Assembly (NCBI GenBank): GCA_903855995.1
Contig: CAIOAN010000003.1
Span: 1 to 64,000 of the forward strand
Source of the DNA: an uncultured Opitutia bacterium
GTDB lineage: Bacteria > Verrucomicrobiota > Verrucomicrobiia > Opitutales > UBA953
Length of the DNA stretch: 64,000 bases
Direction: 5' to 3'
This document shows, one piece after another, positions 1-64,000 of the stretch (its first letter is position 1; each line of letters opens with the position of its first letter). The notes below the pieces were generated by a model, which did no database searches, was not told the origin of the DNA, and saw only the letters and a program-made list of their open reading frames with translations. Both the position numbers and the translations under genes were made by a program.

Positions 1-1
1 A

Positions 2-256
2 GCGGACGCCACCTATACCTACCTCTCACGCTACAGCCTGACAGGCACTTTGACCAGCAGTGGCTTCTCTGGAACACAAGCCGTATCCTTTAGCACGCCT
101 ACCACCTTGATTCGCCGTGGCACAGACAATTACCCATACACGGGCGTGTTGCTCATCAGTGGTGCAAAAGTGCAAATCGGCCTGCGGCCTGTGCAAAGGT
201 GCAAAAGTGAGAGGCCGTTGCGGGTAGGGTTGAGCGGCCCGCTCAACCGCAGCTGA
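2..256 (+). CDS. 3' fragment of an unrecognised protein running into a repeat
   Basis: The reading frame is open from the first bases of the window to a TGA at 254-256. The first 55 or so residues are rich in Ser, Thr, Gly and Tyr, as in exported beta-rich proteins. The last 27 or so codons lie inside a dispersed repeat (163-332), and the stop falls in the second hairpin of the REPIN at 223-276. Either the gene ended near 160 and the tail is read-through, or the repeat inserted into its 3' end and now supplies the C-terminus. The fragment is too short to assign a family, and it may not be a gene. Confidence 0.35.
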   Translation, partial: ADATYTYLSRYSLTGTLTSSGFSGTQAVSFSTPTTLIRRGTDNYPYTGVLLISGAKVQIGLRPVQRCKSERPLRVGLSGPLNRS

Positions 257-332
257 CCGGGCCGGTCAGCCCTACCTCGAGACAAAGGTTTCCACTCAAA
301 GGGAAACCGGAGACCGGATGATTGGCTGGGGG
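163..332. repeat. Dispersed intergenic repeat, copy A (about 170 bp)
   Basis: The order is a TGCAAAAG-rich block (163-209), a REPIN (223-276) and a block containing CTCAAAGGGAAACCGGAGAC (from 295). The same order with few differences recurs at 2544-2720. The last block recurs in diverged form at 7750-7815 and as a reverse-complement fragment near 2788-2806. Confidence 0.8.
223..276. repeat. REPIN-like inverted pair of GTAGGG hairpins
   Basis: A left GGTAGGG head is followed by the palindrome GTTGAGCGGCCCGCTCAAC. Then comes GCTGACCGGGCCGGTCAGC and a closing CCCTACC. Read from the other strand, the right arm has the same head and the same CGGCCCG core, with compensatory stem changes. The arrangement is that of a REP doublet. 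Confidence 0.75.
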
Positions 333-531
333 GATGCTTTTTCAGGTCTCGGGTCTCGGCCGTCGGGTATCAGGTTCGGGTGTTCGGGTTCAGGTGCAGG
401 TCCCGGGTGCGAACTCGGAATTCATCGACGATGAATCATTGAATCATCCGCCACCCGCCACCTGGGGCTGCCACCTGCCACCCGGGAATGGTTAGGGTCC
501 AGCCCTAGCCCAAGCCCTGGATCCAGCCCTG
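333..531. repeat. Degenerate 9-mer repeats and CCACC leader block upstream of the dioxygenase
   Basis: Bases 341-414 are iterations of a loose CGGGTNNCAG unit. Bases 449-489 are a CCGCCACCCGCCACCTGGGG-type block ending in CCCGGGAATGG. Bases 490-531 are a GCCCTAGCCCAAGCCCTGG-type tract. The CCACC block and tract recur in the same order before the genes at 1564 and 8068. No gene is seen here. Confidence 0.65.
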
Positions 532-568
532 CTTGCTCTCTGTTGTCTTTGGAGTTAGGCATCTGGCC

Positions 569-1240
569 ATGGCCTTCCCCCCTCTGCCTGCGAATCTCCG
601 TGCCCGTCGTGATTTCCTTCGTCAGGTGGCCTTGGGTGCCGCGTTGTTTTCGATCCCCGGCGCGTTCGCCGAAGCGCTCACGCGCACGCCGAAGCAGACC
701 GAGGGGCCATTTTATCCGGACCATCTGCCGGTCGATACCGACAACGACCTGATCATCGTGAACAACGGCGTCACCCCAGCGGTCGGCGAGATCGCCTGGC
801 TATCTGGGCGCATCCTTGATGAGCACGGCGAGCCGGTGCGTAATGCTTTGGTGGAGATTTGGCAGGCCGATAATAATGGCGCGTACATTCATTCCAAGAC
901 GGGCAATGCCGCGAAGCGCGATGGGAATTTCCAAGGCTTTGGTCGATTCCTCACTGGCGCCAACGGCGAATATGTTTTCCGGACGATCAAGCCCGTGCCG
1001 TACAAGCCGCGCGCGCCACACATTCACCTCGCCGTAAAAATCAAAGGCAAGAAGGAGCTCATCACCCAGTGCTACATCAAGGGCCATGAGCAGAATGCGA
1101 AGGATGGTATTTATATGGGCATCAAGGATGTCGCCCAGCGCGAGAGCGTCACGCTGGCGTTTGATCCGCTCAAGGGTTCTAAGGCCGGCGAACTCGCCGC
1201 GCGCTGGGACGTCGTCCTCGGGTTTACGCCGGAGGGGTGA
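569..1240 (+). CDS. Exported intradiol ring-cleavage dioxygenase-like protein
   Basis: The 223-residue product resembles the protocatechuate/catechol intradiol dioxygenase family, which opens catechol rings using non-haem Fe(III). The four iron ligands appear present: Tyr in WQADNNGAYIH, Tyr in VPYKPR, and both His of APHIHLAV. A twin-arginine signal (RRDFLRQVALGAALF) at residues 13-27 suggests Tat export of the folded metalloprotein. The start at 569 places that signal at the N-terminus; an in-frame ATG at 533 is possible, but its extra residues look unlike a signal. Neither site has a close Shine-Dalgarno. No catechol-pathway neighbours are present, so the substrate is unknown; many short exported homologues are uncharacterised. 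Confidence 0.85.
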   Translation: MAFPPLPANLRARRDFLRQVALGAALFSIPGAFAEALTRTPKQTEGPFYPDHLPVDTDNDLIIVNNGVTPAVGEIAWLSGRILDEHGEPVRNALVEIWQADNNGAYIHSKTGNAAKRDGNFQGFGRFLTGANGEYVFRTIKPVPYKPRAPHIHLAVKIKGKKELITQCYIKGHEQNAKDGIYMGIKDVAQRESVTLAFDPLKGSKAGELAARWDVVLGFTPEG

Positions 1241-1245
1241 AAACC

Positions 1246-1475
1246 GTTTCAGGTGGCGGGTGGCGGCCCCGGGTGGCAGGTGACAGGAAGGGTGGCTGGG
1301 GTAGGGACGTGATTGCCATCACGTCCGTTCGCGACGGCGTCATCTTTTCTCAACCGGCCTAAGCTAAGATCCGACGACCTCACGTATTCGGCTTCGAACG
1401 GATGCGACGGCAATCACGTCCCTACCTGAGGAGCCCGCCACCCGCCACCTGGGGCTGCCACCCGCCACCCGAGAA
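1246..1475. repeat. Inverted pair of GGTGGC/CCACC blocks enclosing a REPIN
   Basis: The left arm (1246-1287) reads CAGGTGGCGGGTGGCGGCCC and onward. The right arm (1433-1475) is the inverse type, GCCACCCGCCACCTGGGGCT and onward. The REPIN at 1300-1427 lies between them. Similar inverted pairs occur at 7698-7912, 14135-14240 and 15886-15962. The whole gap between the dioxygenase and the next gene is made of repeats. Confidence 0.75.
1300..1427. repeat. REPIN-like pair, GACGTGATTGCCATCACGTC class
   Basis: The left arm is GTAGGG followed by the palindrome ACGTGATTGCCATCACGT at 1301-1326. The right arm (1400-1427) ends in CAATCACGTCCCTACC, an inverse copy whose distal stem half has drifted (GATGCGACGG). 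The spacer of about 73 bases is unlike other copies. Confidence 0.7.
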
Positions 1476-1554
1476 TGATAGGGACCTGCCGCTGCCCCTA
1501 TCCCTACCCCTGTCTCCACTTTTGCACTTTTGTACCTCCACACTTTTGCATACA
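1476..1554 (+). repeat. Pyrimidine CCCTA tract and TTTGCA block in the leader of the next gene
   Basis: The tract GCCCCTATCCCTACCCCTGT is followed by ACTTTTGCACTTTTG and ACACTTTTGCATAC, ending 9 bases before the ATG at 1564. The TTTGCA block is the reverse complement of the TGCAAAAG blocks at 163-209 and 2549-2596. No Shine-Dalgarno site is visible. Confidence 0.6.
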
Positions 1555-1563
1555 TGTCTCCCC

Positions 1564-2529
1564 ATGTCCTCCGCTACCCCGCGCCGTGAATTCCTGAAAC
1601 ACTCCGCCTGGCTCTCGCTCGCCGCGCTCGGTCTGAGCGCCAAAGCCGCCGAGCCTACGTCGACCGGCAAGATCTCGCGCCTGCGCACTTCGCTCAACGC
1701 GTACTCTTTCTACGTCGAGCTGAACCTCGGCCTGAAGGAGCCGCACAACCCGAAGGGCATGAATATGCATCAGCTGCTGAATTTCGCGGCCGAAGCGGGT
1801 TTCGACGCCATCGACGTTACGGGCTATTTCTTTGCCAGCTACCCGAAGGTTCCGACCGACGCCGAGATCTTCGCGGTCAAGCATGAGGCCTTCCGTCTCG
1901 GGCTTGAGATCAGCGGCAGCGGCGTGAAGAACGATTTCACCACCGCCGATAAGGCCATCCGCGCCGAAGGCGTCCAGCGGGTGAAGGACTGGGTGGAGGT
2001 CTGCGTGAAACTCGGCGCCCCCGTGTTGCGCGTCTTCGCCGACACCAATATCCCCGGCAAGAAGTGGGCCGACGTCGCCGGTGGCGCCACCCGCGATCAG
2101 GTCGAAGCCTGGATGGCTGATGATTATCGCGAGTGCTCCGAATTCGCCGCCAAGCACGGCATCTTCATTGGTGTGCAGAATCACGGCGACTTCCTGACCA
2201 CCGGCGCTGAACACGTCAGCCTACTCAAGCGCGTGAATCACCCGAACTGCCGCGCCATCGTCGACACCGGCAAATACCTGACCGAGGACCCGTACATCGA
2301 TATCGCCCTCTCCGCGCCGTATGCGGTGAACTGGCAGGTCAAGGAGACCCCGTTCGGCAAGCCGAATAAACCCCTCACCGACATGCGCAAAATCGTGAAG
2401 ATCGCCCGCGAGGCTGGTTATAATGGTTACCTTCCGATCGAATCGTTGCCCATGGGCCGTAAAAATTACGATACTCCTGGCGAGCTGAAGCGCATGCTCA
2501 AGGAATTGAAGGCCGCGATCGCGGAGTGA
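1564..2529 (+). CDS. Tat-exported sugar phosphate isomerase/epimerase (TIM barrel)
   Basis: The 321-residue product belongs to the xylose-isomerase-like TIM-barrel superfamily (AP endonuclease family 2 fold). Strand-end motifs visible are AGFDAIDVTGY, GVQNHGDF, RAIVDTGKYL and LPIESLPMG, which supply the Glu/Asp/His metal ligands of the fold. RREFLKHSAWLSLAALGLSA at residues 7-26 is a Tat signal, so it should act outside the cytoplasm. The start at 1564 puts RR at the N-terminus; upstream in-frame sequence is repeat-derived. Sugar epimerase or hydrolase activity is likely, but the substrate cannot be told. A second exported member of the superfamily lies downstream on the opposite strand. Confidence 0.85.
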   Translation: MSSATPRREFLKHSAWLSLAALGLSAKAAEPTSTGKISRLRTSLNAYSFYVELNLGLKEPHNPKGMNMHQLLNFAAEAGFDAIDVTGYFFASYPKVPTDAEIFAVKHEAFRLGLEISGSGVKNDFTTADKAIRAEGVQRVKDWVEVCVKLGAPVLRVFADTNIPGKKWADVAGGATRDQVEAWMADDYRECSEFAAKHGIFIGVQNHGDFLTTGAEHVSLLKRVNHPNCRAIVDTGKYLTEDPYIDIALSAPYAVNWQVKETPFGKPNKPLTDMRKIVKIAREAGYNGYLPIESLPMGRKNYDTPGELKRMLKELKAAIAE

Positions 2530-2543
2530 GCGGGCGTTTTCCC

Positions 2544-2720
2544 GTAAGTGCAAAAGTGCAAATCGGCCTACGGCCTGTGCAAAGGTGCAAAAGTGAAAGT
2601 CAGCTGGTGCGGGTAGGGTTGAGCGGCCCGCTCAACCGCGGCTGACCGGGCCGGTCAGCCCTACCTCGTGACAAAGGTTTAAACTCAAAGGGAAACCGGA
2701 GACCGGATGTTTAGCTGGGA
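2544..2720. repeat. Dispersed intergenic repeat, copy B
   Basis: This is the second copy of the element at 163-332 and begins 14 bases after a stop codon. The order is a TGCAAAAG-rich block (2549-2596), a REPIN (2612-2665) and a CTCAAAGGGAAACCGGAGAC block (2683-2702). The two copies share long near-identical runs interrupted by a variable stretch just before the REPIN. Confidence 0.8.
2612..2665. repeat. REPIN-like pair, same class as 223-276
   Basis: It differs from the copy at 223-276 in a single base: the connector between the two hairpins reads CCGCGGCTG instead of CCGCAGCTG. Both GTAGGG heads and both stems are intact. Confidence 0.75.
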
Positions 2721-2873
2721 GTGTATTTTCAGGCGACGGGTGAAAGCCACCTGAAGCGTTGTGGCGCCGCAGCATCCTTTCTGGTTTCCGGTCTCCCTTT
2801 GATTGGTGATGCCTTTGCTTCGCAGCTGTTCACCATGCCAGCGGATCCCCACGCGCGCTTCGCGTGCACGCAC
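2721..2873. repeat. Diverged repeat remnants, no gene
   Basis: The stretch contains a CAGGCGACGGGTGAAAGCCA remnant of the GGTGGC block. It also has a reverse-complement fragment of the CAAAGGG/CCGGAGACC block near 2788-2806 and a short CACGCG...CGCGTG hairpin near 2850-2867. Nothing here codes convincingly. Confidence 0.45.
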
Positions 2874-2902
2874 AAAAAAGCCCCCGGAAAACCGGGGGCT
2901 TG
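2874..2902 (-). terminator. Rho-independent terminator for the gene at 2925-3776
   Basis: On the minus strand, AAGCCCCCGG TTTT CCGGGGGCTT is followed by a run of T. It lies 22 bases beyond the minus-strand stop codon. Confidence 0.9.
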
Positions 2903-2924
2903 ATGAACGCTCGGTAAGCGCGGC

Positions 2925-3776
2925 TTACTTCGCGTGGGCCTTGACGAAATCGATGTCGGCCTTGACCTGGGGAACGCTGTTCTCCCAGTCGGCTTCGTGT
3001 TCGACGGAGATATGTCCGTCGAACTTCTGGCGCTTCAGCTCGTTGAGGCAGCCATCGACGTCCACGACGCCCTTGCCGGCGACGACGACCGTGCCCTTGT
3101 GGCCGAACTCGGACTTATCCTTGAGGTGAGCGCTGATGATGCGGCCTTCGAGGACCTTGAGGCACCAGACGGAATTCAGGCCGGAAGTAGCCCAGTGGCC
3201 GATGTCAGCGCAGGCGCCGACGCGGTGGTCGCGGCTTTCGACGACGCCGAGGACGTAGAGCGGATCCCAGACCTTGTACTTCGTGTCGATCTTGCCGTCC
3301 TTGCCGTTGCGGCTGCCGTGCTCATGGATGGCGACCTTCATGTCGAACTCGATCGCGGCGGCTTCCCAGGCAGCGATCTGTTCAGTGGATTCGGTGCAGA
3401 CGGAGTAGAGGCCCATCTTCTTGGCGAACTTCATGATGGCGAAGACTTCGTCCTTATCCTTGGCACCGACGACGCCGTAGTTGACGGCGCGGACGCCTTG
3501 GCGGTCGAGCTCGGCCTTGATTTCGGCCATGGTGGCGTCGGACATCGAGTGGTGGGTCTTTTCCTTCGAACCCGGCTTCACGGCCTGTCCGGGGAAGAGT
3601 TCGATGACGTTGCCACCGGCTTCCTTGGTCTTGGCGATGGCTTCGAAGAAGGAGAACGACTTGAAGGTGTAGGCTTGGGAGCCGACGAACCATCCGTTCT
3701 GGCGGAAGGATTCGGGGATCGGATCGGCGCTGACGCTGGCGGCGACGGCGAGGGCGAGGAGGGTGAGGAGACGCAT
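2925..3776 (-). CDS. Secreted sugar phosphate isomerase/epimerase-like TIM barrel
   Basis: The 283-residue product is a second xylose-isomerase-like TIM barrel. Visible motifs are GGNVIELFPG, IHEHGSRNG, ACADIGHWA, ISAHLKDKS and GHISVEHEAD, matching the metal-binding strand ends of the fold. MRLLTLLALAVAASVSA is a Sec signal peptide with cleavage after Ala17. The start at 3776 removes a 12-residue upstream extension that would spoil the signal. It is monocistronic with its own terminator. Proteins of this type are abundant in polysaccharide-degrading PVC bacteria; the substrate is unknown. Confidence 0.85.
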   Translation of the reverse strand: MRLLTLLALAVAASVSADPIPESFRQNGWFVGSQAYTFKSFSFFEAIAKTKEAGGNVIELFPGQAVKPGSKEKTHHSMSDATMAEIKAELDRQGVRAVNYGVVGAKDKDEVFAIMKFAKKMGLYSVCTESTEQIAAWEAAAIEFDMKVAIHEHGSRNGKDGKIDTKYKVWDPLYVLGVVESRDHRVGACADIGHWATSGLNSVWCLKVLEGRIISAHLKDKSEFGHKGTVVVAGKGVVDVDGCLNELKRQKFDGHISVEHEADWENSVPQVKADIDFVKAHAK

Positions 3777-3880
3777 GGGTGTGGGGTGTAAGGACAGAGT
3801 AAAGGCCCCCAAGGTTCCCTAGGTCAAGAACCCCTCGTGCGTACTATGGTCGAAATGCCCTGCTTTGTTCATCTAAGCAC

Positions 3881-4303
3881 ATGTTTTGGCGAGATATCTG
3901 GGCGGTCATCGTCGGGTGGTGCCGTTCGGCCCCGTCGCGGGATAATCTCGGGGCGATGGGAGAGCGCCTCGCCGAGCAGCATTATCGCCAGCAAGGCGGA
4001 CGTTGCCTGGCAGCCAATTGGCGGCACGGGCGCGATGAGCTGGACTTGGTCATCCTCGAGGGTGAGGTGCTCGTCTTCGTTGAAGTTAAGACACGCACGG
4101 CGGAAATCGCCGGGGAAGGGTATTGGGCCGTGAATCGAAGGAAAAAGCGGGCTTTGCGGCGGGCGGCGGCCGGTTGGATCCGCCAAATCAGCGGTCCGTG
4201 TCATACACGCTTCGACGTCGTGGAAGTTCTGGTTTGCAAGAAAGGCACCGTCCGCCTCCTTCAACACCGTGGCGAAGTCCTCTTTGGACGCCGCCGCTTC
4301 TAG
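3881..4303 (+). CDS. YraN/UPF0102 family putative endonuclease
   Basis: The 140-residue product has the family signature: GERLAEQHYRQQGGRCLAAN, then GRDELDLV and VFVEVKTR. These give the Asp and Glu-x-Lys of a PD-(D/E)xK nuclease fold. The family is widespread, predicted to act on DNA or RNA, and its role is poorly defined. An internal ATG at 3956 begins just before the conserved region, and the first 25 residues are atypical, so the real start could be there. It is followed after 6 bases by zwf, suggesting co-transcription. Confidence 0.85.
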   Translation: MFWRDIWAVIVGWCRSAPSRDNLGAMGERLAEQHYRQQGGRCLAANWRHGRDELDLVILEGEVLVFVEVKTRTAEIAGEGYWAVNRRKKRALRRAAAGWIRQISGPCHTRFDVVEVLVCKKGTVRLLQHRGEVLFGRRRF

Positions 4304-4309
4304 CTTCCG

Positions 4310-5854
4310 ATGTCCGACACCGACCGTCATCCGTTCCTCTCCGGCCTGAGCAAGCACCGCGGCGCCCAGCCGACCTGCGTGGTCATCTTCGGCGCCTCCG
4401 GCGACCTGGCCGCCCGTAAGTTGCTGCCGGCCTTGTATAACCTGGCCGTCGACAGCCTGCTGCCCGCCGACTTCCACCTGATCGGCTTCGGCCGCAAGCC
4501 CATCCCCGATGCAGAGTTTCGTACCCAGGCCGCGGCGGATCTCGCGAAATTCTCCCGTCGCGAGTTCCGCCCCGACATCTGGAAGCGCATTGAGGAAAAT
4601 ACCACCTACCAGGCGGGTGGTTATGATGAGCCGGCCGCCTACGCCGCGCTAAAGGAACAGATCGCCGCCGCCGAGAAGCGCGCCGGCCGCCCGCTGCAAC
4701 TCGTCTTCTACGTCTCGACGCCTCCGACCGTCTTCGAGCCGATTCTGGAGAACCTCGGTCAGTCCGGCCTGGCCGGTCGTGGCTTGGGGACGGACTTGGA
4801 AAGCAAGGTCATCATCGAGAAGCCATTCGGCAAGGACCTCGCTTCCGCGGTACACCTCAACGCTGTCGCCGCCCGCAACTTCCGCGAGTCGCAGATTTTC
4901 CGCATCGATCACTATCTCGGCAAGGAGACCGTCCAGGACTTACTCGTGCTCCGCTTCGCCAACCCGATCCTCGAGCCGCTCTGGAACCGTCGCCACGTCG
5001 ACCATGTCCAGATTACCGTCGCCGAGGAACTCGGCGTCGGCACCCGCGGTGGTTATTACGACGGCAGCGGTGCCACGCGCGACATGCTCCAGAATCACAC
5101 CATGCAGCTCCTCGCGCTCGTGGCGATGGATCAGCCCCGCTCGCTTTCGGCCGAACACATTCGCGATGAGAAGGTGAAACTCCTCGAGTCGATCCAGCCC
5201 CTGCGCATCGGCGCCAATGGCGACGCCGTCCGCGCCCAATATGTCGAAGGCCTCTCGGGCGGCGAGCGCGTGCCGGGTTATCTCACCGAGAAGGATATTC
5301 CCAAGGATTCCTCCACGGAGACTTTCTGCGCGCTGCGGCTTTCAATCGAGAACAGCCGCTGGTCCGGCGTGCCGTTCTACATGCGCTCGGGCAAACGCCT
5401 CGCCCGTCGCGTGTCCGAGATCGCGATCCAGTTCAAGCAGCCTGAGTCCGGTCTATTCGCGGGAGACGCCCGTTACGACCTCGCCCCGAACCGCCTCGTC
5501 ATCCAGATCCAGCCTGACGAAGGCACGACGCTCGTCCTGAATTCCAAGGTGCCCGGCCTCGAGCCGCGCACGCAGCCGGTCCGCCTGAGTTTCCGCTACG
5601 CCACGACCTACGGCTCCAACACGCCCGAGGCCTACGAACGCCTGATCCTCGACGCCGTCGTCGGCGACCGCACGCTCTTCATCCGCGGCGATGAGACCGA
5701 GGCCTCCTGGCGCCTCTTCACGCCGCTCCTGCAGAGTTGGCAACAGCAGGGGCGCAATGGCGTCGAAACCTATTCTTCCGGTTCCTGGGGTCCCGCCGCT
5801 GCCGATGCGCTGCTGGCCGCCCACGGTCACGCCTGGCGCAACGCCGGCCGCTGA
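4310..5854 (+). CDS. zwf: Glucose-6-phosphate 1-dehydrogenase
   Basis: The enzyme oxidises glucose 6-phosphate to 6-phosphogluconolactone with reduction of NADP+, the first step of the oxidative pentose phosphate pathway. The 514-residue length is normal. GASGDLAARKLLPALY (about residues 26-41) is the nucleotide-binding loop. RIDHYLGKE (about 198-206) carries the substrate-binding and catalytic residues. Its stop is 2 bases from the ATG of an OpcA-like gene, so the two are almost certainly translated together. Transketolase is elsewhere in the window (46622-48616). Confidence 0.97.
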   Translation: MSDTDRHPFLSGLSKHRGAQPTCVVIFGASGDLAARKLLPALYNLAVDSLLPADFHLIGFGRKPIPDAEFRTQAAADLAKFSRREFRPDIWKRIEENTTYQAGGYDEPAAYAALKEQIAAAEKRAGRPLQLVFYVSTPPTVFEPILENLGQSGLAGRGLGTDLESKVIIEKPFGKDLASAVHLNAVAARNFRESQIFRIDHYLGKETVQDLLVLRFANPILEPLWNRRHVDHVQITVAEELGVGTRGGYYDGSGATRDMLQNHTMQLLALVAMDQPRSLSAEHIRDEKVKLLESIQPLRIGANGDAVRAQYVEGLSGGERVPGYLTEKDIPKDSSTETFCALRLSIENSRWSGVPFYMRSGKRLARRVSEIAIQFKQPESGLFAGDARYDLAPNRLVIQIQPDEGTTLVLNSKVPGLEPRTQPVRLSFRYATTYGSNTPEAYERLILDAVVGDRTLFIRGDETEASWRLFTPLLQSWQQQGRNGVETYSSGSWGPAAADALLAAHGHAWRNAGR

Positions 5855-5856
5855 GC

Positions 5857-6825
5857 ATGGCCCATCCGCTGATCGACGCCTTGCCGGGTTTCCCGGTCAA
5901 AATCTCCGCCGCCCTCGCTTCGCTGGACAAGGCTTGGTCCGAGGAAGGTGAAGAAGCCGCGCGCGCTTCGCAGATGAACCTCGTGCTGATGTTCGGTGCG
6001 GGCGTCTCGCCCGCCGATGCGCAGGCGCGTTTCGACGAAGCGATCCTGTTCGCGCAGCGCTATCCCTGCCGGCTGGTCGTGCTCGCCGCCCGTCCGGCCA
6101 CGGAGGCCGCCGCCGCCCTCGAAGCAAAGGTGAACGTGCTTTGCTTCTTTGATCCCTCGCGGCGCGGTAAGCGTTGCTGTGAAGCCCTGATGCTCGCGCA
6201 CGGTGAGCCGACCAATGAACTCGAGTCGCTCGTCTCCACTTGGCTCGAAGGCGATCTGCCCACCAATGTCTGGGCGCACGGCGTGACCGTCGCCGAGATG
6301 ACCCCGTGGCTTGCGTGGACCGCGCGCTGCCGCCGCGTCGTTGCCGACCGCTCACTCGTGGGCGATGATTTCTTCAAGCTCGCGTTCCCGAATCCTAAGT
6401 CCGTCCGCGACCTCGCTGTCGCCCGCTGCCTGCCGGTGCGTCAGGCGCTCGGGCAGTATCTCGCCGCCCATGCCCCTGCCGAACTCGTTCGCGGCCTCCG
6501 CACGGTCACCGTCAATTACGGCATCGGTCTCCGCGGGGAAGGCGCCGGCCTGCTGGAATGGATGCGCGGCTGTCTGACGCATTGTGCCGGCCTTTCGCGT
6601 TCGCACCTTGATGTGCAGTTCGTGACTACGCCGCAGCCGCCGCCCGGCGATAATCTCGACGCTGAGTGGGTTTTCGCCGACGGCGCCCGTTTCTCGTGGG
6701 AGCATGCCGACAAAGGCACGCGCGCGATCATCACCTTCACGCGTAGCCGTCAGCCCGCCCCCGTCACGCAGCGCGTCGCCTTCATGGCCCCCGCCGAGGC
6801 GTTGTCCGAAGCGGTGTTCTTTTAA
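5857..6825 (+). CDS. opcA: OpcA-like glucose-6-phosphate dehydrogenase assembly protein
   Basis: The 322-residue product matches OpcA in length and position directly after zwf. OpcA is a non-catalytic effector needed for full G6PDH activity in cyanobacteria, and it also occurs in actinobacteria. Family-like segments are RLVVLAARP, WLEGDLPTNVWAHG and a central DRSLVGDDFF region. The ATG at 5857 follows the zwf TGA by 2 bases. A REPIN begins 3 bases after the stop. The name rests on gene order plus moderate sequence resemblance. Confidence 0.8.
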   Translation: MAHPLIDALPGFPVKISAALASLDKAWSEEGEEAARASQMNLVLMFGAGVSPADAQARFDEAILFAQRYPCRLVVLAARPATEAAAALEAKVNVLCFFDPSRRGKRCCEALMLAHGEPTNELESLVSTWLEGDLPTNVWAHGVTVAEMTPWLAWTARCRRVVADRSLVGDDFFKLAFPNPKSVRDLAVARCLPVRQALGQYLAAHAPAELVRGLRTVTVNYGIGLRGEGAGLLEWMRGCLTHCAGLSRSHLDVQFVTTPQPPPGDNLDAEWVFADGARFSWEHADKGTRAIITFTRSRQPAPVTQRVAFMAPAEALSEAVFF

Positions 6826-6827
6826 CG

Positions 6828-6942
6828 GGTAGGGGCGCGACTGCGTCGCGTCCGTTCGCAACTTAGGATAGGTTGAGCCGGGTGTGTCTCCGTCCTCACG
6901 ACATTCGTCCGCCCACGGACGCCACGCAGTGGCGCCCCTACC
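6828..6942. repeat. REPIN-like pair, GCGCGACTGCGTCGCG class
   Basis: The left arm is GTAGGGGCGCGACTGCGTCG continuing CGTCC. The right arm, read on the other strand, is GTAGGGGCGCCACTGCGTGG continuing CGTCC. One G-C stem pair is swapped to C-G, which is a compensatory change that preserves the hairpin. The element fills the gap between opcA and rdgB, which converge. Confidence 0.8.
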
Positions 6943-6951
6943 TCATTGCCC

Positions 6952-7560
6952 TTACGCTACCCCATTCTCCCTCATCCAGGCGGCCATCAACTGGAAGGCC
7001 TTGGCGCGGTGGCTGATCGCATCTTTCTTGGCGGGGCTGAGTTCGCCGAAGGTGCGCGTCTCATTGCCCGGCACGAAGAGCGAGTCATAACCAAAGCCTT
7101 CGGTGCCGACTTCGGCTTCGAGGATTTTGCCCCAGCACTGGCCGACGAATTTCGCCTGCTCGTGGTTCGGACCAATGATGAGCAGGTGGCATTCGAAGCG
7201 GGCTCCGCGCTTGTGCAGCGGCGCCTTCTTCATTGCTTCGAGCAGCTTCGCGCGGTTCTGCGCATCCGTCGCCCCGACGCCGGCGTAGGTCGCGGAATCG
7301 ACGCCCGGCCCGCCTTGGAGCGCATCGCAGCACAGGCCGCTGTCGTCGGCGAGCACCCAGGCTTTCTGCGGGGCGATTTCGCGGAGAGCTTCGGCCTTCA
7401 GGCGGCAGTTCCCATTGAAAGTGCCGGTGATTTCCTCGACGTAAGGCATGCCGCCGAGTTCTTTGGCCGAGCGGACTTTGACGTCGAGGCGGGCCTTCGT
7501 GAACATGCGGCCGAATTCCTCGGCCTTGTGTGCATTGCCCGTCGCCAGAAAGATTTCCAT
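6952..7560 (-). CDS. rdgB: XTP/dITP diphosphatase (RdgB/HAM1 family)
   Basis: The enzyme hydrolyses non-canonical purine triphosphates (dITP, XTP) to monophosphates and so cleans the nucleotide pool. The 202-residue product has the N-terminal substrate loop IFLATGNAHKAEEF, WVLADDSGLCCDAL with the general-base Asp, GVDSATYAG, and GFGYDSLFVP near the C-terminus. The start at 7560 aligns the family N-terminus; the open frame upstream is a proline/leucine-rich translation of the G-rich tract and is rejected. No Shine-Dalgarno is visible. Confidence 0.95.
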   Translation of the reverse strand: MEIFLATGNAHKAEEFGRMFTKARLDVKVRSAKELGGMPYVEEITGTFNGNCRLKAEALREIAPQKAWVLADDSGLCCDALQGGPGVDSATYAGVGATDAQNRAKLLEAMKKAPLHKRGARFECHLLIIGPNHEQAKFVGQCWGKILEAEVGTEGFGYDSLFVPGNETRTFGELSPAKKDAISHRAKAFQLMAAWMRENGVA

Positions 7561-7595
7561 GGCGGGAATGTGAGTGGGACTAACAAATAAAGCAA

Positions 7596-7643
7596 GGGGT
7601 AGGGGTGGGGGTTGGGGTAGGGGCAGCACCGCGTGCTGCCCTA
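7596..7643. repeat. G-tract with quadruplex potential fused to a REP hairpin
   Basis: Bases 7596-7623 contain five runs of four or five G separated by one or two bases. The last GGTAGGGG is also the head of the hairpin GGCAGCACCGCGTGCTGCC. On the minus strand this is a CCCCTACCCC tract ending about 35 bases upstream of the rdgB start. The tract resembles tandem copies of the REP head. Confidence 0.7.
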
Positions 7644-8067
7644 AGTGCTATTTTGAGAGTATTGAGTATGGACTATCGAGTATAGGGAGAGGCAGGCGCT
7701 TCAGGTGGCGGGTGGCAGCCCCGGGTGGCAGGTGGCGGGCGTACTTATCACTCAAAGGGAAACTGGAGACCTCATGGTTAGTTGGGGATGCATTTTCGGG
7801 TCTCAGGTCTCGGCCGTCGGGTCTCAGGTTCGAGCCTTCAGGTTAAGGTGCGGGTGCAGGGATTATTTCCTGCCACCCGCCACCTGGGGCCGCCACCCGC
7901 CACCCGAGAATGATTGTTCTCTCCGCCTTTCCTACCCCTGCCCCCAACCCTATCCCTATCCCTTCGCTATTGTTTCCGCCCCCATCCTCCGCCAAGGTAA
8001 CCCCATTGGCATCCATCGGCCTTCATCGGTCATCTGCCCTCTGTCCTCCGTCATCTTTTCCACTCCC
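7644..8067. repeat. Composite repeat region between rdgB and coaB, no gene
   Basis: In order: a GGTGGC arm (7698-7740); a diverged CTCAAAGGGAAACTGGAGAC block with CGGGTCTCAG iterations (7750-7850); a CCACC arm (7868-7912); a pyrimidine tract CCTACCCCTGCCCCCAACCC and onward (7930-7964); and a loose CATCGG/CATC-rich stretch up to the coaB start. The same CCACC-then-C-tract order precedes genes at 569 and 1564. Confidence 0.65.
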
Positions 8068-8721
8068 TTGTCCCTCCGCTGCCTCATCACCGCAGGCCCC
8101 ACGCGCGAGTTCTTCGATCCGGTTCGCTTCATCAGCAACCCTTCGACGGGCAAGATGGGCTTTGCCCTGGCGGCGGCCGCCCAAGAGGCGGGCTGGTCGG
8201 TCGATCTTGTCGCCGGGCCGGTGTCCTTGCCTGAACCTGCCGGAGTGATGGTTTACCCCGTCGTCACCGCGGCCGAGATGCTCCGTCAGACGGATGCCCT
8301 GTTTGAGCCGTGCGATATCTTGATTATGACCGCGGCGGTCAGTGACTGGCGCCCGAAGGTCACCCATGCGCAAAAGCTGAAGAAGAACGGCGAGGGTCTT
8401 ACGGTCGAGATGGAGCCCGTGCCAGATATCTTAACCACGCTCGCCGAGAATCGCCGTACCGACCAGTTCATCGTGGCCTTCGCCGCCGAGACCGAAAACA
8501 TCGAAGCCAATGCGCTTGATAAACTCGAGCGCAAGGGAGCCGACCTCATCGCCGCTAATTCCGTCGTGGGGCCCGAGGGTGCCTTCGGCTCCGATGAGAA
8601 TAAACTCATCCTGCTCGGCCGAAATGGTTTCCGCGAAGTCCTCGGCCCCGGACCGAAGTCCGCGGTCGCCCGTCAGCTCATCGAACATATCGCTCGCCAA
8701 ATCAAGGCGCGCGCCGTCTGA
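8068..8721 (+). CDS. coaB: Phosphopantothenate-cysteine ligase (CoaB domain only)
   Basis: CoaB condenses 4'-phosphopantothenate with cysteine in coenzyme A synthesis. The recognisable domain starts at [19 protein letters not shown] and includes [34 protein letters not shown] and ADLIAANSV, all typical of CoaB. The CoaC decarboxylase half found in bifunctional Dfp is absent here. No ATG lies near the domain; TTG at 8068 is the best start (217 residues), although the frame stays open through the upstream repeat. A histidine kinase gene begins 1 base after the stop. Confidence 0.88.
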
Positions 8722-8722
8722 C

Positions 8723-9892
8723 ATGGCCCGCCGCCGCTCCAGTCCGCTTGATCGTATCCTGGGCCGGATCGACGACCTCGACGCGCAGAATCTGGCGATC
8801 CTGGCCCGTCGGCTTGAGCGCGAGCGCGACCTGATGGAGACCGTGCTCGATACGCTCCGCGAGGGTGTCATCGTGCTCTCCCACGACGGTTCCATCGAGT
8901 ATGCCAACGCCTCGGCGGTTCGTCTGCTGGGAGTCAGCGCCGAAGATGTCAACGGCACCGACCTACGCCGTCTCCTGCCCGATATCGCCCAGGCGCTGGA
9001 GCTTCCCGAAATGATCGGAGCACTCACCCGCGAAATCGAGGTGCGTTATCCCGAGCCGCGCTTGTTGAGCCTGCACCTGGCCCGCGTCGGCGATAATCAA
9101 GGTGCTGAACGCAGCCGCCGCGTCGCCGTGCTTAGCGATGTCACCAAGGAGCGCGTCCAGACCGAGGACCGCGTCGAAAGCGAACGCATCGATTCCATCG
9201 TCTCGCTCGCCGCCGGCGTCGCGCACGAAGTGGGCAATCCTCTCAACGCCATTGGCATTCATCTTCAGTTGTTACAGCGCGAGGCATCCAAGCTCGGCGA
9301 TTCGCCCGCCGCCGTGAAAGTCCGCAAAGCCGCCGAAGTTTGCCAGAGCGAGATTACCCGGCTCGATGGCATCGTTCGCGATTTCCTCGGCGCCGTGCGC
9401 CAGACGCCGCCGAACCTCGCCGACACCGACCTTGTGACGGTCATCGCCGAAGCGACCACGTTGCTCCGCGATCAGATGGAACAGCTGGGCGTCCGCGTCT
9501 CGCTCGATGTCCCGAGTGAAATCCCGCCCATCCTCGGCGATCGCAACCAGATCAAGCAGGCGCTCTTCAATGTGATGAAGAACGCCCTCGAGGCCATGGA
9601 CCGCGGTGGCGATATCCATGTCAGCCTGACGTCTGACGACGAGTGGATCATCCTCTCGATCCGGGACACCGGGGTTGGCATCCCGGCCGATAAGATGACG
9701 CGCGTCTTCGACGCCTATTACACCACCAAGGCATCCGGCGGGGGCATCGGTATGCTTATCCTTCTGAGGATTATGCGGGCCCATGGCGGCACCGTCGATA
9801 TCCAGAGCACCCCGGACGTCGGAACCAACGTCATCCTGCGTTTCCCCCTTAAGCATCGCCGGGTCCGGACGCTTGAAGCTCCGAAGTCTTGA
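8723..9892 (+). CDS. Soluble PAS-domain sensor histidine kinase (NtrB-like)
   Basis: The 389-residue product lacks membrane segments, so it is cytoplasmic. An N-terminal helix leads to a PAS domain (LREGVIVLSHDGSIEYANAS, about residues 40-150). The dimerisation domain has the phospho-acceptor His168 in AAGVAHEVGNPLNAI. The ATPase domain has the N box MKNALEAMDR, G1 IRDTGVGIP and G2 GGGIGM. No response regulator is adjacent, so it is an orphan in this window. The coaB TGA and this ATG are separated by one base, implying coupled translation with no obvious functional link. Confidence 0.93.
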   Translation: MARRRSSPLDRILGRIDDLDAQNLAILARRLERERDLMETVLDTLREGVIVLSHDGSIEYANASAVRLLGVSAEDVNGTDLRRLLPDIAQALELPEMIGALTREIEVRYPEPRLLSLHLARVGDNQGAERSRRVAVLSDVTKERVQTEDRVESERIDSIVSLAAGVAHEVGNPLNAIGIHLQLLQREASKLGDSPAAVKVRKAAEVCQSEITRLDGIVRDFLGAVRQTPPNLADTDLVTVIAEATTLLRDQMEQLGVRVSLDVPSEIPPILGDRNQIKQALFNVMKNALEAMDRGGDIHVSLTSDDEWIILSIRDTGVGIPADKMTRVFDAYYTTKASGGGIGMLILLRIMRAHGGTVDIQSTPDVGTNVILRFPLKHRRVRTLEAPKS

Positions 9893-9932
9893 AACCTGCC
9901 CGAACTTTCCTTGTCCTAATCTCGCACCTCTC

Positions 9933-10583
9933 ATGAAACGCCTCGCCCTCTGCCTTCTAGTCCTCCCGCTCGGCCTCTTCGCCGAAGACAAGGAGCTCCC
10001 CCTCGTCCTGCCGAAATCCGTCGCGCAAGGTACGCCGCGCCCGATGAAGATCAACAACCTCGAGCCCGTCTCCAAGACCCCGCGGGCGTTGCCCAAGGTG
10101 CCCGCCGAGGCCGTCAATCTCGCCAAGGGGTGCAATGTGACCTCCAGCGCCCGTGAAGCCGCCGCCGGCGACTTCTCTTACCTTACCGACGGTGATAAGG
10201 GTGGTGAAGAAGGCTTCGAGGTCGAGCTTCCGCGCGGCGCCCATTGGGTGCAGATCGACCTGGCCAAGCAGGGTGAGATCAGCGCCATCGCCCTCTGGCA
10301 TTTCCACCGCGAACGCCGCGTGTACTTCGACGTCGTCGTCCAGATCTCCAACGACCCCGCCTTCAAGAAGGATGTCACCACGGTCTACAACAATGACTCC
10401 GAGAACGAGCTCGGTCTCGGCAAGGGGAAGGACTACTGTTACTACGAATCCAACGAAGGTCGCGTGATGGCCGTCAGCCCCGCCGTCAAGGCCCGCTACG
10501 TCCGCTTCTACTCCAAGGGTAACTCCGCCGGGCCTTCGAATGACTACATCGAAGCCGAAGTCTGGGGCGTCCCGGCCAAGTAA
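9933..10583 (+). CDS. Secreted protein with a discoidin/F5-8C-like domain
   Basis: The 216-residue product begins with a signal peptide (MKRLALCLLVLPLGLFA). After a Pro/Lys-rich linker comes a galactose-binding-like domain starting near NLAKGCNVTSSA. It has LTDGDKGGEEGF, WVQIDLAKQGEISAIALWHF and ARYVRFYSKG, the usual pattern of F5/8 type C and related carbohydrate-binding modules. No catalytic domain is attached. It could bind an extracellular glycan or act as an enzyme accessory protein. Confidence 0.75.
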   Translation: MKRLALCLLVLPLGLFAEDKELPLVLPKSVAQGTPRPMKINNLEPVSKTPRALPKVPAEAVNLAKGCNVTSSAREAAAGDFSYLTDGDKGGEEGFEVELPRGAHWVQIDLAKQGEISAIALWHFHRERRVYFDVVVQISNDPAFKKDVTTVYNNDSENELGLGKGKDYCYYESNEGRVMAVSPAVKARYVRFYSKGNSAGPSNDYIEAEVWGVPAK

Positions 10584-10630
10584 GGCGGGACTTTGCTTGA
10601 ATCGGGCGGGCTTGCCCGCACCTTGAAGCC

Positions 10631-11503
10631 GTGAAGGTCATCCGAGCCAAGTCCGCGGGGTTCTGCTGGGGCGTCGAACGCGCCATCGATATCGCCCGTG
10701 AATACGCGCAGAAGGGTCGCCATCCTGTCTACACCGATGGACCGCTGATCCATAACCGCCAGATGATGGAGGTCCTCACGGAAGAGGGCATCCGCGAAGT
10801 CGGCGATTACCGCAGTGAGACGAAGCTCGACGTTTCGAAGGCGACCGACGCCGGCGCCGTCATGGTCGTCCGTGCCCACGGCATCTCCCCCGAGCGCCGC
10901 GATTACCTGAAGTCACTCGGCATGGAATTCCGCGACGCCACCTGCCCCGATGTCGGTATCATCGCCGGCAAGGTGCGCATGCACGCACGTAAAGGCTACG
11001 CCACCGTCATCTTCGGCGACCCCAAGCATCCCGAGGTCATCGGCCTGCTTGGTTACGCCGAAGGTAAGGGACATGTGATTACCTCGGAAGCCGAGATCGA
11101 TGCGTTGCCGGACCTCGGCGCACAGGTATGCATGGTCTCCCAGTCGACGATGTTCACTGATGAGTTCGAACGGCTCGCCGCGCGCCTGAAGGCGCGATTC
11201 GCACCGACGCTCGTCTTTGATACCATCTGTGGCGCCACCAAGGATCGCCAAGCGGACATCTTGGAGCTCCAGAAGCAGGGTTGCCAGGCCATCGTTGTCA
11301 TCGGTGGCCGCCATTCCGCGAACACCGTCAAGCTCGCCAAACTCGTCGAAATCCAGGGCCTGCCTTGTTTTCATGTCGAAACCGCCGCCGAACTCGATTT
11401 CGCCGCGCTGGCTCGCTTCGGCACCGTCGGCGTGACCGCCGGCGCCTCGACGCCCGCCTTTCTGATCGACGAAGTCTGCGCCCGATTGGCAAAAGCCGCC
11501 TAA
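10631..11503 (+). CDS. ispH: 4-hydroxy-3-methylbut-2-enyl diphosphate reductase
   Basis: IspH makes isopentenyl and dimethylallyl diphosphate in the last MEP-pathway step, using a 4Fe-4S cluster. The three cluster cysteines are in AGFCWGVERA, DATCPDVG and FDTICGATKDRQ. The active-site HG of RAHGISP and the GDPKHPEVIG motif are also present. The gene starts with GTG at 10631, and the 290-residue length is normal. Dxr, IspE and IspG are also in this window. Confidence 0.97.
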   Translation: MKVIRAKSAGFCWGVERAIDIAREYAQKGRHPVYTDGPLIHNRQMMEVLTEEGIREVGDYRSETKLDVSKATDAGAVMVVRAHGISPERRDYLKSLGMEFRDATCPDVGIIAGKVRMHARKGYATVIFGDPKHPEVIGLLGYAEGKGHVITSEAEIDALPDLGAQVCMVSQSTMFTDEFERLAARLKARFAPTLVFDTICGATKDRQADILELQKQGCQAIVVIGGRHSANTVKLAKLVEIQGLPCFHVETAAELDFAALARFGTVGVTAGASTPAFLIDEVCARLAKAA

Positions 11504-11610
11504 TCGTCCTTGGTACGGGGTTGGGCGTTCCAATTCGGACATTAAATTATCATAAGGATGGCCCGTCCCGCCTTGCAGGTGCGGGGCGGCTGGGTAAATT
11601 GCATGTCATC

Positions 11611-12210
11611 ATGTTACCCGCCATCGGCATCTTCCTGCTCGTTATCGTCGTCATCGCTGTCATCGCCGCCATCTGGGGCGTCGGCATCTACAACAGCCTC
11701 GTCGCCCTGCGGAACGCCTGCAAGAACGCCTTCGCCCAAGTGGACGTGCAGCTTAAGCGTCGCTACGACCTGATCCCCAATCTCGTCGAAACCGCCAAGG
11801 GCTACATGGCCCACGAACGCGGCACGCTCGAGGCGGTGATCGAAGCCCGCGCGAAGGCCACCCAGGCTAACGTTCGCTTCGCCGGCAACCCGAATGACCC
11901 CGCCGCCATGCGCGACCTCAGCCAGGCCGAGTCCGGGCTCAGCGGCGCCCTCGGCAAGCTCATGGTCGTCAGCGAGCAGTATCCGCAGCTCAAGGCCGAC
12001 GCCACCATGCGCGCGCTGATGGAAGAACTCACCTCGACCGAGAACCGCATCGCCTTCTCCCGTCAGGCTTTCAACGACGCCGTCCTCTTCTTCAATAATG
12101 CCCGCGAGGTTTTCCCGGCGGTCTTCATCGCCAACTCCTTTGGCTTCGCCGCTGCCGAGTTCTTTAAGGCCGAAGAAGCCGATAAGGTTGCCCCGACGGT
12201 GAAGTTCTAA
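11611..12210 (+). CDS. lemA: LemA family membrane protein
   Basis: The 199-residue product has one N-terminal membrane helix (about residues 3-24) followed by the family hallmark VGIYNSLVALRNACKNAFAQ, QLKRRYDLIPNLVETAKGY and a helical C-terminal region. LemA proteins are of uncertain function and are very often paired with an M48 peptidase, as here (20-base gap). The ATG at 11611 is chosen because it precedes the helix; the open frame upstream overlaps ispH. An AT-rich stretch (about 11540-11555) between ispH and this gene may hold a promoter. Confidence 0.93.
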   Translation: MLPAIGIFLLVIVVIAVIAAIWGVGIYNSLVALRNACKNAFAQVDVQLKRRYDLIPNLVETAKGYMAHERGTLEAVIEARAKATQANVRFAGNPNDPAAMRDLSQAESGLSGALGKLMVVSEQYPQLKADATMRALMEELTSTENRIAFSRQAFNDAVLFFNNAREVFPAVFIANSFGFAAAEFFKAEEADKVAPTVKF

Positions 12211-12230
12211 GCGCTCGCCGCTAACGGCCC

Positions 12231-14102
12231 ATGGCCGCCACAATGAATTTCTTCCGGGCCCAGGATGAGGCCCGCGGACGCACGACCAAGCTGGTCGTGC
12301 TGCTGGTGTTGGCGGTCATCATCCTGACCGGGTCGCTCTACGTCCTCGCGGTGATGGGGCATGGCAAGATTTTCCTCCGCGGACGGGTCGATTGGATTCA
12401 GCCCAAGCTGTTCTTCGCGACCACGGGCACGGCCTTGGTTGTCATTCTGGGCGGCAGCCTATTTCGTATCGCCGAACTAGCCAAGGGCGGCGGGGCCATC
12501 GCGGAGCGCCTGGGTGGACGTTTGGTTGGTGCCAGCACGATCGACCTCGCCGAACGCCGCTACCTCAACGTCGTGCAGGAGATGGCCCTCGCGGCTGGCC
12601 TGCCGGTGCCCCTGTGCTACGTCATCGATAATGATAATACCATCAACGCGTTCGCCGCCGGTAACGACGCGCAGGATGCCGCCATCGGCGTGACGCGCGG
12701 GGCGCTCGCTCATCTCACGCGCGACGAGCTGCAGGGCGTGATCGCCCACGAATTCAGCCACATCGGTAACGGCGATATGACGCTCAGTATCCGTATTATC
12801 GGAGCAGTGGCCGGCCTGACCGCGCTCGCTCAGCTCGGCTATATCTTCATGCGCATCGGTGCGCAGTCTTCGGACGGTGATAAAGACACGGTTCCTTTCA
12901 CCATCGCGATGGTCCTGATGGGGCTCGTCGTGCTACTCATCGGCTCGGGCGGCATCTTCTTCGCCAAGGTCATCCAGGCCTCGGTTTCGCGGCAGCGCGA
13001 ATACCTTGCCGATGCGTCTTCGGTGCAGTTCACCCGCAATCCGCTCGGATTAGCTTCCGCGCTGAAGAAGGTGGGTGGAATGTCGGGCGCCAAGCGCACC
13101 GGCTCGAATGCCGACCTCGAGTCGCAGCATCTCTTTTTCGCGTCATCCGGCGGCTTCATGGAGTTCCTGTTCTCCACGCACCCGCCCATCGGTGATCGGA
13201 TCAAGCGCATCGACCCGACCTTCGACGGCATTATCCCCGATGTCGTCCCGGTGCAGGTTGTTGCGGACGAGCCCACGGCCGGATTTGCCCCCGGGGTCAG
13301 GGCCGTGCCGCCGCCTTTGCCCGGCGCGACACGCTCGCTGCCGACCGACACGCAGATTCAGGATTCGGTCGGCTTCCGCGGGACGATTCCGGCCGAACTA
13401 CGTTCCGCCTCGGATGATCCGGTCAGCGCGATGGGACTCGTGCTTGGCATGATTCTGCGTCGCGATCCCGCGCTTCGCGCCGCCCAGCTTGAGCAGGCCC
13501 GCGGCCTCGCCGGCGGCGAAGTCGCCCGCGAGGCGGCTGGTTTCGAGCCCCACCTGCGCGAGTTGCCCCCTGGCTGTCGGGTGCCGCTCCTTGATCTTTC
13601 TATGCCTGCGTTGCGCCAGCTTTCGACAGCACAGGTCGCTCAGTTCAAACAGGCCATCGATCAGGTCGGCTATCAGGCCGAAGATGGTCTCGTGGTGCTG
13701 TTAATTCAGGCGTCGATGCGCCGCTATCTTTCCACGTCGAAAAATCCCGAGAGCCGCCCCGGCGACCTCGCAGCTGCTTATGCCTTGGTGCTCTCCGCGG
13801 TCGTGCAGACCTCGAGCGAAGTCCCGGCGGCGCAGGCTGCCGCCTATCAACTCGGTGCGGGTGTGCTGGGCTTACCCGGCCTGAGTTCGACGATTATTTC
13901 CGCCGAGCAGGTAGATTTGCAAAAAGTCGACGACGCCTTGGCCGTCATCGCCGGACAGGGCGTCTACGACCGACGTAAGTTCGTCCGCGCGTGCGGCGTC
14001 GCGATGCTCAACGATGGTAAGGCCGAACCCGCCGAAATCGAAATCGTCCGCGCCGTGGGAGATTCGCTCGGCATCAGTTTCGCGACAGGCGTCGGCAGGT
14101 AG
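12231..14102 (+). CDS. HtpX-like M48 membrane metalloprotease with a long C-terminal extension
   Basis: The zinc motif is HEFSH at residues 173-177, with the third ligand Glu257 in QREYLADASS. Membrane helices are visible near residues 20-42, 56-75, 185-205 and 222-245. The catalytic unit ends near residue 330. The remaining 290 residues are soluble, with a proline-rich linker and a helical end (GKAEPAEIEIVRAVGDSLGI) reminiscent of TerB-like helices. Pairing with LemA is typical. The stop TAG at 14100-14102 is part of a GTAGGG repeat head. Confidence 0.92.
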   Translation: MAATMNFFRAQDEARGRTTKLVVLLVLAVIILTGSLYVLAVMGHGKIFLRGRVDWIQPKLFFATTGTALVVILGGSLFRIAELAKGGGAIAERLGGRLVGASTIDLAERRYLNVVQEMALAAGLPVPLCYVIDNDNTINAFAAGNDAQDAAIGVTRGALAHLTRDELQGVIAHEFSHIGNGDMTLSIRIIGAVAGLTALAQLGYIFMRIGAQSSDGDKDTVPFTIAMVLMGLVVLLIGSGGIFFAKVIQASVSRQREYLADASSVQFTRNPLGLASALKKVGGMSGAKRTGSNADLESQHLFFASSGGFMEFLFSTHPPIGDRIKRIDPTFDGIIPDVVPVQVVADEPTAGFAPGVRAVPPPLPGATRSLPTDTQIQDSVGFRGTIPAELRSASDDPVSAMGLVLGMILRRDPALRAAQLEQARGLAGGEVAREAAGFEPHLRELPPGCRVPLLDLSMPALRQLSTAQVAQFKQAIDQVGYQAEDGLVVLLIQASMRRYLSTSKNPESRPGDLAAAYALVLSAVVQTSSEVPAAQAAAYQLGAGVLGLPGLSSTIISAEQVDLQKVDDALAVIAGQGVYDRRKFVRACGVAMLNDGKAEPAEIEIVRAVGDSLGISFATGVGR

Positions 14103-14123
14103 GGACAGCACCACGTGCTGTCC
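14099..14123. repeat. Single REP hairpin overlapping a stop codon
   Basis: GTAGGG is followed by ACAGCACCACGTGCTGT. It belongs to the same class as 7617-7643 and 16791-16815, with the outer G-C pair replaced by A-T, which keeps the stem. The TAG of its head is the stop of the M48 gene. Confidence 0.75.
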
Positions 14124-14134
14124 AGTGAAGTCGT

Positions 14135-14240
14135 TTCAGGTGGCGGGTGGCGGGGAGGTGCCAAAAGAAAACCTCCGAACCTAAGTCCGGAGGTTTTTAG
14201 CCTGCCACCCGTCACCTAGGGCTGCCACCTGCAACCCGAA
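14135..14240. repeat. Inverted GGTGGC/CCACC arms around a terminator
   Basis: The left arm TTTCAGGTGGCGGGTGGCGG is truncated. The right arm (14200-14240) is a CCTGCCACCCGTCACCTAGG-type block. The bidirectional terminator sits between them, in the gap where the M48 gene and gpmI converge. Confidence 0.65.
14168..14197. terminator. Bidirectional terminator between the M48 gene and gpmI
   Basis: AAAACCTCCG and CGGAGGTTTTT flank a loop of about 10 bases. The A run on one side and the T run on the other allow use from both convergent genes. Confidence 0.85.
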
Positions 14241-14252
14241 GTGTGTTGGTGG

Positions 14253-15806
14253 TTACCCCGCGATCAGCGACTCGCCGGTCATTTCGGCCGGCTTCGGCAG
14301 GCCCATGAGGGCGAGCAGGGTCGGGGCGACGTCGGCGAGGCGACCCGTCGGGCGGGTCTTGAGAGCCTTGCAGCCTTCGCCGTAGAGGACGACCTCGACG
14401 GGGCTGAGCGTGTGGCGCGTATGGGCGCAGTTTTCTTCCGGCTCCCACATCTGGTCTGCATTGCCGTGGTCGGCCGTGACGAGGGCCTTGCCGCCGACCT
14501 GGTCGATGGCGGCGAGGAGGACGCCGAGGCCAGCGTCGACGGCTTCACAGGCCTTGCAGACCGCGGCGAGGTCGCCGGTGTGGCCGACCATGTCCGGATT
14601 GGCGTAGTTGACGACGATGAGGCCGAACTTGCCGGAGAGGATCGCGGCCTTGGCCATCTCGGTGACATGCGAAGCCGACATCTCGGGCTTCTGGTTATAG
14701 GTGGAGACTTCCTTCGGGCTCTGCGCCATGCCGCGCTCTTCGCCGGGGAAGGCTTCTTCGCGGTAGTCGTTAAAGAAGAAAGTCACGTGCGGGAATTTCT
14801 CGGTCTCGGCCGTGCGGAACTGGGCGATGCCTTGCTTGGCGACCCACTCGCCGAGGATGTTGACCATCTTGGCGGGCTTATCGAAGACGACGTTCGGGCA
14901 GAGGCCCTTCTCGTAGTTGGTGAGGGTGGCGTAGAAGATCTTGAGCAGCTTCGCACGGGGGAAACCCTTGAACTCCGGGTCGATGAAGGCGCGGGTGATT
15001 TCGCGCGGGCGGTCGCCGCGGAAGTTGAAGAACAGCACCGAGTCGCCGTCCTGGATGAACGCCGTGCCCTTGATGCGAGTGGCCGGGACGAATTCATCGC
15101 CAGTGGTATTGGAGTCGGTCGGCTTGTCGTAATAGGCCTGCACGGCTTCGGCGGCCGAAGCGGCTTCGGGCGCAGGGGAGCCCGTGAGGGCGTCGTAAGC
15201 GGTCTTCACACGTTCCCAGCGGTTGTCGCGGTCCATGGCCCAGAAGCGGCCGGCGACGCTGGCGACCTTGCCGAGGCCGATCTTCACCAGCTCGGCTTCG
15301 AGCTGCTTGAGGTAGCCGAGGCCGGAGGTGGGCGGGCTGTCGCGTCCATCCATGAAGGCGTGCACGTAGACCTTGGTGAGGCCTTCTTCCTTCAGTAGGC
15401 GGAGCAGGGCGTAGAGGTGGGGGAGCGTGGAGTGGACGCCGGCTTCGGAGCAGAGGCCCATCAGGTGGACCGCGCCGCCGGTGGCCTTGACGTTTTCGAC
15501 GAGGCCACGGAAGGCCTTGATCTGGCGCATGGCGGCCGGATCGGTGAGGCCCTTGTCGATGCGGACGATTTCCTGGTCCACGATACGACCAGCGCCGATG
15601 TTCTGGTGGCCGACTTCGGAATTACCCATGATGCCGACCGGCAGGCCGACATCGAGGCCGTGGGCCATGATCTCGGTGCGAGGCCAGTCCTTGGTCAGGC
15701 CGCGCGAGACCGGGATGTTCGCCAGCTTCACGGCGTTGAACTTGTCGTGCTTAGGGTTGTGGTTTTCGCCCCAACCGTCGCGGATTACCAGAAGTACGGG
15801 TTTCAT
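14253..15806 (-). CDS. gpmI: 2,3-bisphosphoglycerate-independent phosphoglycerate mutase
   Basis: The enzyme interconverts 3- and 2-phosphoglycerate with two metal ions. The 517-residue product starts [16 protein letters not shown]. It has the catalytic Ser in [41 protein letters not shown], and the metal-binding ends [14 protein letters not shown] and [11 protein letters not shown]. The start at 15806 aligns the family N-terminus; the longer upstream frame is not conserved. The sequence before the ATG is a CCTATC-type pyrimidine tract without a Shine-Dalgarno. Confidence 0.97.
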
Positions 15807-15810
15807 AAAA

Positions 15811-16003
15811 GGATAGGAGGTAGAGATAGGGCGGACTTGCCCCTGCTGGCAAGAAGCAGGTGGGGAAGCCAATCGTTTCGGGTGTCAGGTGGCGGCCTCA
15901 GGTGGCGGGTGGCAGGGGCTTTCCCCGAAACCTGCCACCCGGGGCTGCCACCCGCCACCATCGGATGAAACGGATGTCTTTGCACTTCCTCGCCTTTGCA
16001 CTT
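15811..16003. repeat. Divergent composite leader between gpmI and the hydrolase gene
   Basis: Bases 15811-15832 are a GGATAGGAGGTAGAGATAGG tract (C-rich on the gpmI sense strand). Bases 15886-15917 are GGTGGC arms and 15922-15960 is a CCACC arm. Bases 15977-16003 are a TTTGCACTTCCTCGCCTTTGCACTT block ending 11 bases before the next ATG. Each divergent gene therefore has its own CCACC-type block on its sense strand. Confidence 0.6.
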
Positions 16004-16014
16004 ACGGATTGGCC

Positions 16015-16788
16015 ATGCCCCGTATTCTCCTCGCTCTGCTCGGAATGGCGTTTTGCGCCGTCGCTTCGGCCGCCACGGTCGAAAAACTGACCATCGACGG
16101 TAAGGCCGTGACCGTGAAGGTCCCGGATCAAGCCGCTCCCGGTAAGCCCTGGCTTTGGGTCGGCGAGTTCGGTGGCCACCTGAAGACGCTCGAGGATGGC
16201 CTCGTCGAGAAAGGCTGGCACGTCGTCTACGTCGGCGTGAGCAACCAGTTCGGTTCCGCCCGCTCGATGGCGACTTGGGAAAAGGCCTACGAAGAATTCC
16301 ACGGCAAGCGCGGCTTCTCAGCCAAGCCGGCGCTCATCGGTATCTCGCGCGGCGGGCTTTACGTGAACGCCTGGACGCGCCTGCACCCGGATCGTGTTAG
16401 CGTGCTCTATCTCGACAACGGCGTGTGCGACATTCGATCTTGGCCGGGCGGCGTCGCCCTCACGCACCAGAGCAAGGGCAGCGCCCGCGACTGGGCGTTG
16501 TACAAGACCGAGTTCGGTTATGCGACTGACGACGAAGCCAAGGCCAAGTCGCTGCAGCCGGCCGAAGGCTTGCTGCCCGCCATCAAGGCCGGCGTGTTCC
16601 TGATTTCTTGTCACGGCACTGCCGACAAGACTGTGCCGTTCGAGGACAACGCCGCGCACGTCATCAAACTCTGGCAGGACAATGGCGGCCGCGTGAAGCT
16701 CTTCCCTAAGGAAGGCGGCGACCACCATCCCCACGGCCTGCTGGATCCCAAGCCCCTCATCGAAGTCCTGACAGCGGAGGTGAAGTGA
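16015..16788 (+). CDS. Secreted alpha/beta hydrolase
   Basis: The 257-residue product has a signal peptide (MPRILLALLGMAFCAVASA) and an alpha/beta hydrolase core. The nucleophile Ser is in IGISRGGLYV, the acid Asp in SCHGTADKTVPF, and the His in DHHPHGL. The catalytic triad therefore appears complete. The size and the PWLWVGEFGGH oxyanion-region motif resemble small esterase or acyl-hydrolase proteins found beside sugar-processing genes. The substrate is unknown. A cluster of REP hairpins begins 2 bases after the stop. Confidence 0.85.
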   Translation: MPRILLALLGMAFCAVASAATVEKLTIDGKAVTVKVPDQAAPGKPWLWVGEFGGHLKTLEDGLVEKGWHVVYVGVSNQFGSARSMATWEKAYEEFHGKRGFSAKPALIGISRGGLYVNAWTRLHPDRVSVLYLDNGVCDIRSWPGGVALTHQSKGSARDWALYKTEFGYATDDEAKAKSLQPAEGLLPAIKAGVFLISCHGTADKTVPFEDNAAHVIKLWQDNGGRVKLFPKEGGDHHPHGLLDPKPLIEVLTAEVK

Positions 16789-16789
16789 A

Positions 16790-16815
16790 GGTAGGGGCAG
16801 CACCGCGTGCTGCCT
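16790..16815. repeat. Single REP hairpin
   Basis: GGTAGGG is followed by GCAGCACCGCGTGCTGC, starting 2 bases after the hydrolase stop codon. A separate small palindrome, GTTCGCCGCAGGGCGAAC, follows at about 16831-16848. Confidence 0.75.
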
Positions 16816-16851
16816 TAGTTTGTTTTATCCGTTCGCCGCAGGGCGAACCCA

Positions 16852-16913
16852 GGTAGGGGCACGATTCATCGTGCACTCCTTTGCGGAGGGCGCGGCGTAG
16901 CCACGCCCCTACC
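16852..16913. repeat. REPIN-like pair
   Basis: The left arm is GTAGGGGCACGATTCATCGT continuing GC. The right arm on the other strand is GGTAGGGGCGTGGCTACGCC continuing GCGCC. The stems differ completely in sequence, but the heads are the same. Confidence 0.7.
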
Positions 16914-16935
16914 ACCGGCCGCCCTGCGGCGGCCA
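16914..16935. repeat. Short GC palindrome between two REPINs
   Basis: GGCCGCCCTGCGGCGGCC forms a strong hairpin without a GTAGGG head. Read on the other strand it resembles a GCCGCAGGGCGGC stem like the one near 16831. Confidence 0.5.
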
Positions 16936-16991
16936 GGTAGGGCTGACCACCCTTGGTCAGCCGCGGTTGAGCGAGGGCGCTCAACCCTACC
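16936..16991. repeat. REPIN-like pair, CTGACC/TTGAGC class
   Basis: GGTAGGGCTGACCACCCTTG GTCAG is followed by GGTTGAGCGAGGGCGCTCAA CCCTACC. It has the same two stem types as 223-276, but in swapped order and with different loops. Confidence 0.75.
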
Positions 16992-17000
16992 GAAGGCAAC

Positions 17001-17027
17001 TAGGACAGCACGTGGTGCTGTCCCTAC
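17001..17027. repeat. Single REP hairpin, inverse orientation
   Basis: GACAGCACGTGGTGCTGTC is followed by CCTACC. It is the inverse of the hairpin at 16790 with an A-T closing pair. Confidence 0.7.
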
Positions 17028-17042
17028 CTTAAGACCACCCAA

Positions 17043-17074
17043 CAAAAAGGCCGCCCGGGTGGGCGGCCTTTGTT
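17043..17074. terminator. Terminator downstream of the first autotransporter gene
   Basis: CAAAAAGGCCGCCCGGGTGG GCGGCCTTTG forms a long GC stem with A and T runs on either side. On the minus strand it follows the stop at 17092 by 17 bases. Confidence 0.85.
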
Positions 17075-17091
17075 TGGGATGATCTGCTGGC

Positions 17092-18759
17092 TTAGAACTT
17101 CACGCTGAACACCACGTTCGCGCTGAGGTCGGCGTTGCCACCGGACAGGCGCACATAGTCGCCGGAGGCGCTGAACGTGTAGCGACCGCGATTCACTTCG
17201 AAGCCCAGACCGCCGACGAAGCCGGTGGTATTGGTCTGGCCCGGGGTGGCGAAGGACAACGGAGTGCCGAGGAGGGTACCGTTCTGCGCACCGCCGCTGT
17301 TCTGCTGACCGATGCCGCCGATGCTCGCATTGAGCTTCAGGCCGTAGTCACTGAACGCCTTGGTGGTGTAGCTGAACTTCAGTTCGGCACGTTCTTCGAC
17401 GGTGGTCGAGCAAGAGCTGCCCATGGTCAGGTTCGAGGTTGCACCGGTTTCGGTGTAGCCGTCCTGGCTGGCGTAGACGTAGCGGGCGGAGAGCACGGGG
17501 GTCACGGAGACTTCACCGCCGAGGTACTGGCCGAGGGCGTAGACGCGACCGACGCTGACTTCAGGGCTCACGTACCAGCTCTTGTAATCGGATTTAGCTA
17601 CTTCAGGAGTAACGGCGGCGATGTTGCGTGTGCCCGTGTTGCTGCCACGTCCGCCGGTGAGGCCGACCTTGGCGAAGGTCGTTCCCCAGGTCTTGGTGGC
17701 GTAGGTGCCCGCGAAGAGCAAGTTGGTGTCGGTCCCGCCGAGGCCGCCGCCGAGGCTATTCTTCATGGTGCCGGCACCGATGAAGACGCCGCCGCGGACA
17801 TCTTCTGACCAATCACGATCGACGCCGACTGCACCACCCGAGTAGGTGTTGATGTAGTTGGCCGTAGAAGCCGAGGCGTCGACGTTGTTGCGCCCCGTGA
17901 AGCCGCGCACCCAGAAGTCGGAGTTACCAACCTGAGCGGGTGCCACTGCCCCATCGGCGCAGAGATCCGAGGTCAGCATGTAAGGCGAGTTCGCGTGCTT
18001 CGTGGCCTTGGCACCGATAGAGTCGATCAGGCCGTTCGTGTTGGCGAGGAGCGCGACCGAGTTCGAAACCTGGCGGATAGCATTGGTATTCGCACCGAAG
18101 GCGGAGGTGTCGACGGAGAAGCTGCGGTTATTGTCGAGAGACGTTCCACTTACCGAGTGAGAACTTACTGGGAGGCCAAACATATGCTTTTCCAGAGGCG
18201 AGACGCCGGTGAAGTTAGGAAAGAGGATGTCGTAATTGGTCGATGTGAGGCCTGTGATGTTTACATTAAGTACACGAATAGTTCCGGTGGAAACGATTGA
18301 GCCGGGTAGCGACCAGCCGGTCGTGAGATTCACCGTGTTGATAGTGCCCGTGTTGTTGACGGTGCCAATGCTGCCGGAAACATTGGCAATGTCCATGGTT
18401 CCGGAATTCGTGAAGCTGCCGATGGCACCGCTATTGGTGAACGTGCCGATGGTGCCGGTATTGGTGAACGTGCCGATGGTGCCGGAGTTGGTCAGCGTCG
18501 TGATGGTCCCCGCGTTGGACAGGGTGCTGAGGGTGATCGCGTTGGTGAAGGTCCCGACCGTCGTGCCGTCCGGATTGGTAAAATCTAAAGCCATCGCCTG
18601 GGTGCCGAGCGAACCGCTGAGGCCTCCGGCGACAATCGCGATCGTGGCGGCGGCCTGGAAAAAGGCGCGGCTACGGGAGTGGGCGGGGCGATTGGGGCAG
18701 CAGGTTGCGGGGGTTTGCACGCTGTATTTACTAAGATTTTCAGCGGCTTTCAATATCAA
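17092..18759 (-). CDS. Autotransporter with short Thr/Asn/Gly repeats and a C-terminal beta barrel
   Basis: The 555-residue product has a long signal region ending near GTQAMA (about residues 35-57). The passenger (60-140) is built from nine-residue units of the IGTFTNSGT type that look like a small beta-helix or beta-solenoid. From about residue 290 the sequence has alternating aromatic strands (FWVRGFTGR, SWYVSPEVSVGR) and ends VVFSVKF, the terminal-Phe signature of an outer-membrane barrel. This is a type V (autotransporter) architecture. A second barrel protein is encoded just upstream. Function is unknown; adhesin or surface display is possible. Confidence 0.8.
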   Translation of the reverse strand: MILKAAENLSKYSVQTPATCCPNRPAHSRSRAFFQAAATIAIVAGGLSGSLGTQAMALDFTNPDGTTVGTFTNAITLSTLSNAGTITTLTNSGTIGTFTNTGTIGTFTNSGAIGSFTNSGTMDIANVSGSIGTVNNTGTINTVNLTTGWSLPGSIVSTGTIRVLNVNITGLTSTNYDILFPNFTGVSPLEKHMFGLPVSSHSVSGTSLDNNRSFSVDTSAFGANTNAIRQVSNSVALLANTNGLIDSIGAKATKHANSPYMLTSDLCADGAVAPAQVGNSDFWVRGFTGRNNVDASASTANYINTYSGGAVGVDRDWSEDVRGGVFIGAGTMKNSLGGGLGGTDTNLLFAGTYATKTWGTTFAKVGLTGGRGSNTGTRNIAAVTPEVAKSDYKSWYVSPEVSVGRVYALGQYLGGEVSVTPVLSARYVYASQDGYTETGATSNLTMGSSCSTTVEERAELKFSYTTKAFSDYGLKLNASIGGIGQQNSGGAQNGTLLGTPLSFATPGQTNTTGFVGGLGFEVNRGRYTFSASGDYVRLSGGNADLSANVVFSVKF

Positions 18760-18841
18760 TCATCAATCTGACCAACCTTAATGCATATTCGTAACAATAA
18801 TATGAATAGTTGCCGTCTGGTTATCTGGGACAGGCATCTGG

Positions 18842-18930
18842 GGTAGGGACGGCTCTCCGAGCCGTCCGATCGCGGGCAGAGTTACGGATATCGATCGGCT
18901 CAACGGCGGGCTCGGAGAGCCCGCCCTACC
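18842..18930. repeat. REPIN, CTCTCCGAG class, left copy
   Basis: GGTAGGGACGGCTCTCCGAG CCGTCC, a spacer of about 37 bases, then GGCGGGCTCGGAGAGCCCGC CCTACC. Both arms carry the same CTCTCCGAG core in inverse orientation. A near-identical element in the same orientation lies at 20612-20701, so the two bracket the autotransporter gene between them. Confidence 0.85.
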
Positions 18931-18947
18931 CGAGGCAAAAGAGGACA

Positions 18948-18975
18948 GCGGATGCGATGTCATCGCATCCCTACC
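18948..18975. repeat. Single REP hairpin, GGATGCGATG class
   Basis: GGATGCGATGTCATCGCATC is followed by CCTACC, a near-perfect palindrome with an inverse head, 9 bases past the stop of the next minus-strand gene. Confidence 0.7.
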
Positions 18976-18984
18976 AACTCGTGC

Positions 18985-20505
18985 TCAGAACGCGCGGCGG
19001 ATGCTGATGGCGCCGGAGACATCCGGGGCTTCGCCGACGCCGGTGAAGTGTACCGAGACATTCAGGAGGGTGTCGGCCGAGAGCTTGTGATCGATGTCGA
19101 AGCCGAAGCGGGCTTGGTCGCGGGTAATCGCCGCACCGGCCACGGAGAAGGGCAGGGCGCCGTGATCGATGTCGGTACCGGAGAACCCGGACTGGGTCTT
19201 GTCGAAGCGGTGAATCCACTCCGCGGTCGCCAGGAGGGTGGTGTTCGTACCCAGCACATACTTGGTAGTCAGGCCGAGGCGCCCTTCCTGAGAGTTATGC
19301 GTCTGCTTATCGAACTGGGCATCAAAGGATCCGCCGGTCTCGGAGTAGGCGTCGGCTGAAGTGTGAGCCCAGGTGAAGGAGGCAAAGGGCGTGAACGCCG
19401 GTACGACCCCGAACTTCATAGCCGGTCCATCGAGGCGCAGGCGGACACTGGCGGACTTCATATCCGTGGCGCCATGGGAATAATCCGTGCCTGCTCCGGT
19501 GGCGTAGCCGCGGAGGGTGTCCGACTTCCAGGTGCCGACGATCGCTGTGAGCGAGAGGATGCTTTCCTTGTCGGCGAGGCGGGTGTCGGCTTCGCCGAGA
19601 AGGTATTGCCCCGTGACGTTGCTCGAGCCGCCGAAGAGCAGGTCGTTGTTCTGGGCGCCGTAACCGACGGCAACGCCGGCGACGACATCACCAAAAGTGC
19701 CGCTCACGCCGGCTTCGCCGGTCGTGGTGGCGCTATCGGACTTGCGTGAGCTGCTCCCGAAGTCTCCCGTGACCCAGGATTGGCTCGTCTTGCCCATGGC
19801 ATCGTAGGACATCAACGGGCGGTGGTGGGCCCCTTCGAGCGGCATACTCGAGAGAGAATTGACGATCGGAAGAATGCCAGCCGGGCCGCTGATCGAGGCC
19901 ATCCATTCGACGACATCCAGCATCACAGAGTTGGCATAGATGAATGCATGAGTCGTCGTGCCGGTATCGCTCTGCCCGACGATGACGGAGCCATCCGCCG
20001 AAACCCCAGTAGCGTAGGAAGAGCGCGAGGCCGCGGTGAGGGGGTCGCCGAGGGCCCCGAGGTCGGTCATGGTGGTGCCGACGAATTTGAAGGCATGATA
20101 CGTCGTACCGGTATCGCTCTGCCCGACGATGACGGAGCCATCCGCCGAAACCCCAGTAGCGCTGGAAGAGCGCGAGGCCGCGGTGAGGGGGTCGCCGAGG
20201 GCCCCGAGGTCGGTCATGGTGGTGCCGACGAATTTGAAGGCATGAGTCGTCGTGCCGGAATAGCCATACCCGACGATGACGGAGCCATCCGCCGAAACCC
20301 CAGTAGCGCTGGAAGAGCGCGAGGCCGCGGTGAGGGGGTCGCCGAGGGCCCCGAGGTCGATGATATTAGCGGCTCTCGACGTGGCCGGCAGGATGAAGCC
20401 TCCAGCGAGGAGCGCGGCCGCTTTCAGAAAGGCCAGGTTACCGAAGTGGGGAAGGCGAACGCGGCAGCAGGCTTGATGATGGCTCATCCACAGGTTGTGA
20501 CGCAC
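18985..20505 (-). CDS. Autotransporter with three HAF-type repeats
   Basis: The 506-residue product has a signal region ending near PATSRAA (residue 46). Three 49-residue repeats follow (50-196). They have the pattern DLGALGDPLTAASRSS / ATGVSADGSVIVG / HAFKF, which matches the HAF family of extracellular repeats predicted to form beta-propeller blades. From about residue 230 to the end is a beta-barrel domain closing with ISIRRAF. The repeats are nearly identical at DNA level, indicating recent duplication. Three blades alone would not close a propeller, so assembly or a degenerate fold is uncertain. Met7 is an alternative start. Confidence 0.82.
   Translation of the reverse strand: MRHNLWMSHHQACCRVRLPHFGNLAFLKAAALLAGGFILPATSRAANIIDLGALGDPLTAASRSSSATGVSADGSVIVGYGYSGTTTHAFKFVGTTMTDLGALGDPLTAASRSSSATGVSADGSVIVGQSDTGTTYHAFKFVGTTMTDLGALGDPLTAASRSSYATGVSADGSVIVGQSDTGTTTHAFIYANSVMLDVVEWMASISGPAGILPIVNSLSSMPLEGAHHRPLMSYDAMGKTSQSWVTGDFGSSSRKSDSATTTGEAGVSGTFGDVVAGVAVGYGAQNNDLLFGGSSNVTGQYLLGEADTRLADKESILSLTAIVGTWKSDTLRGYATGAGTDYSHGATDMKSASVRLRLDGPAMKFGVVPAFTPFASFTWAHTSADAYSETGGSFDAQFDKQTHNSQEGRLGLTTKYVLGTNTTLLATAEWIHRFDKTQSGFSGTDIDHGALPFSVAGAAITRDQARFGFDIDHKLSADTLLNVSVHFTGVGEAPDVSGAISIRRAF
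19918..20358 (-). repeat. Three tandem 147-bp coding repeats
   Basis: The unit length is exactly 147 bases (49 codons): the sequence AGCGCGAGG recurs at 20022, 20169 and 20316. Copies differ at only a few positions, mostly in the QSDTGTTYHAF/GYGYSGTTTHAF stretch and in the last half of the third copy. Confidence 0.92.
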
Positions 20506-20611
20506 GACCCCGAAACTACCATGCTATTTGTTTTAAATACTAAAACAGTTATAGCCGGCCTTTTCATCTGCTTTGAGGTGATTTGATTCCTGGTTTGTTA
20601 ATGTGTCCTCT
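20506..20611 (-). promoter_or_regulatory. AT-rich upstream region of the HAF autotransporter
   Basis: About 20520-20590 is clearly richer in A and T than its surroundings and contains runs such as GTTTTAAATACTAAAAC, itself a small palindrome (about 20531-20547). A promoter is likely here, but no clear -35/-10 pair was assigned. Confidence 0.4.
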
Positions 20612-20701
20612 GGTAGGGACGGCTCTCCGAGCCGTCCGTTCGCGGACGGAGCTGCGGAGGGAGAGTGGGGAGGTCGGCGGGCTCGGAGAGCCCGCCCTAC
20701 C
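20612..20701. repeat. REPIN, CTCTCCGAG class, right copy
   Basis: Same arms and same orientation as 18842-18930. The spacer is diverged but of similar length (about 37 bases). It occupies the gap between ispG and the autotransporter gene. Confidence 0.85.
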
Positions 20702-20707
20702 AATGCA

Positions 20708-20737
20708 GCTAGGGCAGCACGCGGTGCTGCCCTTACC
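20708..20737. repeat. Single REP hairpin
   Basis: AGGGCAGCACGCGGTGCTGC CCTTACC, the GGCAGCAC class in inverse orientation, with the head altered to GTAAGGG. It ends a few bases before the ispG stop codon. Confidence 0.65.
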
Positions 20738-20740
20738 TCG

Positions 20741-22753
20741 TTACGCTTCGACCCAGCGGCCCTTTTCCTTGATGAGGTCGACGAGGCGTTCGACGGCTTC
20801 TTCCTGGGGGACGTTGAACTTGATCGGGGTCTTGCCGACGTAGAGGTTGATCTTCCCGGGGGCGCCGCCGACGTAGCCGAAGTCGGCGTCGGCCATCTCG
20901 CCGGGTCCGTTCACGATGCAGCCCATGACGGCGATGGTGACCGACTTGAGGTGACCGGTGCGTTCCTTGATTTTGAGGGTCGTCGATTGGATGTCGAAGA
21001 GGGTGCGACCACAGCTCGGGCAGGCGACATACTCGGTCTTGGTCTGGCGCATGCGCGCACCCTGCAGAATATCGTAGGCAAGCGTCAGCGACTTCGCCGA
21101 GGTGGTCAGGGTCTCGCAGGACAGGAAGTCGCCATAGCCGTCGACGAGTAGGCCGCCGGCGAAGATCGAGGCTTCGATGAGGCGCGACTGGAAGCCGGGG
21201 TCGAGGCGTACGGCATTCGCGACCGTGGCGCGGATCCAGAGGGGGGCTTCGAGCTGGGCGATGGCCGCGCAGCGCACGAGTTCGCGGACCGTGCCCGTGG
21301 CGTGCAGGCCATCCTGCGGCTGCGAGGACGTGAGGATGAGCCGACCAGCGGGAATGGCCGCGAGTTCCTTGGCGAGTGTGGTGAGCGTCGGGCCATCGAG
21401 GTCGACGGCGAGAATGGCGTCATGCTTAACGACGGCTTCACCCCAAGCTTTTACCGCGGTCCCATCGGTGTCGGCGAAAGCCTTGACGACCACCAAGCGG
21501 CTGCCGGAGCCATCGAAGGGGAATTCGGAGGGCGATAGACTTGTCTCGACGAAAAGAGCCGGCACGGCCTGTCCGAGGGCCTTGCGCAGCGAGCGTAGGC
21601 CAGCGGCATGAGCGGGGTCATCGAGCCGCACCAAGAGCCCTTCGGCGCGGACCTCGCGCTGGGCCGCATGGGCGTCGAGGATCTCCTTCGCCGCCGCCTG
21701 CCAATCAGCGAGACCGGCGAGGCTGCGGACGATCACGCGCGGGAGTTCACCCGAACCCGCGAGGCAATTTGATGAAAGTGCGATGAGTTCGGTCTCGCGA
21801 CGGACGAACGAGAACGGATCAGCCGGGTCGGCCGGAAGTTTGACCGTCGAAGCGGCGCCGAGGGCGGCGAAGCCTTCGGCGCGGCTGACGATCTCCTTGC
21901 AGACCGGGATCTCGTGCCACGGGTCTTCCGTGAGCGAGACGCGGACCGTGTCGCCCAGGCCATCGGCGAGGAGCGAGCCGATGCCGATGGCGGACTTGAT
22001 GCGGGCGTCTTCGCCTTCGCCGGCCTCGGTCACGCCGAGGTGCAATGGGTAGTCCATGCCGAGGTCCGTCATGCGGGCGGCCGCGAGGCGGTAGGCCTCG
22101 ACCATCACCTTCGGGTTCGAGGACTTCATCGACAGGATCATGTCCTTGAAGCCGTGGGATTCGGCGATGCGGATGAATTCGAGGGCCGACTCCACCATCC
22201 CGTTCGGCGAGTCGCCGAAGCGGTTCATGATGCGGTCCGAGAGCGAACCGTGGTTGGTGCCGATGCGGAGCGAGCGGCCGAGGGCCTTGGCGCGCAGCAC
22301 CAGCGGCGTGAAGGCCTCGTGCAGGCGCTCCAGCTCCTCGGCGTAGGCTTTGTCGGTGTATTCCAGCACCGCGAACTTCTTCTTGTCGGCGTAGTTGCCC
22401 GGATTCACCCGGACCTTCTCCACGTGTTCGACCGCTTCCATCGCCGCGACCGGCAGAAAGTGGATGTCGGCGACCAATGGCTGGTTGAAGCCCGCTGCGC
22501 GGAACTGCCGGTGGATATCCTTCAGCGCGATCGCCGCGGCCTTGTTCGGGGCCGTGATGCGGATGATTTCGCAGCCCGCTTCCGCCAGGCGGATCGCCTG
22601 GGCGACCGTGGCCGCGACGTCCTCCGTGTCGGAGGTCGTCATCGACTGCAGGCGAATCGGATTCTTCCCGCCCACGGCTACGCTACCCACGTTCACGACG
22701 CGGGTGAGGCGGCGGACCGTGCGGTGGCGGGAGGGACAGTAGTCCGAGGACAT
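20741..22753 (-). CDS. ispG: 4-hydroxy-3-methylbut-2-en-1-yl diphosphate synthase, long three-domain form
   Basis: IspG converts methylerythritol cyclodiphosphate to HMBPP with a 4Fe-4S cluster. At 670 residues it is the long type with a TIM barrel (about 10-290), an inserted domain (about 300-540) and the Fe-S reductase domain at the C-terminus. Visible features are VRVNPGNYADKKKF, RIGTNHGSLSDRI, and cluster cysteines in CPSCGRTLFD and MGCIVNGPGEMADADFGYVG. The long form is known from plants, chlamydiae and Bacteroidota-type bacteria, supporting a PVC placement. It is monocistronic here. Confidence 0.96.
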   Translation of the reverse strand: MSSDYCPSRHRTVRRLTRVVNVGSVAVGGKNPIRLQSMTTSDTEDVAATVAQAIRLAEAGCEIIRITAPNKAAAIALKDIHRQFRAAGFNQPLVADIHFLPVAAMEAVEHVEKVRVNPGNYADKKKFAVLEYTDKAYAEELERLHEAFTPLVLRAKALGRSLRIGTNHGSLSDRIMNRFGDSPNGMVESALEFIRIAESHGFKDMILSMKSSNPKVMVEAYRLAAARMTDLGMDYPLHLGVTEAGEGEDARIKSAIGIGSLLADGLGDTVRVSLTEDPWHEIPVCKEIVSRAEGFAALGAASTVKLPADPADPFSFVRRETELIALSSNCLAGSGELPRVIVRSLAGLADWQAAAKEILDAHAAQREVRAEGLLVRLDDPAHAAGLRSLRKALGQAVPALFVETSLSPSEFPFDGSGSRLVVVKAFADTDGTAVKAWGEAVVKHDAILAVDLDGPTLTTLAKELAAIPAGRLILTSSQPQDGLHATGTVRELVRCAAIAQLEAPLWIRATVANAVRLDPGFQSRLIEASIFAGGLLVDGYGDFLSCETLTTSAKSLTLAYDILQGARMRQTKTEYVACPSCGRTLFDIQSTTLKIKERTGHLKSVTIAVMGCIVNGPGEMADADFGYVGGAPGKINLYVGKTPIKFNVPQEEAVERLVDLIKEKGRWVEA

Positions 22754-22794
22754 GGGGGTATCTCAACCCCTTTGCCCTCAGCCGTCAACGAGCG

Positions 22795-23835
22795 TCAGAA
22801 ATCCCAGCGATGGGCCGACGGAATCCACTGGTAGCCCTTACGGCCGTTCGGGACGACCACGCCGATACCCGGCCAAGGGAGGTGGAAGCCGTAGGCGCGC
22901 TCCTTCGTGACCGCGATTTCGGCGAAGACCTTCTTGCGGGTCGCGATGGCCGCGGCCGGATCGTGGTCGAAGTCGATGAACCAGTTCGGGTCTTCGAGCA
23001 TCAGCACGTGGTTGTGGGCGAGATCGGAGACGTGGAGGAGGGACTGCCCTTCGGACTTGATGCGGAAGATCGCATGGCCGTCGGTGTGGCCCGGGGCGGA
23101 GATGATCGTGATCGCACCGTCGAGGATTTGGTCGCCGTCCTTATGGATAACCAGGTTTGGCTGGAGCGTGTCGAATGAGCCGCGGACGTTTTTGATCATG
23201 CCCTTGATGTCGTCGGTGCGGTGCGACTTCGAGAAGTCGGGCTCCTTGCCGCGCCAGAAGTCGACTTCTTCCTTGAGGACGTGGACGGCCGCGTTGGGGA
23301 AGAGGATCTTGCCGCCGCTGGCGAGGCCGCCGATGTGGTCGATGTGCGAGTGGCTGAGCAGGGCGTGGGTGACGTCCTTGAAATCGATGCCGATGGTTTC
23401 CATCGCATCGGCCAGCCAGCCCCAGTTTTGATTCTTGTGCGGGCCGAAGCCCGCGTCGACGAGGATGACTTCCTTGTCCTTACGCAGGAGCAGGATGTTG
23501 ACGTAGAGCGTCATGTCGTCCGGGCGTTCGCCGAGAGCCACGAGGGCCTTCGTCATCTCCGCGCGATCGGCGGGCGGCCACATCTTCTTCGTCACGCCCT
23601 GTTTGAAGGTGCCGTAGCCGTCGCTGATGGACCAGGCCTCGAACTTGCCGATGGCGAACTTGTAGACGTAAGGATTGGAGATCGTCTTCTTCGCGATCGG
23701 ATTACCGGCGGCGTCGGTCGCGGCCTGGGCGGCGGCGAGGGAGGCCGGAATGCTTAGGGCGGCGAAGGCGGCGCCGAGGCTGCCAAGATTGCCGAGGAAC
23801 TGGCGGCGGGAGTTTTCCGGGAGGGGCTTTTCCAT
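22795..23835 (-). CDS. Tat-exported metallo-beta-lactamase-fold hydrolase
   Basis: The 346-residue product has a Tat signal (SRRQFLGNLGSLGAAFAALS, about residues 8-27). The zinc motif is LLSHSHIDHIGGL. A later metal His is in SAPGHTDGHAIF and another in VSDLAHNH. The fold and length resemble the lactonase-like group of exported metallo-hydrolases. The start at 23835 is chosen because the Tat signal follows directly; the open frame upstream is in the TGCAAA repeat. The substrate is unknown. Confidence 0.88.
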   Translation of the reverse strand: MEKPLPENSRRQFLGNLGSLGAAFAALSIPASLAAAQAATDAAGNPIAKKTISNPYVYKFAIGKFEAWSISDGYGTFKQGVTKKMWPPADRAEMTKALVALGERPDDMTLYVNILLLRKDKEVILVDAGFGPHKNQNWGWLADAMETIGIDFKDVTHALLSHSHIDHIGGLASGGKILFPNAAVHVLKEEVDFWRGKEPDFSKSHRTDDIKGMIKNVRGSFDTLQPNLVIHKDGDQILDGAITIISAPGHTDGHAIFRIKSEGQSLLHVSDLAHNHVLMLEDPNWFIDFDHDPAAAIATRKKVFAEIAVTKERAYGFHLPWPGIGVVVPNGRKGYQWIPSAHRWDF

Positions 23836-23963
23836 GGGGGTATGAGGGGAGATAAGGTGCAAACGCGCGAAAGTGCAAACGTGCAAAAGTGACGTAAGGG
23901 GGAGGGGTGGGGTGGGGGTAAGAACAAAAGGTGTTCCTAGCCCTGCTGAGCCTGTGGCTCAGC
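23836..23963. repeat. TGCAAA block, G-tract and palindrome between rseP and the hydrolase gene
   Basis: Bases 23857-23890 are GGTGCAAACGCGCGAAAGTG and onward. Bases 23898-23919 are five G runs (GGGGGAGGGGTGGGGTGGGG and onward) with quadruplex potential. Bases 23944-23962 are the palindrome GCTGAGCCTGTGGCTCAGC just past the rseP stop, which may act as its terminator. On the hydrolase sense strand this is again a C-tract followed by a TTTGCA block. It is the last occurrence of the repeat families in the window. Confidence 0.55.
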
Positions 23964-25802
23964 TCACTTCTTGGCGCCGAAGTCCTGCTGTTTGAACACG
24001 TGACGTTCGAGTAGCTGCTGTTTCAGGTGTAATTCGCTATCCCCGGAGCAGCGCCGGACGTCATGCAGGATGATGTAGGCCATCAGCGAGAGCAGCAGGC
24101 CCATGAAGGTGTATTGCAGGATGATGACCGCCTTGTTGTTCAGCACGCCCTTGGTGAAGCGCTGGATGGTGGCGATGAGCATGTGGCCGCCGTCGAGCAC
24201 GGGAATCGGCAGAAGGTTGAGCACCGCCAGGTTGAGGTTGATCAACACCGTGAACCAGAGCACGCGGCGGATGTCTTCGGAAAGGTTGTAATAGGTCTTC
24301 GTTATCGAGATCACCGAAGCCAGCTGCTTCACCTGGATGTCGGAGCCGCGGTCGAAGAGCCGGCCAAGCGTGGTGAAGGTCGACTTCACGATGCCCGCGC
24401 AGGTCTCCCAGGGGTTGCGGTAGGCGAGTTCGGGCTTCGTGATGAAGAAGGTCCCGATCTGCGCATGCTCGACGGGCTTGCCGCGGCGGACCTGGGCTTT
24501 GCGCAGGGTCACGTTACCGGCGTCGCCGTTGGCGCGCTTCCAGTAGATTGTAAGGTCGCGCTTATCGCCCGCCCCGGCCTTCTCGAGGTCTTCGAGCGAG
24601 CGCACGGCCATGATCTGTTCGCGTCCGTCGACTTTATCGATGATCGTGCCCACGCGCAGGATGTCGGCGAGCGCCGGATCTTCGGGCGAGATGCCGAGCA
24701 CCATGAGCTGGTCGCGGACGGCCGCGGGATCTTTCGTGAGCAGGTCACGCGTGACGGGCAGCACGATGAGTGAATGGGGCGTCTTATCGCCGTAGGCGAT
24801 GATGCTGACCGGATTGACGGTCGTGTTCAGTTGGGGTGTGATGGAGACCTTGGCGGTGACGCCGGCTTCGCGTTCGACGAGGAGGATGCGGGGTTTGGCT
24901 CCGCCTTTGCGGAGGATTTCCCGGAATTCGATGGTGTTATTGAGCGGCGTGCCGTCGATCGACAGGATGCGGTCGCCGGCGTGCAGGCCGGCTTTTGATG
25001 CGGGCGAATCCTTCGTGGGCTCGCCGATGATGACATCGGTATGGGGCTGGAGGCCGGCGACGCGCACGCGATCGCCTGAGTGGGAGTTGAGTTCGACGCG
25101 GGCAGGTTGGACGACGATCTCGAGGGTCTTACCGTCGCGTTCGACCTGGAAGGTCGCGGTCGGGTTGCCCTGTGAATCCTTGCGATTGCCGAGCATGACC
25201 GCCTCGCTGATCTGATTGAAGTTCGTGACGGTGTTGTCATCGACCGCCAGGACTTTGTCGCCCGAGCGCAAGCCGGCTTTGAAGCCCGGGCCGGGGACCG
25301 TCTGTCCCAGGCCGAGTTCGGCGAGGTGGCCGGCGCTGGTGACGACCTGTTCGGGCACGTAACCGATGACGGTGCTGGAGCTTCCTTCCGCGACCGGCAT
25401 GCCGCTGACCCAGAGGATGCAGGCGAGGCCAAAGGCGAAGATGACGTTGAAGACCGCGCCCATGACCGAGACGATCATCTTGTCGGTGTAGGAAATCTTC
25501 GGAAGTTTCTCGGCTTCTTCACTGCTCGCGCCTTCGATGCCTTCCATTTCGGCCAGCTGAGGCAGCGCGACGTAACCGCCGAGCGGGATGATCGACACGC
25601 GGTAATCGACGCCGTCCTTGCCCGTCCAGCCGAAGAGGCGCGGGCCGAAGCCGATGGAGAAGCGTTCGATCTTCAGGCCGCGCTTGCGGGCGGCGAGGAA
25701 GTGGCCGAGCTCGTGGACAAAGATCGAGCCGCCGAAGAAGATGGCCACGAGCGCGATGCCCTTGAGGGAGCTGAGCAGGTCGCCGAAAGAGAGATTATCC
25801 AT
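23964..25802 (-). CDS. rseP: RIP site-2 zinc metalloprotease, long form
   Basis: RseP-type proteases cut membrane-embedded anti-sigma factors and signal-peptide remnants. The zinc motif HELGH is at residues 30-34 in the first membrane helix. The partner motif PIPVLDGGHM lies near the C-terminus between the last helices. Between them are two clear PDZ domains (PGFKAGLRSGDKVLAVD and ASKAGLHAGDRILSIDG) and a third, degenerate PDZ-like segment (LRVGTIIDKVDGREQI). At 612 residues it is longer than the usual 420-450. Dxr ends 30 bases upstream, and the pair is probably one operon. Confidence 0.94.
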   Translation of the reverse strand: MDNLSFGDLLSSLKGIALVAIFFGGSIFVHELGHFLAARKRGLKIERFSIGFGPRLFGWTGKDGVDYRVSIIPLGGYVALPQLAEMEGIEGASSEEAEKLPKISYTDKMIVSVMGAVFNVIFAFGLACILWVSGMPVAEGSSSTVIGYVPEQVVTSAGHLAELGLGQTVPGPGFKAGLRSGDKVLAVDDNTVTNFNQISEAVMLGNRKDSQGNPTATFQVERDGKTLEIVVQPARVELNSHSGDRVRVAGLQPHTDVIIGEPTKDSPASKAGLHAGDRILSIDGTPLNNTIEFREILRKGGAKPRILLVEREAGVTAKVSITPQLNTTVNPVSIIAYGDKTPHSLIVLPVTRDLLTKDPAAVRDQLMVLGISPEDPALADILRVGTIIDKVDGREQIMAVRSLEDLEKAGAGDKRDLTIYWKRANGDAGNVTLRKAQVRRGKPVEHAQIGTFFITKPELAYRNPWETCAGIVKSTFTTLGRLFDRGSDIQVKQLASVISITKTYYNLSEDIRRVLWFTVLINLNLAVLNLLPIPVLDGGHMLIATIQRFTKGVLNNKAVIILQYTFMGLLLSLMAYIILHDVRRCSGDSELHLKQQLLERHVFKQQDFGAKK

Positions 25803-25832
25803 GAGGGAGGGGAAGAGGGGAAAGGGTTTATC

Positions 25833-27002
25833 TCAACGGTCGAGCGCCAGGGCGAGCCTGGACGCAGCCGTGCGGGCCTCGGCGTCGGCCGAGAGCACGT
25901 CTTCCAGCGAACTTGGTTCGCGGGCGGCGCAGCCCGCGAGGGTCTGGCCGACGAGTTCGGCGATGCCGGTGAAGGCTAGTTGGCCTTTGACGAAGGCGGC
26001 CACAGCGACCTCGTTGGCAGCGTTGAAAATCGCGGGGGCGGTCCCGCCGGTCGTGGCGGCGGCCCGGGCCAGGCCTAGGCAGGGGTAGCGGGCGGGGTCG
26101 GGCGGCGACATCGTCAGTGCGAGGGTCTGGGCGAGATCGAGGCGCGGTGCGGGGCAGGGCAGACGGCGCGGGAAGAGCAGGCAATCCTGGATCGGATAGG
26201 CCATCGAAGGTGGCGAAAGCAGGGCCTGCAAGCTGCCGTCGGCCAGCATCACCATCGAGTGGATGATGCTCTGCGGGTGGATGACGACATCGATGCGATC
26301 GGTCGGCAGGTCGAAGAGCCAGCGGGCCTCGATGACTTCGAGTCCTTTGTTGGCCATCGTCGCTGAATCAATGGTCACCTTCGGGCCCATGTCCCAGTTC
26401 GGGTGCTTGAGGGCCTGGGCGAGTGAGACGTTCTTAAGTTCGGCCAGAGGCGTATCGCGGAAGGCGCCGCCGGAAGCGGTGAGCACCAGGCGGGTGATGT
26501 CCGCGGCCGGCTTGTCGCGCAACAGCTGATGAATCGCATTGTGCTCGCTGTCGACCGGTAGAAGGCGGGCGCCAGATTGACGGGCAGCGGCTGTGACGAA
26601 TTTGCCGGCGAGCACCAGGAGTTCCTTGCTGGCGAGGGCGACGTCCTTCTTCGCCTTGAGCGCGGCGAGCGTCGGCGCGAGGCCGGCGGTGCCGACGACG
26701 GCGGAGACGACCATCGAGACTTCGGGGAGGCAGGCGACTTCGGTCAGGCCGGCGGTGCCTTCGAGGATGCGGGTGCCGGCGGGGAAGGCGCCGGAAGCCC
26801 GGGCTTCGGCGGCGGCCACGGGGTCGGCGAGCGCGATGGTGCCGACGTTGAATTCTTTGACGGGTCCGACCAGTTCACGCCAGCGTGAGTGAGCCGCCAG
26901 CCCGGTGATGCGCAGCAGGGACGGATGAGCCCTGACGACATTAAGGGTGGTCGTGCCGATGGAGCCGGTGGCTCCGAGGATGGCGATAGCCCTGGCTTCC
27001 AT
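25833..27002 (-). CDS. dxr: 1-deoxy-D-xylulose 5-phosphate reductoisomerase
   Basis: The enzyme performs the first committed MEP-pathway step, making methylerythritol 4-phosphate with NADPH. The 389-residue product has the N-terminal Rossmann loop AILGATGSIGTTTL, LLPVDSEHNAIHQ, the flexible-loop LTASGGAFRDTPL and MGPKVTIDSATMANKGLEVI. Length and motif order are normal. The dxr-rseP order is also common in other bacteria, where it sits near lipid and envelope genes. Confidence 0.97.
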   Translation of the reverse strand: MEARAIAILGATGSIGTTTLNVVRAHPSLLRITGLAAHSRWRELVGPVKEFNVGTIALADPVAAAEARASGAFPAGTRILEGTAGLTEVACLPEVSMVVSAVVGTAGLAPTLAALKAKKDVALASKELLVLAGKFVTAAARQSGARLLPVDSEHNAIHQLLRDKPAADITRLVLTASGGAFRDTPLAELKNVSLAQALKHPNWDMGPKVTIDSATMANKGLEVIEARWLFDLPTDRIDVVIHPQSIIHSMVMLADGSLQALLSPPSMAYPIQDCLLFPRRLPCPAPRLDLAQTLALTMSPPDPARYPCLGLARAAATTGGTAPAIFNAANEVAVAAFVKGQLAFTGIAELVGQTLAGCAAREPSSLEDVLSADAEARTAASRLALALDR

Positions 27003-27125
27003 GCACGCGTGGGTGCATTGGAGGCAACCGCGGGACTGCCCTGAGGCAAGCAGGTTTCAGGGAGGGAAAGACCCCTTGAGCGGTTCAACGCTTGTCTCTT
27101 TCGGCGGGAATGGTTGCCTGTCCGC

Positions 27126-27539
27126 ATGGCCACTCAGCCTCAGGACCTCAGCGGGCTCTCCCACCTCGGGAACACCCAGAACAAGCCCCAGCAGACGCTG
27201 GAGACCTTTCCGAACCGCAATGCGGGCCGGAACTACACCGTCGAGCTCTCGACCGAGGAGTTCACCTGCCTCTGCCCAGCGACGGGTCAGCCCGATTTTG
27301 CCAAGATCACGATTCGCTACGTGCCCGGTCCGCGCATCGTCGAATCGAAGTCGCTCAAGCTTTATTTCTGGAGCTACCGCCAGCAGGGGATGTTCCACGA
27401 GCACCTGACGAACAAGATCCTTGATGATCTTGTGGCGGCGCTCGATCCGATCTGGTGCGAAGTCACCGGCGCCTTCGGCGTCCGCGGCGGCATCGGCATC
27501 ACGGTGCGCGCCGAGCACGGCCAGAAGCCCCAGCTGTGA
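27126..27539 (+). CDS. queF: NADPH-dependent preQ0 reductase (type I QueF)
   Basis: QueF reduces the nitrile of 7-cyano-7-deazaguanine to preQ1 in queuosine synthesis. The 137-residue product is the short type I form. The catalytic Cys is in EEFTCLCPATGQPDF, followed by the binding motif ESKSLKLY, then FHEHLTNKI and GGIGITVRAEHG. The stop TGA overlaps the GTG start of xerC in a GTGA arrangement, so the two are translationally coupled. No other queuosine gene is nearby. Confidence 0.95.
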   Translation: MATQPQDLSGLSHLGNTQNKPQQTLETFPNRNAGRNYTVELSTEEFTCLCPATGQPDFAKITIRYVPGPRIVESKSLKLYFWSYRQQGMFHEHLTNKILDDLVAALDPIWCEVTGAFGVRGGIGITVRAEHGQKPQL

Positions 27540-28477
27540 GGCGTCGCCCCGTCCAGGAAGAAGACGGGGAGCCGACGGATTGGCCGGGTTCGGCCGTGGT
27601 GTCTGAATTCCTGACGCGGCAGCTGGCCAGCCGCCGATTAGCTGCGCGTTCGTGCCTGACGTACGGGCGTTCACTGAAAGGCTTCGCGCTGTGGATGAAA
27701 TCCAACGGCGGTTGGGACGGTGATTGGTCCAAGCTCACCGCGCGCCATCTCCGCGATTTCGTGATCGAACGTCAGGGCACGCATCACCGCCGCTCGGTGC
27801 ATAACCAGGTCTCGGCGTTGCGTGCGTTCCTCGCCGATCTGCGCGAGCGTGGTGGCATCACCACCACTCCAGCCGCGGGGCTCGTGCTGCCGAAGCTACC
27901 GAAATCATTACCGAAGTTTCTGACCGAAGCGCAGACAGATACGCTCATGGACGCCGCGGAGGCGGCGGACGATGTGGCCCCGCAGACGGTCGCCCGCGAT
28001 GTCGCGATCCTCGAACTTCTTTACGGCGGCGGCCTGCGTGTCTCGGAACTTTGTGGCCTCATGGGCGGCGATCTGGATCTGGGCTCGGGACTCGTCCGCC
28101 TCATGGGCAAGGGCTCGAAGGAGCGTGTCGTGCCCGTGGGAGATAGCGCGGTGGCGGCCGTGAAAACGTATCTTGCTCTCCGCGGTGCACCGGCCCGCGG
28201 CGCGCCTTTATTGCTCGCCGCCCGCGGCGGACCGCTGCACCCGCGGGCCGTGCAGCTGATGTTGAAGCAGAAGCTCCTGGCTGCCGGCTTACCCGCCGAT
28301 CTGACGCCGCACAAGCTCCGCCACGCCTGCGCGACGCATCTGCTTTCCAATGGCGCGGACCTGCGCCTCGTGCAGGAACAGCTCGGCCACGCTTCGCTTT
28401 CCACCACGCAAATCTACACGCACCTCAGTGTCGCGAAACTGCGCGAGGTGCACCGCAAGTCGCACCCGCGGGCCTGA
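27536..28477 (+). CDS. xerC: Tyrosine recombinase of the XerC/XerD family
   Basis: The 313-residue product has an N-terminal SAM-like core-binding domain (about 20-115) and the catalytic domain. The active-site set is complete: Arg168 in GGGLRVSELC, Lys in GKGSKERVV, His259 and Arg262 in HKLRHACATH, His in LGHASLSTT and Tyr in TQIYTHL. GTG at 27536 overlaps the queF stop and gives the expected N-terminal length. A second Xer protein is at 54263-55210; which is C and which is D is a guess. Dimer resolution at dif is the expected role. Confidence 0.92.
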   Translation: MRRRPVQEEDGEPTDWPGSAVVSEFLTRQLASRRLAARSCLTYGRSLKGFALWMKSNGGWDGDWSKLTARHLRDFVIERQGTHHRRSVHNQVSALRAFLADLRERGGITTTPAAGLVLPKLPKSLPKFLTEAQTDTLMDAAEAADDVAPQTVARDVAILELLYGGGLRVSELCGLMGGDLDLGSGLVRLMGKGSKERVVPVGDSAVAAVKTYLALRGAPARGAPLLLAARGGPLHPRAVQLMLKQKLLAAGLPADLTPHKLRHACATHLLSNGADLRLVQEQLGHASLSTTQIYTHLSVAKLREVHRKSHPRA

Positions 28478-28528
28478 ACGACGCTGATTCGCCTCGCCAC
28501 CGCCCGCCCGTCGAATCATCGTCCGGGG

Positions 28529-29386
28529 GTGCTTGTCGAAGCCGCTCATGCGAAGCTGAATCTCTCGCTGGCCGTCACCGGTCGGCGGGCGGATGGTTTT
28601 CACGAGCTCGTGAGCCTCGTCGCCAGCATCTCGCTGGCGGATCATCTCGCGCTGCATCTCGGCCAGCCATTGGGGCTGTCATGCGATGATCCATCCTTGC
28701 TGGTGGACGGCACGAATCTCGTGCTCAAGGCCGCCGAGGTTTACCTGCGTCGACGGCCCGGCGCCACGGTCGGGCGCTTCCATCTGACGAAAAAAATTCC
28801 ACAGGGTGCCGGTCTGGGCGGCGGGAGTTCCGATGCGGCGGCGGCCTTGCGGCTACTGGATCGCGCTTCGGCAGAGCCACTGGGTCTTTCGGAACTGGAA
28901 TGCCTCGCGGCGGAGGTCGGATCCGATTGTCCTTATTTCGTGCGCAGTCAGGCTGCGATCATGCGGGGCCGGGGAGAGCGATTGGAGATGCTCCCGGCGC
29001 CGGCGCGTGCGGCCTTGGTCGGGCGTCGCGCCATCCTTATTAAGCCGCCGTTTGGCATCCCCACGCCCGAGGCGTATGGCTTGCTCGCCCGGCAGGGTGC
29101 CTATCAAGAGGCGGCGGCGGCCGAGGCGAAACTTGCCGGCTGGCTGGCCCGCCCGGCCGGGGACCCCTCTCAGTTGGGTAATGATCTCGAAGCGCCTGTG
29201 TTTGCGAAGCATGTCGCCTTGCCTGTCGCCTTGCGCCACGCGGGTTTAAGTTTCCGGATGACGGGGAGCGGTAGCGCCTGTTTTGCCTTTGTCTCGGAGG
29301 GTTTCGAGCCAGCCGGCTTGCGTTCGGCCCTCGTGGCGGCCTGGGGTCCCGGGCTGTGGCTGGCCGACGTTGTTATTTCGGGTTAG
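28529..29386 (+). CDS. ispE: 4-diphosphocytidyl-2-C-methyl-D-erythritol kinase
   Basis: This GHMP kinase phosphorylates CDP-methylerythritol in the MEP pathway. The start is GTG at 28529. [20 protein letters not shown] carries the catalytic Lys, [20 protein letters not shown] is the ATP loop, and [11 protein letters not shown] is GHMP motif 3. The Asp of GSDCPYFV is present. At 285 residues the length is normal. It is the fourth MEP enzyme of this window and follows xerC by 51 bases. Confidence 0.95.
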
Positions 29387-29439
29387 TTTCGGCTTTACTG
29401 TCCCGCAAGGGGTCGCCTAGATGCGAGTCACTATCACCC

Positions 29440-29538
29440 ATGGGAAGCCTCAAGAAGAAGCGTCGTCTGAAGATGAACAAGCACAAGCGTCGCAAGCGCT
29501 CGAAGGAAAATCGCCATAAGAAGCGTCTCTGGGGCTGA
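29440..29538 (+). CDS. bS22/mS38-type (AURKAIP1/COX24 domain) mini ribosomal protein
   Basis: The 32-residue product is almost entirely Lys, Arg and His ([20 protein letters not shown] and onward). The pattern KKKRRxKMxKHKRRK..NRHKK matches the short proteins with the AURKAIP1/COX24 domain. That domain is known from mitochondrial mS38 and mycobacterial bS22, near the decoding region of the small subunit. It is monocistronic, with a strong terminator after it and bL33 next, which supports a ribosomal role. Such genes are often missed by gene callers because of their size. Confidence 0.85.
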
Positions 29539-29560
29539 TTAACCCTAACTTCGGCACGAT

Positions 29561-29590
29561 CCGGGCGGCTAAAAGCCGCCCGGCTCTTTT
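29561..29590 (+). terminator. Rho-independent terminator after the mini ribosomal protein gene
   Basis: CCGGGCGGCT AAA AGCCGCCCGG is followed by CTCTTTT, 23 bases after the stop codon. Confidence 0.9.
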
Positions 29591-29647
29591 ATGGCTTGCC
29601 CCGCCTGATGCCGTTCCCAAACCTCAACCTTCCAACCGACTAAAACC

Positions 29648-29818
29648 ATGGCCCGCGAAATCGTTATCATCGAATGCACTGAAGCCCGCAAGGAGGGCAA
29701 GCGCCCCTCCCGTTACATGACCACCCGTAACAAGAAGCTTTCTCAGGAGAAAGTGGAGAAGAAGAAGTATAACCCCTCCCTGCGCCGCCACACGCTGCAC
29801 AAGGAGATCAAGGGCTAA
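29648..29818 (+). CDS. rpmG: Large-subunit ribosomal protein bL33
   Basis: The 56-residue product starts [20 protein letters not shown] and contains YMTTRNKK and [18 protein letters not shown], the standard bL33 pattern. It has a single Cys and lacks the two CxxC pairs of the zinc-binding form, so it is the zinc-independent type. It lies between two terminators, after the bS22-like gene. The upstream stretch has little Shine-Dalgarno character. Confidence 0.95.
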
Positions 29819-29832
29819 GCCTTTTCTCCCCT

Positions 29833-29879
29833 AAAGCCAGAAGGGCCGGCCGCAGTGATGCGTCCGGCCCTTCTGCTTT
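29833..29879 (+). terminator. Terminator after rpmG
   Basis: AAAGCCAGAAGGGCCGG and CCGGCCCTTCTGCTTT form a long stem around a loop of about 13 bases. It is roughly symmetrical, so it could also serve the minus-strand gene that ends at 29892. Confidence 0.88.
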
Positions 29880-29891
29880 GGCGGGGAATGC

Positions 29892-30176
29892 TCAGGCCGC
29901 CTTCGTGCTGCGGCGCAGCAAACGCCAGCGGGCCCGGTGGTGGCGCGTCCAGTCAATCAGCGCACGCTCGAAGCCGATGTCGCACCCGACCTTCTCGGAC
30001 TCAATCCACTTGTGACGGAGGATCTCCTCACGTTCGGCCAGGAACTCGGCGTAAAGAGACGAACGGGAAGCCAGATCAGCCTCGGTCTTTGTCTCCTGAT
30101 GCACGTCGTTCATTCGTGGGGATGAAGTTGGATGATTTTTAACAATCTTGCAAGTCGTAGGCGACAAATCGGTCAC
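29892..30176 (-). CDS. Small conserved-looking protein overlapping mrp
   Basis: The product is up to 94 residues if it starts at the GTG at 30176, which overlaps the mrp stop as GTGA, or 73 residues from an ATG at 30113. The C-terminal half is highly patterned (LRHKWIESEKVGCDIGFERA, LIDWTRHHRARWR) and looks like a real folded or RNA-binding helix pair. The first 21 residues of the long form do not. I do not recognise a named family. Tight coupling to mrp suggests co-expression. Confidence 0.6.
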   Translation of the reverse strand: MTDLSPTTCKIVKNHPTSSPRMNDVHQETKTEADLASRSSLYAEFLAEREEILRHKWIESEKVGCDIGFERALIDWTRHHRARWRLLRRSTKAA

Positions 30177-31261
30177 ACTCCGGCTTCCAGCCCGCGGAGC
30201 ACCGTTAGGGCCACCGAGCGAAAAACACGGGCCGGATTGCCGTCCGGATGGCTGATGACCACGGGAATACCGTGGTCACCCCCCTGGCGGATGGTCTGAT
30301 CCAACGGGACCTCGCCTAAAAGAATCGAATTCAAGGCCGTGGCGACCTTGAGGCCGCCCCCTTGGCCGAAGAGGTATTGGCGGGAGCCGTCGGGGCCCTC
30401 GAAATAACTCATATTTTCGGCCACGCCCAGGATCGGCACGCTTACCTTGGAAAACATCGCCGCACCGCGCAGGGCGACGGAGACGGCGGCGGTCTGCGGG
30501 GTCGTGACGATGATCGCCCCGCTGAGGGCCATCGATTGTGCGACCGAGAGCTGGGCGTCGCCCGTGCCCGGCGGTAGGTCGATCAGCAGTACGTCGAGTT
30601 CGCCCCAGCGCACGTTGGTCGCGAACTGGGAAATGGTCTTCATGATCATCGGGCCGCGCCAGACTACGGGGGCGTCGGCGTCGATGAGTAGGCCCATCGA
30701 CATCACTTTGACGCCGAAATTTTCGAGCGGGATCAGGGTGTCGCCATCCAGCTCCGGGCGGGCGTTCACGCCGATCATCAAGGGAACGGATGGACCGTAG
30801 ATATCGCAATCCATCAGGCCGACCCGTCCGGGTCGGCCTTGGTCGGAGAGCGAACGGGCGAGGGCACAGGCGAGATTGACGGAAAAGGTGGATTTGCCGA
30901 CGCCGCCTTTGCCGCTGGCGACCGCGATAATGTGTTTCACCCCTCCCACGCCGGCGTTCGCCGGTAGCTTGGTGGTCGCCGCCGGAGCGCCGGCCGCGGC
31001 GGGGGCGCCCTTGGGCACGGTTACGGTGATCGCGATCTCCGGATTGACGGCTCCCACGGCTTTCAGGGCGGCTTCGACCTCGGCGTAAAGCTGTTTGGGA
31101 ACGGCTGGGTCCGCACTCGTGACGGCCAGCCCCACGGTGACCTTGCCGTCGAGGGTGACCTCGATGCCCTTGAGGAGCCCGAAGGAGACGATGTCCCGGC
31201 TGTAGCCAGGGTAGCGGACCTGACCCAGAGCGCGCTGAATGGTTTCCTTATCGAGTGGCAT
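30173..31261 (-). CDS. mrp: Mrp/NBP35-type P-loop ATPase, iron-sulfur carrier family
   Basis: The family carries or assembles Fe-S clusters. The 362-residue product has an N-terminal MIP18/DUF59 domain (about 1-85), an Ala/Pro linker, and the deviant Walker A ASGKGGVGKST. MDCDIYGPSVP, DVLLIDLPPGTGD and TTPQTAAVSVA follow. In the usual CxxC position after ENMSYF the sequence reads EGPDG, so the cluster-bridging cysteines are absent. Some other phyla also lack them. A P-loop role is clear; classical cluster transfer is less certain. Confidence 0.92.
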   Translation of the reverse strand: MPLDKETIQRALGQVRYPGYSRDIVSFGLLKGIEVTLDGKVTVGLAVTSADPAVPKQLYAEVEAALKAVGAVNPEIAITVTVPKGAPAAAGAPAATTKLPANAGVGGVKHIIAVASGKGGVGKSTFSVNLACALARSLSDQGRPGRVGLMDCDIYGPSVPLMIGVNARPELDGDTLIPLENFGVKVMSMGLLIDADAPVVWRGPMIMKTISQFATNVRWGELDVLLIDLPPGTGDAQLSVAQSMALSGAIIVTTPQTAAVSVALRGAAMFSKVSVPILGVAENMSYFEGPDGSRQYLFGQGGGLKVATALNSILLGEVPLDQTIRQGGDHGIPVVISHPDGNPARVFRSVALTVLRGLEAGV

Positions 31262-31335
31262 TAGCGGGATTGAACTCCCCGCCCTAGTCAGGTCAAACTG
31301 CTATCGCCCTTATTACCTCCCGCCCGCCTTTACCG

Positions 31336-32523
31336 ATGCGCCTCTTCGCCCTGCTCGCCGCCTTCTTTGTCCTCCCGCTCTTCGCCGAGTCCACCATCGT
31401 CATCAACGAGGGCGTCGAAGCCGAACTGCAGAAGGGCATCATCCCGGTCGCGATCGTCTCCGATGACCCCACGCTCGGCGCTCTCGTCCAGTTCGCCCTT
31501 TCGACGCATGGAGCCATCCGGATTTCGCCTGGTTCTTCCGTCAAGGTGAAGATCGGGCGCAACGCGCTCTCCGCCGTCGTCGCCTGCGACAACGCCCGTT
31601 GTGCGTTTGAGACGAACGTCGAAGGCCGCGACGAGGATCAGCTGGCGCTCCGCGTCGCCGATGCTGCTTTGGTGGGGCTCGGCCGCCGCTGGCAGTTGAA
31701 GCCGATGTTCGCCGACACCAAGGTCGCCTTCGTCTCCAAGTTCACCGGGCACTCCGAGATCTACACTACGAATCTCGCGCGCTCCAAGACGATGCGCATC
31801 ACCAGCTATCGTAGCACCACGTACGGACCGCGCTGGTCGGCGGACGGCAGCCGGATCTTCTTCATCTCTTCGATGCGCGTCGGTTTTCCGGAGATTTTCT
31901 CCACCAATGGGATCGGCGCCGCCAGTAACGTGATCGTCGGCGTCAGCGGTGCGCTCGGCGCCGCCAGCAGCGGACCCGACGGTCGCCTCGCGTTCGCCTC
32001 CTCTAATCAAGGTACGATGGATATTTTTGTCGCCGGCCCTTCGGGTCAGGGCGCTTCGCGCGTCATCATCGCCCCGAACAAAGACGTCGTGAATACCGAT
32101 CCTTGTTGGTCGCCCGACGGATCGCGTTTCGCCCTGACGAGCGGCCCTTCTGGTCATCCGGGTATCTATGTGGCCAGCAGCGCGGGCGGGGGCCTCACCC
32201 GCATTTCCACCGGTCATAGTTACTGCACCGAGCCTCGGTGGAATCCGGCCAACGCCCAGCAGATTATTTTCACTTACAGCGAGGCCGCCGTGCTGCATCT
32301 GGGATTGATTGATTTCGCCAAGAGTACGGTTTCTTCGATTGAGACCGCCAGCCCGATCCCGCTTTCCCATGCCTCCTGGTGTGCGGACGGTCGTCATGTG
32401 GTGGCCACGCAAGGCACGGGTATCGCCGTCGTCGACACCGTCACCGGCAAGACCACGCGCCTTTCGACGTCGCAGCTCGGTGAGTGCTACCAGCCGGATT
32501 GCTGGGTGCGCCGCGCCAATTAA
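31336..32523 (+). CDS. tolB: TolB-like periplasmic beta-propeller protein
   Basis: The 395-residue product has a signal peptide (MRLFALLAAFFVLPLFA). An N-terminal alpha/beta domain follows (about 20-130), then a C-terminal propeller with repeated blades: FVSKFTGHSEIYTTN, YGPRWSADGSRIFFIS, SSGPDGRLAFAS, CWSPDGSRFALTS. This is TolB architecture, which in Gram-negatives belongs to the Tol-Pal outer-membrane system. No tolA, tolR or pal is adjacent, so it may be a TolB paralogue. The stop overlaps that of the convergent permease gene. Confidence 0.82.
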   Translation: MRLFALLAAFFVLPLFAESTIVINEGVEAELQKGIIPVAIVSDDPTLGALVQFALSTHGAIRISPGSSVKVKIGRNALSAVVACDNARCAFETNVEGRDEDQLALRVADAALVGLGRRWQLKPMFADTKVAFVSKFTGHSEIYTTNLARSKTMRITSYRSTTYGPRWSADGSRIFFISSMRVGFPEIFSTNGIGAASNVIVGVSGALGAASSGPDGRLAFASSNQGTMDIFVAGPSGQGASRVIIAPNKDVVNTDPCWSPDGSRFALTSGPSGHPGIYVASSAGGGLTRISTGHSYCTEPRWNPANAQQIIFTYSEAAVLHLGLIDFAKSTVSSIETASPIPLSHASWCADGRHVVATQGTGIAVVDTVTGKTTRLSTSQLGECYQPDCWVRRAN

Positions 32524-33494
32524 TCCGCGCGCCGGCGGAGGCGGTCGACCAGCACCGCGAGGACGATGATCGCGCCTGTGATGATACGGGTCGTGCTCTC
32601 GTTGATGCCGTTGAGTGTGCAGCCGGTGCGGATGACGGTCATCACCAGCGCCCCGATGAGCGAGCCAAAGACCGAGCCCACGCCGCCGCTCAGACTCGCG
32701 CCGCCGATGACGACGGATGCGATGATATCCAGCTCGTAGCCCGTGGCTCCGGTCGGATCCCCTTGTCCTTGATAAGCGACGAGCATCAGGCCGGAGAGCG
32801 CCGCGAAGGCGCCGCCAATCATATAGACCAAGAGTTTGACGCGGTGCACGGCGACTCCGCAGAGGTGCGCGGTCTGTTCATTCGAGCCGACGGCAAAAAC
32901 GTGGCGTCCGAAGACCGTGAAGCGCAGCACCGCCGTCGCGCCGGCCGCGAGGGCGATCATCAGCCAGCCGCCGGGAGGAATCATCAGCCAGCGCAGATTG
33001 TCAGGCAGGCTGTTGAGCCAGAAGCGCAGCCAGCCGACTTCCTGGGCGTTGATCGCCTGCGAGTCGGCCAGCCCTAGCGCGAGCCCGCGCAGGATCAAAA
33101 GCGTGCCCAGCGTGGTGATGAAGGGGATGAGCCGCACGTAGACGACGAGCAGGCCGATGGCTAGTCCGGCGACCATGCCGGCGAGCAGCGTGACGGGTAG
33201 CACCGTCATAGGGCCGCAGCCGCCCACGGCAAGTTTGGCGGCCACGACGGAGCAGAGCGCGATGGCGGAGCCGACGGAGAGGTCGATGCCCGCCGAGACA
33301 ATGATAAACGTCATGCCGATCGCCGCGATGCCGATCACGACGGTCTGCTGCACGATGGATTCGAGGCCCTCGGCCGACCCGATGGCGTGATTGCCGAAGA
33401 GGAAGAAGAGGCCCCAGACGACGATGAGCGCCAGTAACGGTCCGAAGGTGGAGAGGATTTTACCGAAGCGGGCGCCCGGGGCGGAAGAAGTCAT
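32520..33494 (-). CDS. Ribose-type ABC transporter permease
   Basis: The 324-residue product has about 8-10 hydrophobic helices and the family core TFIIVSAGIDLSVGS and DIIASVVIGGASLSGGVGSV, typical of RbsC-like BPD_transp_2 permeases. The start at 33494 discards a frame extension that overlaps the ATPase gene. It is the last gene of a probable operon reading 37610 to 32520 on the minus strand: GYF protein, binding protein, ATPase, permease. A monosaccharide or related substrate is expected. Confidence 0.93.
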   Translation of the reverse strand: MTSSAPGARFGKILSTFGPLLALIVVWGLFFLFGNHAIGSAEGLESIVQQTVVIGIAAIGMTFIIVSAGIDLSVGSAIALCSVVAAKLAVGGCGPMTVLPVTLLAGMVAGLAIGLLVVYVRLIPFITTLGTLLILRGLALGLADSQAINAQEVGWLRFWLNSLPDNLRWLMIPPGGWLMIALAAGATAVLRFTVFGRHVFAVGSNEQTAHLCGVAVHRVKLLVYMIGGAFAALSGLMLVAYQGQGDPTGATGYELDIIASVVIGGASLSGGVGSVFGSLIGALVMTVIRTGCTLNGINESTTRIITGAIIVLAVLVDRLRRRAD

Positions 33495-33501
33495 GGGGAT
33501 G

Positions 33502-34989
33502 TCAGGAAAGGGTGGCCTCGCGCATGAGCGCTTCGGAGGAGATATCCGCGACGGCGCGGAGCGGGCCCAGCTGGCCGCGGCGGACGACGGCGATGCGATC
33601 ACAGACGCCCAAGAGCTCGGGCAGATAGCTGCTGACCATCAGCACGGCGCGCGGCCGGACCGGATCGGTGACCAGGCGGTCGATGACTTGGTAGATCTTG
33701 GCCTTCGCGGCGATGTCGATGCCGCGGGTCGGCTCATCGAGGAGCAGGAGGTCACAATCGGCCTCGAGCAGGCGGGCGAAGGCGGCTTTCTGTTGATTGC
33801 CGCCAGAGAGCCGGCCGATGGGTTGATCGGGGTCCTGACAGCGGATGCCGAGATCCTCGATCCATCGCGTGGTGTGCGCGGAACGCTGGGCAGGCGAGAT
33901 GAAGCCACCGCGGCCGAGTTGACGGAGTGAAGGCAGGCAGACGTTGTCCGCAATGCCGAGCGCCAATGCTAGGCCTTCTTCTTTGCGATTCTCGCTGACC
34001 ATGCCGACGTGGCGGAGCCAGCGGACGCGGGTGCCGGCGGGAAGGGTGAACGCGCCGACGCGCACGCTGGCCGCAGTCCGGTCGAGCCCGAAGAGTGCTC
34101 GCAGGAATTCTGTGCGACCGGCGCCGACCAAGCCGCAGAGCCCGACGACCTCGCCGCGACGCACGGTCAGCGCGCCGCGTCCGGGGATTTCCGCGGCGAG
34201 TAAAGCCTCTCCGGGTCGGTGCGGCGTGCGGGGGTAGAGTTCGGCCACGGAGCGGCCGACCATCTCCGTCACGATCTGCGCATCGGTCACCTCGGTCGTG
34301 CGGTGCGTGGCCACGGAACGGCCGTCGCGGAGCACGGTGAGCCGGGAGGACAGGCGCCGCACCTCCTCGAGGAAGTGGGATATGTAGATGATCGCCAGCC
34401 CACGTGCCGCCAGACTGTCGATGAGTTTGAATAACTGGGCCACGTCTTCCTGCGCGAGCGAGCTGGTCGGTTCGTCGAACACGATGACCCGGCAGCCCAT
34501 CGCAAGCGAGCGGGCGATCTCGACAATCTGCTGCTGGCTAATGGAGAGCGTCCCCGCAGCGGCGTCGACATCGATGCCCGCATGGCCGAGCCCGCGCAGT
34601 GTGTCGGCCGCCCGCGCGCGCAGCGCAGCGCAATCGAGCAGCAGCCCGCGGCGGGGCTCTAGGCCGAGGAAGATGTTTTCCGCGACCGTGAGGTGCGGGG
34701 CGATGGAGAGTTCCTGATAGATCATTCCCACGCCGCGGCGGCGGGCTTCATGGGGATCCGCCGGAGCGTAGGGACGTCCGTCGAGCGTCATTTCACCGCC
34801 GTCGGGCTGGTGCGCCCCCGAAAGCACCTTCATCAAAGTGCTCTTGCCCGCGCCGTTCTCACCGACCAAGGCGTGGACTTCACCCGGGGCGACGGAAAGC
34901 GAGACGCCGTCGAGGGCCGCCTGCGCGCCGAAGGATTTGCGGATCGCCCGCATCTCCAGACGTTGCTCGGATGACAGGCCCGCGACCAT
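33502..34989 (-). CDS. Ribose-type ABC transporter double ATPase
   Basis: The 495-residue product has two nucleotide-binding domains. The first has Walker A GENGAGKST, signature LSISQQQIVEIARS and Walker B RVIVFDEPTSS. The second has a degenerate A loop (CGLVGAGRTEFLRALFG) but an intact LSGGNQQKAAFARL signature and LLLLDEPTRGIDIAAK. This asymmetry is normal for RbsA/MglA-type proteins. It couples ATP hydrolysis to import through the adjacent permease. Gaps to neighbours are 4 and 7 bases. Confidence 0.94.
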   Translation of the reverse strand: MVAGLSSEQRLEMRAIRKSFGAQAALDGVSLSVAPGEVHALVGENGAGKSTLMKVLSGAHQPDGGEMTLDGRPYAPADPHEARRRGVGMIYQELSIAPHLTVAENIFLGLEPRRGLLLDCAALRARAADTLRGLGHAGIDVDAAAGTLSISQQQIVEIARSLAMGCRVIVFDEPTSSLAQEDVAQLFKLIDSLAARGLAIIYISHFLEEVRRLSSRLTVLRDGRSVATHRTTEVTDAQIVTEMVGRSVAELYPRTPHRPGEALLAAEIPGRGALTVRRGEVVGLCGLVGAGRTEFLRALFGLDRTAASVRVGAFTLPAGTRVRWLRHVGMVSENRKEEGLALALGIADNVCLPSLRQLGRGGFISPAQRSAHTTRWIEDLGIRCQDPDQPIGRLSGGNQQKAAFARLLEADCDLLLLDEPTRGIDIAAKAKIYQVIDRLVTDPVRPRAVLMVSSYLPELLGVCDRIAVVRRGQLGPLRAVADISSEALMREATLS

Positions 34990-34993
34990 CGGA

Positions 34994-35956
34994 TCAGTTG
35001 CCGAGCTGGGGTTTGATGACGGCTTGGATTTCGTCCGTGTCGACGTTCTGGGCCGTCACGTAGGCGGCACCCGTGTCGGTAATCGCTGGGACGGTCTTGC
35101 CCGCGGCCTTGTCGGCGGCGGCCTTCACGAGGAGGTAGCCCATCTTGAAGGGGTCCTGCGAGACGATGCCGGCGAGCTCACCCTTGCGGAGGGAATCGAC
35201 CAGCGCGGCCGTCGGATCAAAGCCGACGAAAGTCACCTTGCCCGCCAGTTTCTTCTGTTGGAGGGCCTGGAGCATGCCGTAGGTCGTGCTCTGGTTCGGG
35301 CAGAAGATGCCGTCCGGGGCGTTGTCTCCGGAGAAGCGGAGCAGCAGGCCCTTTGATTTATCGAGGGCGCTGGCGACCGTGGCGCCGCCGAACTGTTCGG
35401 AGCTCACGACCTTGATGTCGGGGAATGGTTTCACGCCGTCGAGAAAGCCGCGTTCACGTTCTTCGGTCGAGGCCGAGCCGGGGGCGTAGCGCAGCATGAT
35501 CACGCGGCCCTTGCCGTGCAGGGCTTTAGCCAGGCCTTCGCCGCCGACTTTACCGGCGCGATAGTTGTCGGTGCCGACATAGCCGATGCTCGCGCCCTCG
35601 GGGCGGGTGAGCGGGGAGTCGAAGATGAGCACGGGGATGCCGGCCTTCGTGGCCTTTTCGGCTTTTTCGCGGAGCGCCGTGGCGTCGAGCGGAGCGAGGC
35701 AGAGGATGTCGACCTTGCGCAGGACGAGGGCGTCAACCATGCCCATCTGCTGGCGGCGATCATCCTCGCGCTCGGGCGGCGACCAGATCACCTGCACGCC
35801 GGTTTCGAGGGCGGCTTTCTGGGCACCGGCTTCGACGGATTTCCAGTAGACATGGGTGGCGCCCTTGGGAATCAGCGCGACGACAGGTTTCTTGGCCTCC
35901 TGGGCCAGCAGGCCCGCGCTGAGGAAGGCGAGGGTGAGAGCGAGGGTCTTGGTCAT
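34994..35956 (-). CDS. Periplasmic sugar-binding protein of the ribose-type ABC system
   Basis: The 320-residue product has a signal peptide (MTKTLALTLAFLSAGLLA) and the periplasmic binding protein type 1 fold: VALIPKGATHVYWKSVEAGA, LCLAPLDATAL, DSPLTRPEGASIGYVGTDNY, AGIVSQDPFKMGYL. These are typical of RbsB-like proteins. The ligand is likely a sugar or small metabolite, but the pocket residues do not identify it. The GYF protein gene ends 4 bases upstream of its start. Confidence 0.93.
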   Translation of the reverse strand: MTKTLALTLAFLSAGLLAQEAKKPVVALIPKGATHVYWKSVEAGAQKAALETGVQVIWSPPEREDDRRQQMGMVDALVLRKVDILCLAPLDATALREKAEKATKAGIPVLIFDSPLTRPEGASIGYVGTDNYRAGKVGGEGLAKALHGKGRVIMLRYAPGSASTEERERGFLDGVKPFPDIKVVSSEQFGGATVASALDKSKGLLLRFSGDNAPDGIFCPNQSTTYGMLQALQQKKLAGKVTFVGFDPTAALVDSLRKGELAGIVSQDPFKMGYLLVKAAADKAAGKTVPAITDTGAAYVTAQNVDTDEIQAVIKPQLGN

Positions 35957-35960
35957 GGGG

Positions 35961-37610
35961 TTATTCGGGAAGGGTGAGCGGGTCGGGCACGGTGGAGCCG
36001 ACCGCACGCGGGAAGGTCTCGAGCTTGGCGAGGACCTCGATGGGAATCATCTTCCCGACGGGATAGGCCGCCTGGGTTTTTTCGTCTACGAGCACCACGA
36101 CGGCATCGGTGTCGCCGGCGCGGGCGATGGTGACGAAGCGCCAGATCGGCGCCGTGCGTTCGATGACGTAAGTATGTCCGGCGCCTGGATGGCGGGCGAC
36201 CAGACGTTCCCCGCCGGCATCAATCTTGGCCACGACCTTATATTGCTCGCGGGCGATGAAGTACGAACGGGGCAGTGTCGTGCATTCGAGCGCTCCGCAT
36301 TTGAGATAAGCCGAATTCCAAGGCAGGAAGATTTTCTCTTGGTTGAGGCTGACTGCCACGATGACCTGGTGGGTCATGGTGGCATCGATATTGGCCGCGC
36401 CCTCGAAGGTGAAAGTATGGTTTGCGCCCACGCGCGTGACGGGGGCGTGGGAATCCTTCAGCCAGGCCCCGAATTCGGCGCCCGGCCCGGCGGTGAGCTC
36501 GTTCCAGCGCTGTCGGCGACCGTCGGGGGCGTTCAGGATGAGAATTTTCCGCTGCAGTTCATTGACCCGTCCCGCGAAGACGCGCAGGTCGGCGGCCCAT
36601 TTTTTCTGGGGTGCGATGCCTTCGGCGGCGGTGGCGGCGGAATTGACGCGATCGGCGAAAACCTTGAGTGAACTGATGCGCGTGCCTTTGGCGGAAGCGA
36701 GGAGGCGGGCGGATTCGGGGAATTCATTCCGCGTCGGATAGGCGGCGAGGGTGTCGGCAAAAAGTTTTTCGAATCCCGCATCGTCGAGCGCGGGGGAGGT
36801 GATGTCGTCCAGAGCGGCGAGCTCGGCCTTAAGGACTGCCTCCATTTTGGCCGGCAAAGCGGCGGGCAGAATCGTGACTTCGAGACTCTCGCCCGGGCGG
36901 ATGCCCCATTGGGCGAAGCGGGCGGCCAAGGGCTCGGTCGTCACCTGTCCCGACAGGAGATAGGCCTGGGCTGGGTCGAGTTTAAGCCGGTTATCGAGCG
37001 TCGTGAGCAGCGGCGTGCCGCCAAAAGGCCGGTCAAAGGTGACGGTGGCGACTCTCTCCCGGAGCCCGGCCAGCATCTGGAAGTCGCGGATGGCGGTGAG
37101 GGCTCTCACTTTGGCGTCCCCATCTTCTTTTATGAAAGTGCGGGCGACGTGATCCAGCGCGGTGCCGGCGAAAGTATCGGCTAGGCCGAGGCCCAGCCCG
37201 ACCAGGATCATGATACCGCCAACGGTAAACCGGACGGTGTGATAGGTGAGGGCGCGGGCGCGTAGTTCTTCTTCGCGGATGGCGATGGCTTCGTCAGCCT
37301 GGATTTGGGTGAACCGGTCGAGGCTGGCCGAGTCGGCGAGGCCATAGTTCATCAGCTTCTTGCGGGTGCCGGGCGTAAGGCGGGTGGCCGCGGCGGCTTG
37401 TTCGGCTTGCCGGCTTTCCGTGTTAGTTCGCTTGAGCTTGAGCGTGCTTCCGAAACTAAAGTGATTGGAGAGCGGGACCCATTCCGTAGTGCCCACGGGG
37501 GCGCAGCGCGTCTCCGCATGAATTTCCCCTGATTTGATGAGTGCGTTGATTTCCTCCTCGGTCAGCGGCCCGCGGATCGCGTTATCAATCAATAGTGAGA
37601 AGTGACGCAT
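35961..37610 (-). CDS. GYF-like domain membrane protein at the head of the ABC operon
   Basis: The 549-residue product begins with a GYF_2/DUF4339-like domain (residues 1-53: FSLLIDNAIRGPLTEEEINA, TRCAPVGTTEWVPLS). A charged helix follows, then one membrane segment (about 127-150: VRFTVGGIMILVGLGLGLAD), then about 400 residues of mixed alpha/beta sequence of unknown type. The topology suggests a cytoplasmic GYF domain and a large extracytoplasmic part. It is 4 bases from the binding-protein gene. A regulatory or sensing role for the transporter is only inference. Confidence 0.75.
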   Translation of the reverse strand: MRHFSLLIDNAIRGPLTEEEINALIKSGEIHAETRCAPVGTTEWVPLSNHFSFGSTLKLKRTNTESRQAEQAAAATRLTPGTRKKLMNYGLADSASLDRFTQIQADEAIAIREEELRARALTYHTVRFTVGGIMILVGLGLGLADTFAGTALDHVARTFIKEDGDAKVRALTAIRDFQMLAGLRERVATVTFDRPFGGTPLLTTLDNRLKLDPAQAYLLSGQVTTEPLAARFAQWGIRPGESLEVTILPAALPAKMEAVLKAELAALDDITSPALDDAGFEKLFADTLAAYPTRNEFPESARLLASAKGTRISSLKVFADRVNSAATAAEGIAPQKKWAADLRVFAGRVNELQRKILILNAPDGRRQRWNELTAGPGAEFGAWLKDSHAPVTRVGANHTFTFEGAANIDATMTHQVIVAVSLNQEKIFLPWNSAYLKCGALECTTLPRSYFIAREQYKVVAKIDAGGERLVARHPGAGHTYVIERTAPIWRFVTIARAGDTDAVVVLVDEKTQAAYPVGKMIPIEVLAKLETFPRAVGSTVPDPLTLPE

Positions 37611-37736
37611 AGGGGCGTGGTCAACCCTCGTCAGGTCGGTTTAAAGGTTGGCCTGATCAGCGGTCTTAGCAAGCCGATTGGCTTCACTATACCCTTTGCA
37701 AACAAGCCTGAAATCCTCTTGGCTGGAGGCCGCTCA

Positions 37737-39185
37737 ATGGCCAACCAAGGTATCAATCAGTCGCAGAAGCAGGTGCAGGGGCTCGTCCTCACGCCTCAGC
37801 TTCGCCAGTCGCTGCGCATCCTCCAGGTGCCGGCGGCCGAGCTGCTCCGGGAGATTTCCGCGGAGATGGCCGCGAATCCTTTGTTGGAGGAAGTTGAGCC
37901 GGTCTCGACCGAACCCGCGGACAACCCCCCGGCTCCCGAAGAGGCGGAAGAGGATGGACCGCGCGAACTTTCGCTGGGCGATGATGATTTCGATGCCTTG
38001 CGCCGCATGAAGGAAGATTGGGATGAGAGTTATTATGAAGAGGTACGCTCCCAGGGCTACACCCAGGACGACGAGGAACGCCGCCGACACATGATGGAGT
38101 CCGTCACGGGCGAGGCTTCTCTTTCCGAGCATCTCGCCGATCAGTCGCGCGTCGCCACCGATGATCCGGCCGTGCAGGAAGCCCTCAAACTACTGATCGC
38201 CTCGCTCGATGAGCGCGGTTTCTTGGAAGAGGATCTCTCGACCATCGCCCTGCGTTCCGGCCAGCCCTATGAAGCCGTCATGGCGGCCCACACGCTGCTC
38301 ATGGCGTTTGATCCGCCGGGCATCGGCGCCCGCGACCTCCGGGAATGTTTCCTCGCCCAGCTCCGGCTGCGCGGTCGCGGTCTTTCCACCGCCGCGCGGC
38401 TGGTGAACGATTGCTGGGAACCCATGATGGGCCGCCGGTTGGAAGAATGCGCCCGCATCCTCGACGTGGAGCTCGACGGCGTGCGCGAAGGCCTCTCCGA
38501 ACTGGCCAAGCTCGAGACCGTGCCTGGCCGCCGCTTCACGCGCGATGACAACCGGGTCGTCACCCCTGACGCCACGGTAGAGATGGGTGAAGACGGCAAG
38601 TGGAAGGTCGTGATGGATGACCGCCACGTCCCCAAACTGCGCCTCGCCCCGGCTTATAAGGACATGCTGGCGGGCACGGCCTTGGGCGAGAAGGAGCGCA
38701 CTTATATTTTAGAGCGGATGCGGCAGGGTAAATTCCTCATCGGAGCCATCGAGGAACGCCAGCGCACCATCGAGCGCCTCGCCCATATCATCGTCGAGCG
38801 GCAGACGGATTTCTTCGAGCACGGCCCCTCGAAGCTCAAGCCGCTCACCATGACGGATGTCGCCAAGGAGATGGACGTCCATGAGACCACGGTTGGCCGC
38901 GCCGCGGCCAATAAATGGATGCTGACGCCCCACGGGCTGCGTGAGTTCCGCTGGTTCTTTACTTCCGGGGTTTCCACTTCGGATGGCGGCACGGTCGCCC
39001 AGGAAGGCGTGCAGGAGATGATCGCTGATATCCTCGCCCGCGAGAATCCGGCTGAGCCGCTTGCGGACGAAGCGATCACCTTGGAGTTGCGAAAACGCGG
39101 GGTGCAGATCGCCCGTCGTACGGTGGCTAAATATCGCGAGGGGCTCGGCCAGCCGGCCGCGCATATGCGCCGTCAGCGGCTCTGA
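37737..39185 (+). CDS. rpoN: RNA polymerase sigma-54 factor
   Basis: The 482-residue product has region I rich in Gln and Leu (MANQGINQSQKQVQGLVLTP), an acidic region II, and the core-binding domain (GIGARDLRECFLAQLRLRG). It also has the HTH (LTMTDVAKEMDVHETTVGRA) and the RpoN box ARRTVAKYRE near the C-terminus. It recognises -24/-12 promoters and requires enhancer-binding AAA+ activators, none of which are in this window. The ATG at 37737 follows 126 non-coding bases. Its 3' end overlaps the convergent amidase gene by 13 bases. Confidence 0.96.
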   Translation: MANQGINQSQKQVQGLVLTPQLRQSLRILQVPAAELLREISAEMAANPLLEEVEPVSTEPADNPPAPEEAEEDGPRELSLGDDDFDALRRMKEDWDESYYEEVRSQGYTQDDEERRRHMMESVTGEASLSEHLADQSRVATDDPAVQEALKLLIASLDERGFLEEDLSTIALRSGQPYEAVMAAHTLLMAFDPPGIGARDLRECFLAQLRLRGRGLSTAARLVNDCWEPMMGRRLEECARILDVELDGVREGLSELAKLETVPGRRFTRDDNRVVTPDATVEMGEDGKWKVVMDDRHVPKLRLAPAYKDMLAGTALGEKERTYILERMRQGKFLIGAIEERQRTIERLAHIIVERQTDFFEHGPSKLKPLTMTDVAKEMDVHETTVGRAAANKWMLTPHGLREFRWFFTSGVSTSDGGTVAQEGVQEMIADILARENPAEPLADEAITLELRKRGVQIARRTVAKYREGLGQPAAHMRRQRL

Positions 39186-40465
39186 GTTCCGGCCAATCGC
39201 GCGAGCAGTAGATCCCACCCGAAGTTCGCCATGTCGGGGAAGAGGAACTGCACGCCTGCCGTCAGCCCGTTGGGCAGGCGCGCGGGAGCGGCCACCGCGG
39301 GCAGACCGGCGAGAGCGGCCGGCGTGTTCAAGGCGAGCAGTCGGCGGCGATGCGTGTCATCGGATTCATGCTTGGAGACGGCGCCGCCGAAGGTGGCGGG
39401 CATGGCGATGAAGTGGTGACGGCGGAAGACCACTTGGAACGCATCGATGACCCGGGTGCGCACTGCCTCGGCGGTGCGGAGTTCCTCGTGCGTGCGGCGC
39501 CGGCCGGCATCCAGGCGTGCCCAGACGACGGGATCATAATCGCTGCGTCGACGTTCCAGCCACGCGGCGTGCACCCGGGCTGCGGCATGTCCGCCGAGCA
39601 CCGGATAGGCCTGCGCGGCCTCGGCGAGGGCGAGGCGTAGCAATGTGGCAGCGGGGATGTCTTCCTGCGCACCCGCGCGGAGGGCGACATCGCGCATGGC
39701 GGCGAGATCCGCGGGCGGGATGCCCAATCCCAGATCACCGACCCAGAGGCCGGCCCCGGCGGGCGGCGCCTCGCCAAGCACGGCCGCGGAGACCTGACGA
39801 AGATCGGCCGCGGTGCGTGCGATCCAGCCTTGGGTGTCGTAACCAGGCGAGAGGGGAAAAATATCTCCCACCGGGGCGATGTCGGGAGAGAGGCGCAATC
39901 CCCAGACGCCGCAATAGCCGGAGGGGACGCGGATAGAGCCCGCGGTATCCGTGGCGAGCGCGAACGGCACGAGCCCGCGCGCGACAGCGAAAGCTGAACC
40001 AGAACTCGAACCGCCGGCAAGTAGGCCAGGGTGTTCGGGGTGCGGGCAGTCGCCGTAGTGCGGACTTTCGCCCGTCAGGCCGAAGGCAAATTCATTGAGC
40101 TGGGTGCGGCCGCATTCAATCGCTCCGGCATCGCGCTCGAACGCGGCGGGTAGGGTGGAAGTGGTGCGAGTTTCTCCGAGTTCCGCGGGGAGGAAGGTGG
40201 AACCCGCGAAGGTCGGCTGACCGGCGCGGAAATAAAGATCCTTCGTGAGGAAGGGCACGCCGCCCAGGGCGGATTCGCGCAGCGGCCAGGCGTCTTCGAA
40301 GCGGCGGGTCAGGGTGCGCGCATCGGGCAGACCACAGAGGGCGGCCCGTTGCTCTTCGCCGGAAAGCCCGCCGAGCTTGATCAGAAAAGCTTCCGCCGCC
40401 ATGCGAGGACCACGCGTGAGGGTGAACTCACGCCAGTCTTCGACGGACTGCGGCAGGTGGCTCAC
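39173..40465 (-). CDS. Amidase-signature family hydrolase
   Basis: The 430-residue product has the amidase Ser-cisSer-Lys triad. Lys is in GGVPFLTKDLYF, the cis-Ser in LLAGGSSSGSAFAVA, and the nucleophile Ser in ATDTAGSIRVPSGYCG. GatA-like sequence surrounds it, but GatB and GatC are not adjacent. A specialised amidase is as likely as a glutaminyl-tRNA amidotransferase subunit. It starts with GTG, overlapping the stop of the RNase gene as GTGA. That makes an apaG-RNase-amidase operon. Confidence 0.88.
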   Translation of the reverse strand: MSHLPQSVEDWREFTLTRGPRMAAEAFLIKLGGLSGEEQRAALCGLPDARTLTRRFEDAWPLRESALGGVPFLTKDLYFRAGQPTFAGSTFLPAELGETRTTSTLPAAFERDAGAIECGRTQLNEFAFGLTGESPHYGDCPHPEHPGLLAGGSSSGSAFAVARGLVPFALATDTAGSIRVPSGYCGVWGLRLSPDIAPVGDIFPLSPGYDTQGWIARTAADLRQVSAAVLGEAPPAGAGLWVGDLGLGIPPADLAAMRDVALRAGAQEDIPAATLLRLALAEAAQAYPVLGGHAAARVHAAWLERRRSDYDPVVWARLDAGRRRTHEELRTAEAVRTRVIDAFQVVFRRHHFIAMPATFGGAVSKHESDDTHRRRLLALNTPAALAGLPAVAAPARLPNGLTAGVQFLFPDMANFGWDLLLARLAGTQSR

Positions 40466-41820
40466 AGTTCGATCGGCACGCCCGGTTCCGGGTCGTGGAC
40501 GCGCGTTCCCGGCATCGCGCTGGCGAGGGTTTCCTTCATCCAGGCACGGGCGGGTGGGTCGCCGTGCGTGAGCACGATATCTTTCGGCGAGACGGATTTC
40601 GCGAAGTCGATGAGCTCCTCGCGGTCCGCATGGCCGCTGAGGTGGAAGCGGTCGACCTTGGCGCGCAGGGTGGAGATGTGATCCAGGGACTTGAATTTGA
40701 ATTCGCCGCCCGGGGCCATGCCGATGAGTTCGCCGCCCGGGGTTTCCGGATCGCAGTAGCCGACGAAGAACACGGCGTTCTCAGCGTGGTCGAGCATGTT
40801 GGCTGCCACGCGCCAGGCAGGGGTTTTCTCGACGAGCATGCCGCTGGAGAGAAGGTAGATGCCACGTTCGGGCATGTTCTTGCCGGGCTGCGTGTACTTG
40901 CGGGAGAGCGGCTGGATGCCGAGGTCGCGCAAAACCTGACGGCTGAATTTCACCTGCTTCGTCTTCTTGCTGGCGGCGTCGAGGTAGTCGCAGAGATCCA
41001 TGCCGAGGCCCGAGCAGAAAATCGGCACGTCGGCGAGGTTGCCCGCATCGGCGGCCTCTTGGAGGAGCATCAGGATTTCCTGCATACGGCCAAAGGCAAA
41101 GGCTGGGAGCAGCACGGAGCCGCCTTCATCGCAGATCTCATTGATGGCTTTGATGAGGCGGCGCTCCTCGCCGGCGCGATTGATCGAAGGCACCGTGGTC
41201 GTCGCACCGCGCGTGCATTCCATGACGAGGGTGTCGACCGGCTGGCGCGGGAAATTAGCACCGGCGACGGTGCGTTGGGCCTGGAAATGCACGTCGCCCG
41301 TGAAGAAGTGGCGTTGGCGGCGATGTTCGATTAGGCAGCCAACCGCACCCGCCACGTGCCCGGCGAGGTGGAAGGAGAGGGCGACTTCTTCGCCGCCGCG
41401 GCCAATGACGCGGGGGTTGGCGATGGGTACCGCCGCGAGGGCATGCTCGACGCGCTCGACGTCGGTCTCGACATACAGCGGGTAGTCGGCGTTGCCGGTT
41501 TCCTCACGCTGACGTTTCATCACCTGAATGGAGTTGCTGAGCAGGCGGCGGACAAAGAGCGTGGTGGCCGCCGAGGCGTAGACGCGCGAAGAGGGGTGCT
41601 GCTTGAGGAGCAACGGCAGCGAGCCCAGGTGGTCCAGATGGCAGTGTGTGAGAATCACGCCATCGACAGAGCCTTGGATCTTGTCGATCTGCGGGAGCGC
41701 CTTGCGGCCGTCGAGTTTGGGGTGGAGGCCGCAGTCGATCACCAGTCGTAGACCGCCGAATTCGGCGAGCATGCAGTTGGCGCCGATTTCGCGGCCGGAG
41801 TTCAGGTCAGTAAGTCGCAT
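40462..41820 (-). CDS. Metallo-beta-lactamase/beta-CASP RNA-processing nuclease
   Basis: The 452-residue product has zinc motif 2 LTHCHLDHLGSLPLLL, a beta-CASP region (LLPAFAFGRMQEILMLL, YLLSSGMLVEKTPAW) and the C-terminal motifs FHLSGHADREEL and IVLTHGD. These place it with CPSF73/YSH1-like exo- or endoribonucleases common in bacteria. Its ATG shares one base with the apaG stop (TGATG), and its stop overlaps the amidase GTG. It probably processes or degrades RNA; the substrate is unknown. Confidence 0.92.
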   Translation of the reverse strand: MRLTDLNSGREIGANCMLAEFGGLRLVIDCGLHPKLDGRKALPQIDKIQGSVDGVILTHCHLDHLGSLPLLLKQHPSSRVYASAATTLFVRRLLSNSIQVMKRQREETGNADYPLYVETDVERVEHALAAVPIANPRVIGRGGEEVALSFHLAGHVAGAVGCLIEHRRQRHFFTGDVHFQAQRTVAGANFPRQPVDTLVMECTRGATTTVPSINRAGEERRLIKAINEICDEGGSVLLPAFAFGRMQEILMLLQEAADAGNLADVPIFCSGLGMDLCDYLDAASKKTKQVKFSRQVLRDLGIQPLSRKYTQPGKNMPERGIYLLSSGMLVEKTPAWRVAANMLDHAENAVFFVGYCDPETPGGELIGMAPGGEFKFKSLDHISTLRAKVDRFHLSGHADREELIDFAKSVSPKDIVLTHGDPPARAWMKETLASAMPGTRVHDPEPGVPIEL

Positions 41821-42251
41821 CAGGAAGGGGAGGTCGGTGGGGTCATCGCGAATGCCGGGATGCGCACGAAGACGCGATCGCCGGATTGGGTGGTGCCATG
41901 GAAGGCTCCCTCGGCGGTCAGCGGGCCGCCGGCGAGGTGGTAGCTATTATAAGAGAAGCTTTCTCCTGGCGGGATGGTCGGGGTCTCGCCCACGATACCG
42001 TCGCCTTCGACGATTTCCATGGTGCCGTCGGGGGCGCGGATGATCCACTTGCGACCGAGGAGCTTCACCGTCTCCTGGGAGAGGTTGCTGATGGTCAGGA
42101 AGTAGACGAAAGCGTGCGGGGTTTCGGCGGGGAAGTTCGCATCCCGATGGTGGACCACCTTGTCGACGGTGACCCTGAGGCCGAGGAGTTCCTTTCCAGT
42201 GGATTGCACGTAACCCAAGACAAGAGGGGTTGCCCCTGCTACGGAAGCCAT
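41820..42251 (-). CDS. apaG: ApaG-domain protein
   Basis: The 143-residue product is mostly the ApaG fold: LRVTVDKVVHHRDANFPAET, FVYFLTISNLSQETVKLLGR, KWIIRAPDGTMEIVEGDGIV, TIPPGESFSYNSYHLAGGPL. ApaG proteins are small beta-sandwich proteins of uncertain function; in E. coli apaG sits with apaH. The start is the ATG at 42251. A much longer open frame on the same strand (to 43814) runs antisense to the fusion gene and is rejected. Confidence 0.9.
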   Translation of the reverse strand: MASVAGATPLVLGYVQSTGKELLGLRVTVDKVVHHRDANFPAETPHAFVYFLTISNLSQETVKLLGRKWIIRAPDGTMEIVEGDGIVGETPTIPPGESFSYNSYHLAGGPLTAEGAFHGTTQSGDRVFVRIPAFAMTPPTSPS

Positions 42252-42323
42252 AAATCGGGCAATCTGGCGGTATTTCCCTTCCCGTCTTGCCCCCGTCGGT
42301 CGGCCACCTTTGATGAAAGGGGA

Positions 42324-44966
42324 ATGCCTACCTCCTTCGAGCGCAAGCGTACCTTGGGGCGCGTCCCTGGGAAATGGTGGCTCGTGCTGGGGTATCTGGT
42401 GGTGCTGGCTATTTCGGCCTCCTTTCCGTTTTTTAGTGCCATCGAGACGATTGCCGATGGTGAGCCAATCCATGTGCCGGCTTTCGACTTCAGCGGGGAC
42501 AAGGTCAAGCAGCTGAATTACTCCATCCCAGTCCGGGCCCATCTCCATGGGGTTCTCGGGGCGGAGGAGGCCCAGGAGTATGTCCAGCCGAAGTTCCGTA
42601 ACACGGTCATCGTCTACCTTCATCGCATTCCTTGGGATGATAAAGGCTCCCAGCTCTGCGAAGAACTGGCCCGCAATCCCGAGGTGTCGGTCGTCGAGCC
42701 CTTCATGCCAGGGTTTAAGACCAGCCCGGGGAAGATTCCCAGCCACTCCATGGAGGCGAACGCCGAAGTGGTCGCGTCTTTGATGGAGCATTATGGAGTG
42801 AAGCATTACCATGTCATCGGCCAGGGGTATGGGGGTGTCGCGGCCCTGGAGCTCGCCTCCGCGCATCCGCGTCGCGTGCAGTCGCTGACCTTGATCTCTT
42901 CTCCGGGCGCGGAGGAGTTCGAACTGCTCGGCAACCCACTCGTCAATAAGATCGTCTACGGATTTCAGGGGGCGCTTTTCTGGGGCGTCTCTCGGCTGAC
43001 TCCGAATTTCGGGGCGGCGGATCTGCTGCCTTGGGATCGCGATTACGCCCGCACGGTCTTCGACACGGATCTCTCGGACTCCAAGAATATCCTCCACAAA
43101 TGGACGAAACCATTGCTCGTGGTGCACGGCGAGCACGACTGGCTGACGCCCATCGATACCGCGCGCTATACGACCAAGCTCGCCCCGCAGGCCCGGCTCG
43201 AAGTCCTCCCCGGTGGTCGCGATGCCGCCTTTGCGGACGTGCCCGCCGTGACGGCCAAAATCCAAGGTTTTATCACGGACGTCGACAGGGCCTCGCCCCC
43301 GGCGGTGCTGCCGCCGGAAAATCTCCCGCCCATCCCCGAGGCCACGGGGTCGCGCTTCTGGATCCTGCTCCTGATTATCGTCATTTGTACCTTCGTCGCG
43401 GAGGATCCCACCTGTCTCGCCTCCGGCCTGATGGTCTCCGTGGGGATCATTGATTTCTGGTCCGCCACCGCCGCGTGTACCGCGGGTATCTTCATCGGCG
43501 ACGTCACGCTCTATTCCATCGGTCGCTTTCTCGGCCGCAAGGCCATCCGCCGGGCGCCCTTGAAATGGTTCATCAAGGAACATAAGGTGAACCAGTGGGC
43601 GGGGTGGTTCTCGACGCCGCAGGGCATGCTCGTCGTGGTGAGCTCGCGTTTCGTGCCCGCGAGCCGCGTGCCGACGTTCATCACCGCAGGCATCATGCGC
43701 TTGAATATCTTCCGGCTGGGCATGCTCCTGTTGGTCGCGGCGTTGATCTGGACGCCGCTGCTGATGTGGGTGGGTTATAAGTTCGGCGCCAGCGCGATGC
43801 TGAAGCTCACGCATTTCAAGAGCTATGCCGTCTGGATTATCTTGGGTTTCCTATTCGCCCTGCACGTCGTCACCCACTGGATGATTCCCGCGCTCACCTG
43901 GCGCGGTCGCCGGCAGATCGTGATGAAAGTTCGTGGCCTGCTGCAGCCTTCGCTTTGGCCGGGCTGGGCGCTCTACATGCCTGTCCGCCTAGGTATCGCG
44001 GCACTCTGCCTGCGTTACCGTAGACTGACGGCTTTTGCTTCCGCGAACCCCGCGTTCGGTCGCATCGGCGGCTTCATCGGCGATTCCAAGTCGCTCCTGC
44101 TGCGCCCCTTCCAGCGCGACTCGCGCTGCTGCCCGATGCTGGCGCTTTCTCTGGAAGACTCCGTCGATGATCGCGTCAAGGAGGCCACGGCGTTCGCCGT
44201 CTGCCATGGCCTTCCGGTGGTCTTCAAGCCAGAGGTGGCCGAGGATGGCGCCGGCTTGCGCTTCGTGCGCACGATGGAACAGCTCGAACAGCTCGTCCGC
44301 GGGGCGGCGGAGGATTTCCTGCTGCAGAAATATATTTCTGGTTTCGAATTTGAGGTCGTCTGGCGCCGCAACCCGGGCAAGGACGACGGTCGCATCATGG
44401 CGCTGGTGCAGAAGCGCGACGTGACCGTGCGCGGCGACGGCGAGCAGACGCTCGAAGAACTCATCTGGCTCGACGAAGTGGCGGTCTCGCGCGGCGAGCT
44501 TTTCATCCAGTGCCACGCTCGTGATCTCAACCGCGTGATTCCGGCCGGTCAGAAGGTCACCTTGAATCTCACGGGCAGCTATGGCCACGGCGCCCGCTGC
44601 CTGCAACGCGGCGATTTGATCACCGTCGAGCTAGATACGGCGATGACGGCTTTCGCCAAGCGCTTCCCTGGCCTCCATTTTGCCCGCTTTGATTTACGTG
44701 CGGTCTCGGTCGATGAATTGAAAGCCGGCCGCTTCATCGTCACTGAAGTGGGCGGCTGCTGTCATGTCTCCAGCCTGCTGCGCGATGAGTCTTTGCGTTT
44801 CTCGCGCTCCTACGGGGCGATTTGGGGGCAATTGAAAGCCTGCCTTGAGGCGGGCGATTACAATCTTAGCCAGAAAGTTCGTCCTGTGCCACTGGATGAA
44901 TTGATGGCCCGCTGGAGTCAGGCTCAGGGCCGCCACGACGAATTCGCCGTCAGCGAGGAGAACTGA
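42324..44966 (+). CDS. Fusion of inactive-looking alpha/beta hydrolase, DedA/VTT membrane domain and ATP-grasp domain
   Basis: The 880-residue product has three parts. Residues 1-325 begin with a membrane anchor (about 18-38), then an alpha/beta hydrolase fold. The nucleophile elbow reads VIGQGYGG, with Gly168 where Ser is expected. The acid Asp272 is kept (HGEHDWLTP), but the catalytic His region reads GGRDAAF. Residues 340-560 form a DedA/VTT domain (GIFIGDVTLYSIGRFLGR, SSRFVPASRVPTFITAGI, several helices). Residues 600-860 form an ATP-grasp domain (LPVVFKPEVAEDGAGLRFV, FLLQKYISGFEFEVVW, FDLRAV, EVGGCCH). DedA proteins include undecaprenyl-phosphate and lipid flippases, and ATP-grasp enzymes ligate acids to amines. 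A coupled envelope-building role is inference. The start at 42324 has AAAGGGG just upstream. The stop abuts that of ruvC. Confidence 0.85.
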   Translation: MPTSFERKRTLGRVPGKWWLVLGYLVVLAISASFPFFSAIETIADGEPIHVPAFDFSGDKVKQLNYSIPVRAHLHGVLGAEEAQEYVQPKFRNTVIVYLHRIPWDDKGSQLCEELARNPEVSVVEPFMPGFKTSPGKIPSHSMEANAEVVASLMEHYGVKHYHVIGQGYGGVAALELASAHPRRVQSLTLISSPGAEEFELLGNPLVNKIVYGFQGALFWGVSRLTPNFGAADLLPWDRDYARTVFDTDLSDSKNILHKWTKPLLVVHGEHDWLTPIDTARYTTKLAPQARLEVLPGGRDAAFADVPAVTAKIQGFITDVDRASPPAVLPPENLPPIPEATGSRFWILLLIIVICTFVAEDPTCLASGLMVSVGIIDFWSATAACTAGIFIGDVTLYSIGRFLGRKAIRRAPLKWFIKEHKVNQWAGWFSTPQGMLVVVSSRFVPASRVPTFITAGIMRLNIFRLGMLLLVAALIWTPLLMWVGYKFGASAMLKLTHFKSYAVWIILGFLFALHVVTHWMIPALTWRGRRQIVMKVRGLLQPSLWPGWALYMPVRLGIAALCLRYRRLTAFASANPAFGRIGGFIGDSKSLLLRPFQRDSRCCPMLALSLEDSVDDRVKEATAFAVCHGLPVVFKPEVAEDGAGLRFVRTMEQLEQLVRGAAEDFLLQKYISGFEFEVVWRRNPGKDDGRIMALVQKRDVTVRGDGEQTLEELIWLDEVAVSRGELFIQCHARDLNRVIPAGQKVTLNLTGSYGHGARCLQRGDLITVELDTAMTAFAKRFPGLHFARFDLRAVSVDELKAGRFIVTEVGGCCHVSSLLRDESLRFSRSYGAIWGQLKACLEAGDYNLSQKVRPVPLDELMARWSQAQGRHDEFAVSEEN

Positions 44967-45563
44967 TCAACCGCGCGCCGTGTAGGCGTGGCAGAGGGCC
45001 GCCGCCGCCGCATCCGATTCATCGAGCGGCAGGTCCGCCGGCAGGCTCAGGACGTTGCGTACCATGCGGCCAACCTGTTCCTTGCTGGCCGCACCGTGTC
45101 CCGTGACCGCCATCTTGATGCGCTTCGGCGCGTATTCGCCGACCGTGACGCCGAGTCGCGCGAGCACACTCAGCGCGGCCCCGCGTGATGCGCCCATCGC
45201 CTGGGCGGTGCGGAAGTTTTGAACGTAGATGGTCTCTTCGATCGAGGCCTCTGTCACGCCGTGCTGGCGGGCGAGTTTTTCGACGGCGTCGGCGATCTTC
45301 CCCAGGCATTCGTAGGCTTCAAGTTTAGGCGCGAGTTTCACCGTGACGCTCGCGAGCAGGCGCATGGGTTCGCGGCGGGCGTCGATGACGGCCAGACCTG
45401 TGCCGCGGAGCGAAGGGTCGATGCCGAGGATGATTGCCTTGCAGCCGCGCGGGGGGCTGACCGTCGAGGCGGGGCTCTTGGCCGGGCGGGTGCGTCCCGG
45501 GGCGGGCAGGGGTTGGCCGGTGAGCTTGGCGGTCCAGAGCGAACGCGACGATTTACGGGCCAT
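44967..45563 (-). CDS. ruvC: Holliday junction resolvase RuvC with an N-terminal extension
   Basis: RuvC cuts Holliday junctions symmetrically. The catalytic acids are visible in ILGIDPSLRGTGLAV, in the Glu pair of ASIEETIYVQN, and in PLDESDAAAAALCHA. The 198-residue product has an extra basic, Pro-rich stretch of about 40 residues before the usual start. There is no good internal ATG, so it may be real, or a GTG/CTG start lies inside. RuvA and RuvB are not in the window. The stop is directly adjacent to that of the fusion gene (TGATCA). Confidence 0.93.
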   Translation of the reverse strand: MARKSSRSLWTAKLTGQPLPAPGRTRPAKSPASTVSPPRGCKAIILGIDPSLRGTGLAVIDARREPMRLLASVTVKLAPKLEAYECLGKIADAVEKLARQHGVTEASIEETIYVQNFRTAQAMGASRGAALSVLARLGVTVGEYAPKRIKMAVTGHGAASKEQVGRMVRNVLSLPADLPLDESDAAAAALCHAYTARG

Positions 45564-45652
45564 GCCGGAAGCATGGGCGGCGTGGCTTTGATTTCGACAG
45601 CAAAGTCGGCGTGGTGGATTGCCAAGCGGATAGGGCGGGCTAGGTTTCCGAT

Positions 45653-46564
45653 ATGCGGGTCGTCCCCCTTCTTGCCGGTCTCCTCGCCGCGGTCACTTCG
45701 GGTGCCGATCTGGATGTGGTGCGGCGTGCGCTGCCGGAGATGCCTTCGGTGCCGCTGCGTTCTGCGGGCAAGTTAGACATGGGGTTGATACCCGAATGCT
45801 CCGCGCTCTGGGCCAGCCCTTCCATGCCGGGCGTCTTCTGGACTTTATCCGACTCGGGCAACAAGCCGATGATCGTGCCGATCCATGCGGATGGAAGTCT
45901 CGTCCTGACGCCCAAGGGCTATTGGAAGGGCGTCACGCTCAAGGGCGCGGTCAACGTCGATTGGGAGGCCATGACCGGCGACAAAGATGGCAATATGATT
46001 GTGGGTGATGTCGGGAATAACGTTTCTCGCCGCAAACAGCTGGCGTTCTATCTCTTCAAAGAGCCCGCGGGCGGTGTCGCGGAAATCACGGAATTCCGAA
46101 AGATCACTTTCGCCTGGCCCGACCAGACGGCGTTCCCGGACCCGGAACTCGCGCACGATTGTGAGTCGATGTTCTTGGTCCGAGGGAAACTCTATCTACT
46201 GACCAAGCATCGACGTGACACGCTCACCGACCTCTGGCGGGCTGATCTTCCCGCCACGGGCGATCGCGCCACGCTGACGAAGTTGGCACGCTTCGACGCC
46301 GGTGGCATGGTCACCGACGCGTGCCTTTCACCGAATCAGGAACGCCTCGCGGTACTCACTTACCGCAACATCTGGGTTTTTGACCTGCCGGCGGCGGGGG
46401 AAGATTTTTTCCACGGCCGGGCTTTGTATGCGCCGCTTTCGCCCCCGATGCTTTCTTGGCAGATTGAAGGGTGTTCCTGGGTCGACCCGGAGCACCTGCT
46501 GCTTGGCTCCGAGCAGGGTGATCTCTATCGGGTGCACTTGACCGATCTCCGGGAAGCCAAGTAG
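45653..46564 (+). CDS. Secreted beta-propeller-like protein of unknown function
   Basis: The 303-residue product has a signal peptide (MRVVPLLAGLLAAVTSGA). Blade-like segments follow (GLIPECSALWASPSMPGVFW, NVDWEAMTGDKDGNMIVGDV, ESMFLVRGKLYLLTKHRRDT, DACLSPNQERLAVLTYRNIW). The pattern resembles SdiA-regulated or esterase-like phytase propellers, with the Ser-Gly-Asn and Asp-Gly loops typical of those folds. No catalytic residues can be assigned. It is divergent from ruvC with 89 bases between, and monocistronic. Confidence 0.7.
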   Translation: MRVVPLLAGLLAAVTSGADLDVVRRALPEMPSVPLRSAGKLDMGLIPECSALWASPSMPGVFWTLSDSGNKPMIVPIHADGSLVLTPKGYWKGVTLKGAVNVDWEAMTGDKDGNMIVGDVGNNVSRRKQLAFYLFKEPAGGVAEITEFRKITFAWPDQTAFPDPELAHDCESMFLVRGKLYLLTKHRRDTLTDLWRADLPATGDRATLTKLARFDAGGMVTDACLSPNQERLAVLTYRNIWVFDLPAAGEDFFHGRALYAPLSPPMLSWQIEGCSWVDPEHLLLGSEQGDLYRVHLTDLREAK

Positions 46565-46566
46565 GC

Positions 46567-46598
46567 ACAAAAAAGACCGTCTGCCGGAGCGGACGGTC
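46567..46598 (-). terminator. Terminator downstream of tkt
   Basis: On the minus strand, GACCGTCCGCTCCGGCAGAC GGTC is followed by TTTTTT. It lies about 24 bases past the tkt stop codon. Confidence 0.9.
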
Positions 46599-46621
46599 CT
46601 GGGTTGAGGCGACTAATCAAC

Positions 46622-48616
46622 TCAGAGCGCTTTGGCGGCGGCGACCACGGCTTCCTTCGTGATGCCGAGTTCCTTCATGACCACTTCGCCCGGGGCGGAG
46701 AGACCGAAGGTGTCGGTGCCGATGGCCTTGCCGACGGTGCCGACGTAGCGGCCCCAGGCGATGGTCACGCCAGCCTCGATGCTGACGCGCTTGGCGCAGG
46801 AGGCGGGCAGGACTTCTTCCTGATAGGCCTTGGGCTGGCGGGCGAAGATTTCCATCGAGGGCATCGAGACGACGCGGACGCCCGCGCCGAGTTCTTCGCC
46901 GGCGGCGAGGGCGAGCGAGAGTTCGCTGCCCGTGCCGATGAGGATGTGGGTGAGGGCAGCGGTTTCCTTGCGGAGGACGTAGGCACCCTTCAGCACACCT
47001 TGACGGCGCGTGGCGACCGGGACGCTGTCGAGGGAGGGAACGTTCTGGCGGGAGAGGATGAGGGCGACCGGGCCGTCCTTGCGAGCGACGGCGTACGCGA
47101 AGGCCGCAGCGGTCTCTTCGGCGTCGCCCGGGCGGACCACGTCGAGGTTCGGTATGCAGCGCAAGGCGCTCACGGTCTCGACCGGCTGGTGGGTCGGGCC
47201 GTCTTCGCCGACGCCCACGGAGTCATGTGTGAAGATGTAGAAGACCTGCAGTTTGGCGAGCGCCGCGACGCGGATCGACGGGCGGAGATAGTCGGAGAAC
47301 GTCAGGAACGTCGCGCCGGAGCCCTTGAAGATACCGTGGTAGGCGATGCCGTTGAGGATGGCGCCCATGCCGTGTTCACGGATGCCGAAGTAGAGATTGC
47401 GGCCGGCCGGAGTCGCGACGTCGAAATCGCCCACGTCCTTGATGTAATTCTTGGTCGAGCCATGAAGGTCGGCCGAGCCGGAGAGCACGAGCGGCGAAGC
47501 CTTCGCGACGGCGTTGATGCAGGTTTCGCCCGAGACGCGGGTGGCGAGGGAGTTCTTTCCGAATTCCGGAATCGCGTTGAGGAGGGACTGGACGTCGCCG
47601 TGGTCGCCTTTCTGAGCCTTGGCGAGGAGCGCCGCTTTTTCAGGGTTGGCCTTGGACCAGGCGGCGAAGGTCTGCTGCCATTCGGCGTGTGCGGCGGCTT
47701 GCTGGGCCTTGCGGGCGGCGAAGTAGGCGCGGGTCTCGGCGGAGACGAAGAATTTTTCATCGGGGAGGCCGAGGGCCTTGCGGGAGGCGTCAACGAACTT
47801 CACGCCGGCTTCGCCGTGGCCCTTGGAGGTGCCTTGGACTTCGGCGATGCCCTTGCCGATGACGGTCTTGCAGATGATCAGCTTCGGCTTGCCGTTCTTG
47901 CTAGCGCGAGCCTTGTCGAGGGCCTCCGCAATCGGGGCGAGCTGGTTGCCTTCCTTGACCGTGAAGACTTCCCAGTTGGCGGCTTCGTAGCGCTTGGCGG
48001 TGTCTTCGTTCTGGGTCTTCGAGGCCATGGCGTCGAGGGTGACGTCATTGGAGTCGTAGAGCATGATCAGGTTATCGAGGCCAAAGCGGCCGGCGAACGA
48101 GGCGGCTTCCTGGGAGATGCCTTCCTGTAGGCAGCCGTCGCCGGCGAGCCCGACGACGATGTGGTCGAAGATCTTGTGTTCGGCGGTGTTGAAGTGCGCG
48201 GCGGCCATCTTGGCGGCCACGGCCATACCGACGATATTGCCCGTGCCCTGGCCAAGCGGACCGGTGGTGGCTTCCACGCCGACAGTTTCACCGAACTCCG
48301 GGTGCCCGGGGGTCTTGGAGTGCAGCTTGCGGAAGTTCTTCACTTCCTGGAGCGGCAGGTCGAACCCGGCGAGGTGCACCCACGAATAGACGAACATCGA
48401 ACCGTGGCCGGCGGAAAGGACGAAGCGGTCGCGGTTGATCCACTGAGGTGCGGCGGGGTCATGGCGGAGGAAGTTGCCATAGAGCACGGCGCCGATTTCG
48501 GCTGCACCCAGGGGCAGGCCGAGGTGGCCAGAATGACAGGCGGCGACGGCATCCATGGCCAGGCCGCGGGCTTCGGTGGCGGCGCGGGAAAGGTCGGCGG
48601 AATTATTGAGCGACAT
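46622..48616 (-). CDS. tkt: Transketolase
   Basis: The thiamine-diphosphate enzyme transfers two-carbon units between sugar phosphates in the pentose phosphate pathway. The 664-residue product has the N-terminal signature [20 protein letters not shown], the ThDP motif [13 protein letters not shown] followed by [23 protein letters not shown] and the C-terminal GGVTIAWG-like end ([15 protein letters not shown]). The start at 48616 is the ATG before [20 protein letters not shown]. It is a single gene with a terminator, divergent from hisI. Confidence 0.96.
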
Positions 48617-48692
48617 AGGGTGTATCCGTAAGGGATAAATGGGTTGGGATTCCAGCCTTGAATGAGCCCTGCAACCCATGCCAAATGGACAC

Positions 48693-49100
48693 ATGTCCGA
48701 CAAAGAACTCGAAGAGGGCCTGGCCCTGCGCCTCGACTTCGGAAAACTGCGAAAAATCGCCGCCGGGCAGGCCGATGTCATTCCGGCCGTGGCCCAGGAC
48801 GCCCAGACCGGCGAGGTGCTGATTCTTGGCTACGTCAACGAGCTGGCCCTGCAGACGGCTCTGCGTGAAAAGAAAGCCACTTTCTGGAGCACCTCCCGCA
48901 ATGAACTATGGATCAAAGGTCTCACCTCGGGTGATTTCCTCGAACTCATCGAGGTGCGTGTGAACTGCGAACAGAACTCGATTCTCTACAAGGTGCGTCC
49001 TGCTGGCCAGGGCGCCTGCCATACGAAGGAAAACGGCAGGGCGCGCTCGGGTTGCTATTATCGCCGCCTGCGCGCCGACGGTACGCTCGAGAAGGCCTGA
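48693..49100 (+). CDS. hisI: Phosphoribosyl-AMP cyclohydrolase
   Basis: HisI opens the adenine ring of phosphoribosyl-AMP in histidine synthesis, using zinc. The 135-residue product has [51 protein letters not shown] and the zinc Cys/His set in [20 protein letters not shown]. The ATG at 48693 gives a normal length; an ATG at 48678 would add five residues. The HisE pyrophosphohydrolase domain is absent, so this is the stand-alone form. No other his genes are nearby. Confidence 0.93.
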
Positions 49101-49103
49101 GCG

Positions 49104-49814
49104 TCAGCGATTGCGCAGCGCCCGCAGCACGACGTCCGTTTCCATGTCGAAACGGATGACGAGCAGCTTGGTCTGGCGCGTGATGCGATCGGCACCTGGA
49201 CGGGCGGCGAAGCCGAGCGCCTCGAAGTCGCCCTGTTTCTGCATCAATTCCTGAAAGGCGGCTTCGGCTTCTTCGCCGGTACGATAGTCGAAGGCTAGGG
49301 TCGCGACGAGGTGGGTGCCATCGTCGGTTTCGCCTACGGCGATGGTGGCGGTGGTGGCCGTGCGGGCGGCGGCGATCAACCCAGACGAGAGCCAGCGCTT
49401 CCGACTGGCGACGCGGAGCAAGTCTTGCGCGGGGGCGGCGTGAACGAGCAGATAGCCGTGCGGCACTGCGCGCAGTTGCAGGCGCGCGCGGCCGGGGATG
49501 ACCCAGGCCGGCGTGTCGGTAGCCGCGGTCGGCGAAGAAGGCACGAAGCCCACTTCGACGCGATCTTCCCGGGCCACGAGCCCTTGTTCGAGCTGGGTGC
49601 GCAGCTGGTCGCGCCGCTCGGGCTCGGTGAGTTCCGCCAGGCTGGCGACCACGACTGCCGCACAGCGCCGGCCGGTCGCTTCCCGCGGGTAGAGCAACGC
49701 GCTTTCGCGGCTACGCCGATCGATGGACAGCCGCAGGTCGGGTGGATTGAGCCAGAGCCAAGCGGGCACGGCCGCGATCGCCAGGATCGCGATCAGCAGA
49801 AGCGGACGACGCAT
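49104..49814 (-). CDS. Membrane-anchored protein of unknown function
   Basis: The 236-residue product has one N-terminal hydrophobic segment (RRPLLLIAILAIAAVPAWLW), then a soluble domain of mixed alpha/beta character with LQLRAVPHGYLLVHAAPAQD and HLVATLAFDYRTGEEAEAAF. I do not recognise a family. It follows a second exported unknown gene by 4 bases on the same strand, and both share terms such as long AAA-rich helices and two-layer strands. A joint function is plausible. Its stop is 4 bases from the hisI stop. Confidence 0.65.
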   Translation of the reverse strand: MRRPLLLIAILAIAAVPAWLWLNPPDLRLSIDRRSRESALLYPREATGRRCAAVVVASLAELTEPERRDQLRTQLEQGLVAREDRVEVGFVPSSPTAATDTPAWVIPGRARLQLRAVPHGYLLVHAAPAQDLLRVASRKRWLSSGLIAAARTATTATIAVGETDDGTHLVATLAFDYRTGEEAEAAFQELMQKQGDFEALGFAARPGADRITRQTKLLVIRFDMETDVVLRALRNR

Positions 49815-49818
49815 CCCT

Positions 49819-50820
49819 TTACTTGCTGGCCGGCGCCGGGGCGGATTGCTTGGCCTTTTCAATGGCCTTCACGATCGCCGGCGCGGCCTTGGCGGCGGCG
49901 TAGTCGAGATCGAGCGTCACGGTGCGGCCGTCGCCGCCGATGCGGAGCTTCTGCACCAGCTCCGAGAGCAGTTTCATATTTTCCTTTTCGTCGGGGCTCT
50001 TCCCTTCGTCGTTCATCAGTCCGATCGAGGCGAAGGCCTTGAGCCCGTGGAGCTGCTTGCGGATGATCGCGGCTTTTTCCGTGGTGACGAAATTCGCGGA
50101 CAAGGCGAGTTGGAGGTCGGCCGGGCTTTCGCCGAGTGAGAGTGTGAAATCGGTGGCGCCGTTGGTGTCGGCGGTTTTTATTTTCGTCGCATCGCCGTAG
50201 ATGAAGAGCCAGCCCTTCGGCACCGCGGCGAACTGGCGAGCGGTGACCGCGGGGAGCAGGGGGTTCTTCTCGTTGGCCTCCAGCGAGGCGAGGGCGGTGG
50301 CCAGGAAGTCTGGGCTGGCGACAAGCACGAGCTCGGAGGAGTAAGCGATGAGGTAGGCCTCGCTGGTCTGGTCTTTGGGTTTCTCACCGAAGAGTTTTTC
50401 CGCGAGTGCACCTGCTTCCCATGCCTGATGTTTGCCGACGGTTTTCGCAGGGACTTGGTTGTCCTTGCCGAAAGTATTGATGCGGCTGGGGTCGAATTTG
50501 CCGCGCAGCAAGATGGCGGCGGTGGGGTTCTTCGCCGCGACCTTGCCGTCGGCGCCAGGGTAGACGGCCACGTCGATTTCGCGGAGGTCCTTGTTGCCGT
50601 CGAAGTTCAGCTTTTCCACCATTGGTTTGTTCAGTGGGTTGTTGCCGGTGTTCAGGCTGGCTGACTGCTCCACGGCCTTGCCGAGCTGGGAGCTGCGGAA
50701 GGCTACGAAATCCACGACGACGACGGCGGCAGCGCCGGCGGGCAGACCGTCGGTATTCAGGCCCGCCAGGACCCCGAGGGGGCTGAGGGCGAGGAGCAGG
50801 AAGACGGCGAGGCGAGTCAT
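49819..50820 (-). CDS. Secreted protein of unknown function
   Basis: The 333-residue product has a signal peptide (MTRLAVFLLLALSPLGVLAG). The body has strands such as AAAVVVVDFVAF, EIDVAVYPG and TVTLDLDYAA, with charged helices between. It resembles exported proteins that measure or store internal state in planctomycetes and verrucomicrobia, but no named family is evident. The start at 50820 places the signal at the N-terminus; the longer frame is Ala-rich antisense to the RRM gene. It forms an operon with the gene at 49104. Confidence 0.7.
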   Translation of the reverse strand: MTRLAVFLLLALSPLGVLAGLNTDGLPAGAAAVVVVDFVAFRSSQLGKAVEQSASLNTGNNPLNKPMVEKLNFDGNKDLREIDVAVYPGADGKVAAKNPTAAILLRGKFDPSRINTFGKDNQVPAKTVGKHQAWEAGALAEKLFGEKPKDQTSEAYLIAYSSELVLVASPDFLATALASLEANEKNPLLPAVTARQFAAVPKGWLFIYGDATKIKTADTNGATDFTLSLGESPADLQLALSANFVTTEKAAIIRKQLHGLKAFASIGLMNDEGKSPDEKENMKLLSELVQKLRIGGDGRTVTLDLDYAAAKAAPAIVKAIEKAKQSAPAPASK

Positions 50821-50923
50821 GGCAGTCGGCCGATTAAGGGTGGGGGGCGGCAGGGGACAAGCCGATTGGGCTGCAGGTCGTGGGCTTCTACAGAATAAAG
50901 GCCTAATTTCGGCCCATTTAGGC

Positions 50924-50951
50924 ACAAAAAAGGGCGCCGTAAGGCGCCCTT
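50924..50951 (-). terminator. Terminator downstream of the RRM protein gene
   Basis: On the minus strand, AAGGGCGCCTTACGGCGCCC is followed by TTTTTT, 23 bases past the stop. A second small palindrome, GCCTAA and TTAGGC, lies next to it at 50900-50922. Confidence 0.9.
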
Positions 50952-50974
50952 GGTAGGAGGTGTTAATCCGAGGA

Positions 50975-51439
50975 TTAGTAGCCGCCACGGTCGCCGCCGC
51001 CGAAGCCGCCGGAGCGACGTTCGCCGCCGCCGAAGCCGCCGCGAGAGCCGCCGCCGCCGAAGCCGCCGCGAGAGCCGCCTCCGCCGCCGCCGAAGCCACC
51101 ACGATCTCCGCCGCCGAAGCCGCCGGAGCGGGGACGGTCGCCACCGAAGCCGCCGGAGCGGGGACGGTCACCACCGAAGGACGGGCGTTCTTCGCGAGGA
51201 CGGGCAACATTGACCTTCAGGGGGCGACCCATGAAATCGATGTTTTCAGTCTTAGCGATCGCATCCTGAGCGGCCTGAGCATTGGCCATGGTCACGAAGG
51301 CGAAGCCACGAGGACGACCCGTGAACTTGTCCATCATAACTTCCACGGAGACCACTTCGCCGCCTTGGGAGAAGTGAGCGCGGATGTCGGATTCAGTAGC
51401 GGCCCAGGGCAGATTGCCCACGAACAGTTTGTTTTCCAT
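50975..51439 (-). CDS. RRM RNA-binding protein with a glycine-rich tail
   Basis: The 154-residue product has one RNA-recognition motif (residues 1-82) with RNP2 LFVGNL and RNP1 RGFAFVTM. The tail of about 70 residues is repeats of GGFGGGDRGGFGGG type. This RRM-plus-Gly-rich layout is typical of cyanobacterial and PVC Rbp proteins, which bind RNA and are often cold-induced. The start is the ATG at 51439. The leader is AT-rich without a Shine-Dalgarno, and an early U-rich 5' region is expected on the RNA. A strong terminator follows. Confidence 0.93.
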   Translation of the reverse strand: MENKLFVGNLPWAATESDIRAHFSQGGEVVSVEVMMDKFTGRPRGFAFVTMANAQAAQDAIAKTENIDFMGRPLKVNVARPREERPSFGGDRPRSGGFGGDRPRSGGFGGGDRGGFGGGGGGSRGGFGGGGSRGGFGGGERRSGGFGGGDRGGY

Positions 51440-51691
51440 ATTATCTTTTGTTTTGCTTGTTTTACCTACACCGCATTGCCCGTTTCCGACCTTCGGATTT
51501 CGATTTGCCGTCTTAACGACCGTCAACTCACCGGATTATTGCGGGGCTTGTCTCTTACTTTGGTTATTTTCCGAGACAAACCTGACCGCTGTTAAGTCAG
51601 TTTTGAGAGCCTTCGGCAAGTTTATTCACAATGGGGGTATTCTCCCAGCCCTGCGTTGACACCGATAAAGGGGATAAAGAAGATATTTTCC
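51440..51691. promoter_or_regulatory. AT-rich divergent promoter region
   Basis: This 252-base gap is the most AT-rich non-coding stretch of the second half of the window and separates two divergent genes. TTGACA at 51656-51661 lies upstream of the PCD gene without a convincing -10. TTGACG on the minus strand near 51521-51526 could serve the RRM gene. No riboswitch or hairpin of note was recognised. Confidence 0.45.
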
Positions 51692-51982
51692 ATGCGCCAA
51701 CCCTTGGAGCCTTTTCAGATCCAGGAAGCTTTAGCCGGTCTGGAGGGATGGATGTTAGACGATGGTAAGTTGTTGAAGACCTATGTATTTATGGATTTCA
51801 AGGCGTCCCTTGTTTTCATCAACCGAGTGGGGGAAGTCTCCGAAAAGATCAACCATCACCCGGAAATACTCAATATTTGGAATAAAGTGACCCTGAGGCT
51901 AAGTACCCATGACGCCGGCAACCGGGTTACCGAGAAAGATTTGACGCTCGCCCGTGCCATCCAATCCCTTGCCGTGTCGTGA
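51692..51982 (+). CDS. 4a-hydroxytetrahydrobiopterin (pterin carbinolamine) dehydratase
   Basis: PCD dehydrates 4a-hydroxy-tetrahydropterins formed by aromatic amino acid hydroxylases. The 96-residue product has the fold FKASLVFINRVGEVSEKINH and the active-site motif HHPEIL...VTLRLSTHDAG with the conserved His residues. No phenylalanine hydroxylase is nearby, so the role here may be general pterin recycling. The ATG at 51692 is preferred over an upstream TTG. The stop overlaps the GTG of the UDG-like gene (GTGA). Confidence 0.9.
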   Translation: MRQPLEPFQIQEALAGLEGWMLDDGKLLKTYVFMDFKASLVFINRVGEVSEKINHHPEILNIWNKVTLRLSTHDAGNRVTEKDLTLARAIQSLAVS

Positions 51983-52887
51983 TTGATCCCGTCGAAGCCC
52001 TAGATGCCCTCTTGGAGGAACTGAAGCGCCAGAAGGCGGCGGGGGTCCGTCGGGTCAGTGTGAGCGATGACTCCTTGGCATCCTTGAAGCGCCTCTCGGG
52101 GGCCCCGGCCCCGGTGGCCGCTTCTGCGTCTCTCGCCCGGGCTGCTGCGCCGGCGCCTTCGGCCCCGTCTAGCCAGGTTCGCCCGGTCGCCGTGCCGGCA
52201 GTCGTCAAGGTTTCAGTCGCCCCCGTCATCCCGATCGCAGACCCTCCCGTCTTCACTTTGGCCGCCGGCACGAAGGAGCAACGTCTGGAGGCCCTCGCCC
52301 TTTTGGTGAACGCCTGCGTCGAGACCAAGAAGCACCTGGTCGACAAGCAGCGTCCGTTGCTCGGCCAGGGTTCCGTGGGCGCCAAGATTGTCTTCGTCGG
52401 CGAAGCCCCGTCGTTGGAAGAGATCGAGGCCGGCCGGCCCTTCGCCGGTCCGGCGGGCGAGATCCTGCAGAAAATCCTAACGGCGGCGGCACTGGCGCCC
52501 TCCGATATTTATCTTATGCCGGCGATGGTCTGGCGCCCCGAGCCGCCGACGCCTTATGGTAAGCGTATCCCGACCGCCCGGGAACTGGCTTTCAATCTTC
52601 CTTACCTGCGCGCGCAGATCGATATCGTGCAACCGAAAGTCGTCGTGGCCCTCGGGGCGATCGCCTTCCAGGCTTTGCACGGTCCGGGGCCCCTCATCAC
52701 GCAGGCACGTGGTCAATGGTATGATCTGGCCGGCCTACCGCTGATGGCCACGTATCATCCGAACTACCTGCTGCATAACTCCAGCACTACCACGAAGCGG
52801 GCCTTCTGGGAGGATTTCCTGCTCGTCTTGGAAAAAGCCGGCCTGCCCATCACCGAGAAGCAGCGGGGTTTCTTCACCGCGAAGTAA
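51979..52887 (+). CDS. Uracil-DNA glycosylase family-4-like protein lacking Fe-S cysteines
   Basis: The 302-residue product has a disordered Ala/Pro/Val-rich N-terminus (about 40-95), then a family 4 UDG core: KIVFVGEAPSLEEIEAGRPF, AGPAGEILQKIL and MATYHPNYLL with the motif His260. Family 4 enzymes hold a 4Fe-4S cluster by four Cys. Here the whole protein has one Cys (Cys113), and the equivalents read MVWRPEPP and LAFNLPYLRA. Motif A has Ser where family 4 has Gly (GEAPS). Uracil excision is plausible but not certain. The start is GTG, overlapping the PCD stop. Confidence 0.85.
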   Translation: MIDPVEALDALLEELKRQKAAGVRRVSVSDDSLASLKRLSGAPAPVAASASLARAAAPAPSAPSSQVRPVAVPAVVKVSVAPVIPIADPPVFTLAAGTKEQRLEALALLVNACVETKKHLVDKQRPLLGQGSVGAKIVFVGEAPSLEEIEAGRPFAGPAGEILQKILTAAALAPSDIYLMPAMVWRPEPPTPYGKRIPTARELAFNLPYLRAQIDIVQPKVVVALGAIAFQALHGPGPLITQARGQWYDLAGLPLMATYHPNYLLHNSSTTTKRAFWEDFLLVLEKAGLPITEKQRGFFTAK

Positions 52888-52888
52888 A

Positions 52889-54190
52889 TCAGCGCACCGA
52901 ATCGCTCAGGCGGCTCAAGGAGAAGGCGAGCACCTGCGAATGACGGCCGCTCTTCTTGAGCTCCTGTCGCCGCTCGGCGGGTAGGTCGGCCGCCGTGGCG
53001 ACCGTGAAGCCGCAGGCGGATTGGAAGAACCCTTGGGTCTGGGTCGTCAGCGCGATAAGTTTCTTAGCGCCGAGCTGCTTAGCCCGACGTTTTGCGAACT
53101 CGACGAGTTTCCGGCCGACGCCGCGGCCATGATAGAAAGGCTGCACGTAGACGGCGCCGAGCTCCATCATCTTGCCGCCAGGATAGGCCCGCAGCGCGGC
53201 GCAGCCGATGATGCTGTCGTCGATCTCGTAGACGTAGAAATCGGCATAGGACTGCTCGATCTGCTGGCGGGTGCGCGAGACGAGCGCATCGGTCTTGGCG
53301 CCATGCTTGGCGAGATTGTAGAGAGCCTGGGCGTCTTTCTTCTTTGCCTGGCGGATGCGGTCATAGTCGTTGGCGTGCACCATCGTGCCCAGGCCGACCT
53401 TGTCGAAAATCTCGGTCAGGAGACCGCCGAAGACGCGGCCATCCAGGATGTGCGCGCGCGGAACATCCTCGTCGAGGGCCTTCGCGGCCTGCACGGCTTT
53501 GCTGCGGATGCGGGGGTCGAGTTTCGCCGACTTGTCGGCGAGGAGCCGCTTAAGTTCGTCTTCCGGTAGATTGAGTTTCACGACGCCGTCGACCTGCAGG
53601 CCGCTGAACGGCGTAAGGTAGATGAGCTTCGAGGCGCCGAGCGCCACGGCCAGTTCCATGGCGAGGTGATCGCTGTTGACGCGCAGGGACTGGCCTTCGC
53701 GGTCGCACACGATCGGCGTGACGAGCGGTAGGATGTCCTGCGCGAGCATCGACTTGAGAATCGCGGCGTCCACTTTCTCCACTTTGCCGGTATAGAGATG
53801 ATCCCGTCCTTTAATGCGGCCGATCTTGGTCGAACGCACGGCGTTGGTGATCGCGCAGCGGAGACCTGCCTGCGAAAGATTTTCCAGGACGGACTGCGAC
53901 ACGAGCGCGGAGGCTTCGCGGGCGAGCGACATGGTCGCCGCATCCGTCGGGCCTTCGCCTTGGATATCAGACAGAGCAATATTGTGTTCGCCGGCGAGGC
54001 CGACGAGCTGCTGGCCGATGCCGTGTACAAGGACGACCTTGATCGAGAGGCTGCGCAACACCGCGATATCGGTCACGATATTCGGGAAGTTCTCGTGGCT
54101 GATGATCGAACCATCGACCGCGATGACGAAAACGTGGTCACGGAACATCGGGACGTAGCGGAGGATTCCCCGCAGGTCGGTCGGTTTCAT
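52889..54190 (-). CDS. argA: N-acetylglutamate synthase (amino-acid kinase plus GNAT domain)
   Basis: The enzyme makes N-acetylglutamate, the first step of arginine synthesis. The 433-residue product has an amino-acid-kinase domain (VFVIAVDGSIISHENFPNIV, VVLVHGIGQQL, SDHLAMELAVALGASKLIYL) followed by a GNAT acetyltransferase domain (VYVQPFYHGRGVGRKLVEFA). The order matches bacterial ArgA. The ATG at 54190 fits the family N-terminus; ATGs at 54214 and 54220 are possible. It is single and converges with the UDG-like gene at a 1-base gap. Confidence 0.93.
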   Translation of the reverse strand: MKPTDLRGILRYVPMFRDHVFVIAVDGSIISHENFPNIVTDIAVLRSLSIKVVLVHGIGQQLVGLAGEHNIALSDIQGEGPTDAATMSLAREASALVSQSVLENLSQAGLRCAITNAVRSTKIGRIKGRDHLYTGKVEKVDAAILKSMLAQDILPLVTPIVCDREGQSLRVNSDHLAMELAVALGASKLIYLTPFSGLQVDGVVKLNLPEDELKRLLADKSAKLDPRIRSKAVQAAKALDEDVPRAHILDGRVFGGLLTEIFDKVGLGTMVHANDYDRIRQAKKKDAQALYNLAKHGAKTDALVSRTRQQIEQSYADFYVYEIDDSIIGCAALRAYPGGKMMELGAVYVQPFYHGRGVGRKLVEFAKRRAKQLGAKKLIALTTQTQGFFQSACGFTVATAADLPAERRQELKKSGRHSQVLAFSLSRLSDSVR

Positions 54191-54262
54191 GGCGCGCTCT
54201 CGCTGGCTGGACATGCTCAATCCTTATGGACTCCTCGGGCGTCGGGGCAATACTGATGACGC

Positions 54263-55210
54263 ATGTCCCCGAAGCCCCGAGCCCGTCGCGACGAGGTGCC
54301 GCCCGACCTGCAGGAGGCGGTCGACGCCTTTCTGGCCTATCTCTCCTTGGAGCGTGGCTCCGCGAAGCTCACGACCTCTGCCTACGAGTCTGACCTTCTG
54401 CGCTTCGCCGCCCATTGCGGCCGGGCAGGTCGCACGAGCTGGACGGAAATCGGTCTGGCCGAGGTCGACTCCTGGGTATGTGCACTGGATCGCAAAGGAC
54501 ACGCGGCGGCCTCGCTGGCCCGCCGGCTCTCGGCCGTCCGTTCCTTCTCGGCGTACCTCGTCCGCTCCGGCCTGCGGCGCGATGACTTCACTGAGCTCGC
54601 GCACGGCCCCAAGCTTCGCCGCAAACTTCCCGGCATGATCAGTCCGGCCGAAGCCGCCAAGGTCGTGTCCGCACCTGACACCTCGACACCCCAAGGCCTG
54701 CGCGATCGGGCGATGCTGGAGATGATGTACGGCTCCGGCCTCCGCATCTCCGAGTTGTGCGGGCTCGAGATTCAAGCCGTTGACGCCGACTCCGCACTGG
54801 TACGTGTCACGGGCAAGGGCTCCAAGGATCGCATCGTCCCGGTCGGCGAGACGGCGTTGGTCGCCCTGCAGGCCTATCTCTCGCACGGACGTCCCAAACT
54901 CGTCCGGCCTAAGACGGGGAGTGCTTTATTCCTCAGCGCCCGCGGGGTGGCGATTTCCCGGAAAACTTTCTGGCTCGGCGTGAAACAGGCCGCGCAGCGG
55001 GCCGGCGTGAGTGTCCCCGTGAAGCCGCATCTGCTTCGTCATGCCTTCGCGACGCACCTGCTCGAGGGCGGTGCTGATCTACGCTCCATTCAGGAGATGC
55101 TCGGTCACGCCGACATCGCCACGACGCAGATTTACACATCCGTCGACCGGACGGCGCTTTCCGATGCGCACCGGCGCCATCACCCGCGCGGCCGCGGGAA
55201 AGGGCGTTAG
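54263..55210 (+). CDS. xerD: Tyrosine recombinase of the XerC/XerD family, second copy
   Basis: The 315-residue product has the core-binding domain (VDAFLAYLSLERGSAKLTTS) and the catalytic domain with Arg161 (GSGLRISELCG), Lys in GKGSKDRIV, HLLRHAFATHLLEGG, LGHADIATT and Tyr in TQIYTSVDR. All catalytic residues are present. The GADLRSIQEMLGHADIATTQ block resembles XerD more than XerC. With the gene at 27536 it likely forms the two-recombinase dimer-resolution system. Its stop overlaps that of nuoN by convergent TTAG. Confidence 0.93.
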   Translation: MSPKPRARRDEVPPDLQEAVDAFLAYLSLERGSAKLTTSAYESDLLRFAAHCGRAGRTSWTEIGLAEVDSWVCALDRKGHAAASLARRLSAVRSFSAYLVRSGLRRDDFTELAHGPKLRRKLPGMISPAEAAKVVSAPDTSTPQGLRDRAMLEMMYGSGLRISELCGLEIQAVDADSALVRVTGKGSKDRIVPVGETALVALQAYLSHGRPKLVRPKTGSALFLSARGVAISRKTFWLGVKQAAQRAGVSVPVKPHLLRHAFATHLLEGGADLRSIQEMLGHADIATTQIYTSVDRTALSDAHRRHHPRGRGKGR

Positions 55211-56730
55211 GCGAGGATCAACAGGCCGCCCAGCAGGGCAGCCGTAGCCAAGGCGCCAATCAGGAAGCGGGCGCTGAAAGAAATCTCGAGTGGAGCTAAA
55301 TCTTCACTGTCATCGCTCGGGCGGACGACGGCTTCCCGCAGGATCGAGAAATAGTAATGAATGCTGACGGCCACGCTGATGAGGGCGGCCCCGAGGACCC
55401 ACCAGAGCTTGGCCTTCACGAGCAAGCCGAGCACGAGGAGCTTGGCGATAAAGCCGACTGTGGGTGGCACGCCCGCGAGCGAGCCGATGCCGAAGCCGAG
55501 CGAGGCGGCGAGCATCGGGGAGCGACGAAGTAGGCCGCGCAGCGCAAGCTGCGGGCGGCGATGGTCTTCGGCGGCGGGGAGTGAGACCAGGGCTTGCGAG
55601 GTGAGGAAGGTGCCGGCGAGGTAGGCCAGAAGATAGAAGACGACAATCTGCTCGGCGTTGTAATCGTAGGCCGTGATCCCTGGGACGACCACGGTCGCGG
55701 TGACGGCGGCGAGGATGAAGCCCGCATGCGAGACGCCGGAGAGCGCCAGGGTGCGCTTGATATCCGTCGCGGCGAGGGCGCCGAGATTGCCGACCAGCAA
55801 GGTCAGCACGGTGGCGATGGCGAGTAGCGGGCCCACCTTGACGGCGAGCGGGGCGAACGGTCCGGTTGCGAGCAGTACGAGCGTGAAGGCGCCCGCCGCT
55901 TTGGAGGCGGTGCCGAGGAATGCCGTGGTCGGCGTCGGTGCGCCTTGATAGACGTCCGGAATCCACGCGTGGAAGGGGAAGGCGCCGAGCTTGAACGCCA
56001 CGCCGCCAAGGATGAGGGCGACGCCGGCGAGCGTCAGCGGAGAGAGCGTGTGCGCGGCGGTCTGCAGCGCGAGGATTTTGCCGATCTGTGTGAAGTTGAG
56101 CGAGTCCGCCACGCCCACGGCGCCCAAGGAGCCATAGACGAGCACAATGCCCATCAGCAGGAGCGCGGAGCTGAGTCCCCCGGCCACGAGGTATTTCACG
56201 CCCGCTTCGAGTGAGGCGTCGCTGCGGCGAAGATAGCCGACGAGCACGTAGAGGCCCACGGCAGCGGTTTCCAGCGAGACGAAGAACGTCACGAAGTGGT
56301 TCGACTGGGCGAGCAACATGAAGGCCGCGGTCACGACCAATAGAACGTGGTGATAGTCCGCGACGGCGGCCTTGCGGTCGCGCAGGAAGCCCGCGGCGAG
56401 GAAACTGGTGAGTAGTGCGGAGAACAGGAAGACCGCGCGCACGCCGGCGAAGGGTAGGTTCTGGCGGAGCAGGCCGGAGAATGATTCGAGATCGCTGGAC
56501 GGGGCCCAGGGAGCAGGCGTGATGAGTGACATCACGATGACCAGGCAGAGGCCGACGCGGGCGGTGGCGGGAATCAGGTAGCGCAGGGCCTTGGGCAGGA
56601 GCATCGCCTGCACGAGGCAGAACAGGGCGAGGCCGGCCACGGCAATCTCAGGAAGGATCGACTGCCAGTCCGTCGCGCGTGGTGCGAGGGTTTTGAAGGC
56701 GAGGTCGATGTTGGCGATAAAGGCGGTCAT
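55207..56730 (-). CDS. nuoN: NADH-quinone oxidoreductase subunit N
   Basis: One of the three antiporter-like proton-pumping subunits of complex I. The 507-residue product has about 14 hydrophobic helices. Conserved segments are FVSLETAAVGLYVLVGYLRR, SALLLMGIVLVYGS, FKLGAFPFHAWIPDVYQGAP and GNLGALAATDIKRTLALSGV with its Lys residues. It is the last gene of nuoJKLMN, 13 bases after nuoM. Confidence 0.96.
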   Translation of the reverse strand: MTAFIANIDLAFKTLAPRATDWQSILPEIAVAGLALFCLVQAMLLPKALRYLIPATARVGLCLVIVMSLITPAPWAPSSDLESFSGLLRQNLPFAGVRAVFLFSALLTSFLAAGFLRDRKAAVADYHHVLLVVTAAFMLLAQSNHFVTFFVSLETAAVGLYVLVGYLRRSDASLEAGVKYLVAGGLSSALLLMGIVLVYGSLGAVGVADSLNFTQIGKILALQTAAHTLSPLTLAGVALILGGVAFKLGAFPFHAWIPDVYQGAPTPTTAFLGTASKAAGAFTLVLLATGPFAPLAVKVGPLLAIATVLTLLVGNLGALAATDIKRTLALSGVSHAGFILAAVTATVVVPGITAYDYNAEQIVVFYLLAYLAGTFLTSQALVSLPAAEDHRRPQLALRGLLRRSPMLAASLGFGIGSLAGVPPTVGFIAKLLVLGLLVKAKLWWVLGAALISVAVSIHYYFSILREAVVRPSDDSEDLAPLEISFSARFLIGALATAALLGGLLILA

Positions 56731-56743
56731 CGGGCGAAGGGGG

Positions 56744-58276
56744 TCAGCGTTGGACGGGCTCGGCAGCCGGGGCTTTCGCGGCGTGCTGAGCGTGGACGGT
56801 GATTTCGGCGGTCAGGGGGTTCGTCGACCGGGTGATCAAAGAAGGCATGAAGCCGATCAGGAGCGAAGCGCCGAGCAAGACGGCGGCCGCAGCGCGTTCA
56901 TTCCAGCTCACATCGCCGAAAGGCGCGGAGGCGAAACGCTTATCCAAGGCTTCGCTACTGGGGCCAAAGAATGTCGCCGCCACGGCGCGCAGGGCGTAGA
57001 TGGCGGAAATGACCACGGTGGAGGCGATGATGCCCTGGAGCCAGAGCGGCTGGGCGCGGAGCGCGAGGAAGATGCCGATCTCGCCCCAGAAGTTGCCGAA
57101 GCCAGGCAGGCCAATCGAGGCCATGGTGGCTGCGATGAACAAGGCGGCCAGGATCGGCGCGCGCGTGGCGAGTCCTCCGAGTTCGTCGAGGCGGTAGGTG
57201 CCGGCGCGCGTGCGCACGGCGTTGGCCAGCAGGAAGAGCGCGGCGCAGGAAAGGCCGTGTGCGACCATCAGGAAGACCGCGGCATCGAGGCCCTCCGCTT
57301 TGCCCGAAGTTCCGCAGACCCAGAGGCCGAGGAAGATTGGACCCATGTGCGCCACGGAGCTCCAGGAGAGCAGCTGCTTGAGGTCGCGTTGTACGAGGCA
57401 GATCAGGCCGACGATAAAGACATTGGCGACGGCCAGCCAGAGGAACCACTGGCCGAGTCGGCCGCCGGTGATGTCGAGGCTGCTGAGGCCGATGATGATG
57501 ATGCCGTACAGACCGAACTTCTTCAGCGCGCCCGCGTGGATCATCGAGACGGGCGTGGGGGCGGCGGTGTAACCAGGCGCGGCCCAGGAATGGAACGGGA
57601 AGAGCGAGGCCAGCGTGCCGAGGCCAAAGAGCACCAGCGCACCAGTCGCGGCGGGCAGATGTTCGACGCGGGCGAGAGCTTCGACAAGATTCGCGAAGGT
57701 GGCGTTATCGAAAGACAGGCCCGAGGCGTCGAGGGCGATGAGGATACCGGCGAGCGAAGCCATGGCCCCAGCCGTCAGGTAGATCGCCATCTGCATGGCC
57801 GCCGGTCGACGTCCTTCGCCACCCCAGAAGAGCGTGAGAATGAAGGTCGGGATGAGTGCGAATTCGTGGAAGAAATAAAAGCCGACGATATGGTTGGTGG
57901 CGAAGACGCCGAGCGTGCCTCCCAGCATGAAGAGGATCAGGCCAAGGTAGGTGTTCCGCGCTTCGACTTCCTGGGTGAGGGCCTTGATGCCGGCGGCGAA
58001 GCCGACGAGGGCGGTCATGGCCAACAGGGGGGCGCTGATACCGTTGAGCGCGAAACCGAAGCCCCAGGGGCCAGCGGATTGGAACTGCGCCGGGGCGGTG
58101 GGCGTGCACCAGAGTAGCAAGAGCCAAGGACCGAGCATAGCCGGGATGGCGAAGCCGCCGAAGGCGAAACCTGAGGCGAAGCTCCGGGGTAGGTTGCGTC
58201 CAGTAATCAGAATCAGGCCAATCAGGATCGGCGCCGTGACGGCAATCTGCAGAAGGGTGGCGGGAAAAGTATCCAT
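56744..58276 (-). CDS. nuoM: NADH-quinone oxidoreductase subunit M
   Basis: Antiporter-like subunit of complex I. The 510-residue product has FFHEFALIPTFILTLFWGGE (essential Glu region), FPFHSWAAPGYTAAPTPVSM and CLVQRDLKQLLSWSSVAHMG. These match NuoM and its conserved Glu/Lys positions. The helical pattern covers the whole length. It lies 3 bases after nuoL and 13 before nuoN. Confidence 0.96.
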   Translation of the reverse strand: MDTFPATLLQIAVTAPILIGLILITGRNLPRSFASGFAFGGFAIPAMLGPWLLLLWCTPTAPAQFQSAGPWGFGFALNGISAPLLAMTALVGFAAGIKALTQEVEARNTYLGLILFMLGGTLGVFATNHIVGFYFFHEFALIPTFILTLFWGGEGRRPAAMQMAIYLTAGAMASLAGILIALDASGLSFDNATFANLVEALARVEHLPAATGALVLFGLGTLASLFPFHSWAAPGYTAAPTPVSMIHAGALKKFGLYGIIIIGLSSLDITGGRLGQWFLWLAVANVFIVGLICLVQRDLKQLLSWSSVAHMGPIFLGLWVCGTSGKAEGLDAAVFLMVAHGLSCAALFLLANAVRTRAGTYRLDELGGLATRAPILAALFIAATMASIGLPGFGNFWGEIGIFLALRAQPLWLQGIIASTVVISAIYALRAVAATFFGPSSEALDKRFASAPFGDVSWNERAAAAVLLGASLLIGFMPSLITRSTNPLTAEITVHAQHAAKAPAAEPVQR

Positions 58277-58279
58277 GGA

Positions 58280-60124
58280 TTAGCGGGCGATGAGGAACCA
58301 GGCGAGGAAGAGAGTTCCCAGCACGATCCAGAAAGCGTAGGCGCGGACCTGGCCGCGGTGGAAGGTGCGACCGGTGAGGTAGCCGAGTACCGCCGGGACG
58401 CCTCCGCCGATCCAGCGCACGGCGACGCCGTTGATGAACAGAAGGTCTAGGAAGGCTACGAACTCAGCGATGCGGCGCTGCACGGAGTCGATATACCAGC
58501 GGTATAGGCCGTCCATCCAGCGATGCTCGAGCAGGTGGTAGGTGCGCGGGGAGAGAACTTGCAGCGCATCGGCGCCGCGGACGGCGCCGTAGAATTTCAA
58601 AGCCCCGCCGAAACCGATGAGGAGCGAGAGCAGGCCGACGATGGTCGAGGGTGCCGTCAAGTGGAAGGAGGCTTCCTTTAGTGCCTCCCCTATCGGCTGG
58701 AGCGAGCTGGCGGGGATGATGGAGTGGGCGAGGAAGCCGCCGGCGACGGAGTAGACGAGACCAAGTACGATGAGCGGTAGGGTCATCAGCCAAGGCGACT
58801 CATGCGCGTGCTTGGCTTCTTCGGAGTTGGCTTCGCCAAGGAAGACGAGGCGGATCATGCGGCCGCTGTAGAGGCAGGTCGCGAGCGCCGCCAGGGAGAG
58901 GAAGGCGAAGATGGCGATATGTTCGCCGTGGAAGGCGGCCTCAATGATGGCATCCTTTGAATACCAGCCGGCGAGGAAAGGAACGGCGCAATTGGAGAGC
59001 GTCGCGGCGATGAACGTCGCCGCGGTGAGGGGCATCTTTTTCAGCAGGCCGCCCATCTTGAGCATATCCTGTTCGTGGTGGCAGCCGTGGATGACGGAGC
59101 CGGCGCCGAGGAACAGCGTAGCCTTGAAGAACGCGTGCATCGCCATGTGCATGAGCGCGAGCTCCGGGTGGCCGAGGCCGATCGCGCAACCCATGATGCC
59201 GAGGTGGGCGAGGGTGGAGTAGGCCAGCGATTTCTTAATGTCGGTCTGAGCCAAGGCACAGAGGCCGGCGAGCGCGGCCATGCCGGCGCCGGAGATTGCG
59301 ATGAAATGCAGGACATCTGGGGCGAGCAGGAAACTCACGCGAGCCATGAAGTAGACGCCCGCGGCCACCATCGTCGCGGCGTGGATGAGGGCGGAGACCG
59401 GTGTCGGACCAGCCATGGCGTCAGTGAGCCAGACGTGCAATGGGAACTGCGCAGACTTGCCGAGGAAGCCGCACATGAGCAGTGCACCCACGGCGACGGG
59501 GATAGTTTTGGCGGCGGCCGCATGGTCCTTGAGCGCGGCGAAGTCGACCGTGCCGTAGAGGGAAAGGCACATCGCGATACCGAGGATGAAGCCGAGGTCG
59601 CCGATGCGATTGGTGATGAAGGCTTTCTTCGAGGCGGCGGCGGCGAAATCTTTGTCGAAGTAATGCGCAATCAGCATGTACGAACTGAAGCCGACGAGCT
59701 CCCAGAAGATGAACGTCATGAGCAGGTTGTCGGCGACGACGATGCCCAGGATGGAGAACATGAAGATTGAGAGACCAGCGAAGAAACGGCCGCGGGCCGA
59801 ATCATCCTTCATGTAACCGACGGAGAAGAGGTGGATCCACGCGGCGACGAACGACACCACGAAAAGCATCAGGCGCGCGTTGGCGTCGATGAGATAACCA
59901 AAGCCGAGCGAGAGGTCGCCGAACTTAGCGAGTTCGACGTGCCAAGTGACGTTGCCTTCATGCCGCAGCAGGTTGAAGGAGATCGCGGCGATGGCGAAGG
60001 CCGTGGCGGTGGAAAGCCAAGCGGCGAGGGTACCTTGTTTGCGGAGGAGCAACGCGGAGAGCGCGGCGGCTCCCAGTGGCAGGAAGAGGATCCAGTGAAC
60101 CAAACACGAATAGTCGGAAGGCAT
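58280..60124 (-). CDS. nuoL: NADH-quinone oxidoreductase subunit L
   Basis: The largest antiporter-like subunit, with the lateral helix at the C-terminus. The 614-residue product has LMTFIFWELVGFSSYMLIAH, FPLHVWLTDAMAGPTPVSAL, ALAQTDIKKSLAYSTLAHLG and a long C-terminal region (about 470-614) fitting the amphipathic HL helix. Its ATG is 9 bases downstream of the nuoK stop. Confidence 0.96.
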   Translation of the reverse strand: MPSDYSCLVHWILFLPLGAAALSALLLRKQGTLAAWLSTATAFAIAAISFNLLRHEGNVTWHVELAKFGDLSLGFGYLIDANARLMLFVVSFVAAWIHLFSVGYMKDDSARGRFFAGLSIFMFSILGIVVADNLLMTFIFWELVGFSSYMLIAHYFDKDFAAAASKKAFITNRIGDLGFILGIAMCLSLYGTVDFAALKDHAAAAKTIPVAVGALLMCGFLGKSAQFPLHVWLTDAMAGPTPVSALIHAATMVAAGVYFMARVSFLLAPDVLHFIAISGAGMAALAGLCALAQTDIKKSLAYSTLAHLGIMGCAIGLGHPELALMHMAMHAFFKATLFLGAGSVIHGCHHEQDMLKMGGLLKKMPLTAATFIAATLSNCAVPFLAGWYSKDAIIEAAFHGEHIAIFAFLSLAALATCLYSGRMIRLVFLGEANSEEAKHAHESPWLMTLPLIVLGLVYSVAGGFLAHSIIPASSLQPIGEALKEASFHLTAPSTIVGLLSLLIGFGGALKFYGAVRGADALQVLSPRTYHLLEHRWMDGLYRWYIDSVQRRIAEFVAFLDLLFINGVAVRWIGGGVPAVLGYLTGRTFHRGQVRAYAFWIVLGTLFLAWFLIAR

Positions 60125-60133
60125 CGGAAAAGC

Positions 60134-60442
60134 TTAGTCGCGAAGGGTGGTGAGGGCGTCGGATTGCACGGTGCCGCGCTGGCGGAAGAGGGCGACGATC
60201 AGCGCGAGGCCGACGGCGACTTCCGCGGCGGCGACGGTGATGACGAAGAAGACGAGCACCGCGCCATCCATGGTGCGGTTGAAGCGGGAGAATGCGACGA
60301 GCGCGAGCGTCGCGGCGGCGAGCATCAACTCGAGGCACATGTAGACGACGAGCAGGTTGCGGCGAACGAGGACGCCGGTCAGGCCGAGGGCGAACAGCAA
60401 GCCCGCCAGGATCAGGTGGTGGGCGAGAGAAGTGTGTTCCAT
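60134..60442 (-). CDS. nuoK: NADH-quinone oxidoreductase subunit K
   Basis: Small three-helix complex I subunit. The 102-residue product has the two functional Glu residues, in [18 protein letters not shown] and [16 protein letters not shown]. Length and motif spacing are standard. It lies 10 bases after nuoJ. Confidence 0.95.
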
Positions 60443-60452
60443 GTCGGAAAAA

Positions 60453-60986
60453 TCAGGCGGTCTCTTCGGTGGACGCTTTGCTCAACGACACGACGCCGAC
60501 GAGGGCGACGAGGAGCAGGAAGCCGGCGATCTCCAGCGGAAGGAGATACTTGGTGTAAAGCAGGCGCCCAAAGGATTTGGCGGCGGTGGTGAACTCAATC
60601 GGGTTGACGGAGAGTTCGGGAGGGGTCGCGCCAGCGGCGGCGGTTGGGACGGCGCCCGACCAATGAAAGAGCCAGAGCACACCGGCACCGAGTAGGAAGA
60701 AAGTGGCCAGTCCGAGCGCTGCGGTTTTCCACGGGTACGCGCCTTGGGGGTCCTCGGTGTCCAGCAGCATGATGATGAACAGAAACAGGACCATCACGGC
60801 GCCGGCGTAGACCAAGACTTGGAGCACGCCCAAGAAGTAGGCATCTAGGAGAAAGAAGTCAGCGGCCACCCCGACCAAGGCTAGGATCATCCCCATGGCG
60901 GAGGTCACCGCGTTGCGGCTGAGGACCAAGAGAAGGGCAGCTCCGAGAGTCAGTGCTGCGAAGAAAGTAAACAGGCCGTCCGGCAT
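60453..60986 (-). CDS. nuoJ: NADH-quinone oxidoreductase subunit J
   Basis: Complex I membrane subunit with the pi-bulge helix. The 177-residue product has [40 protein letters not shown] and a hydrophobic C-terminal helix. It is the first gene of this nuo block. NuoA-I are not upstream here, so they must be encoded elsewhere. Confidence 0.95.
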
Positions 60987-61121
60987 GGGTCGGACGGTAG
61001 GGCGGGGGGAGGTATTGGAAAGGAGAAAACGCCCCTAAACGCCCTTTTTGGCCACTTTATGGGGGTCATTAGCCCCCTGCCACCCCAGACTATCCTATTA
61101 TGACTGAAATCAATCAATACC
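60987..61121. other. Gap upstream of nuoJ with a short truncated reading frame
   Basis: There is no repeat of the REP families. An ATG at 61100 on the plus strand opens a 23-codon frame beginning MTEINQYLKAAGGA. It runs into the folA 3' end and stops. The start resembles the N-terminus of PilT-like twitching ATPases (MxEINxYLK), so it may be a gene remnant. A promoter for nuoJ is expected here but was not assigned. Confidence 0.3.
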
Positions 61122-61592
61122 TCAAAGCGGCCGGTGGCGCCGCATCACACAGGTGGGGTGCTGGGCGATGATTTCGCCGGCATCAAACCGACCGGTCCAA
61201 TCCGGGAAAAAGGCATCAGCCTCCGGCTCCATGTCTACATGGGTGAGAATCAGCTCAGAGCACCACGGCAGCGCTTCGGCGTAGAGGGCGGCGCCGCCGG
61301 CCAGAAAAAGGGTCTTCGTGGGTTCGACCCTGGCGGCTTCCTGCCAATCGCGGGCTACGATGATGCCGGGAGCGGTGAAGCCCGAGCGACTAAGCACGAC
61401 GGTGGTGCGCCCCGGCAGCGGGCGACCGATGGATTCGTAAGTCTTGCGACCCATGAGCAGCACCTGGCCCATCGTCGTGGTTTTGAAGAACGCGAAGTCC
61501 TCTGGGATCCGCCACGGCAGCTTGTTGTTCAAGCCGATGCCGCGGTTGCGGGCGACGGCGGCGATCGCGATGAGCGGGCGTCCGAGATTCAC
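61122..61592 (-). CDS. folA: Dihydrofolate reductase
   Basis: FolA reduces dihydrofolate to tetrahydrofolate with NADPH. The 156-residue product from GTG at 61592 has IAAVARNRGIGLNNKLPWRI, VLLMGRKTYESIGRPLPGRT, LFLAGGAALYAEAL and the C-terminal LILTHVDMEPEADAFFPDWT. The longer frame from 61646 overlaps thyA and is not conserved. The GTG start is 4 bases from the thyA stop. The thyA-folA pairing provides and recycles dihydrofolate for thymidylate synthesis. Confidence 0.94.
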   Translation of the reverse strand: MNLGRPLIAIAAVARNRGIGLNNKLPWRIPEDFAFFKTTTMGQVLLMGRKTYESIGRPLPGRTTVVLSRSGFTAPGIIVARDWQEAARVEPTKTLFLAGGAALYAEALPWCSELILTHVDMEPEADAFFPDWTGRFDAGEIIAQHPTCVMRRHRPL

Positions 61593-61596
61593 GGAA

Positions 61597-62442
61597 TTAG
61601 ATGGCCACCGGCGCCTTGATGGTCGGATGCGGATCGTAACCTTCAATGACGATGTCCTCGAACTTGAAGTCGAAAAGATCCTTCACGTCGGGGTTGAGCA
61701 CGAGGCGGGGCAGGGCGCGCGTCTCGCGGGAAAGTTGCAATTCGACCTGCTCGGCGTGGTTAGAATAGATGTGTGCGTCGCCGAAGGTGTGCACGAAATG
61801 GCCTGGTTTCAGGCCCGTGACCTGTGCGATCATGTGCGTGAGCATCGCATAGCTGGCGATGTTGAACGGCACGCCCAGGAATAAGTCGGCGCTACGCTGG
61901 TAGAGCTGGCAGCTGAGCCGGCCGTCGGTCGAGACGTGGAACTGAAAGAGGGTGTGGCAGGGCGGCAGCGCGACTTGGTCGGCTTCCTGTGGGTTCCAAC
62001 CGGTGACGATGAGGCGTCGGCTGGAAGGGTTGCGCTTGATTTCTTCGACGACGCGGCGGACCTGATCGACGCCGTTGTTCGCGTAGGTACCATCGGGCAG
62101 TTTCGTCGCGCCGAAGCGGCGCCATTGGTGTCCGTAGACAGGACCGAGATCTCCTTCGGCGCGGCCAAACTTGGCGCACTGTTCGGCGGTGGCCCATTCG
62201 TTCCAGATGGAAATGCCCCGCGCGGTGAGCCACGCGTTCTGCGTGCTGCCGGAAAGGAACCACAGCAACTCGTGCGTGATGGACTTCATGTGGACCTTCT
62301 TGGTCGTCAGCAGCGGGAAGCCTTCGGCCAGGTCGAAGCGAAGCTGGGCGCCGAAGATGCCGATCGTCCCCGTGCCGGTACGGTCGCTCCGGATTTCTCC
62401 GTGCTGCCGGACATGGCGAAGCAGGTCGAGATACGCCTTCAT
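61597..62442 (-). CDS. thyA: Thymidylate synthase
   Basis: ThyA methylates dUMP to dTMP using methylene-tetrahydrofolate. The 281-residue product has [48 protein letters not shown], the catalytic Cys in [14 protein letters not shown], and [20 protein letters not shown]. These are all standard. It is followed by folA. A plain AT-poor gap of about 105 bases separates it from the divergent lysS. Confidence 0.97.
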
Positions 62443-62547
62443 GGGGTTCGGTTATTCGCCGTAAAGGTCCCGCCGCAACACGGAAAGCCGAACCTTTCGC
62501 CCTTGCCACCCCGCCTGCTCGGAGGCACCCATTTCGGGGTAGCCCCT

Positions 62548-64000
62548 ATGAGCGAAAAGCCCGACCTCAATGCCATCTCTCACGACCTCTTTGCGGTCCG
62601 AAATGAGAAACTCAGCCAGCTCCGTGCGGCCGGTGAAGACCCCTTCCGCGCCAACTGGAACCAGTCCCACGTCTCGACGGAATGCCCAGCGCTCCTCCCC
62701 GAGGGGGTCGAGGAAGGGCCCGAGGTCTCCGTCGCCGGCCGCATCGTCGCTCTCCGCGTGATGGGTAAGGCCAGTTTCGTCAAGATTCTCGACCGCGGCG
62801 GCATCATCCAGACCTACTTCACCCGCGATGCCCTCGGCGAGGCCTACGACACGCATTTCAAGAAGATGCTCGATACCGGTGATTTTGTCGGCGTCCGCGG
62901 CAAGCTTTTCCGCACCAAGACGGGCGAGGTCACCGTGCGCACCGCAGAGTATCGCCTGGTCTCCAAGGCCCTGCGTCCCTTGCCCGAGAAATGGGCCGGC
63001 CTGACCGACGCCGAGAAAATCTACCGTCAGCGCTACCTCGACCTTGTCGTCAACGAGGAGTCCCGCCGCCGCCTGTTCATCCGCAGTCGCGTTGTCGAAT
63101 CGATCCGCCGCTTCCTCTGGAGCCGCGATTTCACCGAAGTCGAGACGCCCGCCCTCCACTCAATCGCCGGCGGGGCCGCCGCCCGTCCCTTCGAGACGCA
63201 TTCCAACGCGCTCGATTGTGATTTCTATCTCCGCATTGCACTCGAACTCCACCTTAAGCGTTGCCTCGTCGGCGGGATGGATCGCGTCTTCGAAATCGGC
63301 CGCGTCTTCCGCAACGAAGGTGTGTCGGTCAAGCACAGCCCCGAATTCACGATGCTCGAGGCCTACCAGGCTTATACGGACTACCGCGGTATGATGGAAC
63401 TCGTCCGCTCGCTGGTGCAGAAAGTCTGCGCCGAGGTGCTGGGGACGACCACGGTCGTGCGGCCAGACGGCGTGACCATCGAACTTGGCGGCGAATGGCG
63501 CGAGGCGAAATACAAGGATCTCATCATCGAGCGTACGGGCGACGCACAGTGGTTCTCCCGCCCGAAGGAAGAGAAGATCGCCGCGTGCAAGGCCCTCGGC
63601 CTGCATGAGCCCCGCCCCGATTGGGAGGACTTCGAAGTCACCAATGAGGTCTTCGGTAAACTCATCGAGCCCGGCCTCATCCAGCCGACCTTCGTCACGC
63701 ATATTCCGAAGGAGCTCTGCCCGCTCGCCAAGGTCACCATCGGCGACGACACGACGATCGACGTCTTCGAACTTTGCATCAACGGCCAGGAAATCGCCCC
63801 GGCGTATTCCGAACAGAACGATCCCGGCGTACAGCGCCAGATGCTCCAGCTTCAGGCCGGCGCAGAGACCCAGAAGATCGACGAAGATTTCCTGCTGGCG
63901 CTCGAACACGGCATGCCGCCCGCCGGCGGCCTGGGCATCGGCATCGACCGCTTGGTCATTCTGCTGACGGGCGCGGCCAACATCCGCGACGTCATCCTGT
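62548..64000 (+). CDS. lysS: Lysyl-tRNA synthetase, class II, truncated by the window end
   Basis: LysRS charges tRNA(Lys). About 484 of roughly 500 residues are present, and the frame is open at 64000. The N-terminal OB-fold (about 50-150) has VSVAGRIVALRVMGKASFVK. Class II motif 2 is FEIGRVFRNEGVSVKHSPEF and motif 3 GLGIGIDRLVILL, with the lysine-recognising EFTMLEAYQAY. The start at 62548 follows the thyA gap. Nothing suggests degeneration. Confidence 0.96.
   Translation, partial: MSEKPDLNAISHDLFAVRNEKLSQLRAAGEDPFRANWNQSHVSTECPALLPEGVEEGPEVSVAGRIVALRVMGKASFVKILDRGGIIQTYFTRDALGEAYDTHFKKMLDTGDFVGVRGKLFRTKTGEVTVRTAEYRLVSKALRPLPEKWAGLTDAEKIYRQRYLDLVVNEESRRRLFIRSRVVESIRRFLWSRDFTEVETPALHSIAGGAAARPFETHSNALDCDFYLRIALELHLKRCLVGGMDRVFEIGRVFRNEGVSVKHSPEFTMLEAYQAYTDYRGMMELVRSLVQKVCAEVLGTTTVVRPDGVTIELGGEWREAKYKDLIIERTGDAQWFSRPKEEKIAACKALGLHEPRPDWEDFEVTNEVFGKLIEPGLIQPTFVTHIPKELCPLAKVTIGDDTTIDVFELCINGQEIAPAYSEQNDPGVQRQMLQLQAGAETQKIDEDFLLALEHGMPPAGGLGIGIDRLVILLTGAANIRDVIL

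Follow-up and report, generated by a model that had tools for sequence, protein, structure and literature searches.

The locus described here raises the question of what a bacterium does with a single protein of 880 residues in which an alpha/beta-hydrolase, a DedA/VTT membrane domain and an ATP-grasp domain follow one another in one open reading frame. The gene was found in a 64,000-nucleotide stretch of an uncultured Opitutia bacterium, which is called the window below. The original prediction had treated the three parts as normally separate and had proposed that one protein recognizes an envelope precursor, passes it through the membrane and ligates it. The reading favoured here, to which a probability of about one half is given, is that the protein is a DedA-type lipid transporter or scramblase, the two flanking domains of which would be pseudoenzymes kept for ligand binding, and that it was derived from a module linked to aminolipids.

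The features of the locus are compiled in Table 1. The 880 codons are read without any stop, GAAAGGGG was noticed by eye just 5′ of the ATG, and the fusion gene is present in a single copy in the genome. The flanking genes were recognized from their sequence and are taken to be apaG and ruvC. Five Lys/Arg residues lie ahead of the N-terminal membrane helix and none was found among the 15 residues behind it, and this positive-inside pattern suggests that the hydrolase part is probably periplasmic and that the ATP-grasp part is probably cytoplasmic. Structure prediction of the parts, one of the originally proposed checks, led to matches with esterase and ATP-grasp folds in searches that covered the PDB, but the models were weak, with a mean pLDDT of 56.8 for the whole protein and 55.7 for the ATP-grasp domain alone, and with blocks of 70–89 in the hydrolase part. 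Therefore, the geometry of the active sites is not argued, and only the hydrolase part of the model and the names of the folds were used.

Table 1. Coordinates of the fusion gene, its domains and its neighbours in the window.
Feature	Position	Strand	Basis
apaG, conserved divergent neighbour	41820..42251	-	start picked by eye at MASVAG
Fusion gene, 880 aa + stop	42324..44966	+	uninterrupted ORF translation and homologues
N-terminal membrane helix, residues 16-33	42369..42422	+	charge pattern and structure model
Alpha/beta-hydrolase domain, residues 84-325	42573..43298	+	Pfam; fold 4uhc, E 6.3e-11
Nucleophile elbow G166-Q-G168-Y-G170, Gly replaces Ser	42819..42833	+	alignment
Arg299 at catalytic His position	43218..43220	+	alignment
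DedA/VTT membrane domain, residues 340-530; E360, D361, D393, R442, R448	43341..43913	+	Pfam, conservation, YghB alignment
ATP-grasp domain, residues 545-860	43956..44903	+	profile, fold search
Lys635, ATP-site lysine position, present in all rows	44226..44228	+	51-row alignment
E808-V-G810; E-x-N in relatives outside the family	44745..44753	+	alignment
ruvC, conserved convergent neighbour	44967..45563	-	position in conserved loci

An assembly or sequencing error that joins two genes, which the original prediction had named as a possible objection, could be ruled out by the number of genomes and by the conserved setting. The fusion is encoded in 33 of 36 same-genus genomes, and it was not seen in the other three (G010, G012, G023). 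In 29 loci that were collected in a contig search, several of them from genomes that are also among the 36, ruvC always comes after the fusion gene, and apaG lies ahead of it in 25; at the four loci without apaG the contig starts within the fusion gene or at most about 150 bases away. The order apaG-fusion-ruvC was also found in G156, G019, G005 and the sister genus g23 (L108), and it was not found at the g22 loci examined. The search for the same domain order in other genomes was thus positive within the genus and beyond it. A few apparently split copies were observed, two of them separated into two frames by a frameshift (L056:7929-10593 and L052:606-3363) and one divided into two pieces by a TAA (G025:C133), and they may reflect assembly errors or true breakage.

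The conservation of the active sites was analysed with an alignment and a tree of 51 rows, which comprised 17 rows of the window's family and 34 others, 17 of these with all three domains. Copies that are broken or incomplete, L120, L124, L129 and L133 among them, were left out of both. The hydrolase part of the window protein was recognized by Pfam (Abhydrolase_1, 4.6e-16, above the cut-off) and matched an esterase fold (Table 1). It shares the fold and the acid, Asp272, with esterase-like alpha/beta-hydrolases, but it has Gly168 at the place of the serine nucleophile, the oxyanion HG is changed to HR, and the histidine position is mostly occupied by arginine in the family. The serine is absent from all 17 family rows, each of which has glycine there, while it is present in 14 of the 17 three-domain relatives. 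The oxyanion glycine was found in 3/17 family rows versus 13/17 relatives, the histidine in 7/17 versus 13/17 and the acid in 16/17 versus 14/17, and the full Ser-Asp-His triad is intact in 13 of the 17 relatives. The original description of a hydrolase without a nucleophile was confirmed and applies to the whole family. Since the nucleophile is missing, the hydrolase part likely functions as a binding module; the histidines and aspartates that are still present in the family weigh against a dead hydrolase. Two further variants of the elbow were observed. Relatives from family f41 (L114, L116, L117) have the elbow NGHAG without serine and an intact E-x-N in the ATP-grasp part, indicating that the hydrolase site was lost more than once. 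In a subclade of the window's genus (L045, L049, L053, L065 and related loci) the first 150 residues are strongly diverged, the elbow reads GEGMG and the histidine is kept.

The ATP-grasp part was more difficult to assign. With the window protein, the Pfam family CPSase_L_D2 gave a value of 0.0018, slightly below the cut-off, and in NCBIfam only matches to UptA and to cyanophycin synthetase were obtained, both sub-cut-off. A C-terminal profile of ten relatives matched cyanophycin synthetase with 1.3e-10, followed by glutathione synthase-type enzymes and D-Ala-D-Ala ligases, and the assignment is therefore regarded as sound, though the domain is divergent. A Foldseek search of the PDB with the low-confidence ATP-grasp model yielded the same families (2.2e-09, TMq 0.39). 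The profile and the fold, the lysine, the glycine loop, the GDG motif and the aspartate are shared with cyanophycin-synthetase and D-Ala-D-Ala ligase ATP-grasps, as is E-x-N in the relatives. In contrast to those ligases, the window's family lacks the asparagine and other invariant residues, is linked to the membrane and has a distinct N-terminal stretch, WP-x6-P ... NP.

It was revealed that this half of the protein, too, is altered, which the original prediction had not noted. The metal-binding asparagine of E-x-N, Gly810 in the window protein, is present in none of the 17 family rows and in all 34 others, and in a larger set from the window's genus position 810 is glycine in 32 of 35 rows and aspartate in three. 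Glu815 is likewise missing from all family rows (34/34 in the others), and the same is true for Arg641 (32/34) and His753 (31/34). Glu808 has been retained in 13/17 family rows versus 34/34 others, and in g22 both Glu808 and Arg788 are lost as well. The ATP-site lysine (Lys635), Glu675, Lys697 and the metal aspartate (Asp790) are intact in 17/17 family rows, and so is the glycine loop. The family has also gained residues: Glu677 is found in 17/17 rows at a position that is glycine in 34/34 others, and Trp680 and Trp715 are fixed in all 17. On these substitutions, the ligation that had been proposed for the protein appears unlikely.

The membrane domain has been preserved. VTT_dom (PF09335) was matched with 2.4e-11 and 44.6 bits (cut-off 33.9), and E360, D361, D393, R442 and R448 are kept in 17/17 family rows. 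Arg-x5-Arg at the second re-entrant tip (R442, R448) corresponds to R130 and R136 of Escherichia coli YghB, and in the single alignment used, in which the local placement is uncertain, D361 aligns with YghB Asp51, and E360 is adjacent to it. The protein shares VTT_dom, the paired arginines and possibly this aspartate with DedA/VTT proteins of the COG0586 type such as YghB and UptA, but it has an E-D pair and fusions on both sides, it apparently lacks an acid where YghB has Glu39, and it does not reach the UptA equivalog model (NF052604, 51.4 bits, cut-off 250). Nearly all fused relatives have the motif E-D-x-T/A-C at the first re-entrant tip (residues 360-364, window 43401-43415). In YghB, by contrast, the acids are spaced apart, and the motif may identify a DedA subfamily of its own.

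The combination is not restricted to the window's genus. When 387 genomes from the phylum were searched, we counted 39 that encode the ATP-grasp part, either within the three-domain fusion, as VTT-ATP-grasp proteins of 545–630 aa or as standalone ATP-grasp proteins of 373–397 aa. It is also encoded on plasmids of Pseudomonadota (29 records). Paracoccus denitrificans and P. ferrooxidans have adjacent separate genes for ATP-grasp and alpha/beta-hydrolase, with VTT on the opposite strand, and in Azospirillum ramasamyi VTT-ATP-grasp is one gene. Instead of parts that are normally separate, a recurrent set was thus found that is fused, half-fused or encoded by neighbouring genes. On a plasmid of Komagataeibacter medellinensis (L155) the ATP-grasp homologue adjoins genes for a methyltransferase and an iron-containing redox enzyme, and VTT, DinB and TANGO2 were not found beside it. 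No phage match to the standalone ATP-grasp was found.

In the tree, which was rooted at the midpoint for drawing only, the 17 family rows are parted from all others by one branch with a support of 100/99, and the simplest account is therefore that both sites were lost in a common ancestor. For 15 genes the median dN/dS values were 0.18 for the N-terminus, 0.13 for the hydrolase, 0.135 for VTT and 0.061 for the ATP-grasp part; these values are rough, because dS is high and near saturation (medians 1.06–1.43). The mean pairwise identities among 35 rows were 47, 55, 70 and 78 %, respectively. Every domain is under purifying selection, and the presumed dead ATP-grasp is the most constrained part.

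The gene neighbourhood was used to approach the function of the relatives. Among the Verrucomicrobiota that do not belong to the window's family, 33 loci were examined (L120, L124 and L129 counted, L133 not). Within 7 kb, a DinB-like gene was present at 24 of them and a gene of the NRDE/TANGO2 type at 23; OlsF/OlsB-type acyltransferases were found at 9, YHS genes at 7 and genes for a small membrane protein at 4. None of these partners is adjacent at any of six distinct loci of the window's family. Genome-wide, TANGO2 was detected in 23 of 28 carriers outside the family, in none of 12 family genomes and in none of 8 non-carriers; of the five negative outside carriers, three do have an adjacent TANGO2 when a closer query is used. 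A Vibrio sp. THAF191d plasmid (L151:6352-12091) and Photobacterium sp. GJ3 (L154:6303-12163) carry seven separate co-directional genes in the order VTT, ATP-grasp, DinB, TANGO2, YHS, small membrane protein and OlsF-like, a candidate for an undescribed lipid operon. In the Vibrio set, VTT, TANGO2, YHS and both acyltransferase domains were supported by Pfam, while DinB and ATP-grasp remained below the cut-off; the DinB label is therefore weak, and the small membrane protein, a DoxX by eye, gives a weak MauE match.

Four of nine tested proteins scored 363–428 bits with the OlsF model, all under its cut-off of 620, and the separate GNAT proteins L115, L112, L126 and L150 scored 113–175 bits with the OlsB models, also under the cut-off; these neighbours are thus regarded as relatives of ornithine-lipid synthases. 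In the OlsF/OlsBA pathway of ornithine-lipid synthesis we know of no ATP-grasp or DedA partner, whereas OlsF-like or OlsB-like genes adjoin the ATP-grasp genes of the relatives. The OlsF of Vibrio cholerae (VCA0646) is active as a synthase, and its gene stands last in a putative four-gene operon (PMC12186959). A Legionella acyl-histidine enzyme that joins a fatty acid to an amino acid is likewise described as an ATP-grasp (ISME J 2024; PMC11631085). The neighbourhoods suggest that the working version of the module is accompanied by genes for membrane lipids that contain amino acids. In the 387 genomes the Acetyltransf_5 domain was found in 32 of 39 carriers, a set without G106 with its short ATP-grasp match, and in 184 of 348 others (Fisher p 5e-4, confounded by relatedness). 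It is present in 8/8 genomes of the window's genus and in the one g23 genome. Far from the fusion gene, a solo OlsF-like LPLAT-GNAT gene (G000:C8, L135:7765-9582, minus strand) is present in the window genome. Acetyltransf_5 was not found in 3/3 g22 genomes, which keep the fusion, and this speaks against an aminolipid substrate in the window's family.

As the relatives of OlsF and OlsB are the most telling neighbours, the working module is best explained by ATP-dependent modification of an amino-acid lipid and its movement across the bilayer. The ancestor would have consisted of an ATP-grasp ligase and a dedicated DedA protein, often with a triad-bearing hydrolase, and would have acted together with DinB, TANGO2 and acyltransferases of the ornithine-lipid type. 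At the cytoplasmic face the ATP-grasp enzyme would ligate either an amine or an amino acid to an acylamino-acid lipid, a substrate and a reaction that we infer from neighbours and position, and the DedA protein would then move the product across the membrane. In the window's family, a dead hydrolase in the periplasm and a dead ATP-grasp in the cytoplasm, one at each face, would gate or aim the transporter, and the inner domain would perhaps bind ATP or the lipid head group. The invariant VTT residues, together with the loss of Ser168, Asn810 and Glu815 in every family row, support this reading. Against the aminolipid module weigh that 24 of the 33 outside loci have no adjacent acyltransferase and that Acetyltransf_5 is common also in genomes without the ATP-grasp family. 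The apparent lack of an acid at the Glu39 place, the weak models and the near-saturated dS also count against the proposal.

The ATP-grasp of the window protein might still be a ligase whose metal site is altered, and recognition, passage and ligation would then hold in modified form. Loss of the asparagine need not abolish catalysis, Lys635, Glu675, Lys697, Asp790 and the glycine loop, and mostly also Glu808, have been kept in the domain that is the most conserved of all, and Glu677, Trp680 and Trp715 could form another site, which leaves room for this alternative. It is nevertheless unlikely, as four residues that nearly all outsiders keep (34, 34, 32 and 31 of 34) are lost in every family row, g22 lacks Glu808 and Arg788 in addition, and the TANGO2 partner is absent from all 12 family genomes. 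The opposite view, that the fusion is a functionless, decaying relic in the window's family, would account for two lost active sites, the lost operon partners and some split copies. It is disfavoured by dN/dS values of 0.06–0.18 and by family-specific fixed residues, and the occurrence in 33 of 36 genomes and the invariant VTT residues render it very improbable.

Two other explanations concern the cargo. The wider module could be devoted to heme or thiol chemistry, with OlsF as a frequent but incidental neighbour. DinB and TANGO2 are indeed the most common neighbours, ahead of the acyltransferases; DinB relatives are linked to thiols, a paper on bacterial heme handling reportedly mentions TANGO2, and to our knowledge neither protein has a settled role. 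Yet OlsF/OlsB-type enzymes are clustered with the module in two Vibrionaceae and at least eight Verrucomicrobiota loci, and Acetyltransf_5 is more common in carriers, uncorrected for relatedness, so that this explanation is doubtful. It is less probable still that the DedA core is a flippase for undecaprenyl phosphate that the flanking domains only tune. The sub-cut-off UptA matches (51 bits vs 250) and the paired arginines, which COG0586 DedA proteins also have (mBio 2023; PMC10127716), would fit, but the acid at the Glu39 place is apparently missing, the UptA cut-off is unreached, and the neighbours noted at the loci of the relatives are lipid acyltransferases and not cell-wall genes. For the wider family, a link to lipid and envelope genes, as suspected originally, was supported, and it points to genes of the aminolipid type.

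All three domains are from known superfamilies, and the combination appears to be undescribed. The DedA fusions named in the passages of the mBio survey covered here are with rhodanese and PAP2 in COG0586 and with a pyridine-nucleotide oxidoreductase in COG0398, and hydrolase or ATP-grasp fusions are absent from those named there (mBio 2023; PMC10127716). No description of a DedA-ATP-grasp or hydrolase-DedA-ATP-grasp protein was found in the literature searched, the scope of which excluded most subscription journals. Earlier work on amidoligases (Iyer 2009) may describe part of the module. Taken together, it is tentatively proposed that a widespread undescribed lipid system, composed of an ATP-grasp ligase, its own DedA transporter, TANGO2, DinB and often a periplasmic hydrolase, may modify and translocate an aminolipid of the OlsF/OlsB type, and that a freshwater Opitutae family has turned the fused form of this system into a transporter gated at both faces by the two dead enzymes. 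If this is right, DedA proteins, the lipid cargo of which is debated, would gain a definite enzyme partner and a cargo that can be tested, and the bacterial TANGO2 and DinB-like proteins would gain a pathway. One three-domain protein, in which the enzyme domains are working in some lineages and dead in others, would then offer a clean natural comparison within one family, with the change placed on a single branch of the tree.
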